From Spirogloea muscicola (Eukaryota > Streptophyta > Zygnematophyceae > Spirogloeales > Spirogloeaceae), in NCBI GenBank assembly GCA_009602725.1, contig WELB01000077.1, forward strand, positions 537,046-601,045: a stretch of DNA of 64,000 nucleotides. Direction: 5' to 3'. This document shows, piece by piece, positions 1-64,000 of the stretch; the first letter of the stretch is position 1; the number at the start of each line of letters is the position of its first letter. Under the pieces are notes generated by a model. That model was not told the DNA's origin. It worked only from the letters and a program-made list of their open reading frames with translations, and ran no database searches. A program made the position numbers and the translations under genes.

Positions 1-3000
1 GGCCCCGCGGCGGAGCAGCTCCGCTCGGGCCGCTGCGAGCTCTCTGGCAGCAGGCTGCTGCTGGCCGCGCCGGCCGCCGGCTCCGCTGCTTGCCGGCAGC
101 GCCGCGCCGCCGTCGTCTCCCCGAGGGCCGTCTCGGACTCCGACTTCACAGGGCAGAGCTGCCTGGAGCCCGACGCCGGGAAGGTGACTCCGCTTGCTTC
201 TCCAGTCCTTGGCTAGCGATTTCGCTCAACTCCCGCAGTGAGGCGGACAGTGGCGGCCAAGAGCGGCCGCGCTCACCTGCCGGTAGCTCGCTGCGGCTGA
301 GGCTGGCCGGTAGCGGTGCTGTCAGATAAATACGAGACAGCTTCAAGATCGTTGTCACAGTCTAGCTGTAAGAAGGCTCTATGCTGCATACTCTGTCGAC
401 TGACGTCGACGTTAGCTGCTCGGCAGTCTCAACCAGGGCTCGCTGCTGAGCAGTCAAGTGCTTAGTGGTGAATGGCATGTCATGGCATGGAGCTCTGGTC
501 GTGTCTGAGCTAGGCAACACTAATGCATCTGCGCTTCACTTACTGTCGATAGAGATCAGCACGATCAAGAAGCACCGCACACGCCATATGCACTCTCATC
601 GCACCAGGACTGCCTCCGCAGAGTGTCCTCGGCGTGATCCTCGGTGGAGGAGCTGGATCCAGGCTGTACCCACTCACGAAGAAGCGCGCCAAGCCTGCGG
701 TGCCCCTGGGCGCCAACTACCGGCTGATCGACATTCCCGTCAGCAACTGCATCAACAGCAATATCCGCAAAATTTACGTCCTCACGCAGTTCAACTCAGC
801 GTCACTCAACCGGCATCTGTCCCGCGCCTACGGCAGCAGCATGGGCGGCTTCAAAGAAGAGGGCTTTGTTGAGGTCCTGGCAGCGCAGCAAAGCCCTGAG
901 AATCCCAACTGGTTCCAGGTGATTGGAAAGCGAAGGCCCCAATGATCACATAGGGCTGCAGTGAAGCGATGATGTTACGGTTAGCAGTCATTCTTTCTGA
1001 CTTACCAGGGGACACAAAAGACAGCAGCTGGGTATAACTTCGATCACCCCGGTGTGTGCTTGGCAGGGGACCGCAGATGCCTGCCGCCAGTACCTGTGGC
1101 TATTTGAGGAGCAGAAGGTGCTGGAGTACCTGATTCTGGCGGGAGACCAGCTGTATCGTATGGACTACCAGAAGTTCATTCAGGCGCATCGTGAGAGTGG
1201 CGCCGACATCTCCATCGCAGCCTTGCCCATGGACGAGAAGCGAGCCACTGCCTTCGGACTCATGAAAATCGATGACACGGGGCGCATCATCGAGTTTGCC
1301 GAGAAGCCCAAGGGTGCCGACTTGAAGAGGATGGCGGTAAGACCAATTCCCCAAGCAACATCGAGGCCAATCCTCTGAGATTTCTCATCAGAACTTGGCA
1401 TTGCCATTAGAGGCCTGCTCATCAAGCCACCGTCCTCTTCCAGGTCGACACAACAGTGCTGGGCCTTGACGAGGCCAGGGCAAAGGACATGCCCTACATT
1501 GCGTCCATGGGCATCTACGTCATCAGCAAGCAGGCCATGCTCCAGATGCTCGCCAAGGACTTCCCCACCGCCAATGACTTTGGCAGCGAGGTCATCCCTG
1601 GTGCTTGCGCAAAGGGGGCCAAGGTGAGAAGAGGGAGGTGGCCTGAGTATTGAAAGCAGTTTCTGAATATCTTTGGTGCACTTGATTGGACATTGTAAGT
1701 CTTGATTGCAGACTCGTTGCCACGTACATATTCTTATGTGTGACAAGCACACTGCTGCAGGTGCAAGCCTTCTTGTACGATGGATACTGGGAGGACATTG
1801 GAACAATTGAAGCTTTCTACCACGCCAACCTTGGGATCACTGCTGCCAACCCTGAGTTCAGGTACACACATCTTTGCCGAGCAATATGCTGTGATTACTT
1901 GACGAATCCTGGCATTGATGCCTACCTTTGCCTGGAAGGAGAAACGACCCTTCCAGGAGAGCTACCTAGAGCTACAAAATTTAATGTCAGTAGCCTTCGG
2001 GCTAGAGTACGTCTGTAGACAAAAGTGGGCAAATTTTTCTCAAGGTCTATGCTGGTTGTGCAGTCTGAATCATGCTCCAGTAAGAGCTACAATCACAGGT
2101 CATATTAGGATCTGAGGCTAGTGTAGCAACAGGCACCTGCAACATAGGAAGCTTGTTGTGTCACTCAACTTTTGCATGGCGTAAGAACGGCATGCGTCGG
2201 TTGCGCTGCTTTGAGCCGGTTGTGGAAGTCATGGAAAGGCCGAATGGACAGTTGCTAACACTGTTCACCTCTTGGACAGCTTCTACGACCGGTCTGCTCC
2301 CATCTACACGCAGTCTCGGTTCCTGCCTCCCTCCAAAATGCTGGACGCCGATGTCACAGACAGCGTCTTCGGTGATGGCTGCGTGATGAAGGTATGATTT
2401 TCAACATAGCCCTGTGTAACATGAATTTACAGTGTAGCTTTCTGTAACATGGACCCTGGTGAGAAAGAGCTGCAGGCAGACGTGATCAGAAAATATTTCC
2501 TGAGGAGCACTCTTCTCCAGCATGTGTGCGAGTTCTAGAGACGAGCAAGGATAAGTGGTCTTCTGTAGTGTTGGTCGGAGCTGGTCAAAATCTATGGTCA
2601 GGATTTCTCTCCAATTAGGAGGTCTTGAATTTGAGAATGACCCTAGACTGTAAGGTCAGGCAGGCAGTGAGAAGAGACCACGTTAGCGTGTCCCTAAGCT
2701 GCTGTGCTCGGGGCTCTGAGTACTCAAAGCTGCTCATGATTAACCCTTTGTTGAGCATTCTTCGATAACTTCATCTCCTGTAACATTCTCATTTGACTGC
2801 TTGTAAACTTGTCACCAGGATTGTAAGATCCACCACTCAGTCATTGGGCTGCGGGCCTGGATCAATGCGGGTGCCATCATAGAGGACTCCCTCCTCATGG
2901 GTGCTGATTATTACGAGGTGCAGAGACTGCTGATGTTACTCAACCTTCTGATCGCCATGCTGTCTTTCCTTGCAATGCTTTCACGGGCACGCGCAGCACT

Positions 3001-3526
3001 TACCTGCAATTGAAAATTTCTCTCATCCTCTTGCTGTGGTCTTTCTTACAGACTGACGCTCAACGCCAAACGCTGGAAGCCAGTGGTGGCATTCCCATGG
3101 GAATTGGTAGGAATACCATTGTCAGGAGAGCAATTGTGGACAAGAATGCCCGAGTTGGAGACAACGTGCAGGTGCATACCTGCATACTCGCGCTTCAAGC
3201 AGCAGCGCTGAGCAACATAAATGTGTTGGGTTTTGTAAAGCTCATGAAGGTTCTCAGAAGAACAACGTTGAGGAAGTCATTCATTGATGCTCGATAAAGT
3301 CACTGATGTATCTAACAGGCAATACTGCGTGTTACGTGGTCGAGGCGTCTGCTTTGTTGTACTACTGATCATACTTTGCATGCATGTGTTATGACTTGTG
3401 CCATGGCAGATTGTCAACAAGGAAGGGGTTGAGGAGGCCGCAAGGGAGACTGATGGTTATTTCATTAAAAATGGCATTGTCACTGTAATCAAGGATGCCG
3501 TGATTCCTGCAGGCACCGTTATTTGA
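1..3526 (+). CDS. APS1: ADP-glucose pyrophosphorylase small (catalytic) subunit, 5' partial
   Basis: Makes ADP-glucose from glucose-1-phosphate and ATP, the committed step of plastid starch synthesis. Nine exons are readable: <1-183, 622-918, 1067-1336, 1444-1623, 1761-1861, 2280-2391, 2819-2917, 3052-3171 and 3410-3526, ending in TGA, about 492 codons in the window with phase kept throughout. The first exon is Ala/Arg-rich like a plastid transit peptide and ends [10 protein letters not shown]. That Cys (codon at 160-162) matches the redox Cys of plant small subunits. The pyrophosphate/ATP loop [18 protein letters not shown] follows in exon 2. Exon 3 has the catalytic Asp in [10 protein letters not shown] and the glucose-1-P lysine in EFAEKP. 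Exons 6-9 carry the C-terminal beta-helix, ending IPAGTVI as in plant small subunits. The usual GDH motif reads GDQ here. The start codon lies upstream of the window. Confidence 0.97.
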
Positions 3527-4698
3527 AGAGATTGCAGAACAGAACACACTTCCAAGGTGCTGAAGAGCAAGCCCGGAAGATTTTGCTGCTGAACTCTGCG
3601 AAGACAAGAGAACCAGTGTAGCCTACCTACTGGCCCCAGGAGCCATCTTACTTATATTCTTATTGATTTATTCGCATTCTCCTTATTGATTTCAGTGAGG
3701 AATGAATGCCCTGAAAGTCCATGCAGATTTGCAGTGTCCCTTGCCAACTGCCTGAAACGGAGGAAGATGTATGTGATCAAGATCCTCATGTAGATGGGCC
3801 AGCCCAACAAGTGTATTAGCATGGGAACTTGGCAGATGTACTGGAAGAGTCTTGCGCTTTAAAGTTGTGCAGAAGAATAGATTAGAAAGTAGATGCACTC
3901 CGAGAAACTCTCACTGGGGGCAAGCTGAGTATTGCTTGATATATGAGGAGAGACGTTCCCTGCTTCAGCTTGACAATGTGTGAGGTCGCAGGCAAGGAGT
4001 CCGTGTCACGTTGTGGAAACCTATCAACCAGGCTGCGAAACAGAGCAGCAGCACAGCTGAGCAGCCCTGGACGAAATGGAGTATGTACTACCGATGAAGA
4101 TAGTAAACTGACTACTGAAGAAGGGCTCGCCCATTGAGGATAGGGGCTGGAAAAAGCCAGCCCCAAAAAAGAATGAACAAAGGACGAGAAGGGGCCAGGG
4201 GAAGACTGATTGGCTGCCGGAGTTACTGGGACAGGAATCAATCAGCAGCAGCGATGGACTTTGCGGAGGGACCTCAACAAGACCATGACTGCCACAGCTT
4301 GCAGCCGAAGGGCTCGCAATGGCACCAGGTCTGGACGCAGGATCTTGATGTAGACCCACGCTGAGCAGCGCGTGAACACACGAGTCGACGCACACACTGC
4401 GTCTCTCAAGGTGCTGAACACTGTCGGGGTCAGCCGTCATGATGGTGTGCTCATTGTAGTACCAACGAGGCTACTGGTGGAGTACCAGTGTGAGGGGCAA
4501 GCTGTGGGGCCTGAGCTGCACGACAGTGTGAACGGGGGCTGGTGCCCGGGCGCGCTTTCCCGCGCGCGCCAAAGCGGCTTCGAAACTGACCCCCCCGGCG
4601 GGGGGGCCCAGAAGCGAGGGGCCCAGACGTAGCCGTGACCGCGGGGCGGGGAGGGGGGTGAGAGGGCGCGCCGGCGAGGAGGGCGGGAGCCCGCGGCT
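3527..4698. other. Intergenic region between APS1 and POLA2
   Basis: No gene recognised. It holds the APS1 3' untranslated region, one short LINE 3' end (4121-4205) and, from about 4540, a GC-rich stretch that is probably the POLA2 promoter and 5' leader. The minus strand of about 4260-4440 stays open in two frames but resembles nothing I recognise. Confidence 0.6.
4121..4205 (-). mobile_element. LINE family A, 3'-end fragment with terminal stem-loop
   Basis: On the minus strand it matches the 3' end of the LINE-like copies at 27050-27275 and 30945-31240. It contains a perfect stem, GGGGCTGG (4143-4150) with CCAGCCCC (4157-4164), flanked by TTCATTC and by TCAATGGGCGAGC. Only about 85 bp is present, as expected for a strongly 5'-truncated copy. 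No flanking target-site repeat was found. Confidence 0.6.
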
Positions 4699-7600
4699 GT
4701 GGCGGTGGCGGCGGCGGCGGCGGCCATGGCCGCGGCGGNTGGCGGCGGCGGCGGCGCAGGACGCCTGCCGCGGGCCGTCCCAGGAGCGAGGGCCTGGCGG
4801 GGACGGCCGGACGCGGCGGCGGCGGTAGCGGGAGCTCAGCCTGAGCGAGCGAGCGAGCGAGCGCCGCGCGCAGGCCTGTCGCTGTGCACCGTGCTCGGCA
4901 TCGCACCCCGGAAGCTTGCGGCCAGCTGGGAGGTCTTCTACCTCAACAGGTACCACGAGGATGCTGCCGCGCCGCATTCATGGAGTCGCTCGCGGTGTGG
5001 CGACGGCAGCGCCAAGTCGCTTCCAAGCGCCAGCACCAGCAGTGTCAGGCAACATGGCCGTCTCGCCACTCTGCTGAGACATCTCGGCTGCGTCGCTGCT
5101 GCAGGCAGCTCGATGGCGACAAGGTGCTCGCCGCGCAGATCCCCGGGTTTCGCAACTACCTGCAGGACGAGCTGGCCGCCGAGCGCAAGAAGGCCATCGG
5201 CGTGCACTTCTACACCAAGGACGACATTGACAGGTGTGTGGGCCTGGTCAGCTTCCCCAGCCTCCTCAACAAGAGCTCGTACAAGTCCATCGTTGTTAAA
5301 GAGGTATTATTGTACCACGATTTGCGGTTGCTCAGCTTAGTCACAGCAACGTGACCAAGAGCACTTGCCAAGGGACACGAGCATCACATCTTGAGAAGCA
5401 TAGCACTAGCGTAACATTGGCTCGACAATTATCTGCTGCCATGCGGCACAAAAGCTGCGATACTCACCCTCCTCGCTCTCTCCACGTGGGCTGCTGCTCA
5501 GCCTGGTTGACGAGCTGGCTGGACAGCCTGAAGCTGCCGGCGACAGCCAGCCGTCAGCCACCCCGGCGGGTTCTGCAACTGGAGCTGGTTCTCCTGGCTC
5601 AGGTCTGCTGCACACTGCAATTTCATATTGGCGTGGCCTTGAGTCGGCAAGACCGTGCAGTAAGAGTCGGTTAAGGTCCACTGCAAATAGATAAAGACAA
5701 CAGATGAAGCATCGTACCTGCATGACATTACTCAATACCACATACTATAGAGGCTCAGATCATGGATTGGGCTCTGGCTGCAGCAATCAAATCAGCTCAC
5801 GTGTTGCAGAAGTCATCTCGTGTATTCCTCTGCTGTGCCCCAGGAACACCAGGCGTAGCACCACGGACGCCCAGCGCATCGGCAGAGAAGGAGCCCGGCC
5901 CAGCCACACCCTTCACGCCCTTTGGCAGCCGAAGCAACCGGAGGGCAGTCATTGCCTCTTACAATGACGGCCTTACCTTCGAGGCCTCGTCCCATCAGCT
6001 GGTGGCTAGGAGCCGTGTGGAGCTCCTCGGGCAGCGCTCATCGCCAGACGCCCGCTACATGCGCTACACTACTGAGGAGAGGGTCAGTGCCACTTGCTTT
6101 AGAGCTTGTCCAACCTGGAGATGATAGCTTGCTTTCGCCGAGGTGCCATGGCTTCGATTTCTAATTTACCACTGGAGTCATGGCATTTTGACTGATCGTC
6201 TTCTCTTATAACTAATGAGTATGATCTGAAGAAGGGCCTCTGCTTGGCAGCAGTTTAACAGCGAGGCTCGCAAGATTGAGCGCTTCAGTGCCGCGCTCGC
6301 AAGCTGCGGCCTCCTCGACCCAGCCCAGCAGAACATGTATGCTTCCCAGGTACAACGACAACATATTCCAAGCTGACGTGGCTGCTCACATACTTAGCAT
6401 CAAGGTTACTGCCTGCAAGATCGAAGTAAAGAGGGAGACTCATCTGCGTCGCTCTGCACGCTGCAGGACCCCGTCACGGTTGTCGGACGAGTGTGCTGCG
6501 ATGCAGAGGGTGCCCGGCTGAACGACAAGTCCGTGATGCTTGAAGGCAGGCAAGTGTCTTGCATCACTTGCAAGCTTAAGACTACAACCTATATAGCCTT
6601 CAACGCTGACCCTCACAGTCACGATCTCTCTTATTGCATCAGTCATGGAGGCCTTCCAGAGCTGATGGGCACCTGCACATAATGCTAGCGGTCATTGCAG
6701 CCCCCTGCCCCCACTGCTTGGAGCACGAGTACGCCTGGACCTTCAGAACATCCCTCAGTACTCCCTTTTTCCAGGCCAGGTAATAGGTCCTCAGTGTTCC
6801 ACTGAGGCTTGGCTCATCCATTTTCATGCCACTCAAGCACGGCCGCTGTGATATCCCTTGGTGTCAGGGCTGTTCTAGAGCAATTTCTCAAGTCTCTTAA
6901 GTATCAATGGAAGCAATATTTGATGTTATTCTCACTAGTGGAGGCTGAAACAGATCATAGGTGTGAGGGGGAGAAACCCGAGCGGGCACTGCCTGGTGGC
7001 CAACGAGGTCATGGACACGCTACCGCTGTCGCCATCGCCGACGCCGGCCAGGCCCACGGACAGAGTGCACCATAGTGGGAAGAGGCTGAAGGGCGATGAC
7101 GAGTCCAAGCCCTCGACATCATCCGTGGACTATCTGAAAGTGGTCAGAGGCTGCAACCATCCACTGTGGAGCTCGTAGCTTGCCAGTCGCTTCAAGTCAT
7201 CAGCAAAGACAGTTTAGCTCAAATCGCAATCTTTGTTGTTGGTCATTTGGTCAGATCGTCGCTGCTGGGCCCTACACAACCAGCGACAACCTCCTGTACG
7301 AGCCCCTTGAGGAGCTCCTGGACTACGCGCTCGAGCAGCGGCCGAACCTCCTGATTTTGGTGCTTACAACCACTCCGCTGTCCGATTGCCTCTCTTGTGC
7401 CAGATTCTATCATTTATGAGATGCTACACATTTCAACTAACCGTTACTTAGACACCTGCTGACCATGTGCATGTTGTTTTTAGTTAGGGCCCTTCGTCGA
7501 CTCAGAGCATCCTGCTGTCAAAACGGGCAACCTCGAGGTCACATTCGAGAGGCTCTTCCAAGAGAAAACCTGCACAAGGGTCAGTGCCACGCTGCTCTCT

Positions 7601-9470
7601 GTCGACCAAGTTTAATCACCATTGAACTTCGTCACTACCAAGTCAATGAAGCATGTCAGTGCTGCATGGTATGTGTTATTTGAGTCTTTGAGCTATGTAC
7701 CACTCATACTTCTCTTTCTTACAGACTTTCGCATTGCATCAAGTCGGCCTAAGTAGGCACCTGCTGTCAGTATAGGGGCCCAGATATCGAAATAGAAGTG
7801 ATCAGTTGGCCTTGCGGTAGGTATACAATGTGCCCAACCTACGACCACTTATCACAATCCGCTTTGCGATGCAGGTTGAGGAGTGGTGCAAGGCAGTGGG
7901 CAGCAAGTGCCAAGCCGTGCTGGTGCCATCCGTCAGAGATGCCCACCACACATTCCTATATCCCCAGGTGCCTCCCATTAATTATAACCTCGCAAAACCA
8001 GCAAAGGCATCGAGTATGCAATGCAGCATGATGCACAGGACCCAAGTCCTTAGCGTGCGTACAGCAATACATACATGACTAGACTTCTACAAAGGGAGGA
8101 GACAGAGGTGTGCTCATATGCAAGAGAATCTGTGGTCATTGTTGGCAGCCCCCCTTCGATGCTCGAGATTTCGAAGACCCTGACAGACAGGTGAGGCTTA
8201 GTCTGTCGTCTGCGGCCATCCTTGTGAGCAAATTCGCAAACATCTACTCTGTTGCTTTTGACAAGATGACGGTTGGACACTGATCAAAGTCTATCTGGGC
8301 AGGTGTACTGTGCAGCGAACCCTGGGCTCTTCAGTTGCAATGACGTAAGTGTAGTCTACTTGCCAACGATCTTAGATGTCATGCACCCCACTTCAAAAGC
8401 TTGACTGTCAGCCTTGAAAGGTTGAAGCGCATTTCACCAAAGTACAATCAAGGGCAGCGGCGCCAGTACAAGCTGACTGCAAAAATCACAAGATCCTGAG
8501 AGCAAGCATGCTCTCTGGTTGTGGTCGTGGCCCAGGTCATGATTGGGTGCAACTCGATGGACATCCTCAAGCATCTGAGCAGCGAGGAGGCGTCCAATTC
8601 TGGCAGTGATCGCATGACGCGGCTAGCCAGCCACATCATCAGGCAGCGCAGGTAACTAATTGTGTGACAGCATTAGACTCACACCTCGGGCAAGAGCGAC
8701 TGACCACCTCATGCGATTCTGCTGTACCAGGCCGGGCTCTTGCCTCCAGCTGAGAAAGGCAGCCTTCTATTTGACCTTCTGTATGGGCAAGATCCTGGGC
8801 TTGGGGTTACGACATATGGACTTTCCTGTACTTAGCAGATAGCAGCAAAGCGTCGCACTAAAGTCGTCCTTTCAGGCTCTTGTGTTGTGCTTCTGGTGGT
8901 GGTTCTGTTGCCAGCTTCTACCCGCTGTTCCCGCCGGCTCTGGGCGTGCCCCTGGATCCCACATTACAGAGGGCGGCGGCGCTGGACTTACCCGTGTTGC
9001 CTGACCTCCTACTGTTGTCATCCGACCTGGCTGCCTTTGTGAAAGTGAGCACAGCTTTCAATTTGTATACAATCTGTAGCTGACGCTCTTTTTGCACACT
9101 GAAGTTGCTTATAGCTCACTGCTTTCTCTGTCATGGTTGCTGTGACAAGCCGCTGTGCATAGGTAGTAAGCAGGACTGAGATTCAGCATTGATTGACACA
9201 TCGGCATTCTGTCGTGCCCAGGAGCTGCCGAGGCTGTCAGGCCCATCACCCATGCTCCACACGGCTGGGGAGGAGGCTTCACAATTAGCCACAGCCATGG
9301 ACGTCCACCAAGAGGGCGGGAAGTGTGACAGCAAAGACCACCAGGTGCTGTGCATCAATCCAGGGAGGGTCGCCAAAGGCAATAGCGGCGGCACCTTCGC
9401 GCTTGTGCAGGTTGCAATGGGTGGTGGCCACATGCACCAGCGGCGCAGAGTCGACCTTTTGAGACTTTGA
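4699..9470 (+). CDS. POLA2: DNA polymerase alpha subunit B (B-subunit of pol alpha-primase)
   Basis: Regulatory subunit of nuclear DNA polymerase alpha-primase, tethering the catalytic subunit at replication initiation. Sixteen exons fit with consistent phase: 4699-4949, 5105-5233, 5502-5602, 5844-6082, 6251-6349, 6467-6549, 6701-6779, 6954-7142, 7255-7359, 7484-7579, 7875-7967, 8149-8190, 8303-8344, 8536-8651, 8915-9044 and 9222-9470, about 680 residues. The N-terminal domain shows LAASWEVFYLNRQLDG. The OB fold has VTVVGRVCCDAEG and RVRLDLQNIPQYSLFPGQ. The inactive calcineurin-like phosphoesterase fold has AAGPYTTSDN, LGPFVDSEHP, PSVRDAHHTF, YPQ|PPFD and CINPGRVAKGNSGGTF. The intron at 6550-6700 uses a GC donor in the context AG|GCAAGT. 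A single N (4739) lies in the Ala/Gly-rich first exon, so its length and the exact start (4699 or 4726) are unsure. Residue count and domain order match the family. Confidence 0.95.
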
Positions 9471-10053
9471 GTGCGCTTTGACTTTGTTATGAAATTCAAG
9501 GCTCCTTGATGATGGTTTCTCTGGAACCTTCACAGCATTTTCTAATGCTTGGGCAGGCTTAGCATGCTATTAGAGGTTGTTGCTGGTCCATGAGCTAGCA
9601 TGCTATTAGAGGTTGTTGCTGGTCCATGAGCTTGCATAAGTGGTGCAGGCATGCTCACTTCTGAGCTGGAGGTGGTTAATCTGGCATAGTGAAAATTTCG
9701 TGTTGCTTGGTGCTTATTTATGCGTCCAGCATGCCAGTTTTCCTTGCCGATTTCAGCAGGAAGTCACCTTATTGCTTAGGTTCACAGAATGTGCTATGAC
9801 TCGGTGCAGGTTGAATTCAGTGGAGAAGATAGTAGCAGCACGATGCACTCTGTAGGACTTGCAAGATCCGCAGAATTTACATCCGTAAGCCTGGAAATCT
9901 CATCGTTGCCATCATACAGCCAAAACCAGTCCACGTTGCCTTGCTCACTGTCTGCTGAACAAGGTAGTCAGCACCCACGACTAGTCCAGAATGGAGTAAA
10001 TGACATCTGTTTTCAAGATTCGAAGTGTCTGTGCAACTCGAAGAGCTGGGCCT
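9471..10053. other. Convergent intergenic region, POLA2 / ECD
   Basis: Holds the 3' ends of two convergent genes and a 36-bp tandem duplication (9560-9631). No further gene is visible. Confidence 0.6.
9560..9631. repeat. 36-bp tandem duplication
   Basis: The unit beginning TAGCATGCTATTAGAGG occurs twice in direct succession, starting at 9560 and at 9596, with no mismatch seen. It lies in the POLA2 3' flank. Confidence 0.85.
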
Positions 10054-13000
10054 TCACCGCTTCTTAGTCGTCTTCAGCTTTTGGCGAGTGGAGGTCGCAT
10101 CTTTGCTGCCACTTTTGCGGACGCCAGGAACATCCTTGTCATCCGGCAGGTCAACGCCCATAGCTCCCAGCAGCGTGGAAGCAGGCCCTGGCAGCCCTTG
10201 CTGAGCCGAGTACGACTGCAGGAGGCTCTTCACCAGGTTAACATCCACATCCACTGCTGCCATGCCGCCCTCAGCACTGTCGTCCTTGTCGTCACTGTCT
10301 CTGTCGCCAGCCTCCGCTTGCTGATACTTCTGCATAAGCCCCATAAGAAAACTCTCAAGAATATAAGGACCGCCAAGCGCACCACTTATTCTGGGGTCTC
10401 CTCCAGCCACGACAACCATGTATTAAGCGTTCACAATTGGGCGTGCATCTACCAAGCTTAGTAGACTGTATAATAAACGGAGATTACTGCAAAAGCGAGT
10501 GTATGTCGTTAGAACATGAGTTTCTGACCTGACTTGCACATGCCAATTGAAATCGGGACCCTACCCCTGAGTCTAGAATTTCGACTGGCCCACAGGTCTC
10601 TACACCAAGTGTCCTTGCGACTTTGCGAACTCAATAAGACTCCTCAAGTGATACAGCATAGCATTCCATGTCATGACAGCATGTGCATCTGGTCACCTTA
10701 GGTCGCGCTTCATCATTGGCCGCCGGTTGGGCCACCTGCTCAAAACTTTGCGCGAGCGTCGAGCCCCGCAGCTCCCGTCGCATTGCAGCCTCGTACTCAA
10801 AGTCGAATTGTTGGTCCTCAGTCCTCTCTATCTCCAGCTCGCTGGCTCCTCTCTCACTCACGTCCATCTTGCCTTGCCGGCCCTCCTCGCCAACACCTTG
10901 ACTCGCCAAGGCTGCTGACTCGGAGCTCAACGCTTGCAGTAACCTCCGGAAGTCTGGGCCATTGTAATCCTCCAGCGCCGCATGCGGGGGCCCACTCTTC
11001 TCAGTGCTTCCGGTGTCATCATCATCATCTGCGGCAGCATCAAAGACTTGCTCAGGGGGCAGCTGAAACGCGGACCAAACAAATGTAAGACAATGGCTGA
11101 ATGCATGAGGACATAATGCTGATGGTTGTGGACTTTGGTCAGATTCCAACTGCGTGCCTTCGCCGTAGTCGTCATAGTAGTCGTCTTCCTCGTCTTCATC
11201 GTCTTCCTCGTCGCCTTCAGAGTCGCTCTTAGCAAGGTCAGCCATGAAGCGCGACATGTCGCCCAGGGCTTGCTGAATCCCTTCCGGCAAGCCTGCACCC
11301 TTCCTGCCAAGAATGTCCAGTGCACACAATAAATGGAAGAGATAATAGCAATAGCTCTGACATAGGCTGCATATAGCTGCTACAAGACAAGCACAGTTGT
11401 GCAAATGATAAATACTGCAGAATACTATTTGAAGATGGATGATATGATCGTCAAAATAGTGCTAGTGACAATAACATTTTTAACGACTGACAAGATGACA
11501 GAGGCACTTATTGATTGCAGCTCGCACCCAGAGCCTGTTGGTAGCTCAGCACCCTCGGGGCCCGACATCTTGCCGAAGAACGCCCGCATGCCACGCACAA
11601 TCTGCTCCGTGTCAAACTCGGGGTCGCCAGCCGCCGCCTTGCCGCCAGCCTTAGCCGCCTTACCGCCGGCCTTCCCCTCGGCAGCCTCGCCTTGGCTGGT
11701 CGCCTGGCGGCGACGTTGCTGCCGGCCCTCGTCCGCTGCCTCAGCTGCCTCCATCTCCACCTGCCGCTCCGCCATGGCGCCCGCGAACTCCTCCTCGCCG
11801 CTGTACAGCCAGTTGTCGTCGTCGTCCGGGCGGACAGGCCCGAACACAGCTGCCAGTTCTGCAGCCGCCGCGGCCTCATCCACTGGGGCCCTCAGTGCGC
11901 CCTCGACCAGCCTCAGCCGCTCCTTCGCCTCCAGGCTGCAGCATAATGAACGAAAGCACTGCCTCACACCAAGAGTAATGTAGAGGTTGAGCTCCGTCCA
12001 TGGGGCTGACGCCAGAAGGACATAAGGCCTGGACCTCAAGCTTTATAGTGAAGCTTCATAATTGGCACTTTAGCTGGACTGGCTGTGCTGACCTCTCCCG
12101 AGCAAATGCAGCAGTCGCCTGGAAAGCCTCGCCGGCGCGTGCCATGCGCTCGCGGTGCTCGGCGGAGCCGGGAAGCAAGCCCTGGAAGTAGCCGCGGTCC
12201 TCCAGGCCAGCAAGGTACGAGGCCCACGCCGGGCCGGCGGCGGTGGCAGCAGCCGATTGCCGCAACGTACTTATTACAATTTCAAGGCCAACCGAAAGCT
12301 TCATGCCGAGCTCCGCAGCGTTGTACTTAACCTTGTCCTTACGCGGCGGCATCGGGTAGTGCCGCGGAGCCTGCGCAGCAGCGGCAATGGTGGCAGTCAT
12401 GGCCGTGGCCATGGCCGTGGCCACGGCGATGGCAGCGGCAGCAGTGGCAGCGGCGGCAGCAGACCTGGAAGGCCTGTTGGCGGAGCTGAGCGTACATGGC
12501 GCGATTGAAGCGGACCATCACATCGACCATTTGCGGGCCGCCACCGGCAGGGCCGGCTGGGAAGAGGGCATCCATGCGTGCCGCGGCGGCCATGTCTTTA
12601 ACATCGCGGCCATAGAAAGCCTCCACAGCGGCGCCAAGCAATGCCGGATCCGCCGCCAGTGCCCGCGCCGCTGCCGCTGGGAGCCGGCAGCGCGACGTGT
12701 GGACACTAGCCAGCGCGCGCCGCGGGTGCCCCTGGATCTGCCGCTTGATTGCTGCCTGCAAGGAGGCAAGCCCAATAGAAGGGGAAATCGTCTGCAGTAA
12801 GATAGGAAGACAGAGGATGCGGTGCTAATATTAATGTTAAAAGAGCGGATGTGAAGGCCAGCCAGGTGCATACAGAGGGTGTTCATGACTATGTCAGCGG
12901 AAGAGAGAGGAGGGAAGGGGACAGGGAGGGGACAAGGGGGAGGGAGGAGTATGCACAAGCGAGAGGTGGGGAGAAAGGAAGAAGAGGGAAGAGGGTGGAG

Positions 13001-14303
13001 GAGTAAGCAGCGTGTAACAAGAACATGGTTGCTGGCCATGGAGCTGCCAAGCCGGCCTCCGAGCGAGCACGCACCTGCACGGCTGCGGAGGCCTCGGTGG
13101 ACACCGCGGGGTCGCGCACTGCCGCGAGCGCCGCCACGAGCGCCGGCGTCTTGGGCGCGACGGAGCGTGGGACAATGTGCACGGCGCCGCCGCGCAGGAA
13201 CACTCTGCAACGCCCTCACAGACAACAGGCAGTCAGGAGATCAAGCTGTAACTTTGAAGTGCCCCCAGTTTGTGGAGCCCTCTTCATGGAGCCCATCTGA
13301 AAGCTGCAGTATCGTTTCAAGGGCACAGAGATGATTGCCATCAAGCCGCCGCCGCTGCCGTTAGCAACTAACGGTTTCGGAGCTGACCGATTAGTGCTGG
13401 TGTGGGGCTGGATCCACTTGGGCAGCATGTAGGCAGCCTCGATGAGCAGGAACTCGCCGTCGGTGTCTTTCACCGCCGCCGTGACATTGCGAAGCTTCAC
13501 CGTCGCCAGGCGGAGCAGCCACACGACCAGCCACTCGTCCTCTGCGCCCGCCAATGCACCACATTATAACGAGCAGCGCGAGTCATAGAAAGAGCGGCTG
13601 TAAGAGCTAGCCAGGTGCATGCAGAGCGTGTCCATGACTATATCAGCGGAGCCACAGGCTAGGCAGACAGGGCGCTCCTAGTACCCCAAGTCAGCAGTAG
13701 GAAGTCAGATGAGCTGAGGGGAGGAGGAGCAGCCCCGCTGCGCAAGCCAGAGGCTGCTGCGAAGGCGCGACGGCTCGGCGGTGCATAGCAAGCCCTTGGA
13801 ACCTCTGTAGAGGACATGGATAGCATGCAGTAGCAGGACACAAGACCCAGAGGCACCGAGCCTCCAGGACTAAAAAACACCTATGCTAACTGCTGCAGAC
13901 TTATATTTCTAAAACACTATAGGAGGGCTGATAGCAACTGTATTACCAAACTCGGGATTTCATATCGCTTTGCATGATACCTACTATGTGGTAGCGCACG
14001 TTCACTCTGTCTTTCTATAAGAGTTGTCTTTGCCTTATCCGCACCGTTTATTATTGGAGAGGGGAGAATTCTGGCCTTCTATATCCAGAAGGTTTTGGTC
14101 AAATTCACTAGTGCTGCACCCAGCAGGGAAAGAGAGGAGGGAGTGGGAGGAGGGCTTAGATGGGGCCGCATACCGACGTTGTCGCCGAAGCGCGTGCATC
14201 CGTAAAGGTGTGGTGGGACCGTCTCCGCCGCCGTGGGCGCAGCCGGCGTCGCGGCGGCGGCGGCGTCGTCGTCCCACCGCGGCGGGCGCCAGGCGGCGCC
14301 GAG
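10054..14303 (-). CDS. ECD: Ecdysoneless (ECD/SGT1) protein, parental long copy, 5' end in gap
   Basis: ECD proteins act in U5 snRNP/splicing assembly and R2TP-chaperone contexts in other eukaryotes. Exons on the minus strand, 5' to 3': 14303-14174 (enters the gap), 13541-13388, 13204-13075, 12755-12465, 12370-12093, 11935-11528, 11303-10697 and 10329-10054, ending in TGA; at least 758 codons, phases consistent. Family blocks in order: [97 protein letters not shown], an Asp/Glu-rich tract, and C-terminal [17 protein letters not shown]. The exon 11303-10697 is open throughout, although about 11140-11065 looks like intron with an acceptor but no clear donor. This is the only copy in the window with the two C-terminal exons; three shorter relatives follow. 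Confidence 0.92.
12838..12900 (-). repeat. LINE family C 3'-end fragment in ECD intron
   Basis: Matches on the minus strand the 3' region of the LINE at 22900-23445: the GCACCTGGCTGGC...CACATCCGC stem-loop with the adjoining TCATGAAC-like segment. It lies in the intron between ECD exons 13204-13075 and 12755-12465. Confidence 0.5.
12895..13015. repeat. Polypurine/polypyrimidine tract in ECD intron
   Basis: The plus strand is almost pure G/A over more than 100 bases, so the ECD sense strand is C/T-rich. The same intron in the other ECD copies carries a similar tract (about 20020-20250, 25510-25650 and, sense on plus, 28800-28980), so the tract predates the duplications. Confidence 0.7.
13580..13830 (-). 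mobile_element. LINE family C fragment: reverse-transcriptase C-terminal tail plus 3' end
   Basis: On the minus strand an open stretch reads AGL-type tail then [14 protein letters not shown], followed by CTGTCTGCCTAGCCTGTGG and the CAGCC stem-loop region. The same order occurs at 23150-23440 on the plus strand. It is inserted in the first ECD intron. Heavily 5'-truncated, non-coding in effect. Confidence 0.6.
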
Positions 14304-15056
14304 NNNNNNNNNNNNNNNNNNNNNNNNNNNNNNNNNNNNNNNNNNNNNNNNNNNNNNNNNNNNNNNNNNNNNNNNNNNNNNNNNNNNNNNNNNNNNNNNN
14401 NNNNNNNNNNNNNNNNNNNNNNNNNNNNNNNNNNNNNNNNNNNNNNNNNNNNNNNNNNNNNNNNNNNNNNNNNNNNNNNNNNNNNNNNNNNNNNNNNNNN
14501 NNNNNNNNNNNNNNNNNNNNNNNNNNNNNNNNNNNNNNNNNNNNNNNNNNNNNNNNNNNNNNNNNNNNNNNNNNNNNNNNNNNNNNNNNNNNNNNNNNNN
14601 NNNNNNNNNNNNNNNNNNNNNNNNNNNNNNNNNNNNNNNNNNNNNNNNNNNNNNNNNNNNNNNNNNNNNNNNNNNNNNNNNNNNNNNNNNNNNNNNNNNN
14701 NNNNNNNNNNNNNNNNNNNNNNNNNNNNNNNNNNNNNNNNNNNNNNNNNNNNNNNNNNNNNNNNNNNNNNNNNNNNNNNNNNNNNNNNNNNNNNNNNNNN
14801 NNNNNNNNNNNNNNNNNNNNNNNNNNNNNNNNNNNNNNNNNNNNNNNNNNNNNNNNNNNNNNNNNNNNNNNNNNNNNNNNNNNNNNNNNNNNNNNNNNNN
14901 NNNNNNNNNNNNNNNNNNNNNNNNNNNNNNNNNNNNNNNNNNNNNNNNNNNNNNNNNNNNNNNNNNNNNNNNNNNNNNNNNNNNNNNNNNNNNNNNNNNN
15001 NNNNNNNNNNNNNNNNNNNNNNNNNNNNNNNNNNNNNNNNNNNNNNNNNNNNNNNN
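14304..15056. other. Assembly gap (753 N)
   Basis: Run of N directly after the ECD first-exon sequence. The ECD start codon and promoter should lie in or beyond it. The right edge enters a LINE 3' end, so the two sides are not demonstrably adjacent in the genome. Confidence 0.99.
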
Positions 15057-15525
15057 AAAACAAAGCAGCTACTAACCACTCAGTAACCCCTGCTAAGCAG
15101 GCGCAGGTCGGAGAGGCTATGCTCCTGGAAGTATGTCCCCTGGCCAGAGCCAGAGGCAGCAGCAAGGGCTCGGCCAGCACGCAGGTGCAGCGCACGGGCC
15201 ATGGACCTCTGCAGCGAGACGGCCAGGCGCATGCGATACACCTGGGCCAACGACCCGGCGGCGGGGAAGTCCACCGGCTCCCCATGGAAGCGGCGGGCAA
15301 CGGCGTGACGAGCAAGTTGGTGGAGCAGTTCGAGCCACCGAGCACCCAACGCCCCATGGGTGTCGATAGCCAGAGAGAAGAACGCGTCGGCTGGCGGATG
15401 GTCGGCGTACTTGGTCACCTTTGCGCGAGCGGCGCCTTCGACCGCATACCCAGCCTGGGTGGCACACTGGACTGGGTGGGAGCGGTCGAAGGCGTCGGTG
15501 GTCACCAACAGCTCCCCGCCTCAGT
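15057..15525 (-). mobile_element. LINE family A fragment, reverse-transcriptase C-terminal tail
   Basis: Minus strand 15508-15080 is open and reads VTTDAFDRS, KYADHPPADAF, GARWLELLHQLARHAV, VYRMRLAVSLQRS and SLSDLRLLSRGY, then stop. This pattern is the C-terminal tail of many LINE-type reverse-transcriptase proteins. Its 3' flank runs into the gap. The reverse-transcriptase core itself is absent, so this is a 5'-truncated copy. Confidence 0.65.
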
Positions 15526-15529
15526 GGCG

Positions 15530-15995
15530 TGGTGCCGTGCGGGTGTGGCGAGCGCAGCCCAGAGGCGCGCGGCGTTGGCGGCACACATGCTCCGATGCGC
15601 ACGGCGAGGGGGGACCTCCTCCGGATCGCCATGTATGGCATCTTCGTGGAGGCCGGCTACACCTCGGCCCCCATTGGGAGTACCACTTAGTTGCATCTTA
15701 TAGAATGCGGCTCTTGCTTAGTTTGCAGCGCTCGCAAGCATTGGCTCTTCATCAACGTGCAGGGCGCGCTCTGAGTCAGGTCTCCGGCTTTCGCGGCGGC
15801 GCTCCAGCCCCCCAAGTTAGCTTGTCAGATTTGTTTGTGCTCACCCGTGGGTACTAATGTCACCTTAGGTACCTTAGATTAGGTCTCCGTATCATGTAGC
15901 CTTCTTCAGTCTGCAATCGACTCTGCCTGAACAATGTATTGGCTTGAATTGGCCTCCCTTTCAATTCATGCGCCCCGCGCGCCTTCTCTCTCTTC
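15530..15995 (+). mobile_element. LINE family B fragment, tail plus 3' end
   Basis: Plus strand shows LAAHMLRC, then YRMRLLLSLQRSQALALHQ and SLSDLFVLTRGY with stop at 15855-15857. The 3' region contains CTGAACAATGTATTGGCTTG and ends near CGCGCGCCTTCTCTC. It abuts the minus-strand family A fragment at about 15525. Frames are broken upstream of about 15690. Confidence 0.6.
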
Positions 15996-16109
15996 TTGGC
16001 ATGGAGGACTCTAGTGTCATGCCCCTAAAAGCTTGGGAGGATGGCCGTCGCCACGCCCGTCGTGCCAATCCCGTCGCCAGCGCGCTGCGCGGGCCCCCCA
16101 ATCACTGCA

Positions 16110-16711
16110 GACGTTGTCCGCTACAACCTGCTTCGACTCCAGGAGCGCCCAACGCTCGTCGGAGGAGGCGGGCTACGCAGTCCGCCAAGCGGCGGACGCC
16201 AAGGCGAGCAAGTACGCAGATCATCCCGCTGGCAACGAGTATGTCGCGCTTTCAATTTTCTTAGCGCTTCCTCTGGCCCAGAAAGTGCGCGCCCATAGAG
16301 AAAGAAACACTTTCGTGTATTTGAAACAAACATAGAGAAAGGGGGCCAGCCCCCTTCTCGTACTTTGTTCATTCTTTTTTGGGCTGGCTTTTCCAGCGCC
16401 TATCCTCAATGGGCGAGCCCTCCTCCCTTTCAGTCGACGTCCACAGGGCGTTTGAGACTCGGTGGCTCGACCGCCTCCAGCGACTTGCGCGGCGTGCAGT
16501 GTCCTGCCGCCAAGGACAGCAGAGCGAGCAGCCCGGCTTCAACGCCGTCGGGTCGCTTGCTCAAGTGTACAAGATGCGCCTTACATCGGTCGTTAGCATT
16601 TGCCGTCCACTTGCCTGCAGGCCGCACCTTGGCTGCTGCCACCAAGTTCCGGCGACGCTGTTCTGCCCTCTACTTATTCTGACTTGCACTTGCTGACTAG
16701 AGGTTATTGAG
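16110..16711 (+). mobile_element. LINE tail fragment interrupted by a second LINE 3' end
   Basis: Reads EEAGYAVRQAADAKASKYAD and, after an interruption, VDVHRAFETRWLDRLQRLAR and SLAQVYKMRL. Compared with the uninterrupted copy at 56579-56960 (minus), the break falls exactly between the codons matching VPFA and VDVHG. The final part is the left arm of a foldback with 16789-17038. Confidence 0.6.
16255..16426 (+). mobile_element. LINE family A 3'-end insertion with 6-bp target-site duplication
   Basis: The 172-bp insert is bounded by CTTTCA at 16249-16254 and again at 16427-16432. It begins ATTTTCTTAGCGCTTCC, which matches the 3' region of the copies at 27050 and 30945, and contains TTTTTTGGGCTGGCTTTTCC then CTCAATGGGCGAGC. 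Removing insert and one repeat restores the reading of the host LINE tail. An extra 65-bp segment (about 16280-16345) lies inside it. Confidence 0.7.
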
Positions 16712-16788
16712 AGCCCAAAGGAATGTACAAGGTCTGAATGGGCCGGATGGCGCAAGAAGCAGAATACTAGTCTCCAAGACGTCAGCAA

Positions 16789-17121
<333 letters not shown>

Positions 17122-18457
17122 TTCTTCTACAGCTTGCTAGCAGAAACCATCGTGCGCATGCTGGCCTCTACTGAAGGGCAGGCGGCCATCTTCACTCTGA
17201 TGTTTTACTCAGCACGGCAATTTGTAGCAATTAATGGCTTGTCGTTAGTAGCTATAGCTTTTTCACGGAGACAAGCACTGCCTCATACGGTGCCTGACGA
17301 TCTTCATCAAGACAGCATGGTTTGGTGGAAGGGTGATTGGACGTTGTCTCTGAAGTTCATGTATCCAACTCTGCTCTTGGAGCATGAGTCAATCACTTGT
17401 GTCCAAATGCTCGCTTCTCTCTAGCGTGTCATGGTTGCAGATAGTCTGCCCATTTTGCAGTCGGCCAGGTGCTGAGGACTGACTTTTGAGTAGTTAGCTT
17501 GACAGGTGCAAGTTTGACATGCAAGGGCTCCAGCTGCTGTGTAGGTCTTCCGATTAACAGCTTAGACTGGCTGCTATGTGATTGTTCACAGGTGGATAGC
17601 AATTTCCTTCGTTCCGGGCATGTCTTTCGGGGCATGCATCACTTGAATGCGCCTCTCACATGAAAAAGGTGCGCGGTGCACATAAAGGCAGTAGAAAGCG
17701 GCTGCTGATATGAAAGAATCGGCTGTGAAATGCCAGCCAGATGCATACAGGTGTAAAAGGAGAGGGAGACGAAAGCAAGCCAGTACAGTTTAAAGCCAAC
17801 CATATATACTTCTACCTACCGCAAGCAAAGCCCGAAGACACAATTGAAGGGAAAATCGTAGTACCCACGAGTGAGCACACAAACATACCAGACTTATCTA
17901 GGGCGCCGGATCACCACCTCGCAAGCCAGTGGGTTGGCTTTAGTACACGCCCAGCACGCTAATGTGTGGCTAGAGCCTGGGCTGCTGCAAAAACAGCGAG
18001 AGCTGCATTCTGCAGTGATCAACCAATGCCTGTGACACAAGAATGCCCTAAGCTACCGGCCTGACAACAAGAAGCCACTTGTCATGCCAAGGTCCGATCA
18101 CATTGAATGTGAGCTGCCGAAAGTGCTCTACAGTTCGTGTGGCAGCAACGAAGGGGAGTGGTTGATCGGCCTTCTGTTGTGACGCAAGTGCGGGCCTGCA
18201 AGTAGACGCACATAATTAGTGCTGGCACGAGATTGCTGAGGTAACAGTAAGGTGCAATAATACCCCGTGCCGGGTATTGATCACTGATGTGTTGGATATG
18301 AATCACAAAGAACCAGCAGACGTGGTGGGCGAAGTATTTTGTCAATTTGCGGTAGTATCAAAAATCAATCATGGGCTGGGTAACCATCTGACACAGCCTA
18401 GTGGGCCGTGGTAGCGCTAGTAGTGACTGATGGGTGCCCCGGTACTTCTGACATTAT

Positions 18458-19072
18458 GCTAAAATTTAAATTTTCGTGTATTTGAACCAAACAAGGCCAA
18501 GACACTGGTCAAGTACAAAGGCAAGCACATTCGATGACGTACATCACCTACTGCAATTTGACCCGCTCAGTCACCGCGAGCGTTCAGTAAACACATAAAG
18601 GTTGCTGATCGATGCCTGAATACCAGATGGCAAATTCCAAGCCCTTCTACCACCAACTAGAGCTCGCCCAACTTTTTGGTGCAAAGCACCAGAATGAAAT
18701 GCACCTTAGCCTGAGCATGCTGTAAACAGGCCGACACTCGACGTCGCAAGAACGACTATATGCAGCTGCAAGCCCATCTGAGCCGGAAGCACATCTGCGC
18801 GTCGTGCGTAGCCTAGATGGGCAATGTTCTGAAAGAGAGTGTGGAGTCGAGGACCTAATACTAAATAAATAGCCAAGGATATCGACTGCAGCTGGCAGGG
18901 CTGATCGCAGTGGGGTTAGTCGAAGTAATGCTGCAGCTTTCTGTGTTCTGCACTGCCCACTGCGTGGCCAGCAGTGTGCATCGATGCTGGACCTTTATAA
19001 GCCTCCGCAACAACAATATCAACCAAGGCCCGTGGTCCTCCACCAGGTTGCACGCCTACAATGTCTAGGGTG
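18458..19072. other. Insertion of unknown type within duplication copy 1
   Basis: About 615 bp absent from the equivalent place at 23850-23870. It begins ATGCTAAAATTTAAATTTTC and ends near CTAGGGTGCGG. The flanks share CATT, which could be a 4-bp target-site repeat. No long ORF, terminal repeat or recognised family. Confidence 0.4.
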
Positions 19073-19797
19073 CGGCATTTGAGGCGTCCGCGCTGCTCCG
19101 ATGCACCCTAGCTTGCATACCTGCATCGTCTTGGCACCTTGGATGCTGGACGATGCAGTGCACTGTGTTGCAGTGCACTGCAGTACAAAGCATGCGTTGC
19201 TTTCATACCATCAGTGGGGACAAATATGGTCCGCCAGGAGCTCATGAGCACGCATCTTCAGCAACACTGTCTACAATCTCCACGGGCGCAGCTTAAGGAA
19301 TTGCTTTCGCCATTGTCGATCCAGACACAAGTAGCGTAAAAACCTACAAGCCAGGAGCTACTTCGAGTTCTGCAGGAACCTGACTGTCAATATAGAATAA
19401 GTCTTAGATCCGTTGAAAAGGTTTGTTGTAGGTTACGAAGATTCAGGGTTTGTTTTAAGGTACACAGGGAGTGCTGCTCTGTAGAGATCCTCACTGTTGC
19501 TATGAGGACGCACTTTCTATCCAAAGCGCCTATCCTAAGCCCCGCAGACACTCTTCCATGGACGGTCGCAAGCTCAATGGTTCCTGATGAGCACAGCAAC
19601 CTGTATCAGCGATTCTCTTTTGGAAGCTCATCATGCGACTCATTCAGTTTTGCACTAAGGACGCACTCTCTAATCAAAGCGCCTCTTCTAAGCCCCGCAC
19701 ACACTCTTCCAGCTTGGACGGTAGCAAGCTCGATGGTTCCTGGATGAGCACGGCAACCTGCATCAGTCTTTTTGTTCTGGAGGCTCATCAATGCGCC

Positions 19798-21300
19798 TCA
19801 TGCGCCATCATCTGAGTCCTCAACCTCTGAGTCTGAGTCGGAGTCTGAGTCGGAGTCATCTAGGTCTGAGGCCGTCAGCGCCCACTTCATCCGATTCCAC
19901 CGATTTTTCGCCCGCAAGCTGCAGCAAACGAATGACATCACCGCCTCAGACTTAGAGCAGCGCACGCCGCGGGTGACCCTCAATGTGCCACTTGATTGCT
20001 GTCTGCAAGGAGGCAAGCCCAAGGAAAGGGGGAAAGGGAAACAACAAAGCAACAAGGGAGAGGAGGGAAGGGAACAGGGTGTGGGAAGGGGGAGGGAGGA
20101 GTATGCACCAGCAAGAGGAGGAGTGAGTAAGTGGAGGGAAGAATAGCGCTTCCAGATTGACTGGTGGCTGTGAGAGGCCAGCCCAAAAGAGTGGACAAGA
20201 TCTGGGAAGAGGGAAGAGGGTGGAGGAGGCAAGAGGGGAGGGAGGAAGGGCTAGGGGATGTCAGCGGCGAGTGACAACGGCCATGGAGCTGCCAAGCCGG
20301 CCTCCGAGAGAGCCCGCACCTGCACGGCTGCGGAGGCCTCGGTGGACACCTCGGGGTCGAGCACTGCCGCAGGCGCCGCCACCATCGTCGGCGTTCCGGG
20401 CACAACGGAGTGCTGGACTATGTGCTCGGCGCCACCGCGCAGGAACGTACTGCAAGGCCCGCACAGACAACAGGCAGTCAAAGCCATGAGATCTGCCCCT
20501 CCAGCTGTAACTCTGAAATGCCCTCGATTTGTAGAGCCCTCCTTGTGAAGCCCATCCGAATGTGCAGTACATATCACGGGCAGAGAGATGGTTGCCATCT
20601 AGCCGCCGCCGCTGCCATTTGCAATAGTGATCGCTGACGGGGCCGACCGATTGGTACAGTGGGGGATGGGGTGGAGCCCCATGGGCATCGTGTACGGAGC
20701 CTCCATGAGCAGAAAGTCGCCGTGGGTGTCTTTTACCGCCGCCGTGACGTTCCGCAGCTTCACCGTCGCCAGGCGTAGCAGCCACACGACCAGCCACTCG
20801 GCCTTATTAATTTCTTCAACTGCACCATGGTGGGTCGAGCCGCGCAAGGAGGTGTGGGGAGTGGAGAGGCTGCCATAAGCAAGAAGACTGCGGCTGCTAA
20901 GAAGCTGCTAAACGCCATGCGGCTGACATGGGAAGGAGGGAGAAAGATGAGAGAGAAGAGGGACGGGGAGGGTTACAGTAGGGCCGCATTACAAATGTTG
21001 TCGCCGAAGCGCGTGCATCCGTAAAGGTGCGGCGGCGCAGCTGGCGCGATGGCGGCTACTTCTTCTTCTTCGTCGACGTCGTTCCAGCACGGCGGGAGCC
21101 AGGCGGCGCCTGGCGCGGCGGGCGCGACGGCGAAGCCGCCCTTGTGCCAGACGTAGGTGTCCAGGCCGACGGCGGCGGGCAGCGCGTTCGCCTCCGCCGC
21201 CAGCGCCGCCAGGCCGCCGCCGCCAGCCGGCTCGTCCGGAAGGAGCGCGTACTTCATGCAGNAGGAGGGGCGGCTCGGCGTTTATCAGTGTGCCGAAGGA
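19798..21300 (-). pseudogene. ECD copy 2, shortened and internally deleted
   Basis: Minus-strand exons match the parental gene: about 21300-20990 ([35 protein letters not shown]), 20819-20648 ([20 protein letters not shown]), 20449-20320 (TFLRGGAEHIV), then a truncated exon from about 20008 (AIKWHIEGHPRRALL) that runs into stop. A deletion joins this exon to the intron before the last shared exon, removing the YAQL and HYPMPPR exons. The end is an Asp/Ser repeat, then TGA at 19798-19800. Exon phases of the intact exons are still kept. A single N (21262) breaks the first exon. Probably non-functional. Confidence 0.8.
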
Positions 21301-21539
21301 AGTGAACGCATGCGCTCCCAAAACATCGAACGTGACGCGATGTTCGTAAAGTCAACAGCTCTTTCTTTACTATAAGGCAGGGGCTGTAAACAGCCCACCC
21401 AAAAAGAATGTCTGGAGAAGCACCGGGGTGATGCCCGTCCAACTTCGCAACAGGGCCCCTCGAACGTGTCGATCTCGTGGGCGTCCCCCCTGGGATGTGG
21501 CTCCTCATCTTCTCCTTTTTTTCTTCTTTCACCTGGGCT

Positions 21540-22860
21540 GCTGGGCCCAAGGAGAAAGTGCTCGCCCATTGAGGATAGGGGGCTGGAAAAGCCAAGGGGC
21601 CTTCACCATCCCCAGTCGCTTCACCCTGAGGGGTCAGGCTGTTTCAGCACTGGCCATTGCGGGAAGTTGCGACAGGAAACCTGCCCTCCCAGCTTTCTCG
21701 AAATGCCGCACTACGTGACCTCTCGCGCTCCTTACTTACACTTGCAAACAGTCATGCACATTTCTACGGCATGGCCACGCTGTCCGCCAGGAAAGCACAG
21801 GCCACTACACTCACGCGGCGGACGAGCAGGCCGTCTCTGAGCTTGAGGGACTGCTCAAGGACGATCGACGCGGTTTCACCCGTCCTTTCCATCGGTTCAC
21901 GGTGCGCGTCCGAGTAGTCGAACGCTGCTCCGTATACGAGTCCCTTCGGCTCTCAGACAACCTGTTCCGTACAGCGCTCCATCACCACCTCGGCCTTCCC
22001 CCTCTTTGCTTGGCTGGCAGCCGCCAGCGCGAGTGTGGCCATATTGACGATGATAACCTCGCTCTAGCTGCGCACATGCTGAGGTCTGTTGAGGGTGGTG
22101 AGCGCATTGCCTCCCACGACTTACTCAGAGATGCTACGTATGAAATTGGGCGCGAGGCGCGGTATATTTCGGGCATGGAGGTGTCCGGCATCATGCCGAT
22201 CTCCACAAGGCGCGGCAAGCCATACGTGCGGCGTCTGGACGTGGGTCGCCAACCCCCGGAGCGGTGGGCTTAAGCTGCTCCTGGACTTTGTCCTCCTTGA
22301 CGCATGCAAAGCTTAAGCACTCACGTCAACCGTGCTTGGCTGGGCAACGTCCAGCGCGGAGCGTCAAACGGAGAAGCATGACAAGGACCAACCCCCAAAA
22401 AACCACTTCTATCCATGCGCTTTAGGTAATACGGTGGCTATCGCATTTTATGGTCCTCCCTCATCCAACATCTGGCCCACTGGTTGACGCGCGTCGTCGA
22501 AGTCGGGGCGTCAGCTTTGGCCACATTAGCATTCCGCAGGCATTAGTTGCATTTTACAGAATGCGGCTTTCGGTTATTTTGCAGCGCTCGCAAGCTCTGG
22601 CTATTCATCAGCGTGCAGATCGTGCTTAAGTCAGGCAACCGGCTTCCGTGGCCGCGCTCCGGCTCCTCACATTAGCTTGTCTTGTGTATGTGCTCATTCG
22701 TGGGTAATAACGGCACACTGTACCTTCGCCACCTTAGCATAGGGCTTCGTTTCATGAAGCCTTGATATTTACAAAAATTTTGGCCTGAACAATGTATTCG
22801 CTTGAAATGGCCTCCCTCTCATATCATGCACACCGCGCGCCTTCTCTCTCTCTGGGCTGG
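21540..22860 (+). mobile_element. LINE family B copy, longest fragment, with family A 3' end at its left edge
   Basis: 21548-21590 is a minus-strand family A 3' end (GCTCGCCCATTGAGG). From about 21600 the plus strand carries LINE coding remnants: FRTALHHHLGLPPL, RECGHIDDDNLALAAHMLRS and ASHDLLRDATYEIGREA. The Cys/His/His-Cys spacing and the HDLLRDA pattern are typical of the region after the reverse-transcriptase domain. YRMRLSVILQRSQALAIHQ follows near 22555, then the 3' region with CTGAACAATGTATTCGCTTG and CGCGCGCCTTCTCTC. Frames are broken in several places. Confidence 0.65.
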
Positions 22861-22899
22861 CCAAGAACAGCCATCGCCATTTACTGGAAGAGTCTATCA

Positions 22900-23445
22900 T
22901 CTTCATGAACGTCGTCCTTACAGACAGCTTCCGAAAGAAGGGCCCAATAACTCCTGAAACCGGATACTATGTGAAGGCGCCCGAACCAAAGAAGTCACAT
23001 AAGTACAAGGACCACCCTCCTGGTGATACCAATTTTAAACCCCTGGCCAAGGACATCCACGGGTGTTATGGGGGTCGGTGGTCCTCATTACTTTTGCTGC
23101 TGGCCTCTCAAGCTAATCCGCGGCACTGCTAACAGGGTGCAGCAGTTCCTGGAGGCTCGGTGCCTTTCAATCTTACGTCCTGCTACCGCTTGCGTCTATA
23201 CATGTCCCTACAGCGGTCCCAAGCGTTTGCTCTGCACTGCCGAGCTGGTCGCGCCGGCAGCAGCTTCTGGCATGCGCATCGGGGTTGCTCTTTCTCCCCT
23301 CAGCTCATCTGACTTCTTACAGCTGACACAGGGGTTCTAAGATCGCCGTCTGCCTAGCCTGTGGCTCCGTCATGAACACTTTCTGTATGCACCTGGCTGG
23401 CTTTTACAGCCGCTCCTTCAATATCAGCAGCAGCATTCGTTTCCA
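22900..23445 (+). mobile_element. LINE family C fragment, tail plus 3' end
   Basis: Reads VVLTDSFRKKGP, SHKYKDHPPGDTNFKPLAKD and IHGCYGGRW, later [14 protein letters not shown] with stop at 23338-23340, then CGTCTGCCTAGCCTGTGGC and a stem-loop CTGGCTGGC...TACAGCCGC. The tail defines family C and shows that the isolated stem-loops elsewhere are LINE 3' ends. Confidence 0.65.
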
Positions 23446-23454
23446 TTTGTTACC

Positions 23455-26400
23455 TGCCTGACAACAAGAAGCCACTTGTCATGCCAATCTTCGATCTGAT
23501 TGCATGTGAGCTGCCGAAAGTTCTTAACAGCTTCGTATGGCAGCAATCATGGGGAGTGCTTGATAGGCCTTCAGCTGTGACATAAGTGCGGGCCTGCAAG
23601 TAGCTGCACAAAATTGGTGCTGGCACAAACTGCTGAGGTAACAGTAAAGGGAAACTATAGCCCGTGCCAAGTATGGGTCAATGTATTCGTTACGTTTGTA
23701 TTATAAAATAAATATCAAATGCAGCTGGGGAATCATTTTGTCAATTGCGGTAGTATTTTGGACCCATGCATGGGCTGGGTAACCTTCTGACACAGCCTAG
23801 CGGGCCGTGGTAGCGCTCCTAGTGACTGATGAGTGCCCCAGTACTTCTGGCATACCGCTGACATTTCGAGGCGTCCGCGCTGCTGCTCTGGTGCACCCTA
23901 GCTTGCAGACCTGCATCGTCTTGGCACCTCTTGGATGCTGGACGATGCAGTGCAATGTATTGCAGTGCACTGCAAGACAATGCATGCATTGCTTTGACAC
24001 CATCAATGGGGGACATATATGATCCGCCAGGAGCTCATGGGCACGCATCTTTAGCAACACTATCGACAATCCCCACGGCGGAGGCTCAGAACTGATGATT
24101 CGCTGTCGCTAATGTCAATCCAGTTACAAGTAGCGTGGATATCTACAAACCAGGAGCTACTTCGAGCTCCGGAGGAAGCGAGATTGTAGAAGTAATGTAG
24201 AAGTAAATTTTTCTAAGATCTGTAGTAAGGGTTTGTTGTACGGTCCAAAGAATTGCTGCTCTGTGGTATGCTCTACTTTCGCTATGAGGGCGCACTCTCT
24301 AATCGAAGCGCCTCTTCTAAGCCCCGGGCACACTCTTCCATGGACGGTCGCAAGCTCCATGGTTCCTGGATGAGCACAGCAACCTGCATCAGTGTTTTTG
24401 TTCTGGAAGCTCATCATGCGCCTTATCTGCTCCACTTTTGGCATAAGGACGCACTCTCTGATCAAAGCACCTCTTCCAAGCCCTGCACGCACTCTTCCAA
24501 GCATGGACGGTCACAAGCTCAATGTTTCCTGGATAGTACGGCAACCTGCACAGTCCCTTTGTTCTGAAAGCTCATCATGCGCCTCATGTGCATTTATTTG
24601 CGGCCTCATCCTCTGGGGGCCCTCAGTGCGGCCTCAATCGGCCCCCACGCCCTTTGCGCCGCCAAGCTGCAGCAGATGCAAGAAAGCACCACCTCAGACC
24701 TAGCGTAACGGAGAGGTTGAGCTTCGTTCAAGGGGCTGAAGCTAGAAAACATGAGGCCTGGAACTCAACTTCCCTGAAGCTTCATGTCATAGGCACTTCC
24801 GCCGGACTGTCTGTGCTGACCTCTCTTGCAGGCGACCTGATGCAGTAGTCGCCTCGAAGGCCAAGCCGGCACATGCCATGCCCTCGTGGTGCTCAGCAGA
24901 GTGGGGGAAGCCTGCCCTCAAAGGGACCGCGGTCCTCCAGAGCAGCGCGTAACCAGGCATTCGCCGGGCCAGCGGTGGCAGCAGCATATATCCGCAGCGT
25001 GTATATCACAATCTTGAGGCCGACCGCAAGCTTCATGCCGAGCTCCGCCGCATTATACTCGACCGTATCCTCACGTGGCGGCATCGGGTAGTGCCGCGGA
25101 GCCTGCGCAGCAGCGGCAGCAGTGGCGGTCATGGCCGTGGCCATGGCCGTGGCCACATTGATGGCAGCGGCAGCAGTGACAGCGGCAGCGGCAGACCTGG
25201 ACGTTTTGCTGGCGGAGCTGAGCGTATATGGCGCGGTCGAAGTCAACTATCACTAAAACCATTGGCGGGCCGTCACCGGCGGTGCCGGCTGGGAAGTGGG
25301 CGTCCATGCGTGCCGCGACGGCCATGCCATTGGGAACGCAGCCAGAAAGAGCGTCCACGGCGGCGCCGATCATTGACGAATCTGTAGCCTCCAGTACCCG
25401 CTTTGCTGCCGCTGGGATCCGGCAGGGCGCCATGTAGTCACTAGCCAGCGCGCGCCGCGGGTGACCCTGAATGTGCTGCTTGATTGCTGCCTGCAAGGAG
25501 GCAAGCCCAAGGGGAGGGGGAAAGGTGGGCAATAAGAATGGATAAGGAAGAGACGAGGGAAGGGGACAGGGAGGGGGCAAGAGGGAGGGAGGAGGAATGT
25601 GCATCAGCGGAGGAGGGAGGAAGAAGTGGGAAGAGGGTGGAGAATTTAGCGGCGAATGACAAGAGGATGCGTTCGAGCCGTGGAGCTGGCAAGCGGGCCA
25701 CCGAGGGAGCACGCACCTGCACAGCTAGGGAGGCCTTGGTGGACACCGCGGGGTCGCGCACTGCCGCAAGGGCCGCCACGAGCGGCGGCGTCTTGGGCGC
25801 AACGGACTGTGGGACAATGTGCACGGCGCCAGCGCGCAGGAACACACTGCAAGGCTCTCACAGACAACAGGCAGTCGAAGCCATGAGATTTGAATATGAA
25901 GCCGTAGTTTTGAAGTGCCCCGAAGTTAGTAAACCTTCCTCTTGAAGCACCAGTCCGACAGTCCGTCGCAGTAGTCTATCACGGCCAGAGAGATGGTCGC
26001 CACTGTGCCGCCCCTGGTGCCGAACACAATAAGCGATTGCAGGCGGGGCCGACCGGTTGTAGTTGGTGTGGGGCTCAATCCACTAGGGCAGCGCGTCCGC
26101 AGCCTCGATGAGCAGAACTTCGCCGGCGAAGTCACTCACCGCCGCAGTGACATTCCGCAGCTTCACAGTCGCCAGGCGGAGCAGCCACTCGACCAGCCAC
26201 TCGTCTACTGCGCCCGCCCCTTCACCACGTTGGGGTCGAGCAGCGCCAGGAGGCAAGGGAAATGGAGAGGCTGGCATGGGAAGGAAGAAGAACGACGATG
26301 GAGAAGGGCTAAGGTGGGGCCGCACTGATGTTGCCGCCGAACCGCGTGCATCCGTAAAGGTGCGGCGGCGCTGCCGGCACTGCCGGTGCGGTGGCGGCTG

Positions 26401-26640
26401 CGGCGTCGTCGTCGTTGCGGCGCGGCGGGCGCCAGGCAGCGCCNGTAGGCGTCGAGGCCGACGGCGGCTGGCAGCGCGTTCACCTCCGCCGCCAGCGCCG
26501 CGAGGCCGCCGCCGCCAGCCGGCTCGTCCGGGAAGAGCGCGTACTCCACGAAGTACTTAACGCGGCCGCCACGCCGCCGCCGCCGCCGCCTCCGCCTCCG
26601 TCGGCCCCCGCGGCGCCGGGCGAGGGCAGCGCGGCCATGG
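23455..26640. repeat. Segmental duplication unit, copy 2
   Basis: Direct orientation. Contains the ACAAGAAGCCACTTGTCATG block (23465-23830), the GCATCGTCTTGGCACC block (about 23910-24590) and ECD copy 3 on the minus strand. The RPL23 exon is missing; the left edge abuts a family C LINE. Confidence 0.75.
24603..26638 (-). pseudogene. ECD copy 3, shortened, with nonsense changes
   Basis: Minus-strand exons: 26638-26325 (YFVEYALFPDEPAGGGG), 26207-26054 ([20 protein letters not shown]), 25846-25717 (VFLRAGAVHIVPQSVAPKTP), 25490-25197 ([34 protein letters not shown]), 25102-24821 ([20 protein letters not shown]) and about 24666-24610. Splice phases match the parental gene. The Lys of LPKWI is a stop (TAG), the 25102-24821 exon differs in length by 4 and ends early, and the last exon is broken. 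A single N (26444) replaces sequence that should encode the FVWRKDGF segment. Likely non-functional. Confidence 0.8.
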
Positions 26641-27049
26641 CCGCCGTCGTCGCCGCCACGCAAGGAGGACGTGGGGCTCGGCTCCTATCACTGTGCCATA
26701 GGCATGCATGCACGGGCTCCCATAACTCCTACGTCACCGATGTTCGTGAGGTCAACAGCTCTTGCGATACAAGGCAGTGGCTGTAAAAGCCAGCCTAGAT
26801 AGACTGGACAAGGTCCAAGGAGGCGGGAGATCAAGTGGCACCGGGGTGATGCCCGCAACGTCCACCTTCGCAACGGGACTGTGTGTGTAATTAAGAGATG
26901 GAGGGCCATGTGTGGCCAAGTACAAAGGTAAGCACATTCGCAACGGGGGTCCCTCGAACTAGGCGTGTCGATCTGGTTAGGAAGAAAATTTCTCTGTTTC
27001 TAGAATGAAGGGACTGCTCAAGGACGATGGACGTGGTCTCACACGAGAA

Positions 27050-27275
27050 GAAAGGGCTCGCCCATTGAGAATAGGGGCTGGAACAACCAGCCCGAAAAAG
27101 AATGAACAGAGTACGAGAAGGGGGCCAGGGGAAGCGCTAAGTAACAGAAACAAAGCTGCTACGAGACACTCAGTAACCCCTGCTAAGCAGCCGCAGATCA
27201 GAGATGCTGGGCTCCTGGAAGTGGGTCCCCTGGCCAGAGCCAGAGGCAGCAGCGAGGGCTCTGCCGGCACGAGAG
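27050..27275 (-). mobile_element. LINE family A 3' fragment
   Basis: Minus strand: end of the SLSDLRLLSRGY-type tail, then TACTTAGCGCTTCCCCTGG, TTTTTCGGGCTGGTTGTTCC, CAGCCCC and TCAATGGGCGAGC. Nearly identical to 30945-31240, which suggests recent or shared amplification. Confidence 0.65.
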
Positions 27276-27282
27276 CGCCCTG

Positions 27283-27645
27283 TTCTCTTATTATTCCAGC
27301 CCCTATTCTCAATGGGCGAGCACTTTCTTCTCTCTTCTTCTTTGGGGGTATTGAGGGCGCCCTGTCTGCCTAGCCTTTGGCTCCGTCATGAACACCTGTA
27401 TGCATCTGGCTGGCATTTCACAGCCGATTCTTTCATATCAGCAGCCGCTTTCTTCTGTCTACCTAGCCTGTGGCTCCGCTACTGTAGTCATGAACCCCCT
27501 CTGTATGGAAGAGCTTTCTTCTGTATGTAAAAAACAAGGGGGTTTATATTGAATGATGAAGGGCCTGAGTGGCCAAGTACAAACTGGAAATACAAAGGAT
27601 CTGTATGCACCTGGCTTGCTTCCACAGCCGCTCTCTTTTTTATAG
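27283..27645 (+). mobile_element. Cluster of LINE 3' ends (family A then family C)
   Basis: 27290-27345 is a plus-strand family A terminus (TTCCAGCCCCTATTCTC). 27358-27450 and 27460-27645 are family C termini: GTCTGCCTAGCC, GTCATGAACAC, TGCATCTGGCTGGC, ACAGCCG and ATATCAGCAGCCGC. They sit head to tail, apparently serial insertions. Confidence 0.55.
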
Positions 27646-27835
27646 TAGCGGGCAAGAGTGTTCAGGGCGGACAGGCTACCCCGTACGGTTTGACACCCGT
27701 CCGACTCCCGGAACCTATGGATATCGACTGTCACATCATTCGCTAACCGCTAACTACTGAGTGTCGGTTAGCACGATAATGCTACAATATCAGCAGCCGC
27801 AGTCTTTGCTTTCCCTGGTGGCGACGACGGCGGCC

Positions 27836-29839
27836 ATGGCGCCGGGCCGCGGCGGCGGCGGCGGCGGCGGCGGCTACAGCGTCAAGTACAGCATGGAGTA
27901 CGCGCTCTTCCCGGACGAGGCGGCTGGCGGCTTCGGCCTCGACGCGCTGGCGGCGGAGGTGAACGCGCTGCCCGCCGCCGTCGGCCTGGACGCCTTCGTC
28001 TGGCGGAAGGACGGCTTCGCCGTCGCGCCCGTCGTGTCCGGCCCCGCCTGGCGGCCGCCGTGGTGGGTCGACGCCGCCGCCGCCGCCGCGCCAGCTGCGC
28101 CAAAGGCATCGCCGCCGCACCTTTACGGATGCACGCACTTCGACAACGACACCGGTGCGGCCCCACCTCGGCCCTTCTCCCTCATCGCCCTCCTTCCTTC
28201 CCAATGCCAGCCTCTCCAGTCCCCATTCCTCCTGGCGCTGCTCGACCCCGACGTGGTGAAGGGCCGGGCGCAGAGAACAAGTGGCTGGTCGTGTGGCTGC
28301 TCCGCCTGGCGACCGTGAAGCTGCGGAATGTCACGGCGGCGGTGATAGACGCCTACGGCGACGTCTTGCTCAACGAGGCTGCGGACGCGCTGCCCAAGTG
28401 GATCCAGCCCCAGACCAGCACCAATCGGTCGGCTCCGCTTGCGATTGCTCATAGCCAACGGCAGCGGCGGCAGCTTGGTGGCGGTTATCTTCGTGCCCGT
28501 GATGCGATACTGCAGCTTTCAGATGCGCTCCATTAAGAGGGCTTCACACATAGGGGGCACCTCAAAGTCAAAGCTTGATCTCCTGACTGCCTGTTGTCTG
28601 TGGGGGCCTTGCAGTATGTTCCTGCGCGGTGGCGCCGTGCACATTGTCCCGTGATCCGATGCGCCTGAAACGCTGAGGCTGAAGGCGGCGCTTGCGGCAG
28701 TGCGCAACCCCGCGATGTCCACCGAGGCCCTCCCAGCCGTGCAGGTGCCTGCTCCCTCGGAGGCCGGCTTGGCAGCTCCATGGCCGTTGTCACTCGCCGC
28801 TGACGTCCCCTGGCCCTTCCTCCCTCCCCTCTCGCCTCTCCACCCTCGTCCACTTCATCCTCCCTCCCTCCTCTCGCCGGCGCATATTTCGGTCCCACTC
28901 TTGCCCCCTCTCTGTCCCCTTCCCTCCTCTCTCTTCCATCCTTATTGTCCAACCTTCCCCCTTCACTGGGCTTGCCTCCTTGCAGGCAGCAATCAAGCGG
29001 CAGATCCAAGGTCACCCGTGGCGCGCGCTGGCTAGTAAGTACTGGGCGCCTTGCCGGCTCCCAGCTGCAGCGGCGCGGGCACTGGAGGAGGTGCTGGAAT
29101 TGCTCGCCGCCGCTGTAGAGGCTCTTTTCAGCTGCGATGCCGAGAGCATGGCTGTGGCGGCACGCATGGACGCCCTCTTGCCAGAAGGCACCGCAGGTGA
29201 CGGGCCGCGAATGGATGGGGTGATACTTACCTTCAATCGCGCCATGTACGCTCAGCTCCGCCGACAGGCCTTCCAGGTCTGCCGCTGCCGCTGCTGCTGC
29301 TGCCGCTGCCATCACCATGGCTACGGCCATGGCCGCGGCCATGACCGCCACTGCTGCCGCTGCTGCGCAGGCTCCGTGGCACTACCCAATGCCGCCACGT
29401 GAGGATATGGATGAGTACAAAGCCTCGGAGCTCGGCATGAAGCTTGCAGTTGGCCTCGAAGTCGTGATAGATACGCTGCGTAAATCAGGTGCCGCTGCCC
29501 GCTCGGTGTGGACCCCTACATACTTTGTCCCGGAGATTCCAGACGACTGTGAGGGCGTGCAGGCCATCCAGGAGAATACTGCACTTGCTCGCGAGAGGTC
29601 AGCACAGCCAGTCCAGCGGAAGTGCCAACTGTGAAGCTTCAGGGAACTTGTGTTCCAGGCCTTATGATGTTCTAGCTTCAGCCCCTTGGATGGCGCTCAA
29701 CCTCTCCCTTACTCTAGGTCCGAGGCGGTGATTTCGTTCATTGTGCTGCAGGCTGGCGGCGCAGAAGCGGTTGGAGCTGATTGAGGACGCGCTGAGGGCC
29801 CCATCAGATGAGGACTCAGAGTACTCATATGATGATTGA
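27836..29839 (+). pseudogene. ECD copy 4, shortened, one nonsense codon
   Basis: Plus-strand exons 27836-28154 ([43 protein letters not shown]), 28274-28427 ([32 protein letters not shown]), 28615-28744, 28986-29276 ([30 protein letters not shown]), 29371-29597 (HYPMPPREDMDEYKASELGM) and 29752-29839 (LELIEDALRAPSDEDSEYS then TGA). All phases are kept and it has the best-preserved N terminus of any copy. In the third exon the Arg codon after HIVP is TGA. It ends about 200 residues before the parental gene, lacking the WLYSGEEEF and QGLPGP parts. Could be a recent pseudogene or, if the TGA is an error, a short ECD paralogue. Confidence 0.8.
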
Positions 29840-30920
29840 GGCGTATGATGAGCTTCCAGAGGCAGAAGACTGATGCAGGTGAGAGCCAAGGACTGAGAGT
29901 TGAGAGCTATGCTCATCCAGGAGACATCGCGCTTGCGATTGTCCATGGAAGAGCGTGTGCGAGGCTTACAAGGGGCGCTTCAAATAGAGAGTGCGTCCTT
30001 CTAGAGGAAGTGGAGCACTTCACAGAGCAGCACTCCTTTGTACCCTACAACAAACCTTTCCACCAGATCTTTGACAAACCTTACCAATAACCTTTTTAGT
30101 TCCCTCAGAGCTCAATGTAGCTCCTGGCTTGTAGGTATTCACGCTACTTGTGACTGGATAAAGAATGGCGATAGCGGTTCATCACTTGAAAAGCTACGCC
30201 CGTGGAGGTTGTTGACAGTGTTGCTAAAGATGCGTGCCAATGAGCTCCTGGCGGATCATATTTGTCCCCCATTGATGGTATCGAAGCAATGCATGCCTTG
30301 CATTGCAGTGCACTGCAACACACTGCACTGCATCTTTCAGCATCCAAGGTGCCAAGATGATGCAGGTTTGCATGCCAGGGTAGCAGAGCAGCAGAGCGGA
30401 CGCCTCAGAGTCAGCATTATGCCAGCAGTACCGGGGCACCCATCAGTCACTAGAGCCCTAACACGGCCCACTTGGCTGTTTCAGATGGTTACCCAGCCCA
30501 TGCATTGGTCCATGATACTACTGCATATGATAGAATGGATCGCCAGCCGCATCTGGGCTGATTTGTGATTCATATTCAACAAATCACTGAGCAATGCTTG
30601 GTACAGGGTATTATTGCACTAGTCCTCAGCAATCTCGTGTTAGTACCACCTTTGTGCATCCACTTGCAGGCCCAAATCTACGTCACAAGTGAAAGGCCTA
30701 TCAATCACTCCCCATGGTAGCTGCCATAAAAGCTGTAAAGCGGCAGCTCACATTCAAGGAGATCGAGCTTGGCATGACAGATAGCTTCTTGTTGTCAGGC
30801 CGGTAGCTTAGGGCAATGTTGTTCATCCACAAGCATTGGTTGCTCATCACAGAATGCGGCTCTCGCTTGATCTGCGGCTCCGCAAGTTAGCTTGTCGGAT
30901 GTGGATGTGCTCACCCGTGG
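27836..30920. repeat. Segmental duplication unit, copy 3, inverted
   Basis: Opposite orientation to the others. After ECD copy 4 come the reverse complements of the GCATCGTCTTGGCACC block (29845-30390), the ACAAGAAGCCACTTGTCATG block (30425-30815) and the LINE remnant (30835-30920). No RPL23 exon. With copy 2 it forms a large inverted repeat centred near 27.2 kb. Confidence 0.75.
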
Positions 30921-30944
30921 CCGTGGGTGGGTATCATTGTCGAA

Positions 30945-31240
30945 AGAAGAAGAAAGTGCTCGCCCATTGAGAATAGGGGCTGGAACAACCAGCCCGAAAA
31001 AGAATGAACAGAGTACGAGAAGGGGGCCAGGGGAAGCGCTAAGTAACAGAAACAAAGCTGCTACGAGACACTCAGTAACCCCTGCTAAGCAGCCGCAGAT
31101 CAGAGATGCTGGGCTCCTGGAAGTGGGTCCCCTGGCCAGAGCCAGAGGCAGCAGCGAGGGCTCTGCCGGCACGAAGGTGCAGCGCCCGGGCCATGGACCT
31201 CTGCAGCGAGACGGCCAGGCGCATTCGATACACTTGCGCC
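30945..31240 (-). mobile_element. LINE family A fragment, tail plus 3' end
   Basis: Minus strand 31257-31072 is open and reads AGSLAQVYRMRLAVSLQRS and SISDLRLLSRGY, stop, followed by the CTTAGCGCTTCCCCTGG region and the GGGCTGG/CCAGCCC stem-loop. Confidence 0.65.
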
Positions 31241-31244
31241 AGCG

Positions 31245-31610
31245 ACCCGGCTGTCACCCTGTTACCTTAGGCACCTTAGCATAGTGCTCGATTTTCTAGC
31301 GCCTTGTTCATCCTGCACTAGATTCTGCCTGAACAATGTCTTGGCTTGAATTGGCCTCCCTGTGGTTCCATGCTCTCCGCGCGCCTACTCTTTTCTCTTG
31401 CTTCGTACCGCTGAGCCGGTCGCGCCCTTGCAGCGAGCTCTGGCTTGCCAGCCCCTATCCTCAATGGGCGAGCCCTTTCTTCTGGCTTGCACAGCGAGGA
31501 GAAACCTGTCTGCCTAGCTTGTGGCTCCGCTAATACAGTCTTCAACACCCTCTGATGCACCTGGCTGGGTTACACAGCCGTTCCTCATAGTATCAGCAGC
31601 CGCACACTCT
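31245..31610 (+). mobile_element. Series of LINE 3' ends (families B, A, C)
   Basis: 31245-31400 is a family B terminus (CTGAACAATGTCTTGGCTTG). 31447-31485 is a family A terminus (CCAGCCCCTATCCTCAATGG). 31500-31610 is a family C terminus (GTCTGCCTAGCTTGTGGCTC; TATCAGCAGCCGC). All lie in the same orientation just upstream of RPL23. Confidence 0.55.
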
Positions 31611-31816
31611 GAATCAATCACTGAATGCTCGCTTTGTTGGGCACCGGGGTCGGGGGTATAAGGCGGGTTTAAGCCCCCAGCCGCCGCGGGGGCCCCCGCC
31701 AGTTTGACAGCGCCGCCAGGTTAGCGGCGCCCCCCCGCGGCCCCCGCCACCCGCCCGGGCGAGGGAAGCCGGGCAGGGCCCCCCCGCGGCAGGCGAGCAC
31801 GGCGCCGCCAGATAGN

Positions 31817-32445
<629 letters not shown>

Positions 32446-33483
32446 CTCTGCTACAACCTGCCCGCAGAAACCATCTTGCGCATGCGGGCCTCTGCTGTAG
32501 GGCAGGCGGCCGTTCTCACTCTGATGATTATCGCAGAAGGGCAGATTGTAACAGTCGGTTGTTTGTCGATAGTGGCTATTGCTTCTTCACGGAGACAAGC
32601 ACTGCCTCATACGGTGCCTGACGATGTTCAACAAGTCAGCATGAATTGATAAAAGTGTGATTGTACCTTGTCACTGAAGTTTACACATGCAACTCTGCTT
32701 TTGGAGAATGAGACACTTGTGTCCAAATGCTTGCTTCTCTCTCTGGTGTCATGGTTGTAGATAGTCTGCCGTTTTTGCAGTCGGCTAGATGCTGAGGACT
32801 GTTTAGGAGTAGGCAGCTTGACAGGTGCAAGTCTGACATGCACGGGTTCCAGCTGCTGTGTTGGTCTTCAAGTAACAGCTTAGACAGACTGCTATATGAT
32901 TGTGTTACAGGTGAATAGTAAACCCCTTTCTCTGGGGCATTGTTATCGCGGCAAGCATCACTACAATGCCCCTCTAAGAAGAGAAGGTGCGCAAATGCGC
33001 ATAAAAGGAGAGGGATGGCAAAAGTCAATACACTTTGTAAGAATAAGGAAAACTTCGACAGGGGCTAACATAGCGAAGCCGGAAAATAAGTGAAGAAGGA
33101 CTCTAGTACGCACGAGTGAGCATATATATAATACCAGATTAGTCTGGGGTACCGGATCACCACCCCGCAAGCCAGTGGCCTGGCTTAGCACGCGCCCAGC
33201 ACGCTGATGTGTGGCTAGAGCCTGGGAACGCTGCAGATTGAATGAGAGCCGCATTCTGAACAGTGCAACGAATGGTTGTGGGACACTAGAATGCCCTGAG
33301 CTTCTGGCAAGACAACAAGAAGCCATCTTGTCATGCCAAAGTTCAATCTCAGTAATGTGAGCTGCCGAAAGTGCTCAATAGCTTCGTATGGCAGCAACCA
33401 TTGGAGTGGTTGGTGGGCCTTCAGTTGTGAAGTGCGTGCAAGTAGACCCACAAAGTTGGTGCTGGCACGAGATTGCTGGGAAT

Positions 33484-33515
33484 TTTGCACCTTATCATGA
33501 TGATAAGGTGCAAAC
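33484..33515. repeat. Near-perfect palindrome
   Basis: Two 15-base arms (left TTTGCACCTTATCAT) around a single central G. The other copies of this block have only one arm-like sequence (TAAGGTGCAAT at 18250), so the palindrome arose in this copy by local inverted duplication, or is an assembly error. Confidence 0.8.
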
Positions 33516-34951
33516 TAGCACGTGCCAAGTATTGATCAGTCAATTTGTTGGATATGAATATTAGAGACCAGCAATTGCGGCTGGGGAATCATTCTGTCAA
33601 TTGCGGTAGTATCATGAACCAATGCAAAGGCTGGGTAACCATCTCACTCAGCGCAGTGGGCCGTGGTCGCGCTCCTAGTGACTGAGGGGTGCCAAGTTAC
33701 TTCGAGCATCTTGCTGAATCTGAGGTCCTCGCTGCTGCTCCTGTGCACCCTAGCTATAGCTGCCACCCACCTTGGATGCGTGCAGTGCCATGCAAGTCTG
33801 ATCTCTGTGTGCTGCCAGGCGGAGCCTGTGCTAGTTGATCTTTCTCTCTTTCTCGCCATATCGATATCAAATTGTACTCCGGAGACGGGCGCTTTGCTTT
33901 GAAGAGGGGCAAACGCCCAGCTGAGGATTCAGATTGGAAAAGTTGGGGAGCAGTGAGTCTTAGATGCAGCCAAGAGGTGCGGCACCAACAATGAAGAGAT
34001 CTGGACCTCAACACTCCAAGCTTGTGACTCTGCTTTTAGACAGAGTTGCAACCCTCGGAAGTCGTAGTTCATGGCTTGCTTTTCCAGTTCTTCACGTTGT
34101 TGTGGTATAATCACAACTCGATTGGAAGAGCCCTTAGCCTTCCACCAGTAATGCTTTCGTCAGGCCAGCATGAATTGCCGTGTCATCAGGGCTTGCATCT
34201 TGGGCAGGTTGTGCCATGTTAAACCCAGATTGCCAAAATATATTGGCTTGGCACCTTGGTAGCTGGACGATGCAGTGCATTGTGTTGCAGTGCACTGCAA
34301 TACAAAGCATGCATTGCTTTGACACCAAAAGTGGGGTAAACATATGACTAATCAGGAGCTCATGGGCACGCATCTTTAGCAACACTGTCACACTTCGCCA
34401 CAAGGCGCAGCTTCAAAAACTGAAGAAACTGTATCACTATTGTCGATCCACTCAAAAGTAGCGTATATACCTACAAGCCAGGAGCTACTTCGAGCTCTGG
34501 AGGAACCAAAATGTCAATGTAGAATATCTAAGATCTGTTGGAAAGGTTTGCTGTAAGGGTACAAGGGAGTGCTGCTCTGTGAAATGCTCCACTCTTGCTA
34601 TAAGGCCGCACTCTCTAATCGAAGGGCCTCTTCTAAGCCCCGCACACACTCTTCCATGGATGGTCGCAAGCTTGATGGTTCCTGGATGAGCAAAGCAATT
34701 TTGCATCGGTATTTTTGTTCTGGAAGTTCATCATAGAGGATACTAAATAGTAGTGGTACAGACTAAGTGGACTAATTGATAGTCAAATCTGCACGCCTTA
34801 ATGGCACCCACAATTGGCACCATGCTTACCAAAGCTCCATGCAGGCAGACACTATGATATGGGAAGCTACATAATTGTAGACACTGAAGAGAGTCTAGTG
34901 CCTGGTGCCAAGTCCAAATGATGCATCCCAGCGAGAAGGAGCAGGATTTAC

Positions 34952-37900
34952 TTGCAAGCACGCATTGGCAACTTCCGCGACCTTCGCCATTGAGGCAGTG
35001 GCGTAGGCGCCCTTGAGCTTGGGGTCCACGATTGCCTCAAAATTTCCGCTGACCATGTGTGGCTTTGCCCACTCCACAAGATTGACCTGGTGACATATTT
35101 AACAAGGTTCAATCGATTAAGTGGAGGGCTACAATGACTCAAAATCTACAACGAGCACCTACACAGAATTTGCAGGAGCCAAGATGCAGCACGTGCTGTG
35201 AGGACTGCTGTGATGCAGGAGCAATATCCAATTTTCACCTGCAATGTGTCCATGGACAGTGTTAAATCGATGACTTTTCTCCCAGCGATGGTCTCTAGCA
35301 ACACAACTCCAAAGCTATACACGTCACTCTTGTCTGTGAGCTTGAGCCACTTGTAATATTCAGGGTCAACATAACCAAAGCTGCCCCTCACAGCCGTTGA
35401 CACATGGGTCTCGTCCTTCTGCGGCCCAAGGTGTGAGAGGCCAAAATCCCCCACTTTGGCCGAGAAATCTGTGTCCAGAAGGATGTTGGTAGACTTCACA
35501 TCCCTGTGATGTACAGCAGCACATTTGTGATCAACAAACAAGCTATTGCAAGCAATCAGACTTTACAGCACCAAGTATGAAGAGCCTGGTGTGCATTACA
35601 TCTTTTGAGCACCTGTGGATAATTGGAGGGGCCAAGCCACGGTGCAAGTAGTCAACGCCCTTAGCAGCACCGATGCAGATCTCGAGGCGCTTCTTCCAGC
35701 CCAGGGGCACGTCTGGCGTGGGGGTGTCTCCCACCAGGTGCTCTCTCAGCGTGCCCCGCGACATGAACTCATACCTGATGAAGAGCGTCTACCGGTGGTT
35801 AGTCTTTGGGTTCAGAACATGCGAGCCCATCTAAAATGAACCTCAGACAAGCACAGCTGTTACAAACATACTTGCAAAAGGGGCGAAAATGTGCACCATA
35901 CGTCAAACAAGAGGAGGAGACCCAGCGAACATCAGATGGCAAGGTCTTTCTAATACTGAGCTGGGGTTGTGCATGTGAAGCGCTTACACAAGGATCATCT
36001 CCCCGCGCTCGCGACAGTAGCCAATGAGGGACACGAGGTGCCGGTGTCGGACTCTGGACAGCACTTCAAGCTCCATGTAAAACTGGACGCTGCCCTGCCC
36101 GCTCCCTTGTATGTGCCTCTTGACTGCGACCACGTGACCTGTTGGCAAGGTACCACTGTATCCATCCAGGGACAGCGTCATATGATGATGGTGAAAGTAC
36201 TGTGGAAAATTACTGCATCCTCTCTAAAGACCTCAAATCTTATACGCCAGCCAACTATCTGCAGGCATGAGTTTGGCTGCCACTTTGCATAGCTAGCAAG
36301 ATCAACTATGAAGGCAAAACTAGGAATATGGATATGGAAACAGGAGTGGCCTTGTACCGGTAGACGTTGCCAAAGCCACCGGAACCGATGATACAGGAAT
36401 TGGCAAAGTCCTTCGTGGCCCTTCTCATCTCGCCCAGTGTGAAGTCCTTGCCAGCCATGATGCCCAGACTCTGAGTGTTAAGGCTGCTGGTGCTTCTTGT
36501 GCGGCTCATCCGTCCTACTAACAACTGCGACCTTTCCATCCTCCTGATGAGCACATCCAGCTGTTATTTAGTAGCAACACATCATGCACTCTATGCATCC
36601 CCTCACACAAAACAAGCCCAGATACATAGCCGAGCATCAAAGGTGTACTTGGACTAATTAGGTGCATACAAGTCCTCCTGTGTCTGCTGCATGGCAAACA
36701 GCGATGAAAAGCAGGCTTCTCAAACGACATTGTCGTATTGTAGTGTCCAAAAGGGTTTGCAAAACATGATGCATCATGCACTGCAGCAACGCCTCTAAAG
36801 CAAAGGCACACAAGAGTAAGCTTCACACCTTTTGCGCCTATAGCAGTGACAGCAGATTATAGATGTTGCCACAAGACAGGCGGCACCCAAGGTCCCTAAA
36901 ACAGCCGCCACAATACCAGCAATAGTTCCCACATTGCCACCCTTGCCATTGTTACCCTCTTGACAAGTAGGTAAGCCTGTCTGAACCAGCACATGAACAT
37001 CTGATGGAATGCACAACTTGGCATTGCCAGGCAGAAAGCGAGCGATTGAGAAATTATCGCCACTGTTAGCTAAGGATGGCAGATTCAGCAAGCCCAGGGG
37101 CAGGGGACCTGCGTGGGACGTAAACTTAGAAGTTAGTGAGAAAACTGCAACATGCCCAGAAGGATCCTTTCCTTTAGTCTGCAACTAGAGGAGATATTGA
37201 CAGATGAAGCACCATTCAAAAACTGCAAGCACCACTTCAAAATGCAGGAGAAATCGACATGCAGCCAAGTGGAATGCTTGATCAAAGCAGGCCAATAACA
37301 GACCAGAAAAGTCGTTGGAATCTAGAGTCAGCTCCTGGAGGGAAGTCAACTGGCCAAAGGCTGCTGGTATTGAGCCTTTCAGAGTATTGTTATGCAGCCT
37401 GAGAGTCGTAAGACTTTTCAGTTGGCCAATAGTGGATGCCAATGTTCCAGTCAGCTCATTATCATTGAGCCAGACGTCCCGGAGATGTTGGAGATTAGCC
37501 AGCTGACTAGGGAGCGCCCCAGAGAGCCCAAAGTGCTGCATGCTCAGGAATGTATGTTAGTGGGGTCTTCAGCTGGTATGTATATGAGGTGAATGTGACT
37601 GCTTCCCTGCATTGACCTAGATTATGAGCTTAACAAGGTGCAATGCTCTCTTGTAACCCCTCCATCCAGCATGTCAGAAAGGCATAACAAACGCTGATCA
37701 AGCCCAGCAACAGCAGAGGTGAAGTGCATACCGGCAATATGATGGACGTGACTACAGTGCCACTGCAACCAACACCTGCATGTTCACAATGAAAGCATAT
37801 CACGAGCTTGGCAGATTGCAGTTGTCATGTGCAAGTAAGAATCTCATGAATAAGGCCCACAAACATACACTGCAGTATTTTTGTGTCGATGTATGACATC

Positions 37901-40900
37901 CATGGTGCCATGCTTACCTGCCCACGGGTTCTTGTCGCAGGGCATCGTGTTGGCACCCCAGGAGTTGAGGCTCTTGGGATTGCCCAATAGATACTTGATG
38001 GCCAGTAGAGTCTGCGCTTCTCTGGACCAGACGCTGGAGAGATTTGCAGGGCTTGGGGCACTGGCTGTCACTGAAGGAGGTACGGGTGCCCTCATCATGG
38101 GTGATTGTGGTTTCTCAGGTGGCCCACTAGCCTGCAGCTTTGCGCTGATGACCCTTACCTGAAACAGCAGTGAGCACGACTTATATGACAAGCTTGACCA
38201 GCTGAGATGCACTTAAGAGCAGTTACCAGCTACAATTGGGCTTTATATTACCTCCAGCAAACATCATGGAATTTGCTACCGACCACAGACATTGGAAGGA
38301 AGATTTGTCATGCTACTTGATTGTGTAGTCAATATACGACTTGTGCAGAGTGAAATACACCCCAGGATGACAATGTATTGTGCGATACATCCTACTACGG
38401 TATGCAAACCGACGTACACTTGTCTCACAAGTGTGACCACTATTTGCACTGTATACAATATACCTTAAAGATCTCCACCCCGCAGATTGTTGGGCCCATT
38501 GACAACCCAGACTGAAGGGACGGTGCAAGATCAATCTCAAGCAGAGACTGCCACAAAGTCACAAAGGTCATCATGTGAGTATAGAGGTATCTGCATTTAA
38601 GACCGAATTCAGTACAGACTGACCTGATCTGGAAGCTATATCTCAGTGCAGGAATCAAGCTAGCTCGAATAACATGAAGGCATGATGACCAGACTTACGC
38701 TGCGGGAGGAGCTTGCAAAGTAATCCTTGTATATTGCTGAAAAAGTTCCACCAGCACTCTTTTGAGGACTGAAATTGATGAGCACTGGGCTGTAATTGAT
38801 AAGGCAGTCAAAACTTTGATCCCCTACGGGAGAAGGAGTAGAATTGCTTGTTCCATCTTCTGAACTAATGTCATCAAAGTGCATCCTGACCAAGTACTGC
38901 CGCCGACAACCGTCATAACAATAGCTCAGCACAATGTACCAGCGAAAGCAAAGGCAACAACATGCAAGAATGTCATCATGCTCCTGAATGTCACGACTCT
39001 TAAATGGGTGAAGAAATAGTCGTGCTTGTTCGTTATTGACTAGAATGATAGCAGACATTCTAGGCCCTGTGCGGGCTGGCAGAAACAGCATGCACGGAGG
39101 CCATTGTCATTATCTAGGTCAAAAGGGAGATATGATTATAACCTGAAAACCCGGGTCCACGTGCAGAGCATACGATAGCTGAAAATTAGAGAGTGCAATT
39201 GCTGCTCGTTGTGACTGGTAGACAACTTGTGGAAGCAATGCAGGTCCAATGCCAGTCCCGTTGATGTCATTGCTTGTGGAAAAGATAGTCGAGCCCAGAC
39301 TGCAAGACAAGACCCAGGTATCGCCTTACAATAGCCCCTAAAGAAGACTCTTCAAGGTTATGTGAACAACAACTGTAAAGTCAGCCATTGCTGGGCACAG
39401 AGTGGCCGGTATGCATATGAATGCATGTTTGGAAACATTGAGGAGTACTATTGGGGAGTTATGTTGGCTTCCTATATCCTCACTTGGCCCATCCGTAGTC
39501 CTTTGCCCATGTACGCCCCACAGAATCAAGATCTGGGGTCACCACGTTTCCACCACAATTGATCCTATGAAGTGTTTCCAGCAGCATTTGTGGAGTGACC
39601 TTGTTGCCATATAGGCTTCCATTGAAGATCTTGGCTGGAATGTCACCATGAGGATGTTTGCCTGCACCCTTTACTGCTCCTGTATCCAACACTGTCGCAA
39701 CATTGATGAGCTCAATGCCAGACACAAATGAGCTTCTTGTGGTAGGCTGGAAGTCAACAAGAATGTACGGCGTTCCAAGTCTTGGAAGGAGGAACTCTCG
39801 GACCTCTGCGCAGCAGAGCAAGACATTGATGAGACTTCACCAATTCTTGCCAGCAATTTGACTCCAAAAATGTAAGGTCATGATCATTGACCGTGCAGGT
39901 GAGAGTACAGAGATTTCCAGCTTACCTGAACGACCAACATCTTGCAATCTGGTGATAACATTCATGGACGGAAAAAGAGAAATCCCGCCTGCAACAACTG
40001 CAAAAGTTGCTGAGCGGACATCAAATGCTGGGGCCTGGTAAAGTAGGAAAGCAAAGTGGAGTCTCAGAAGATATTGCCCCTTCGAGTCTGTGGTCAAATT
40101 ATAAGAGCCTGCAGAGAGGCTTTCGTTCGTGGCATCCGTTGGCCTCAGGCTAAAGGCACGAGCAGTTGCATATAGTTGAGGATCTGCGATACACACAACA
40201 CAAGCACACACACACCCTGAGCCTTCGAGAATGTACTCAGCACATTGAAGATGACTGTGTAAGTAAGTTATGTGGAAGGCCTAAAGGTTTGCATGGCATA
40301 ACTGGGTAGTCGCCTTCACCGACCTTCAGTACTCAACTTTATGACCCCTTATGACATGTCGCAACACGATGCTACCCACCCAAAAGAGCACATGCTGTAA
40401 AAGTGCTCCACACTGAACCTACTAAGTTGCCTACTAAGTTGCCTGTTTGGCAATGAGTTGGCGAATCTGCATAAGGCACAGTAACACTATGGACTTTGGA
40501 CTTGATTGCCTGATGCTGGTCACTTTATTAGGACAAAAGACATGCAGGCTGCGTCTACGACGACAAGACCGCGCCCACGTCATAACACTAGCATTGCAGA
40601 GCACATGGCATCCTTCGTGAAGCCTGCCCCTCAAGAGAAAGTTGTATAGCGGCCTCAAACACTATTCAGTCTTTCACCTGCCCTCCCTCTGACAGGAAGA
40701 ATCAGTATGAAGCTGCTTATGAGGACAAGGCAGTAACCTGCTGAGCCCTGCAGGTCGTTTGTGAGGGTTGCGATGTCAATGGCCGTGGCTACAGCACGGA
40801 CTCCACCCGTGTAGTTGGAGTCCGCAGTCCACTGCCGTCCGAAGATGTCGGTGAAGGCCGCCCCCCCGCAGTTGATGAGGTAGACATCAGTGGGCCGGGC

Positions 40901-40990
40901 GGCGGCCGACCCGGCCGTAGCTAAGGAGACGAGAAGGGCCAGCCAAGCCAGGGCAGCGTAGGGGCCGGCCTTCGCCGCCGGCCCTGCCAT
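34952..40990 (-). CDS. Malectin-like / LRR receptor-like protein kinase (MLD-LRR-RLK)
   Basis: Plasma-membrane Ser/Thr receptor kinase. Fifteen minus-strand exons keep phase: 40990-40738, 40183-39926, 39805-39484, 39299-39143, 38896-38699, 38547-38464, 38158-37918, 37775-37732, 37535-37304, 37108-36829, 36543-36358, 36155-35988, 35774-35613, 35503-35239 and 35086-34952, about 995 residues. Order: signal peptide 1-31; two malectin-like lobes (about 35-240, LINCGG; 248-424, [22 protein letters not shown]); a GDPC-like hinge [18 protein letters not shown]; LRRs about 520-610; TM about 657-686; kinase from about 725 with [42 protein letters not shown] and [12 protein letters not shown], so catalytically complete. 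Architecture resembles LRR-I/SYMRK-type kinases. The last alpha-helical part (the usual RPxM segment) is not found: after 34952 a GTAAAT donor leads toward the duplication edge at 34740; reading through ends at 34895. Confidence 0.92.
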
Positions 40991-41746
40991 TGGGAGGGGA
41001 GGCCGGCCGCGCCGCGGGCGGCCGGCGCCTCAGTGCCGAAGGCGGCCGCGGGAGGGCGCAGACATCCCGGCGCGCCCGCTCGCGTGTGGGCGCCNNNNNN
41101 NNNNNNNNNNNNNNNNNNNNNNNNNNNNNNNNNNNNNNNNNNNNNNNNNNNNNNNNNNNNNNNNNNNNNNNNNNNNNNNNNNNNNNNNNNNNNNNNNNNN
41201 NNNNNNNNNNNNNNNNNNNNNNNNNNNNNNNNNNNNNNNNNNNNNNNNNNNNNNNNNNNNNNNNNNNNNNNNNNNNNNNNNNNNNNNNNNNNNNNNNNNN
41301 NNNNNNNNNNNNNNNNNNNNNNNNNNNNNNNNNNNNNNNNNNNNNNNNNNNNNNNNNNNNNNNNNNNNNNNNNNNNNNNNNNNNNNNNNNNNNNNNNNNN
41401 NNNNNNNNNNNNNNNNNNNNNNNNNNNNNNNNNNNNNNNNNNNNNNNNNNNNNNNNNNNNNNNNNNNNNNNNNNNNNNNNNNNNNNNNNNNNNNNNNNNN
41501 NNNNNNNNNNNNNNNNNNNNNNNNNNNNNNNNNNNNNNNNNNNNNNNNNNNNNNNNNCCCCCCCCTTCGCTACCCCCGCCCCCCGCCATTCCTGCGCCCC
41601 TGTCCCCGCCTCACGCCTCGTCTGAGCGCGCGAGCTTGGCGTAGAAAACGAGGTGCAGCGCTGCAGCTTTCGGGCCTGGCAGCTGCCACGCACCGTCGAT
41701 CGCGGAGAGACCGCTGGCCGCAGGCAGGCGCCGCGGGGCTGCCGCG
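40991..41746. promoter_or_regulatory. Shared divergent promoter region of the two receptor kinases
   Basis: The two start codons (40990 minus, 41747 plus) are 756 bases apart with no other gene between. The region is very GC-rich and contains the 463-base gap, so promoter motifs cannot be read. The bidirectional role is inferred from layout only. Confidence 0.4.
41095..41557. other. Assembly gap (463 N)
   Basis: Run of N in the GC-rich interval between the divergent receptor genes. Confidence 0.99.
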
Positions 41747-44700
41747 ATGGCGCCCCGGGGCCGGCCGCCGCTCCGGGCCTGGCTCGCAGTGCTAGCGGCG
41801 GCGGGCGCCGCGGCGGCCGTGGCCGCTGCGCCGTCCTCGGAGCCGCTCGCGGCCTTCATGGCGGAGTTCCCCGGCCAATCGGACGTGTTCGGGACGTGGA
41901 GCGGCCAGGACCCCTGCGACGGCACCTGGCGGGGCGTCGCCTGCACCGACGGCGCCATCACTCACTTGTAACGCACCCTTGCGTCTCGACTCACTGGGCT
42001 TAGCTCTCTAGTCATTGATCACACGAGGCCTCCTTGGGGGTGGTCTGTGACGGTCTCACCGTTCGGCGCTCTCCATTGACGAGATGGCCTTCCGGCAAGT
42101 GCGTGCTCAGGGATCTCAGCGGGCTGGGCCTCAAGGGCAAGCTCACCAAGGAGCTGGGGAACCTGGCGGACCTGCAGCAGCTGTATCTCTACAACAACGC
42201 GCTCTACGGCCACATACCCCCGGAGCTCGGCCAGCTCGACTCGCTCCAGATCTTGTGAGGACCCCTGGCACCTCCCTGCATTGACACCGCTCCGCGCGGA
42301 CAAGCCATGTGCTTGTTGACGACGGAGGTCCTGAAGGATAGCTTGTTGTTGTGATGGAGTTTCCCAGGTGGCTTTTCAACAACGAGCTCAGTGGAAAGCT
42401 ACCAAGCGAGCTGGGCAATCTCAAGTCCTGCTTGCAGATGTGAGCCCAGCCTTGCCTGACTGCTCATCAGTCCCCATCCGCCCCGTGATTGGAAGTTTGA
42501 GATTGCTTAGTACCATACTATTTCACGAATACAACATGCCGTATGTTGCACAAAGATCACGTCCAGGCTGCTAAATTGTGAGAGGCAACGAGCCAGCCCT
42601 CTCATGGCCAATTTTACTCAAGGCTACTGTGGTCTCCCAAGCTCGTGATGACTTGATGGGCCTTGTTGCTCGTGCATGCAGGCACCTCTACAACAACAGC
42701 TTCACGGGGAGTGTGCCAGCCAGCTTCAGCAACATACCAGACTTGAGGTTACTAATACCACTGATTGCTGTGTTCCCTTATTGCGATTGATGCTCGGACT
42801 ACAGCTAGCCTAGCCTTGGCGCTGGTGCAATGCCAAGAATGTGGCCTTCATCATTGGTAGTGGAAGGCAGGACGGAATGACCTTCTCATGGGGCTCCTGT
42901 TCATATTCCAGGATCACACCTGGGAACGATCTGTGCGCACTTACTCCCGGAGAACCGTGCCCAGACAACGCGACTCCACCCTCTTCAGAGGCTCCACTGT
43001 CTGAACCTCCGCCTGCCTCTAAGACCACACCTCCGCAGCCTCCACCACCCTCCAAGGCGCCGCCTCCGCAGCATCCGCCAACGGCGCCGACTCCCTCTCC
43101 TCCCTCCATCCCCAGAAGCCCTCCTCCTGGGAACCCTCCTCCTGGAAGCCCGCCTCCTTCCAGTGTGCCGCCAGCAGAGCCTCCCTCCTTGCCTGGGGCC
43201 CTGCCACCTGCAAGCGCAAGTCCGCCGGCTGCTACTGGGACTCCGACACCCCTAGCTCCAGCTTCAGCACCCATGCTCTACCCAAACCCCAGCAGCTCTC
43301 CACCATCCTCACCTCCGCCCTCCATTGTCATGTTACAACCAGCTCCTGCTCCACAGCAGCAGCCTCCACAAGCCCCGCCTGGAGCCTACCCTCCCAACAG
43401 CCAGGTCATGCGGGGCGCGCCCATCGGCGCGCCCACTACAAGTCAGGCCGCTCCTTCTCCCGCGTATCCGCCATCTGTGCCCATGCCCGCCAGCCCGCTG
43501 CTGCCTCCCGTCCTTCCTCCCTCTGCACTCCCTCCCTACACTCAAAGTCCTCCGCCTCCGCTTGCAGCATCTCCTCAGCCTACACCTCAGCCCCCTCCTC
43601 ACGCAACCATCACTCCTCCGCCCCTTGCAGCACCCCCGCTGTCTCCGCTAGCCTGCAGGCCCTGTCCGCAAAACCAGGTCCAAAGCCCATTCAATACGTC
43701 TAGCTGCCTGTGCGTCTTCCCCCTGGTGCTCGTGCTGCGCTTTGTCGACCTGAAGTACGCCAGCTACAATTGGACCATGGAGGGCCGTTTGCTCCAAGAG
43801 CTGGCTGGCCAGCTGGGCCTGGAGGAGCGACAGCTCCAGGTGGTCAAGCGGCAGGCTGGAAGTGTCATCCTCACCATCAATGTCCTCCCGCTCAAGGTCA
43901 GGCTTATCCTTAAGCATCCTGTGCACTGCATGGATTGTGCAAGCCAATCCTTGACGGTAGCAGCTGAATGTGTCCTGCATGTACTTGCTGCAACTCAGAG
44001 GTAAATTGGATTCTGCAGGGCATGTCACTAGACAATAAGGCTGTGAAGGACATCACAGAAAAGATCCAATCACATCGCCTCACTTTGTCCTCAGAGTACC
44101 AGAATTACACAGTCACAGGTCAGACACTGTCCCCAGTATAGGTTCATCCTGGCAGCTTTCACCAAGACAATTGTGATGGAGGTTGAGTTTGAGTGGAGAT
44201 CTGATTCGAGTACCACAACCAAGGCATTCTGGCAATTAACTCTGAACCTCCAGTCAGTTAAATAGTAGCTCGCAGGAGCAAGCAGAAGAGGATGAGGAGC
44301 TGGTTTACATGAGCAACTGATGGTACAGAAGCAAGGCTCAGTTGTCCCAAGGTGCACAAGGGTTTTGTGGGCATTGACCAATGAGTCACTTATTTACTGT
44401 TCCTGCACAGCAATCACGCCGCCTCAGACAGGAGGAGGCAAGAAGCATAGTAGCTCAAACGCCGGAGTAGTGGCCGGAGCAGTCTGCGGGGGACTTGCGA
44501 TGGTCGTGGGGCTGGCCCTGTTCTACTGGTTCTACTGGCGCAGGCGCCAGGGGACGTCCAGGGCGGCTCCATCCATCAGCCCTGACTACCCACGGCCCAC
44601 CGCCCACACTCGCAAGGCTGGTGCGCAGTCACTTACTCTATGCTTGCAAGCTCTAGCTTGCCGCTACATCAGAGCACTTTCTTGCTCTTTGTATGCTCTG

Positions 44701-47213
44701 CAAGAGTTGCATATTCGACTGTTATGGCTTTGGTCATCACGGCAATGAGACAGTTATTGTCCCTGCTAACCGACAGCCCTACCGTGCTTCCCTGGATGGC
44801 AGGCTGGGCAAAGGCGGCAACGGAGGACGTCGCAAGCGACTTGGGGACTCCAGCCAAGATGCTGCCCTCACCAAGCCAGATGCTGGTGTCGGACTCCGCC
44901 TTCAAGGACCTGGAGGAGGGTCGCCAGGCACCCTCTGCCTCTCCTTTGAGGGCCGTTGCAAAGCGCATAACCTTTGCCGAGGAGGACATCACTATCCCCC
45001 CACCACTGCCCTCTCGGCTCCCACCCACCATCTTGGAGCCCACCATCCCCGAGGGGACCATGCACCCAGCGGTGTTCACCCTGGCCGACCTGCACCGGGC
45101 CACGGACGGCTTCGCCAACTCCAATGTTGTGTCGGAGAGCAGCTTCGGCCGCAGCTTTGAGGTGACTGGCTAGCATATTCAAGCAGTGAAAATCTTGCTG
45201 CAGTGCCTTGCACTATCAGCAGCTTTTCCTGCTTGTGGCTTCTCATGGACCTGTTTTGTATCAGATTGTCACAGCCGGGACTCGTCTTTCGATGTTGAAG
45301 GCAGCTGATAATACCTTCGGCTGTGCTTGAACAGGCTCATCTTCTCATGGGGGACAATGCCGTTGTGGTTGTTCTCCATGCTGGCGAGTCCCTGGACAGA
45401 GCTGCCATGCTCCGGCGCGCAGCGGCCATGCAGCAGCTTAACAGCCCCTACCTCGTGCCGCTTATCGGCTGCTGCAGTGAGGGACCGGAGCGCATGCTCG
45501 TGTATGCGCAGGTGGCCAATGGCTCCCTTCAGGACCATCTCCATGGTGAGTCACTGCATGCATTGCTCAAGCAGTGCTGAGTAGCCATGAAGAGCTGCGC
45601 AGCTCAGGCCAAGCTTTGTGTGATGCTAGCCTCTGTAGATCTCTTCTCGTTACCTTGTGTACAGGCCAGCACCACTATGGCCTGGCCTTTCTGTTGGCAC
45701 ACATGATTCTGGATGTATCAATCCTTTGCATCATCTTTGCCTCCAGGGGACCTACGCTTTGGAAGGGCCCTGACCTGGCAGAGGCGTGTTCGCGTGGCGG
45801 CGGATGTCGCTGAGGGCCTGGCTTACCTCCATGACAAGGCTGGCATGCTGCATGGTGACATCAGCTCGTCCAGCATTAAGCTGGACTCGACCTTCCGGGC
45901 CAAGGTCCGCCTTGCTTCGCCAACACAAACAAACAGAGCCCGTTGGCATCATCTACAGTAGGTCAAGACAGCTAGTAATGGGTGGTACTGTGGTGCTTGA
46001 GCAGATTGCGGAGTATGGAATCGCAGCGCTGCTTGAGGGCACGTCGGTGCTCGCGGTCCAACCTGGACAAACTCCAGCAGGCGGCCCGGTGCCATACCAG
46101 GCCCCCGAGCAGCGCAGTGGCGGCCTGCAGGACCTTGCAGGGGATGTGTTCGGCGTTGGTGTGGTCCTGCTCGAGCTGCTCACAGGCCGCAAGCCCCTTG
46201 ATCCTATGAGGCCAAAAGGCCAACAATCGCTCCTCACCTGGGTGAGCGCGACCAGGATTGTGCCATTTGTAAACATAATTGGAATTGTAACTGTAGCTGT
46301 CTTTGTAGTTGTAATTGCAACTGGAACGGTAACCTCACTTCCGAGTATAACATTTCTCGTCTGCTTTTTCTGTAAGCTGACCGCCGCACACTGTCTCGCT
46401 GTCTGGGCCACTTGCATGCGCAGTTCCTCCCGCAGCTGGAGTACAAGAAGCAGCTCATGGCCATGGTGGACCCCTACCTGCGGCTCAACAGCACAATGTC
46501 CGCTGAGTCGGTCCAAGCGTTTGCCAGAATCGCCAGCAAATGCCTCCAGCACGACCCCGAGGACCGCCCCCGCATGTCGCAGGTCGCCGAGCTACTCGTT
46601 GCGGCTATCCCACCCGCATTGGAGACCGACACTGACTCACTGGACACTGCTGGCCTCCTGGTGAGAAGTGTCTCATGCTCCTATGCAGTTGTCCTTTTTG
46701 TTCAATGGATGTAGTCAATAATTGTCCAATGGATAGACAGTATACGGTGTCTGCTAAGAAAGATGTGAAGTCTTGGAGAAGTCGTTAAGCAGTGCAATCA
46801 GCAGCCAAGCTTCCACACGATGATTGCAGGTCGGGCAGCAAAGCCGGGTGTCAGGAGTTCGAGACTATGCAAGCAGCAGTGAGGACGACGGCGGCAGCGT
46901 GACAGGCAGCGTGAATGCGGGTTACTCCGAGGAGGTGGACCGTGCAGAGGTCACGCGCAGCTTGAGTTTCGCCGGCAGGGTGAGCTTCGGAAGGATGCAC
47001 TTATGCCAGCTCTGCATTGTGAGGCGGCATGACTGCACCCGCCTACGGTGCCACTGACGACTTGAAGCATTCTGTTTGTTGACTCAGACTGGCGCCGGAG
47101 GAGGCTCAGGAAGGCTCGTGGATACGGATTTGACACGGTCGCGATCGCCGGTCTCGCGCTCCCTCAGCGCGCTGCCCAGCAAACCGCCACTGCACCCACC
47201 TCGGAAGCCGTGA
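41747..47213 (+). CDS. LRR receptor-like pseudokinase with proline-rich ectodomain (STRUBBELIG/LRR-V-like)
   Basis: Fourteen exons keep phase: 41747-41967, 42111-42254, 42368-42439, 42682-42747, 42912-43896, 44019-44118, 44411-44620, 44803-45161, 45335-45545, 45747-45904, 46005-46241, 46424-46660, 46830-46979 and 47088-47213 (TGA), about 1091 residues. Order: signal peptide 1-28; cap WSGQDPCDGTWRGVACTDG; about four LRRs (LYLYNNALYGHIPPELG, LFNNELSGKLPSELG, LYNNSFTGSVPASF); a Pro/Ser/Ala-rich extensin-like stretch about 185-410; a Cys-containing domain (SSCLCVFPLVLVLRFVDLKY) recalling ALE2/LRR-VIII ectodomains; TM about 547-570; kinase-like domain from about 695 (FTLADLHRATDGFANSNVV). Catalytic residues are lost: glycine loop SESSFG, no Lys in the beta-3 VVVVLH, HGDISSSS for HRDxKxxN, EYG for DFG. 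WFLPQLEYKKQLMAMVDP matches STRUBBELIG-type C-lobes, a family of atypical kinases. Probably signals as a scaffold or co-receptor. Confidence 0.88.
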
Positions 47214-48271
47214 TGCCCCAACTGCTTATGGTTGCCCAGTCGCCGGCATATATGTTGGCAAAATTGACTGTTGACTGGTGCCCAGGCTGCCAATGGCAGG
47301 CATTCGAAGCTTGGCTTTCGCAGACATGGGCCTCATAGTGGGCTCCTTCTAGCAGCTTCTTATACCCAAGATACCGCCAACCATTACGTGCAGCCTTGAT
47401 GCATACACACTGTACAAATATGTGCACAGTGTGTATACAGCTGCTTGAGTTGGTCGAGGCCTGTACATGGAGCTGCATGTGCCCACCTTGCCGTGGAAGC
47501 CTTATCAGGCATCTACTCTAGCTGACTGTTCTGGGGCAAGCAAAGGCAGCCAGTCGCGACTGCTGCTATCTTATGTTGACATCTTAGACACTCTGAAGTG
47601 GCAACTTTTGTTTATGTAGGAGCATCCTGCAGCTCTTGTGGTCGCTGAGATTTTCCCTTAAACTTGTAGTCAACTGTCAATGTGACTGACACAGGGGTGC
47701 ATCAACTTGAGTTGTGTGCATCTACAAGTGCAAGGTGCAGCAAGGCTGGAAGGAGGTAATAGAGTGGCGTGCAATGATGCACAAACACACTGCTTAGGCT
47801 CCAGCTAGCGTTTCAGCAGCCAGACATGCTGCTGGCAGAAGCTGAGGCCCTTCTTTCCTCTTGGCGCGCCGGGAGACTTCGAAGCTCGGGTCACGGTGAT
47901 CCATGGAGCATGGAGCCCCAATGCGGCTGCTGATAGTATAAAACGCAAGCGCGGCCAGATTGACTGGTGACTGGTATAAAAGCGGTTGTAAAAGCCAGCC
48001 AGATGCGTAAAGAGGGTGAGAAGGCTCCGCGTCGACCAGAATCTGTAGTTACGCGTGTCGAGGGCCGGCCCCCCACGGTCCACGAAGATTATGGCACGGG
48101 CCCGGAGCGTGAGCCAGGCCCGTGCCAAATGCCGGCCCATAAACAATCCACTGATGGTCTGAAGGCCGGGTCTGGCACGCATTGCCCCGCTCGAAAATAT
48201 AAACGCCGGCTCTGCCGCCGCCGCCGCCAGAGCCGCCGCCCCCCGCCGCCGCCGCCGCCGCCGCCACCGCC
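47214..48271. other. Intergenic region with one LINE family C 3' end
   Basis: No gene seen. Includes the receptor gene's 3' flank, a family C LINE terminus (about 47950-48020, minus) and a TATA-like AAAATATAAACG at 48193-48204 ahead of the next gene. Confidence 0.5.
47950..48020 (-). repeat. LINE family C 3'-end stem-loop
   Basis: Minus strand CTGGCTGGCTTTTACAACCG with the following TATCAG-like region. The stem GGCTG/CAACC keeps one mismatch relative to the copy at 23410. Confidence 0.5.
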
Positions 48272-48512
48272 ATGTCCGCCGCGAGGCCCGCCGCGGCTGC
48301 CGGCGTCGAGGACCTGCACGACGAGCTCCTGGAGCGCGTGTTGCGGCTCGTGACGGTCGCCCGCCCAGACGCCGGCCGCATCCCCTGCTTCACCGAGGCG
48401 CCGGCGTGGCGCGCCCTCGCCGCCGTCTGCCGCCGCTGGTGCACCTTCGTCCGCGCGCCCGCCGCGGCCTGGCGCTGGAAGAGAAGTGGTTCCGTTTCGG
48501 AAGGCCGCCGCC
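48272..48512 (+). CDS. F-box-like N-terminal fragment, truncated at an N/adapter join
   Basis: Begins MSAARPAAAAGVEDLHDELL, then ERVLRLVTVA and EAPAWRALAAVCRRW, an F-box pattern (SCF E3 ligase adaptor). The start has a TATA-like element about 70 bases upstream. The reading ends at the N at 48513, followed by a sequencing adapter, so the rest of this gene is not present with certainty. It may or may not belong with the sequence to the right. Confidence 0.45.
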
Positions 48513-48530
48513 NCGACGCTCTTCCGATCT
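48513..48530. other. Assembly join: single N plus Illumina adapter remnant
   Basis: Directly after the N comes CGACGCTCTTCCGATCT (48514-48530), identical to the 3' end of the standard Illumina TruSeq read-1 adapter. It is not genomic. The two sides should be treated as separate. Confidence 0.95.
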
Positions 48531-48675
48531 TCGGCGGCGGCGGCGGCGGCTCCGGCGGCGGAGACGCCGCTCTCCGCGCTCCTCGCTGCCTGCGCCGCCC
48601 AGCTGGAAAGCACGGCCGCCGGCGCGGACGCCCTCGAGGCCCGCCTGCGCAACTACGGCTACACGGCAGGTGGCC

Positions 48676-48706
<31 letters not shown>

Positions 48707-50502
48707 ATCGCCGCCGACGCCGCCGCTGCCGCGACCTCCACCGCTGATACCGCTGCTGCATCGCTGAGAAATCACAGCAGCAGCTTGACTGCCAAGCTTC
48801 TGGAAGCGACCGCAGGCAGTGTGGGCCACGATGCCGTCGCAGCGGCCGCGCAACCAAAGCACGCGAGTGCTCGGACGCCGGCCAGGGACCATGCGGCTTG
48901 CGCCGCATGGCCAGCCTCCGCAGAGGCTGCGGACGACCGCGAGCCCAGCTTGGCGAATAGCGGCGGACTCGAGGCCGCCCTGTCCTCGCCGCTGGCGTCC
49001 GGGAGCTTTGCAGGTCTCGACGACAGACCAAGTGGCGGCAGCGGCGGCGGCGGCGCGAGGTCGGCGCCGCCGAGTCCCTCTCTGGCCTGCCTTAGCCTCC
49101 AGGAGCTGGGGCTGTCGGCGTCCGGCCTGGCGGCCATTGCGTCGGGCAGCGGAGGTGCGCGCCACGCCTGCAGCTTCGCGTTGCCCCCCGGCCCTGGCAG
49201 ACGGTCCGGGCGGCGGCGTCATCGTGGCCTTGTGTGGTCTTGCTGCCGCTCCTGGATCGATCCCTTTGCCAGCTAACCCACGCTGCTGGCCTGGCGCTGT
49301 CGGCCCGTCGCCAGAGCCACACACGTCCCGACCGGAGCCAGCTTACGCTGACCAGAATCTGCCTCCTACCGGCAGCGCTGAGGCCTCCACGACTGCGTCA
49401 CAACGTTCGAGGTCCGGCCTCACACAGCCTGACATCTCACACCGCCCATGTTTGTGTGAAGACCTTTGCGAACGTCCTAGTGCTCCTCTGTTGACGGCCG
49501 TGGGCGGCACTGTGAACGCATCTGCCGGTGGGGGCGCAGCGGAGGTGCGCAGAAGGCCTATGGCCACCGGCTTGACGAGGGCGCGGTGGCGGTCAGGACG
49601 ACGAAGAGCTCGGAGGCCAGGCCGATGCCGCTCATCCACGGTGAGCGCCTGGAGGCTCAGGATGACTCGTGCGCGGCCAGCGGCCACGATGCTGTGAGTG
49701 TCCTCATAACAAGGAATGACAATGTTCTGAACGTTCTGTGGCGGCCACTTTGGTATTGGCACAGGCACCGGGGACACACTGTTCCCGCTTGCGCAGGCCT
49801 TGACGAGGGAGGAATTTGATGGCCTGCCACTGTTTTTGCGGTCGCAAGTCTCACTGGAGGTTTGCCGCATGGCCTCCCCTCTTTGCACAATGCTCCTGCC
49901 AACGATTTGGCTGATCGTTCACGGGGTTGGGCTGCTAGCCCAGTCAAATTCTCATGCTCGTAAGCTCAGCTCTGTGACCTTGACGCTGGTTTGTGGCGTT
50001 GTTATGAAATTGGAAGGAGCTGAACGTGGCGGTTACACGCATCAATGACCGAGTCACAGACAAGCGCTTTGGGATGATGGAGGTGGCCCCAGGCACCGCC
50101 AGCGAGCATGGCAGCGACGCAGACCTCATCAGCCCAGCGGACCTGCATGCCATTGACCTCGGTCTGCACACGCCACTGAGACCGCAATCTCACCCGACCG
50201 GTGTATTCTGTCAACACCTGCTGTGCTTGTTATGCTACCCAAACTCGGTTAGCATCAGAAGCTGCCTTTGAATATTATAATATATTCTAAGGATTCTAAT
50301 AATAAATTCTAAGGATTACTACAGAAGCTGATTCTGAAACTCAAAGCCGTACATCGTTGTTGATGATGTTTACTTCACATTTGTCTACTGCTGTATGGCA
50401 GGACCACTGATGAAGGCCTACCTACTGCTGCTGGTCCGTCTGGACCGGCTGTTGCCGGAGCACCATCATGGCGCCACCTGCTACCGCCTCTGTGGGGGCT
50501 GA
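48531..50502 (+). CDS. SKA1: Probable SKA1-like kinetochore protein
   Basis: SKA1 helps couple kinetochores to microtubules. The 3' part is well supported by phase: exons 49797-49859 (ALTREEFDGLPLFLRSQVSL), 50017-50200 (ELNVAVTRINDRV; ADLHAIDLG) and 50402-50502 (PLMKAYLLLLVRLDRLLPEH; ends CYRLCGG then TGA). This follows the order of the SKA1 C-terminal winged-helix domain: L-EEF--LP--LR---SLEELN-A, then the final LRHLGR-like helix and strand. A first exon, 48531-48669 (PLSALLAACAAQLESTAAGA, LEARLRNYG), looks like the N-terminal helical part. Exons between 48670 and 49796 are not resolved; the region is low-complexity Ala/Gly/Ser. Identity rests on pattern only. Confidence 0.5.
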
Positions 50503-51090
50503 CAAGCTGACCCGCAGCAGTACAAAAGCACGGGACCTGACTCTGGTTCCAATGCATCAAGAGAGGACCGCAAGCTGCTGGTACGAACTATATTACAAGT
50601 CGGTGTCCTTCCGACTGTGATACACCAGCATCTTCAGCAATCTCTTTAGTCCCGATTTTGACACAGGCGAATACACAAAGACATGACATGACACAGCCTG
50701 AACGGCCCAAGCTGCCGCAACCAGGTCAAGAACCTCAGACCCCATTCTGTTGTCATCGTAGAGGTTTCAGTCCCTGCACATGACAGCAAGGACCACAGGT
50801 ACCCTTGAGCAGTGTGGATAGGTGCATGGGGGAGTGGGTTAGCGCCCAAGCAATGTGGTTCAAATGGCCAAGGAAATACACCACAGCAACCTTCTCAGCT
50901 CAAGAAGCAGAGTGTGACCATACTCTGCAAAAAGCAGCCATGATGGCCTGGCTAGTAGCTAGTTGCAGAGCTGTACAATGTGCTCTTGCATGGTGCACAG
51001 AAAGGTGGGGAGCAAGGTGGGGACCGACTGGAGCCTGCGACTTGCGAGACCAATTATGGTGGACGATAGTCCAGCATTGCTGGGCCTCAC
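50503..51090. other. Convergent intergenic region
   Basis: Lies between the SKA1-like gene and the release-factor-like gene. The final exon of the latter (usually a short Lys/Arg-rich end) may be here but could not be identified. Confidence 0.4.
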
Positions 51091-52768
51091 CTGTGCTGCG
51101 CGAAGGTCATTGACCTCCTGCATCAGGCTCTTGTCAGAGAGCAGCACCTTGGAAAGCGCACCAGTGCTAACCCTGCCGCAGGCACCAGAAATTAATACAA
51201 ATGAAATGCGTGAGTGGCACTTAGAGGGGAACGACAAAGCCCAAATATATTGTCGCTTTCAAACAACTGACTCTGAGCAGCTTGACTTGTAACATCGAGA
51301 AGAGCAAGGCCCTTTTGATTGTAAATCCTCCATAATAGACCACATGGGCAAGGCTTGCTGCATAATGGATTACTTTCACGATGGAATATTATATGTAAGG
51401 CACCCACCCGATTATTGCAGCAGCATCAGAAACAGAACCCTTGTATGCAGCCACAACATCGAGTAAGGCCTGCATGCCCTGCAATGGGCGGCTCCAAGTA
51501 ATCAGTCTGTCAGTTGTGCCAGACTGCACAGCTTGAGGGCTGCGTGTAAGTCACAGTCATCGCAGATACAGACTCGATGACCAGTCCAACACGCAAAATA
51601 ATGACACAGCAGAACAGCAGAGCCCTGACACATGGCACTAGTTAGTGGTGCAGAGGCAGAGAGCTAGTCATGTAGTGGAAGGAGGAGGGGGGTGGAGCGC
51701 ACAAGGAGGAAGTCGGGGTGGTTGGGCCCGACAAATTGCTTATAGCCGCGTGATTGACGCACGGCCGCACTTGGCGGCAGGATGCGCAGGAGCTCCTCGG
51801 GGGCCTCGTACTCGGCTACTTCCAGCGGCCGCCTGACTTCAGTGCCACAGAGACCCATGAGGTCCGATCAACCAGAGGCTGGTGTCATTCTGGGCAGACG
51901 AGCTCAATCGCAGCAACACACAACAGTCACTTCAGGGCCGGAGCACCCAATAATCCATATGGAGCTTCATTGCACAGATCCTCCAAGGACAAGCACGTCT
52001 GGGCCACATGATGCTGCTGCTCCTGCTAGCTGCTGATGGCCATCCAGCCCGTCCACGAAATAGCTTGCAGAGGTTACAGCTGCAATCGCAGTAATGGAGG
52101 TGGAGATTTAGACATACCCTTCAGCGATATCACCTGGCGCAGCCGGTACAGCGCGGTGGCACGGTTCGTGATCTGTGACCGCTGCTCCGAGGACTGCGCC
52201 GCACACCAAATCAAGAAGGTGAGACCTGAGCAGGATTGTCATGCGGGCCGGCACAGACGCGATGTTGCCAACGACGTCGTGGCGGCGCTTGTGTCAACAA
52301 ATCAACGCCGCGCTGCAGTCATGGCTAGGAGTGCGAGGCATCTGCCCTTCATTGTGAAGCTCTGCAATTGGTCCTAGTCTTCAAAGACGTGATCCCAGCT
52401 CCAAGTCCGACCCGGCAACTCCAAGACCAACTGACTGACCTCTAAATGGAGGACCAGGGTTACTGATAGAGCATTCAAAGGTTAAATGTATGAATTTAGG
52501 GGTTTGTAAGTTAGGGGTTTCGGGTTCAGGGTTTGCAGCAGGCTGGCACCTGGGAGACGAGGCCGGTGGGCGTGTGGCGGAGCCGCACGGCGCTCTCGGT
52601 CTTGTTGCGGTGCTGCCCGCCGGGGCCCGACGCCCGGAACGTGTCCACCTGGCACTGCCGCAGCAGCTCCGCGTCCGCCAGCAGCAGGTACTGCGGCGGC
52701 GCCTCGCCCGCGGCGGCGGCGACGGCGGGGCTTCCTCCAGCGGCCGCCGCTCCGGCTACCTCGCGGCC
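51091..52768 (-). CDS. GGQ-domain class I release-factor-like protein with helix-turn-helix-like C terminus, 5' end in gap
   Basis: GGQ proteins hydrolyse peptidyl-tRNA on ribosomes; organelle targeting is likely but its signal lies in the gap. Minus-strand exons: 52768-52550 ([35 protein letters not shown]), about 52192-52118 ([20 protein letters not shown]), 51818-51703 ([26 protein letters not shown]), 51478-51408 ([20 protein letters not shown]) and 51172-51091 ([28 protein letters not shown]), phases consistent. The GGQ motif with downstream basic residues is intact and there is no stop-codon recognition domain, as in mtRF-R/ICT1-like rescue factors. The C-terminal half ([19 protein letters not shown]) has the look of a helix-turn-helix, a layout I recall from plant and cyanobacterial homologues. 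The final exon after 51091 (donor GTGAGG) is not identified. Confidence 0.87.
52492..52534 (-). repeat. Degenerate plant-telomere-type repeat in intron
   Basis: On the minus (sense) strand: AAACCCTGAACCCGAAACCC then CTAACTTACAAACCCCTAAA. Five or six imperfect CCCTAAA units, starting about 15 bases inside the intron after the GGQ exon. Confidence 0.8.
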
Positions 52769-53448
52769 NNNNNNNNNNNNNNNNNNNNNNNNNNNNNNNN
52801 NNNNNNNNNNNNNNNNNNNNNNNNNNNNNNNNNNNNNNNNNNNNNNNNNNNNNNNNNNNNNNNNNNNNNNNNNNNNNNNNNNNNNNNNNNNNNNNNNNNN
52901 NNNNNNNNNNNNNNNNNNNNNNNNNNNNNNNNNNNNNNNNNNNNNNNNNNNNNNNNNNNNNNNNNNNNNNNNNNNNNNNNNNNNNNNNNNNNNNNNNNNN
53001 NNNNNNNNNNNNNNNNNNNNNNNNNNNNNNNNNNNNNNNNNNNNNNNNNNNNNNNNNNNNNNNNNNNNNNNNNNNNNNNNNNNNNNNNNNNNNNNNNNNN
53101 NNNNNNNNNNNNNNNNNNNNNNNNNNNNNNNNNNNNNNNNNNNNNNNNNNNNNNNNNNNNNNNNNNNNNNNNNNNNNNNNNNNNNNNNNNNNNNNNNNNN
53201 NNNNNNNNNNNNNNNNNNNNNNNNNNNNNNNNNNNNNNNNNNNNNNNNNNNNNNNNNNNNNNNNNNNNNNNNNNNNNNNNNNNNNNNNNNNNNNNNNNNN
53301 NNNNNNNNNNNNNNNNNNNNNNNNNNNNNNNNNNNNNNNNNNNNNNNNNNNNNNNNNNNNNNNNNNNNNNNNNNNNNNNNNNNNNNNNNNNNNNNNNNNN
53401 NNNNNNNNNNNNNNNNNNNNNNNNNNNNNNNNNNNNNNNNNNNNNNNN
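52769..53448. other. Assembly gap (680 N)
   Basis: Run of N holding the 5' ends and common promoter of the divergent release-factor-like and ZCRB1 genes. Confidence 0.99.
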
Positions 53449-53567
53449 CGGGAAGTGAGCGCCGCCGCCGCCGCCGCCGCGGCCGCCGCCGCCGCCGCCG
53501 CCGCAGCAGCCGCCGCTACTGCCGCCGGAGCGCGAGCTCACGGCCTAGGGGCGCTGTTGCCGCACAG

Positions 53568-55488
53568 GGTGACGATCGTCAAGGACCGGGAGACGCGGGA
53601 GAGCAAGGGCGTGGCCTTCATCCTGTACCCCGCGCGGGAGGACGCCCTCAACGCCGTGAGCCTCCCAGCGCCCCGAGCTCATCCTTGCAGGCAGCCAGCG
53701 GCGCCCACTGCAGCTCGGACTAAATCCTAAACCCCAAACCTGAAACCCCAAAAATCCCAAACTCTTAACCCTCAAAGCCTGAGGCATTGTAGTCCCAGGA
53801 CGGCTGCGCAGGAGCACGCACTTGAGGCAATTTGAGGCCGTTGACCCTGAGCGATGATGGAGCTCAAAAGCTTTGAGCATAGATTGAGGACTGACTTTCT
53901 ATGCAATTCGTCAATTGTGGCCCTGAAGCAAGGCAATATATCAGGATCCCTGCGTTGTGAAGTGGCTCCACATTAGCAGTATTTGAAATTGATGTGCTCC
54001 GGTTGGTTGCCTTGTCCTCTTTCACTGCATGAGCGCAGGTGCACGTGATGAACGGCAAGATCCTGAATAAGCGTACGCTCAAGGTGTCCATCGCGTCTGA
54101 CAATGGCCGTGCTCGCGACTTTATCAAGCGGAAGGTAGCGCCGTGCCCGTTTGCAAGCTCCCCCTCACGTGGCCACGAGCCAGCTTGCACGGCCCCTTCA
54201 TGGGGCACATAAACAAGATGAGAGATGCGACAGCGTGGCTGCTATTGATCGACATACTTCGTTACCCAAGTAGTGAACCTTTCCCTCTTTAATTCCTTAT
54301 AGGAGTGTGGCTGCATAATTTCACAAAATGCTGTGCCTTGCAAAGGAAAGCGCGATTCTCAATCACGTCCTTTGCTCACAAGAGCTCAAACGGACATGGT
54401 TCGCGTGCACTTGTAGGAGTACAAGGACAAGTCGCGGTGCTTCGAGTGCGGCGAGGATGGCCACCTGTCCTATGAATGCCCGCGGAACCAGGTCAGCGGG
54501 GCTGTCGTATGCGCTCGTGACCCGCTACATACAGTGCTCTGCCCGCATGGCTGCTGCCAACTCCGATCCTCGAGTGAGTGTCTTCCTCCATGGGCTTGAA
54601 GCTCGGGGCCAGGGAGCGGCCAGTGGCAAAGAAGAAGCGCAAGGGACAGGCAGAGGTCGGGCGCACCGGGAGCCAGCGCGCAGAGGGCAAGGGGAGACCG
54701 GCCGGCAGGTCAGATACTTCTCAGCTCTATTATTACTTCAGAAAGGACAATATCTCAGATCTCGTAAGTCAACTTGTCAAGGACCTGGATTCAGGAGAAA
54801 GCTGTCAGGGGTCATCGTGGCTTGGCTTTTAGTGCCAGCCTCTGTGACTCTCCGTTAAGCCTTGCCTGTGTTTGCTGAGCCAAGCGTGCGGTTATCGTCT
54901 TATTGGGGTTGCCCACCGTGCAGTGAGGATGAGGAGGAGGGGGATGAGGACCCGAGCCGCTTCGAGGATGACGGCTGGTCCTCCATCGTTGCGCCTAGGT
55001 AACTATTGGCTTCAAGATGCCTACTGCTTCTGCCGACCACAATTCCCCAATCAATACGAGCATTGCAGCCGTCTACAGCCGTTTATTCAGCGGTTGCCTT
55101 CGCGCTGACAGGCAAATGGACATCGTCAGCATGGACCAGGGTGCTTGTCCCCTCAGCTTGACTGCTCACTATGTCAAGCAAGTCAGCTCAGTCGTCATTG
55201 ACTGAGATGGCCAATTGTGCCGTGCAATTGCAGGGTGGGGCCAAGGTCGGAGCAGCTCGCACCTGTGAAGAGCATCAAGGTGGGGAGGGGGCCGTGGCCA
55301 TGCTTGTCTTCGAGCTGCCCACCGCTGCTCTTGCAATATTGCAATATGAAGGTGTTTATGTGTCGCTTGCTCAAGCTTGCTGCACTGGGCCCCTTCATCA
55401 GCGTGCCAATTGCAGCTGCAATCTTTGCATGGTGGGCTGGCAGGGGCCGAAGAAACGCACCGGTTACTTCAGCGATGAGAGCGAGTGA
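53568..55488 (+). CDS. ZCRB1: U11/U12 snRNP 31 kDa protein (ZCRB1), 5' end in gap
   Basis: RNA-binding component of the U11/U12 di-snRNP that recognises minor (U12-type) introns in the nucleus. Exons: 53568-53655 ([30 protein letters not shown]), 54039-54134 ([20 protein letters not shown]), 54417-54491 ([20 protein letters not shown]), 54602-54708 ([16 protein letters not shown]), 54924-54998 ([20 protein letters not shown]), 55234-55279 ([15 protein letters not shown]) and 55444-55488 ([14 protein letters not shown] then TGA), phases consistent. Order RRM second half, CCHC knuckle (C-x2-C-x4-H-x4-C), basic stretch, acidic stretch and the YFSDES end match the family. The first half of the RRM with RNP2 and the start lie in the 680-base gap; the Ala-repeat sequence at 53455-53567 is probably leader or intron. 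Confidence 0.94.
53720..53777 (+). repeat. Degenerate plant-telomere-type repeat in ZCRB1 intron
   Basis: TAAATCCTAAACCCCAAACC, then TGAAACCCCAAAAATCCC and AAACTCTTAACCCTC: about seven imperfect CCCTAAA units, 65 bases inside the intron after exon 53568-53655. Same orientation relative to transcription as the repeat at 52492-52534. Confidence 0.8.
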
Positions 55489-56220
55489 TGAGTTTAGAGG
55501 CTGAGCCTCCCAGGTAGGGGACCAACGGATTTCCTTTTACAGTAGCAGTGCGTGTCTGCCATTGTTGTTGATGTAACATTCGTATAAAGAGCTTACAGGC
55601 GGGGTGAACGTGAGTGTGCAGCCACTAAGGCATTGACCTGATCAGTGCCTCTTGACTGCTTGCTTTGACGGGCAGGACGGAATGGGCTTAGCCTGGTGAT
55701 GACCCTTCGACTTAAATGACGGCGCACAGTGGAGGTAGAGAGTGGAGTTTGCACCGCTACTGGTAGCCGACAGCAACCAGCTGTGAGAGCCAAGCAAGAG
55801 CCACACAAAGCATGTACAGAGAAGTGGTGCCCGTCACATTGGCCGTCAGAGGCCACGGAAGCGAAGCTCGTCCATGAAGGGTGCGGTGGCTGTAAAAGGC
55901 CAGCCCAGGACGGTTGGAGCTCTAACCAAGGGGGCGATGGCTGTGACAGGCAGCTTCACATGGACAAACTAGATTAAGGGGAAGCCCTACCTCGATATAG
56001 CAAATTAGTCAGCAGTACAAGTGGCTTGCCACGGGAGCCGACGTAGAAGGCCAGCTTCCACGTTGGCTCTGCTCAGATGGCCGGCTTCTCAACACTCGCC
56101 ACCTAGAGCAGCCTTGCGCCCTGCGCTTCCTTAGCCCCCCAAAGCCTAGTCATTCGCTTCTTAGCCCCATCGCGTACACTTCCTTGCCCTCCATCTCTCC
56201 ACTCCCCCATTTCTTCGCGC
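55489..56220. other. Intergenic region, ZCRB1 3' flank
   Basis: No gene recognised. 55870-55960 has a LINE family C-like stem (GGCTGTAAAAGGCCAGCCC, minus). Confidence 0.5.
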
Positions 56221-56221
56221 T

Positions 56222-56400
56222 AGTTTCTGTCTGAACAATGTATTGGCTTGAACTGGCCACGCTTTCATGTCAAGCGCACCGCGCGCCTTTCTCTCTTGCC
56301 TGAATAATGTATCGGCTTGAATTGGCCTCCATTTCATTTCATGCGCCCCGCGCGCCTTCTCTCTCATTCTTGCCGTTGTACAAGACCTGTGTTGGCTTGG
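56222..56400 (+). mobile_element. LINE family B 3' ends, two in tandem
   Basis: Two copies of the CTGAACAATGTATTGGCTTG to CGCGCGCCTTTCTCTC unit, about 73 bases apart, with differences between them. Same unit as the family B 3' ends at 15925 and 22790. Confidence 0.6.
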
Positions 56401-56439
56401 CTTGGCCTCCGCTACTCGTCAGAAGAAAGAATGAAAGAA

Positions 56440-57075
56440 GTGGCACTCCCAATGGGGGCAAGGGCTGCGAAAAGCCAGCCCAAAAAGAATTCACAAAGGT
56501 TCAGAGGGGCCTAAGAGCGGTGAGCAGCTACAAAGGGGCCTGAGGATGCAATGGTAAAACAGGGGGAGGATGGATCACTCAATAAGTACGAGTGAGGAGC
56601 CTCAGTTCCGACAGACTGGCTGCCGGGAAGCTATCACCCTGACGAAAGCCAGAGCCCGCAGCGAGAGCACGGCCAGCTCGCAGATGCAGAGCGTGGGCCA
56701 TGGACCGCTGCAGGGATACAGAGAGGCGCATCCGATATACCTGAGCCCACGAGCCCGCGGCGTTGAAGTCGGCTGGCTCGCCGCGTCTGCGGGACACAGC
56801 CCGCCGCGCAAGCCTAGCCAATAGGTCAAGCCACTGGGACCCAAGAGCCCCGTGCACGTCCACCGCAAAGGGGACGAACTCGTCGGCAGGTGGGTGGTCG
56901 GAGTGCTTGGCCGCCTTGCAGCGAGCGGCAGAAGAAGTGGTACTCCCAATGGGGGCAAGGGCTGCGTCAGAAGAAACGCGCGCCTCTTGTTGTGAAGAGG
57001 GGCTTTGCCAGCCCTTTCTTTTCTTTGCCAGCCCCTCTTCTCTATGGGCGAGCCCTTTCTTTCTTCTTGTTCCTA
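56440..57075 (-). mobile_element. LINE fragment, best-preserved reverse-transcriptase C-terminal tail, with nested 3' ends
   Basis: Minus-strand 57220-56579 is open. The LINE-like part (about 56960-56579) reads KHSDHPPADEFVPFAVDVHG, ALGSQWLDLLARLARRAVS, SWAQVYRMRLSVSLQRSMAH and SLSELRLLTRTY then stop, followed by a GGCTGGC/GCAGCCC-type 3' stem (56460-56485). This is the reference for the interrupted copy at 16110. The upstream open part is only other LINE 3' ends read through. Confidence 0.65.
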
Positions 57076-57091
57076 CCTTGTCCTTGCGCGT

Positions 57092-57241
57092 CTTGAAAGA
57101 GAGAAGGCGCGCGGGGCGCATGAATTGAAAGGGAGGCCAATTCAAGCCAATACATTGTTCAGGCAGCTTGAAAGAGAGAAGGCGCGCGGGGCGCATGAAT
57201 TGAAAGGGAGGCCAATTCAAGCCAATACATTGTTCAGGCAG
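57092..57241 (-). repeat. Perfect 75-bp tandem duplication (LINE family B 3' end)
   Basis: Unit beginning CTTGAAAGAGAGAAGGCGCG and ending CATTGTTCAGGCAG occurs at 57092-57166 and 57167-57241 with no difference seen. A partial unit in the other orientation follows at 57268-57330. Confidence 0.9.
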
Positions 57242-57330
57242 AGTCGAGTGCAGACTTGAAAGAGAAAGACGCGCCTGAACAATGTGCTGGCCTGATGTGG
57301 CCTCCTTTGCATTTCATGCGCCCTTGCCGC

Positions 57331-58163
57331 TTGGCAGGCTTTTACCCCCTTGCCGTTTAGAAGCCGCCGCGCGCGCCCCGAACGGGGCGGGGGCCTTCCC
57401 CGTGGCCCATGTGGTTTGCCCGTGGCTCCGTGGGCGGGCTGGCGGCCGGCGGTTCATTGGTCATTGCTTATCGTCTACTAGTGGCTCGGCCGTTGCTTTC
57501 AATCGGCTCAAGGCCGTTCGGACGGTGGGGGAAGCTGGGAGCGGGCCCCTCACTGGCCGCTCCTGCCACGTGGGACGCCTCCAGCCCTCGGCCGTGGGGC
57601 CAAGCGCCCGCTGCTGACCCCCAGGCCGATCTGAACACCCCCCCGGGAGACGGCCACACCGTTGAGGACCGGACGTCACGGCTTTCGCCCGGGGCTCACC
57701 GCGATGCCGGTCACACGGGCCGTGGTGCTGCCCCACATGCCCCGCGCTGCTTACTCCGGCCACGCGCCGGGGGTGGCCCGCCTCCTCTGCGGCACCCTGC
57801 GCTCGGGGGGCGAGCTCCGCTCTCGGCTGTGCCCCCTCCGGCCGACGGGACCCGCAGAGGCCTCGTCAATCAGTGGCGCCCGCCTTACCGGGGGGAGGGG
57901 AGGTGGTGGGGGACTTACTGGGCGCACTCCCGTAGCGCCCAATCCGAAACGGGCCGGTCACGGCTTTTGACCCCCCCCCTGCCAATTTTACGTCACGTGA
58001 GATTAGCCGACGGATCGGCAGGACCACTTGGCCGGACTGGGAAGTCCGGTGTCGCCGCTCGCGACGCTTCCTGACCGCAATCTCCGCGGCGTCCCATCTC
58101 GTCGCCGCCACAGCCTCCGCCGCCGTCGCTGCCGCCGCCGCCGCTGCCGCCGTCGCCGTCGCC
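57331..58163. other. Upstream region of glutamine synthetase
   Basis: GC-rich, without a gene I can support. Probably promoter and 5' leader. It contains the G-box-like motif listed separately and a (CCG/CGC)n stretch just before the start. Confidence 0.5.
57989..58000. promoter_or_regulatory. Possible bZIP/bHLH site ahead of glutamine synthetase
   Basis: TACGTCACGTGA combines ACGT and CACGTG cores, 164 bases upstream of the start codon. Such cores bind plant bZIP/bHLH factors; a role here is only inferred. Confidence 0.3.
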
Positions 58164-61100
58164 ATGGCGGCCGTCGCGCCGCTCAAGCCGCTGCTGGAGC
58201 TCGAGCTGCCCGACGACACGATCATCGCGGAGTATGTCTGGTGAGTCGCTCGCTGGCGTCCCTTCTGCTGCATGCACGGCGCCTCGTCGTCCGACGGGCA
58301 ATTGCGCGACGATATGCGCAAACGGGAGGCTGTGAGCCCGCCGGGCGCGCGCGCGCTCTCGGATCTCCCGTCGCCTGACGAGCTGCCACTTTGCGCCCTT
58401 GGAGCCACCAGGATTGGTGGCCACGGCCTCGACATCCGCAGCAAGGCCAGGGTAACTCTCCGCCAATTGCCACGGCCTTAGCGTCTTTACGCATCAAATG
58501 GCTTGGGAAGTTGCGCTGGGAGGATATCAAATGCATTGGGGATTGGATGTCTTCGTCGAGCATGCCATGACCGCGCCCCTCAAAGAAGGCTGGTGTGTTT
58601 GTGGCAGACGCTGCCGGGGCCCATCACGGACATTAGCAAGCTCCCCAAGTGGAACTACGACGGGTCGAGCACTGGCCAAGCCCCCGGCACAGACAGCGAA
58701 GTCATTATATAGTGAGTCGGAGCTGGATCACTCACAAGGCTCGTGAAAGGTGTTCCTAGATGAATATGATGCATCCGTGCTGCACCCTATGCTGCATTGA
58801 GTGCTAGTGTCCCACAAACGCCCCCGATCATCATGTTATTCCCATAGATGGGCATGATCTGCACCGCCAATATGGGCAGGCATCTGTCCTCATCATCTTT
58901 GAGTCCTACTTCAGCTCGCTGTGGTTGCTCGCTGTATCTGCTTTTTGAGCTGACTGCAAAGTAATCAAGGAGCAGACAGCCTGACAAAGATCTGATCAAT
59001 GGAAGTTGCCCCATCAGTAAGCTGGACTGGGACTGTCTAGGGCTGCCCTCTGACTTTCTTCCACGTTTGTGCAGTCCGCAGACGATCTATAAGGACCCGT
59101 TCAGGAGAGGCAACCACATCTTGGTACCGTCTCTCTGCTCTCTTCACTTCGTCTTCAGCCATATCAGGGAGATGGCTTTCAGACATTCTGATTCTACATG
59201 CTTGCTTTTGCAGGTCATGTGTGATTGTTATACTCCCGCTGGAGACCCCATCCCTACAAACAGGCGCTACCATGCTGCCAAGGTCTTTGATCAAGTGAAG
59301 GACGACGTCCCCTGGTCAGCCACCTGTTACCAACACCTTGTTGGCGGCACATTGTTCTAGCTCTGGATGTCAGCATGTACAAAATTTAACCTTGAGGATC
59401 TGCCACTTCCAACTTGTACTGGCAAAGGAAAGCTGATTAGTTTCAAATTCTTCCAGGTTTGGGATTGAGCAAGAGTACACGCTCCTGCAGAAGCATATTC
59501 AGTGGCCACTGGGTTGGCCAGTTGGCGGGTTCCCTGGCGCACAGGTACGCCCGACTAGGTCTTGCAACGCTGCCAGCCTGAGCAAACTTAAAGCGGCAGC
59601 AACCTGATGAGCAATTGTAGCAGGTTCCATTGAGACAGGCGGGTCAACGTGGACTATCCTTAGAGATTCAAGGTCTCGAGCTGCTTGCTGTAACTTCTCA
59701 TCTTTCGAGCTACCAGTCATGCCAAATTCTTGACGGGCACTTAACACATTGCTGTTGAATGCTTGCAGGGTCCATACTATTGTGGTGTTGGCGCTGACAA
59801 GATGGGTGGACGCGAAATTGTTGATGCCCACTACAAAGCATGCCTGTATGCTGGCATTAAGCTGAGCGGAATCAATGGCGAGGTCATGCCTGGGCAGGTG
59901 CACTACTAACTACAGCAGACTTCCAATGGCCACTGACTGTCAAACGTGGCATCTCTTTATTGAATAATTGAAGCTTGTGAACCTGATACTGCACATGTGC
60001 TGTTTGAGCCAGTGGGAGTTCCAAGTGGGCCCCTGTGTGGGAATTGAGTCCGGCGATCAATTGTGGATGTCACGATATATCCTGGAGGTAATCACGGAGC
60101 ATCTTGTCACCCTTTCGTGGTTCTAAGCTGCACTTCCATGTTCGTTGCCGCCACTGCAAGTAACGCAAAAGGCTGTCTTGAATGTGGACCTGTCAGACTG
60201 CGTGCATGGAGAGGTGTAAGACAACTTTCATTGCCTTGCCAAGTATTAGCGTGGCACATCATATCTGACAAGGGCCTTGCATTTGTTAGTGGGACAAGAT
60301 GAATGATGAGATGCAATGAGATGCCGAAGGCAACTTTGCCTACCTAGAAGTGGGCCTGATCAGTGCAGAGTTGTCACAAGTCTGAGCAGGTCTATATGTT
60401 CACTGAGCATTCATGCACGACAGAGTGCCCTGCTCACAAAGTATTCTCGCCCTCTTTCTGCAGAGGGTCTGTGAGATGGCTGATGTTGTCCTCTCCTTGG
60501 ACCCCAAGCCCGTCGAGGTATACAAGGGTTTACAATTATCCTGCACGCTTTTGTAAATGTCTTGAAGATGCTGCACAGGTTTACACTGGGTACCTTCTTT
60601 GTGATTTGGTCACTGGTCATGATTGTCATATCGAGCATCATGCCATTAGCGGATATTCTTCCACTTCCTAATTGCGTTTTACTCCTGGAGATCTGCAGGG
60701 TGACTGGAATGGAGCTGGCTGTCACACAAACTACAGGTATAGATGGTCTCTCGCCCCATTGTTGGTAACTGGTGACAAGAAGACTATAGTCTATTTGACT
60801 TGTCCAATGTTTGTCTGACCATGTCAGTACCAAGTATTAACCTTTCACTCAACCATGCAGCACCAAGACCATGCGTGAGGAGGGTGGCTACGCCGAGATT
60901 GAGAAGGCCATAGAGAAGCTGGGGTTGAGGCACGAGACCCACATCAAGGCCTATGGCGAAGGCAATGAGCGCCGGCTTACTGGCAAGCATGAGACCGCCA
61001 GCATCCACCACTTCTCCTGGGTGCGCCTCCTGATGCCGTTGTCGCAAAGGAGCAGCATGTCAAGTGCAAAAGCTTGACTTATCCATCCAGCACTTGACAA

Positions 61101-61634
61101 GGCTGCTCAAGATCAAGCAATAGGCTGCACAAAGTGGTGTATTGTTGGCAGCATGATCAATGCGCAAGCTGCCCTAGACATCTGATATCTGCTGCATGGG
61201 AGTCTCAGGGTGTTGCCAACCGCGGAGCCTCCATTCGCGTGGGACGTGACACGCACAAGGAGGGCAAGGGTGAGGCCAGCACTCACTTCCCACCCAGCTT
61301 CACTTACTCCTATTTACTGGTAGAGGCAAGGATGGACTGATTTAAGTAACATATCTATGCTGCTGGTGCAGGTTACTTTGAGGATCGCCGGCCTGCTTCG
61401 AACATGGATCCATACATTGTCACCGGGCTGATTGCGGAAACCACCCTGCTGTGGGATCCGGAGCATCCCCGTGAGCTCCCCTGGGCCTGTCTGACGCACT
61501 CACTCGCTTGTCATGAAAAGAAGCTGCCATTCAAAGATATAGATTCTATGGAGACTTTAGCTTACCATACAGTCTTGCACAGAGTCCAGTGCTTTGCTGC
61601 GTCCCTCTCCTGCAGGTTGCCTCGCAGGCTGTAA
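58164..61634 (+). CDS. GLN1: Glutamine synthetase, cytosolic type (GSII)
   Basis: Converts glutamate and ammonium to glutamine with ATP, the entry step of nitrogen assimilation. Thirteen exons: 58164-58240, 58412-58451, 58608-58711, 59075-59123, 59214-59314, 59457-59544, 59769-59897, 60013-60087, 60464-60517, 60699-60736, 60861-61020, 61209-61269 and 61372-, phases consistent. Motifs: [113 protein letters not shown] and [14 protein letters not shown]; metal and substrate residues are all in place. The N terminus ([16 protein letters not shown]) is not a transit peptide, hence the cytosolic call. The C terminus after LLWDPEHP is unresolved: a strong donor (CCCC|GTGAGC at 61471) suggests one more exon, while reading through ends at TAA 61632-61634. 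Without the tail there are about 358 codons, the usual length. Confidence 0.97.
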
Positions 61635-63055
61635 GTTTCTCAGGATCAACTCAGTGGTTTGCTGTTGCTCAGGATCAATTCAATAATGAGCTGTTGCACT
61701 AATAGGGGCTGCAACATGTCAGATCTGACATTGGCCGGCCCACTCTTGCTCTGACTGCAGCCAAGGTGACGGAGATGACCAGCGATGATAAGTGACACAT
61801 CACTGGAATTAGCTCTTGATAAATACAGAGGACATCCAGCACTGGTGGATAGGAGTGCTGTGCCTGTTAGCAAGCACCAAAACAGGCCATTTTGACTTTG
61901 CCGAGCACTTAATTTAGCCTTTTCCTCTTTCACAGAGCTGAGATACAAACAGCAACTTAGTCAAGTACAATACCAGTCAGGACTGAAGACTTTGGGGTAT
62001 ATACCCCAAGGCTGCAATACACTGGAGTGGCCTGCACACATCCTTTGTTAATCAGCAGGAATCATTTGTGCACTTTGCTAGATTACAAGTATGTGAGTGT
62101 CAGGAGTTTTTCACTCGTGGCACTTCAATGAGTGGGACATAAATTGAACTCTGCGCTGCCAAGATTCGGCTTGGACCTGACTCAAATGGGTGAGGCACAA
62201 GTGTAATATGCTGCCTAGGTTCAGCTTGGACCAGTAAGCACGATAGCCCATAGCCATTCTGCAATCTCTGGCAGGAGTACCACAAAGCCAGTGCTGCTGT
62301 GGCGCTTCAAATAGCAAACGGAGCTATCTTTATACTTTGCATTTGCTTGGGCACCATTGCTTCTGCTTTCTTCCAAGACACCAGCAATTATCACAACGCA
62401 ACCAAGCCTACAGCCAATACTCAGAGGTCCCATTTCCAGCAGCTGCAAACTCTCAAATAAGTAGGCCGCAAGTCCACACTTTTCTGACTTCAATCGCAGG
62501 TGCTCGTCTACCGAGAGTTAGACACGCAATCCTCCAACTCTCACCGCACATCCTTGCATGCTGACTCCAAGGCAGCACAATGGGCACACTGCGATCCTCC
62601 ACCAGTTCCAATGCAACCATCCGACCAGCCCTGCTCGCTTCCAAGGCTTCCTGCTGCTCAACAGGTCCATGGCATCTCAAGCACCTGTAGCTGCACCTAC
62701 CAGGAACCTACACCTGCACCTACCATCTAACCATGGCTGGACCTGCCAGCACCTTGCTACAGCAAGCGCAGAAAGTAAAGAGGGAACTTTAGGTGAGATG
62801 TGCCAGCTCTCCCCTGTCTCCCTGTCTCCATCGCCCATGTCCAGAGACTGCCGGAAGAGGATTTGCTTAGACACTGAGCCTAATACGGCCTAAGATTGCA
62901 AAACGATGACTGACAAAGACTGAGCGCCCATGACTTTTGCATGGCAAGGCGAAAGAGAAGGGGAGGAGTGAATCAGAATGGTGGGCTTAACAATTCCGCT
63001 TCACACGGAGAGAAGGTCAAACAAGGGGTATACACAGCGAGTGGTGTCGCCCAGC
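61635..63055. other. Intergenic region, glutamine synthetase / psaE
   Basis: Convergent 3' flanks, about 1.4 kb. I see no gene, RNA or LINE end that I can support. Confidence 0.5.
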
Positions 63056-64000
63056 CTACGCGGCCTGAACCTCGTCAACAGCGAAGTTGTTGGTGGCCAC
63101 ACCGGCGTAGTTCACCTTCTCAAACCGGACCACGACAGGGTAGCGGATGCCAGTCTGCATAAGGTCACGCCATCCAATGCGAGACGGGTTCTTGTGATCA
63201 GCAACAAGTTGTCGCAACCTGTACATTGTTGACCAAGTCTACGTCTGCCTTGCTTGCAAGAATTGCCAGCTGCAAGTGCGTAGAGGCCAGCTCTCACCTG
63301 GTCGACGGACACAACCTTGCCGAAGTCCTGGTACCAGTAGGACTCTGGCCGCAGGATCTTCACCTGGATGCAGCAGGGCGCAAGCAGTACCGCCCGAACC
63401 TCAGAAAACGGCAGCAAGCCTGCCCACATTGGGGCATCTAGCAATCCTTGTCCCAGCCAACTAGGAGCAGACACTGGCTGCCCCCACGAGGAGGCGGTAT
63501 AGCTGCTAGACTCCTGGCTGAGCCACTATAGTAGATGTAAGTATGTAGGCTTCTGTCCAAGAATGGCGGAAAGGGGCGTTCCCAAGTGAGGCAGGGGCCG
63601 TGGAAAGGTGAGGAGTGTGGCAGAATGATGGGAGGGAGACGTAGCCAGTGGGGAGAGGTAGTAAGGGAAGATGAAGGGAGGAAGTGGAGGTCGAGAGACA
63701 GAGAGGAGCGAGAGAGAGGAAAAGCAAGAGCGGAGGCGGGGAATGTGAGGCCGATGGGACTTGAGCGGGGGAGGCATTGGCCAGCAACGACAGCTGAGAC
63801 GAAGGGGGAGCAGCCTCGACTAAGAGAGGCGGCCGGGGGCTCCGGAGACGGGACGACGACGGTGGAAAGCGGCGAGGGGCCGACGTCGCTTACCATGGAG
63901 CCCTTCTTGGGGCCCATGGGCCCGGACTGGCCGCCCTCGGCGGGCGGCGCGGCGCGCTCCGGCGTCAGCGGCTCCTCGGTGGCGGCGTCGGCGCGCACGG
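63056..64000 (-). CDS. PSAE: Photosystem I reaction-centre subunit IV (PsaE), 5' partial
   Basis: Stromal PSI subunit with an SH3-like fold that helps ferredoxin docking and cyclic flow. Minus-strand exons: 64000-63894 (end of plastid transit peptide [10 protein letters not shown], then [11 protein letters not shown]), 63363-63298 ([20 protein letters not shown]) and 63154-63056 ([32 protein letters not shown] then TAG), phases consistent. [14 protein letters not shown] and [13 protein letters not shown] are PsaE signatures and the mature length of about 75 residues is as expected. The start is outside the window. The first intron (63364-63893) contains a long purine-rich tract on the plus strand. 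Confidence 0.97.

Follow-up and report, generated by a model that had tools for sequence, protein, structure and literature searches.

A probable kinase-dead receptor of Spirogloea muscicola that joins LRRs, a Pro-rich stretch and an HPCA1-like Cys domain

Receptors of the STRUBBELIG (LRR-V/SRF) family combine an N-terminal cap with the CxWxGVxC pattern of the SUB domain (PMC3095605), six LRRs and a Pro-rich part ahead of the transmembrane (TM) helix, and the region from the last LRR to the TM helix is short, at 67 residues in SRF2 and with insertions reaching 44 residues in SUB (PMC1855328). Kinase activity is reported to be dispensable in SUB, which stays functional with the beta-3 Lys or the alphaC Glu mutated (K525E, E539A) (PMC3095605). 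HPCA1/CARD1 (LRR-VIII-1), which is activated as a kinase, follows its LRRs with a Cys pair and then with a juxtamembrane module whose four cysteines (421/424/434/436) are reportedly oxidised by H2O2 (PMC9644032, PMC12040379), and this four-cysteine extracellular domain has been termed unique (PMC12040379). ALE2 and the extensin-type receptor kinases carry an ALE2_N domain ahead of the TM helix, whilst BIR2 (reported in PMC10868138), CRN and DRIK1 are receptor pseudokinases, LRR-bearing or other, that have lost ATP-binding residues. Here we describe an algal gene with likenesses to each of these, found in a 64,000-nucleotide stretch of the S. muscicola genome (the window); a literature search, mostly outside subscription papers, found no account of its layout in algae.

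The candidate gene (41747-47213, forward strand) has 14 exons encoding 1091 residues, with GT..AG boundaries at 13/13 introns, and its product runs from a signal-peptide-like start through an LRR cap, four LRRs, a Pro-rich stretch, a Cys domain and a TM helix to a kinase-like domain (Table 1). Using the whole protein, Pfam returned LRR_1 at 32.0 bits (cut-off 20.6) and PK_Tyr_Ser-Thr at 104.9 bits, whilst LRRNT_2 stayed under threshold (19.2 vs 20.7 bits) and the TM region gave a weak TM_ErbB1 match (16.8 bits vs a cut-off of 27.1). Rfam and tRNA scans of the whole window gave no matches. The N-cap (PCDGTWRGVAC, residues 56-66) is of the SUB-domain CxWxGVxC kind with one extra residue between C and W; the assignment to that domain, 59-60 residues long, is by motif.

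Table 1. Features of the candidate gene and of the adjoining gene (positions within the window).
Feature	Position	Strand	Basis or remark
Signal-peptide-like hydrophobic start, residues 1-28	41747..41830	+	Judged by eye
LRR N-cap WSGQDPCDGTWRGVAC (C57, C66), residues 51-66	41897..41944	+	LRRNT_2 sub-threshold; motif
Four LRRs, residues 74-168, exons 2 to 4, phase-2 introns	41966..42912	+	Pfam, gene model
Post-LRR cysteine pair PGNDLCALTPGEPC (C176, C184)	42919..42960	+	Position, eye
Pro-rich stretch, residues 187-414	42967..43650	+	Composition
Cys domain (ALE2_N / HPCA1-like), residues 415-530; C416-x-x-C419, C433-x-C435	43651..44412	+	Pfam, alignment, profile comparison
Transmembrane helix, residues 547-572, then RRR	44461..44538	+	By eye
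Kinase-like domain, residues 709-978, ATP-binding and catalytic residues lost	45129..46594	+	Pfam, alignment
C-terminal tail, Ser/Arg-rich end, stop codon	46595..47213	+	Gene model
LRR receptor kinase, Malectin-like N-terminus, intact kinase motifs	34743..40990 (approximate; start codon 40990)	-	Head-to-head with candidate

A sequence-only reading of the window had placed LRRs, a Pro-rich region of over 200 residues and a Cys domain in a single gene, which the 14-exon model, the Pfam matches and an intact second copy bear out. The Pro-rich stretch measures 228 residues, and since it is 40% Pro with four SPPP runs and a single SPPPP, 'Pro-rich' describes it exactly whilst the 'extensin-like' of that reading is loose. 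Such a region between LRRs and TM helix is an SRF feature, far longer here than in the Arabidopsis SRFs (about 380 residues from the last LRR to the TM helix), and the candidate further departs from the SRF plan in having four LRRs and an added Cys domain. Compared with HPCA1 it has fewer LRRs, and the Pro-rich stretch separates its post-LRR Cys pair from the module. The ectodomains and families of BIR2, CRN and DRIK1 are different again.

Alignment of the kinase-like domain shows that the beta-3 Lys is replaced by V731, the catalytic-loop Lys by S829, the loop Asn by S832 and DFG by E845-Y-G, in agreement with the pseudokinase assignment made from the letters, and that the alphaC Glu, which had been overlooked, is replaced by R747, so that neither site of the Lys/Glu salt bridge is left. 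The claim that the glycine loop is lacking was slightly too strong because, although two of its three glycines are lost, the third is retained (S710-E-S-S-F-G-R-S-F). HRD has become HGD with the catalytic Asp (D827) in place, and the APE motif and alphaF Asp are also kept. SUB tolerates mutation of the Lys or the Glu, whereas the candidate has lost both naturally along with other motifs, and this loss also separates it from the competent kinase of HPCA1 and from the intact kinases of the ALE2 clade. On these residues the fold is predicted to be unable to act as an ordinary kinase; weak nucleotide binding may persist, since the catalytic Asp, APE and one glycine of the loop are retained and the Glu in place of the DFG Asp might bind metal.

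Contig C55 bears a second copy, likewise encoding 1091 residues, that keeps the frame and the splice sites of 13/13 introns and shows identical motif losses, so that ATP-binding and catalytic residues are missing from both copies. The two differ by 17 indels across 2191 intron bases but by 0 across 3276 exon bases (Fisher p 1.9e-7), and Ka/Ks, 0.21 overall, is 0.19 within residues 701-985, where there are 10 synonymous and 6 nonsynonymous differences (Fisher p 0.0013). At the C40 position expected for a third copy 6731/7401 bases are N, and loss and gap are indistinguishable there for that reason. The gene model was built from six-frame data only, which would favour an artefact in which separate genes were fused by the model or the assembly, or a decaying pseudogene. 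Against this stand the C55 copy, which repeats the 13 introns, lacks exon indels and has a low Ka/Ks, and two further lineages of the genome with the same domain order. As the second copy keeps splice sites and frame and shows the same losses, the assembly error that had been named as a possible refutation is excluded, an artefact of either kind is very improbable, and the comparison of the copies argues strongly for a real, constrained kinase-dead receptor.

The Cys domain had been likened to those of ALE2 and LRR-VIII receptors, and both likenesses were recovered. Within the whole protein ALE2_N (residues 428-532) scored 27.3 bits, barely above its cut-off of 27.0, and the C55 Cys domain in isolation scored 33.6 bits. 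A profile of six algal sequences matched the HPCA1 Cys domain with hhalign at 92.6% (score 42.6), a score reached by 0/400 shuffled controls, the best of which were 25.0 (200 full shuffles) and 30.7 (200 with Cys and Pro fixed). The first, four-row profile gave only 31.7% against HPCA1 directly. PDB searches with that profile (which did not recover HPCA1) or with the Cys domain alone gave no relevant match, and no Pfam family was detected in the HPCA1 fragment. Every row of the seven-row alignment has Cys opposite the four HPCA1 cysteines, whilst in the six-row alignment the first pair's second Cys is out of register in some rows; that pair is spaced as CxxxC in the ALE2-like and SRF-like sequences and as CxC in the extensin-like one. 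Beyond the N-cap pair and C143 the only ectodomain cysteines are C176, C184, C416, C419, C433 and C435, of which C176 and C184 sit, by position and eye only, where HPCA1 has C395 and C405. By alignment and profile comparison the candidate thus has the four-cysteine module, and its Cys domain is, as judged from sequence similarity, homologous to that of HPCA1. An AlphaFold2 model of the 82-residue single-exon part of the domain (single sequence) was set aside at a mean pLDDT of 49.7.

Homology to an H2O2-responsive module makes redox sensing by the receptor plausible, although the cysteines are conserved in receptors not known to act in redox sensing, among them the ALE2-like and extensin-like ones. 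There is about an even chance that all four simply form structural disulphides of an ALE2-type fold, unrelated to redox sensing. The reported oxidation of the HPCA1 cysteines speaks against so plain a role, as does the remark that a structural cysteine can double as a switch (PMC12040379), and a redox switch in the candidate is a tentative reading that we hold to be rather unlikely.

The HPCA1-type module, recognised by the profile and the four cysteines, occurs in five receptor lineages of this one alga, one of them SRF-like. The layout of LRRs, Pro-rich stretch and Cys domain, which had been proposed as an algal design, recurs in two of them, a more clearly SRF-like gene and the C5/C4/C138 lineage, and their kinases are likewise atypical, so that LRRs with the module are paired with a degenerate kinase in 3/3 such lineages. 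The two ALE2_N lineages (ALE2-like and extensin-like) are without LRRs in the parts read and have intact kinase motifs; the extensin-like one also has a long Pro-rich stretch.

The sequence-only reading had the kinase domain following STRUBBELIG-type kinases overall, which BLAST and the trees did not establish. The best BLAST score was indeed to a hand-entered reference sequence of SRF7 (186 bits, next 165), but the genome's own SRF-like kinase scored only 135 bits, with ten other distinct references ahead of it. None of four kinase trees (14, 18, 16 and 12 rows, the long or partial C82, C122 and C63 being omitted from the last two and C82 also from the 18-row tree) gave the candidate a supported place, and AU tests rejected 0/10 groupings at 0.05. 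For the 16-row tree p was 0.318 with the hand-entered SRF7 and SUB (not joined to the candidate in the best tree), 0.41 with SRF and C5, 0.285 with CARK1, 0.17 with PERK, 0.168 with the hand-entered HPCA1 and SYMRK, 0.153 with the RLCK-VII-like kinases and 0.117 with ALE2; for the 12-row tree it was 0.14 with ALE2, 0.134 with SRF-like and C5 and 0.068 with the own SRF-like kinase, again not joined in the best tree and costing 5.2 log units. The best trees instead join the candidate to the C5 lineage, at 72/84 and 85/82, both under the support bar.

Two ancestries can be weighed on this evidence. A separate algal class of LRR, Pro-rich and Cys receptors with decaying kinases, in which the candidate is sister to C5/C4/C138 and no SRF, falls a little short of even chances: besides the trees, the two share HGD for HRD, YQAPEQ at the APE region, RQAGSVIL in the Cys domain, loss of the DFG Asp (SFG in 3/3 C5/C4/C138 copies) and an intron directly before the DFG equivalent. 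That intron position is, however, also found in the unrelated kinase L028, C5 retains the beta-3 Lys and the loop Lys and Asn, and, both branches being long, attraction between them is possible. Descent as a diverged STRUBBELIG member, an algal SRF paralogue with kinase decay beyond that of SUB, is less likely again. The SUB-type N-cap, LRRs, Pro-rich region, TM helix and atypical kinase fit the SRF definition as given in PMC1855328, the own SRF-like gene shares the layout, Cys domain included, and the top BLAST score and the surviving clade with the two hand-entered SRFs point the same way, whilst the LRR count, the low score and AU p value against the own SRF-like kinase and the pairing with C5 point away.

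Whichever its ancestry, we favour, with somewhat better than even confidence, a constrained kinase-dead receptor acting through active partners, and signalling through partners is by itself rated just as probable. As a single-pass membrane receptor, it would perceive something outside the cell through its LRRs and Cys domain, which the Pro-rich stretch would hold apart as a long spacer located in or close to the wall, and the kinase fold would scaffold active membrane kinases or switch them allosterically, as proposed for STRUBBELIG. The divergently transcribed LRR kinase adjoining the gene is a candidate for such an active partner, a possible one judged from its position alone. The most specific mechanism on offer, given the homology of the Cys domain with the H2O2-responsive module, would be redox gating of complex formation through the HPCA1-type cysteines.

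More tentative still, and in our view improbable, is that the gene represents a receptor chassis, used by the algal relatives of land plants, that preceded or linked SRF, HPCA1 and ALE2, comprising LRRs, a wall-like Pro-rich spacer, an HPCA1-type redox Cys module, a TM helix and a kinase-dead domain, in which the redox module was coupled to a pseudokinase gating active partners and was later lost by the land-plant SRFs. Quite apart from that reading, if the occurrence of the module in five receptor lineages holds, cell-surface sensing of H2O2 or quinones may be more ancient and more widespread than a single Arabidopsis receptor would suggest, and STRUBBELIG-type receptors may once have borne a redox module. 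The pairing of LRRs and module with degenerate kinases would then provide a testable rule for the origin of pseudokinase receptors.

The candidate gene on contig C77 (genome search over 471 contigs, 153.1 Mb) comprises 14 exons and 13 introns, all GT..AG, and this 14-exon reading encodes 1091 residues, the same length as the model of the sequence-only reading. A Pfam search, which that reading had proposed, placed three families above their cut-offs, the kinase at 104.9 bits, LRR_1 with a single match and the Cys-domain family ALE2_N (27.3 bits, cut-off 27.0), and left LRRNT_2 below its own. Directly after the LRRs stands a cysteine pair, C176 and C184, in a place matching C395/C405 of HPCA1, the LRR-VIII-1 receptor with H2O2-responsive cysteines. 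Between this pair and the Cys module the candidate carries a proline-rich stretch of 228 residues, agreeing with the more than 200 residues proposed earlier, whereas HPCA1 has ~15 residues there.

Coordinates of the features discussed
Feature	Location	Strand	Description
Candidate receptor pseudokinase gene	window 41747-47213	+	LRRs, Pro-rich stretch, Cys domain, TM, kinase-like domain
LRR receptor kinase, head-to-head neighbour	window 34743-40990	-	LRRs, intact kinase motifs, weak Malectin match at N-terminus
N run between the two genes	window 41095-41557		
SRF-like gene (L061, L062)	C292:94600-104200		SUB-type cap, LRRs, Pro-rich part, Cys domain, TM, kinase

A second copy of the candidate lies on contig C55, with a whole-gene agreement of 93.5%. 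In an exon-by-exon alignment it keeps the splice sites of 13/13 introns and encodes 1091 residues, with no indels in 3276 exon bases versus 17 in 2191 intron bases and a Ka/Ks of 0.21 across the whole gene, which rules out the assembly error that had been named as a possible source of the lost motifs. Loci of this genome occur in twos and threes, as expected from the genome triplication reported for Spirogloea muscicola (PMC7994812), for which 142 receptor kinases have been listed (PMC10868138).

Kinase motif positions were read from the kinase alignment, and all the changes are common to both copies. The beta-3 Lys is replaced by Val731, the alphaC Glu by Arg747 and the catalytic-loop Lys and Asn by Ser829 and Ser832, HRD reads HGD with its Asp kept and DFG reads EYG, so that the losses of the beta-3 Lys, the HRD-loop Lys and Asn and the DFG Asp described previously all hold. 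The glycine loop, described as lacking, has two of its three glycines replaced by Ser, the third not being among those changed. Ka/Ks between the copies is nevertheless only 0.19 over residues 701-985 (10 synonymous and 6 nonsynonymous differences), and the kinase-like domain is therefore constrained despite its lost motifs. SUB (STRUBBELIG) remains functional with either the beta-3 Lys or the alphaC Glu mutated (PMC3095605), whilst the candidate naturally lacks both.

The kinase had also been said to follow the STRUBBELIG (SRF, LRR-V) type, a placement that the trees neither supported nor rejected. In the tree of tool-derived rows only, the candidate joined the C5 lineage at 85/82, short of full support. 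Grouping it with the SRF-like gene of this genome cost 5.2 log units (p 0.068); with references not taken from a database, an SRF clade gave p 0.318. Since the candidate kinase branch measures ~1.7 changes per column, its position is unsure anywhere in the tree. Under the SRF definition in PMC1855328 the candidate has the SUB-type cap and the Pro-rich region but four LRRs versus six, and on account of this count and the lack of placement in the trees we do not class it with the SRFs. That source also gives 67 residues from the last LRR to the TM in Arabidopsis SRF2, and insertions of up to 44 in SUB, a region too short for a Pro-rich part plus a Cys domain of ~115 residues.

The C5 lineage (L045 on C5, L047 on C4, L048 on C138) runs from an LRR cap and LRRs through a Pro-rich part and a CPAC..CQC Cys domain to the TM and a kinase that reads HGDLKSRN and SFG (HGD and SFG in 3/3 copies). 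In the C138 copy one loop glycine is missing as well (SEEGSAVY). The SRF-like gene on C292 has the SUB-type cap DPCSGSWVGVTC and the kinase motifs HRNFKSHN and SDCGLA; SUB likewise carries HRN and DCG. The kinase of the C292 gene matched SRF7, one of the references not taken from a database, best (352 bits; next plant family 254). Contigs C62 and C439 match SRF7 similarly, at 63-70% over two parts of the C-lobe and 44-46% over one part of the N-lobe. The C292 gene carries a Cys domain, apparently unlike the published SRF ectodomains of Arabidopsis. Loop, Lys, HRD and DFG are intact in the ALE2-like lineage (3/3 copies; C8, C39, C42) and in the extensin-like C20 lineage (1/3 copies read). The sequence covered in these two lineages, which for the C20 gene stopped short of its 5' end, contained no LRR. 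Kinases are thus degenerate in 3/3 LRR-bearing lineages and intact in 2/2 without LRRs in the stretches read, which, across as few as five lineages, is a pattern to test rather than a law. Another kinase-like gene, L023 on C82, has three copies (also C57 and C291) and strongly altered motifs (HQKLKPSS, DFG absent).

The Cys domain had been likened to ALE2/LRR-VIII receptors, and both the ALE2_N match and a profile match to HPCA1 agree. ALE2_N scored 33.6 bits with the C55 domain alone, 39.1 with the C8 gene and 36.9 with the C20 gene; the C5 lineage (17.1) and the C292 gene (21.4) fell below cut-off. A six-row algal profile matched the HPCA1 stretch at 92.6% (score 42.6, 110 columns), against maxima of 25.0 in 200 full shuffles and 30.7 in 200 that kept Cys and Pro in place. 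The relationship is a remote one that needed this wider profile, since the first four-row profile reached only 31.7%, HPCA1 was not among its PDB returns and no Pfam family matched in the HPCA1 stretch. All four cysteines are invariant in a seven-row alignment; the second is out of register in some rows of the six-row alignment because the spacing of the first pair differs (CxxC in the candidate, C5 and HPCA1, CxxxC in C8 and C292, CxC in C20).

In the HPCA1 ectodomain structure (PDB 21az), C421, C424, C434 and C436 lie just before and within the first strand of the module, and C395/C405 are needed for quinone perception, according to PMC12040379. The Cys module of the candidate may be pictured as a redox gate, the main rival being that its four cysteines form plain disulphides of the fold, with no redox gating. 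The Pro-rich stretch could serve as a spacer facing the wall, and the protein would signal via partners as a kinase-dead receptor. Each element of the layout is already known; a literature search reaching few subscription papers found no description of the combination with all motifs lost, nor of the layout recurring in three lineages, one of them SRF-like.

One possible partner, judging from position, is the neighbouring LRR kinase, whose Malectin match, at 15.7 and 17.2 bits in two of its exons, missed the cut-off of 23. Its start codon (40990) faces that of the candidate (41747) across ~0.75 kb, and the two genes possibly have a common promoter. N runs of like length occupy the same spot between the head-to-head genes, 463 bases here and 479 in the C55 counterpart. 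A string search at C55 did not find the neighbour's exact protein start; its first-exon DNA adjoins the candidate copy there too (88.2%), and recurs on C40 (85.8%), where the candidate's place reads N.
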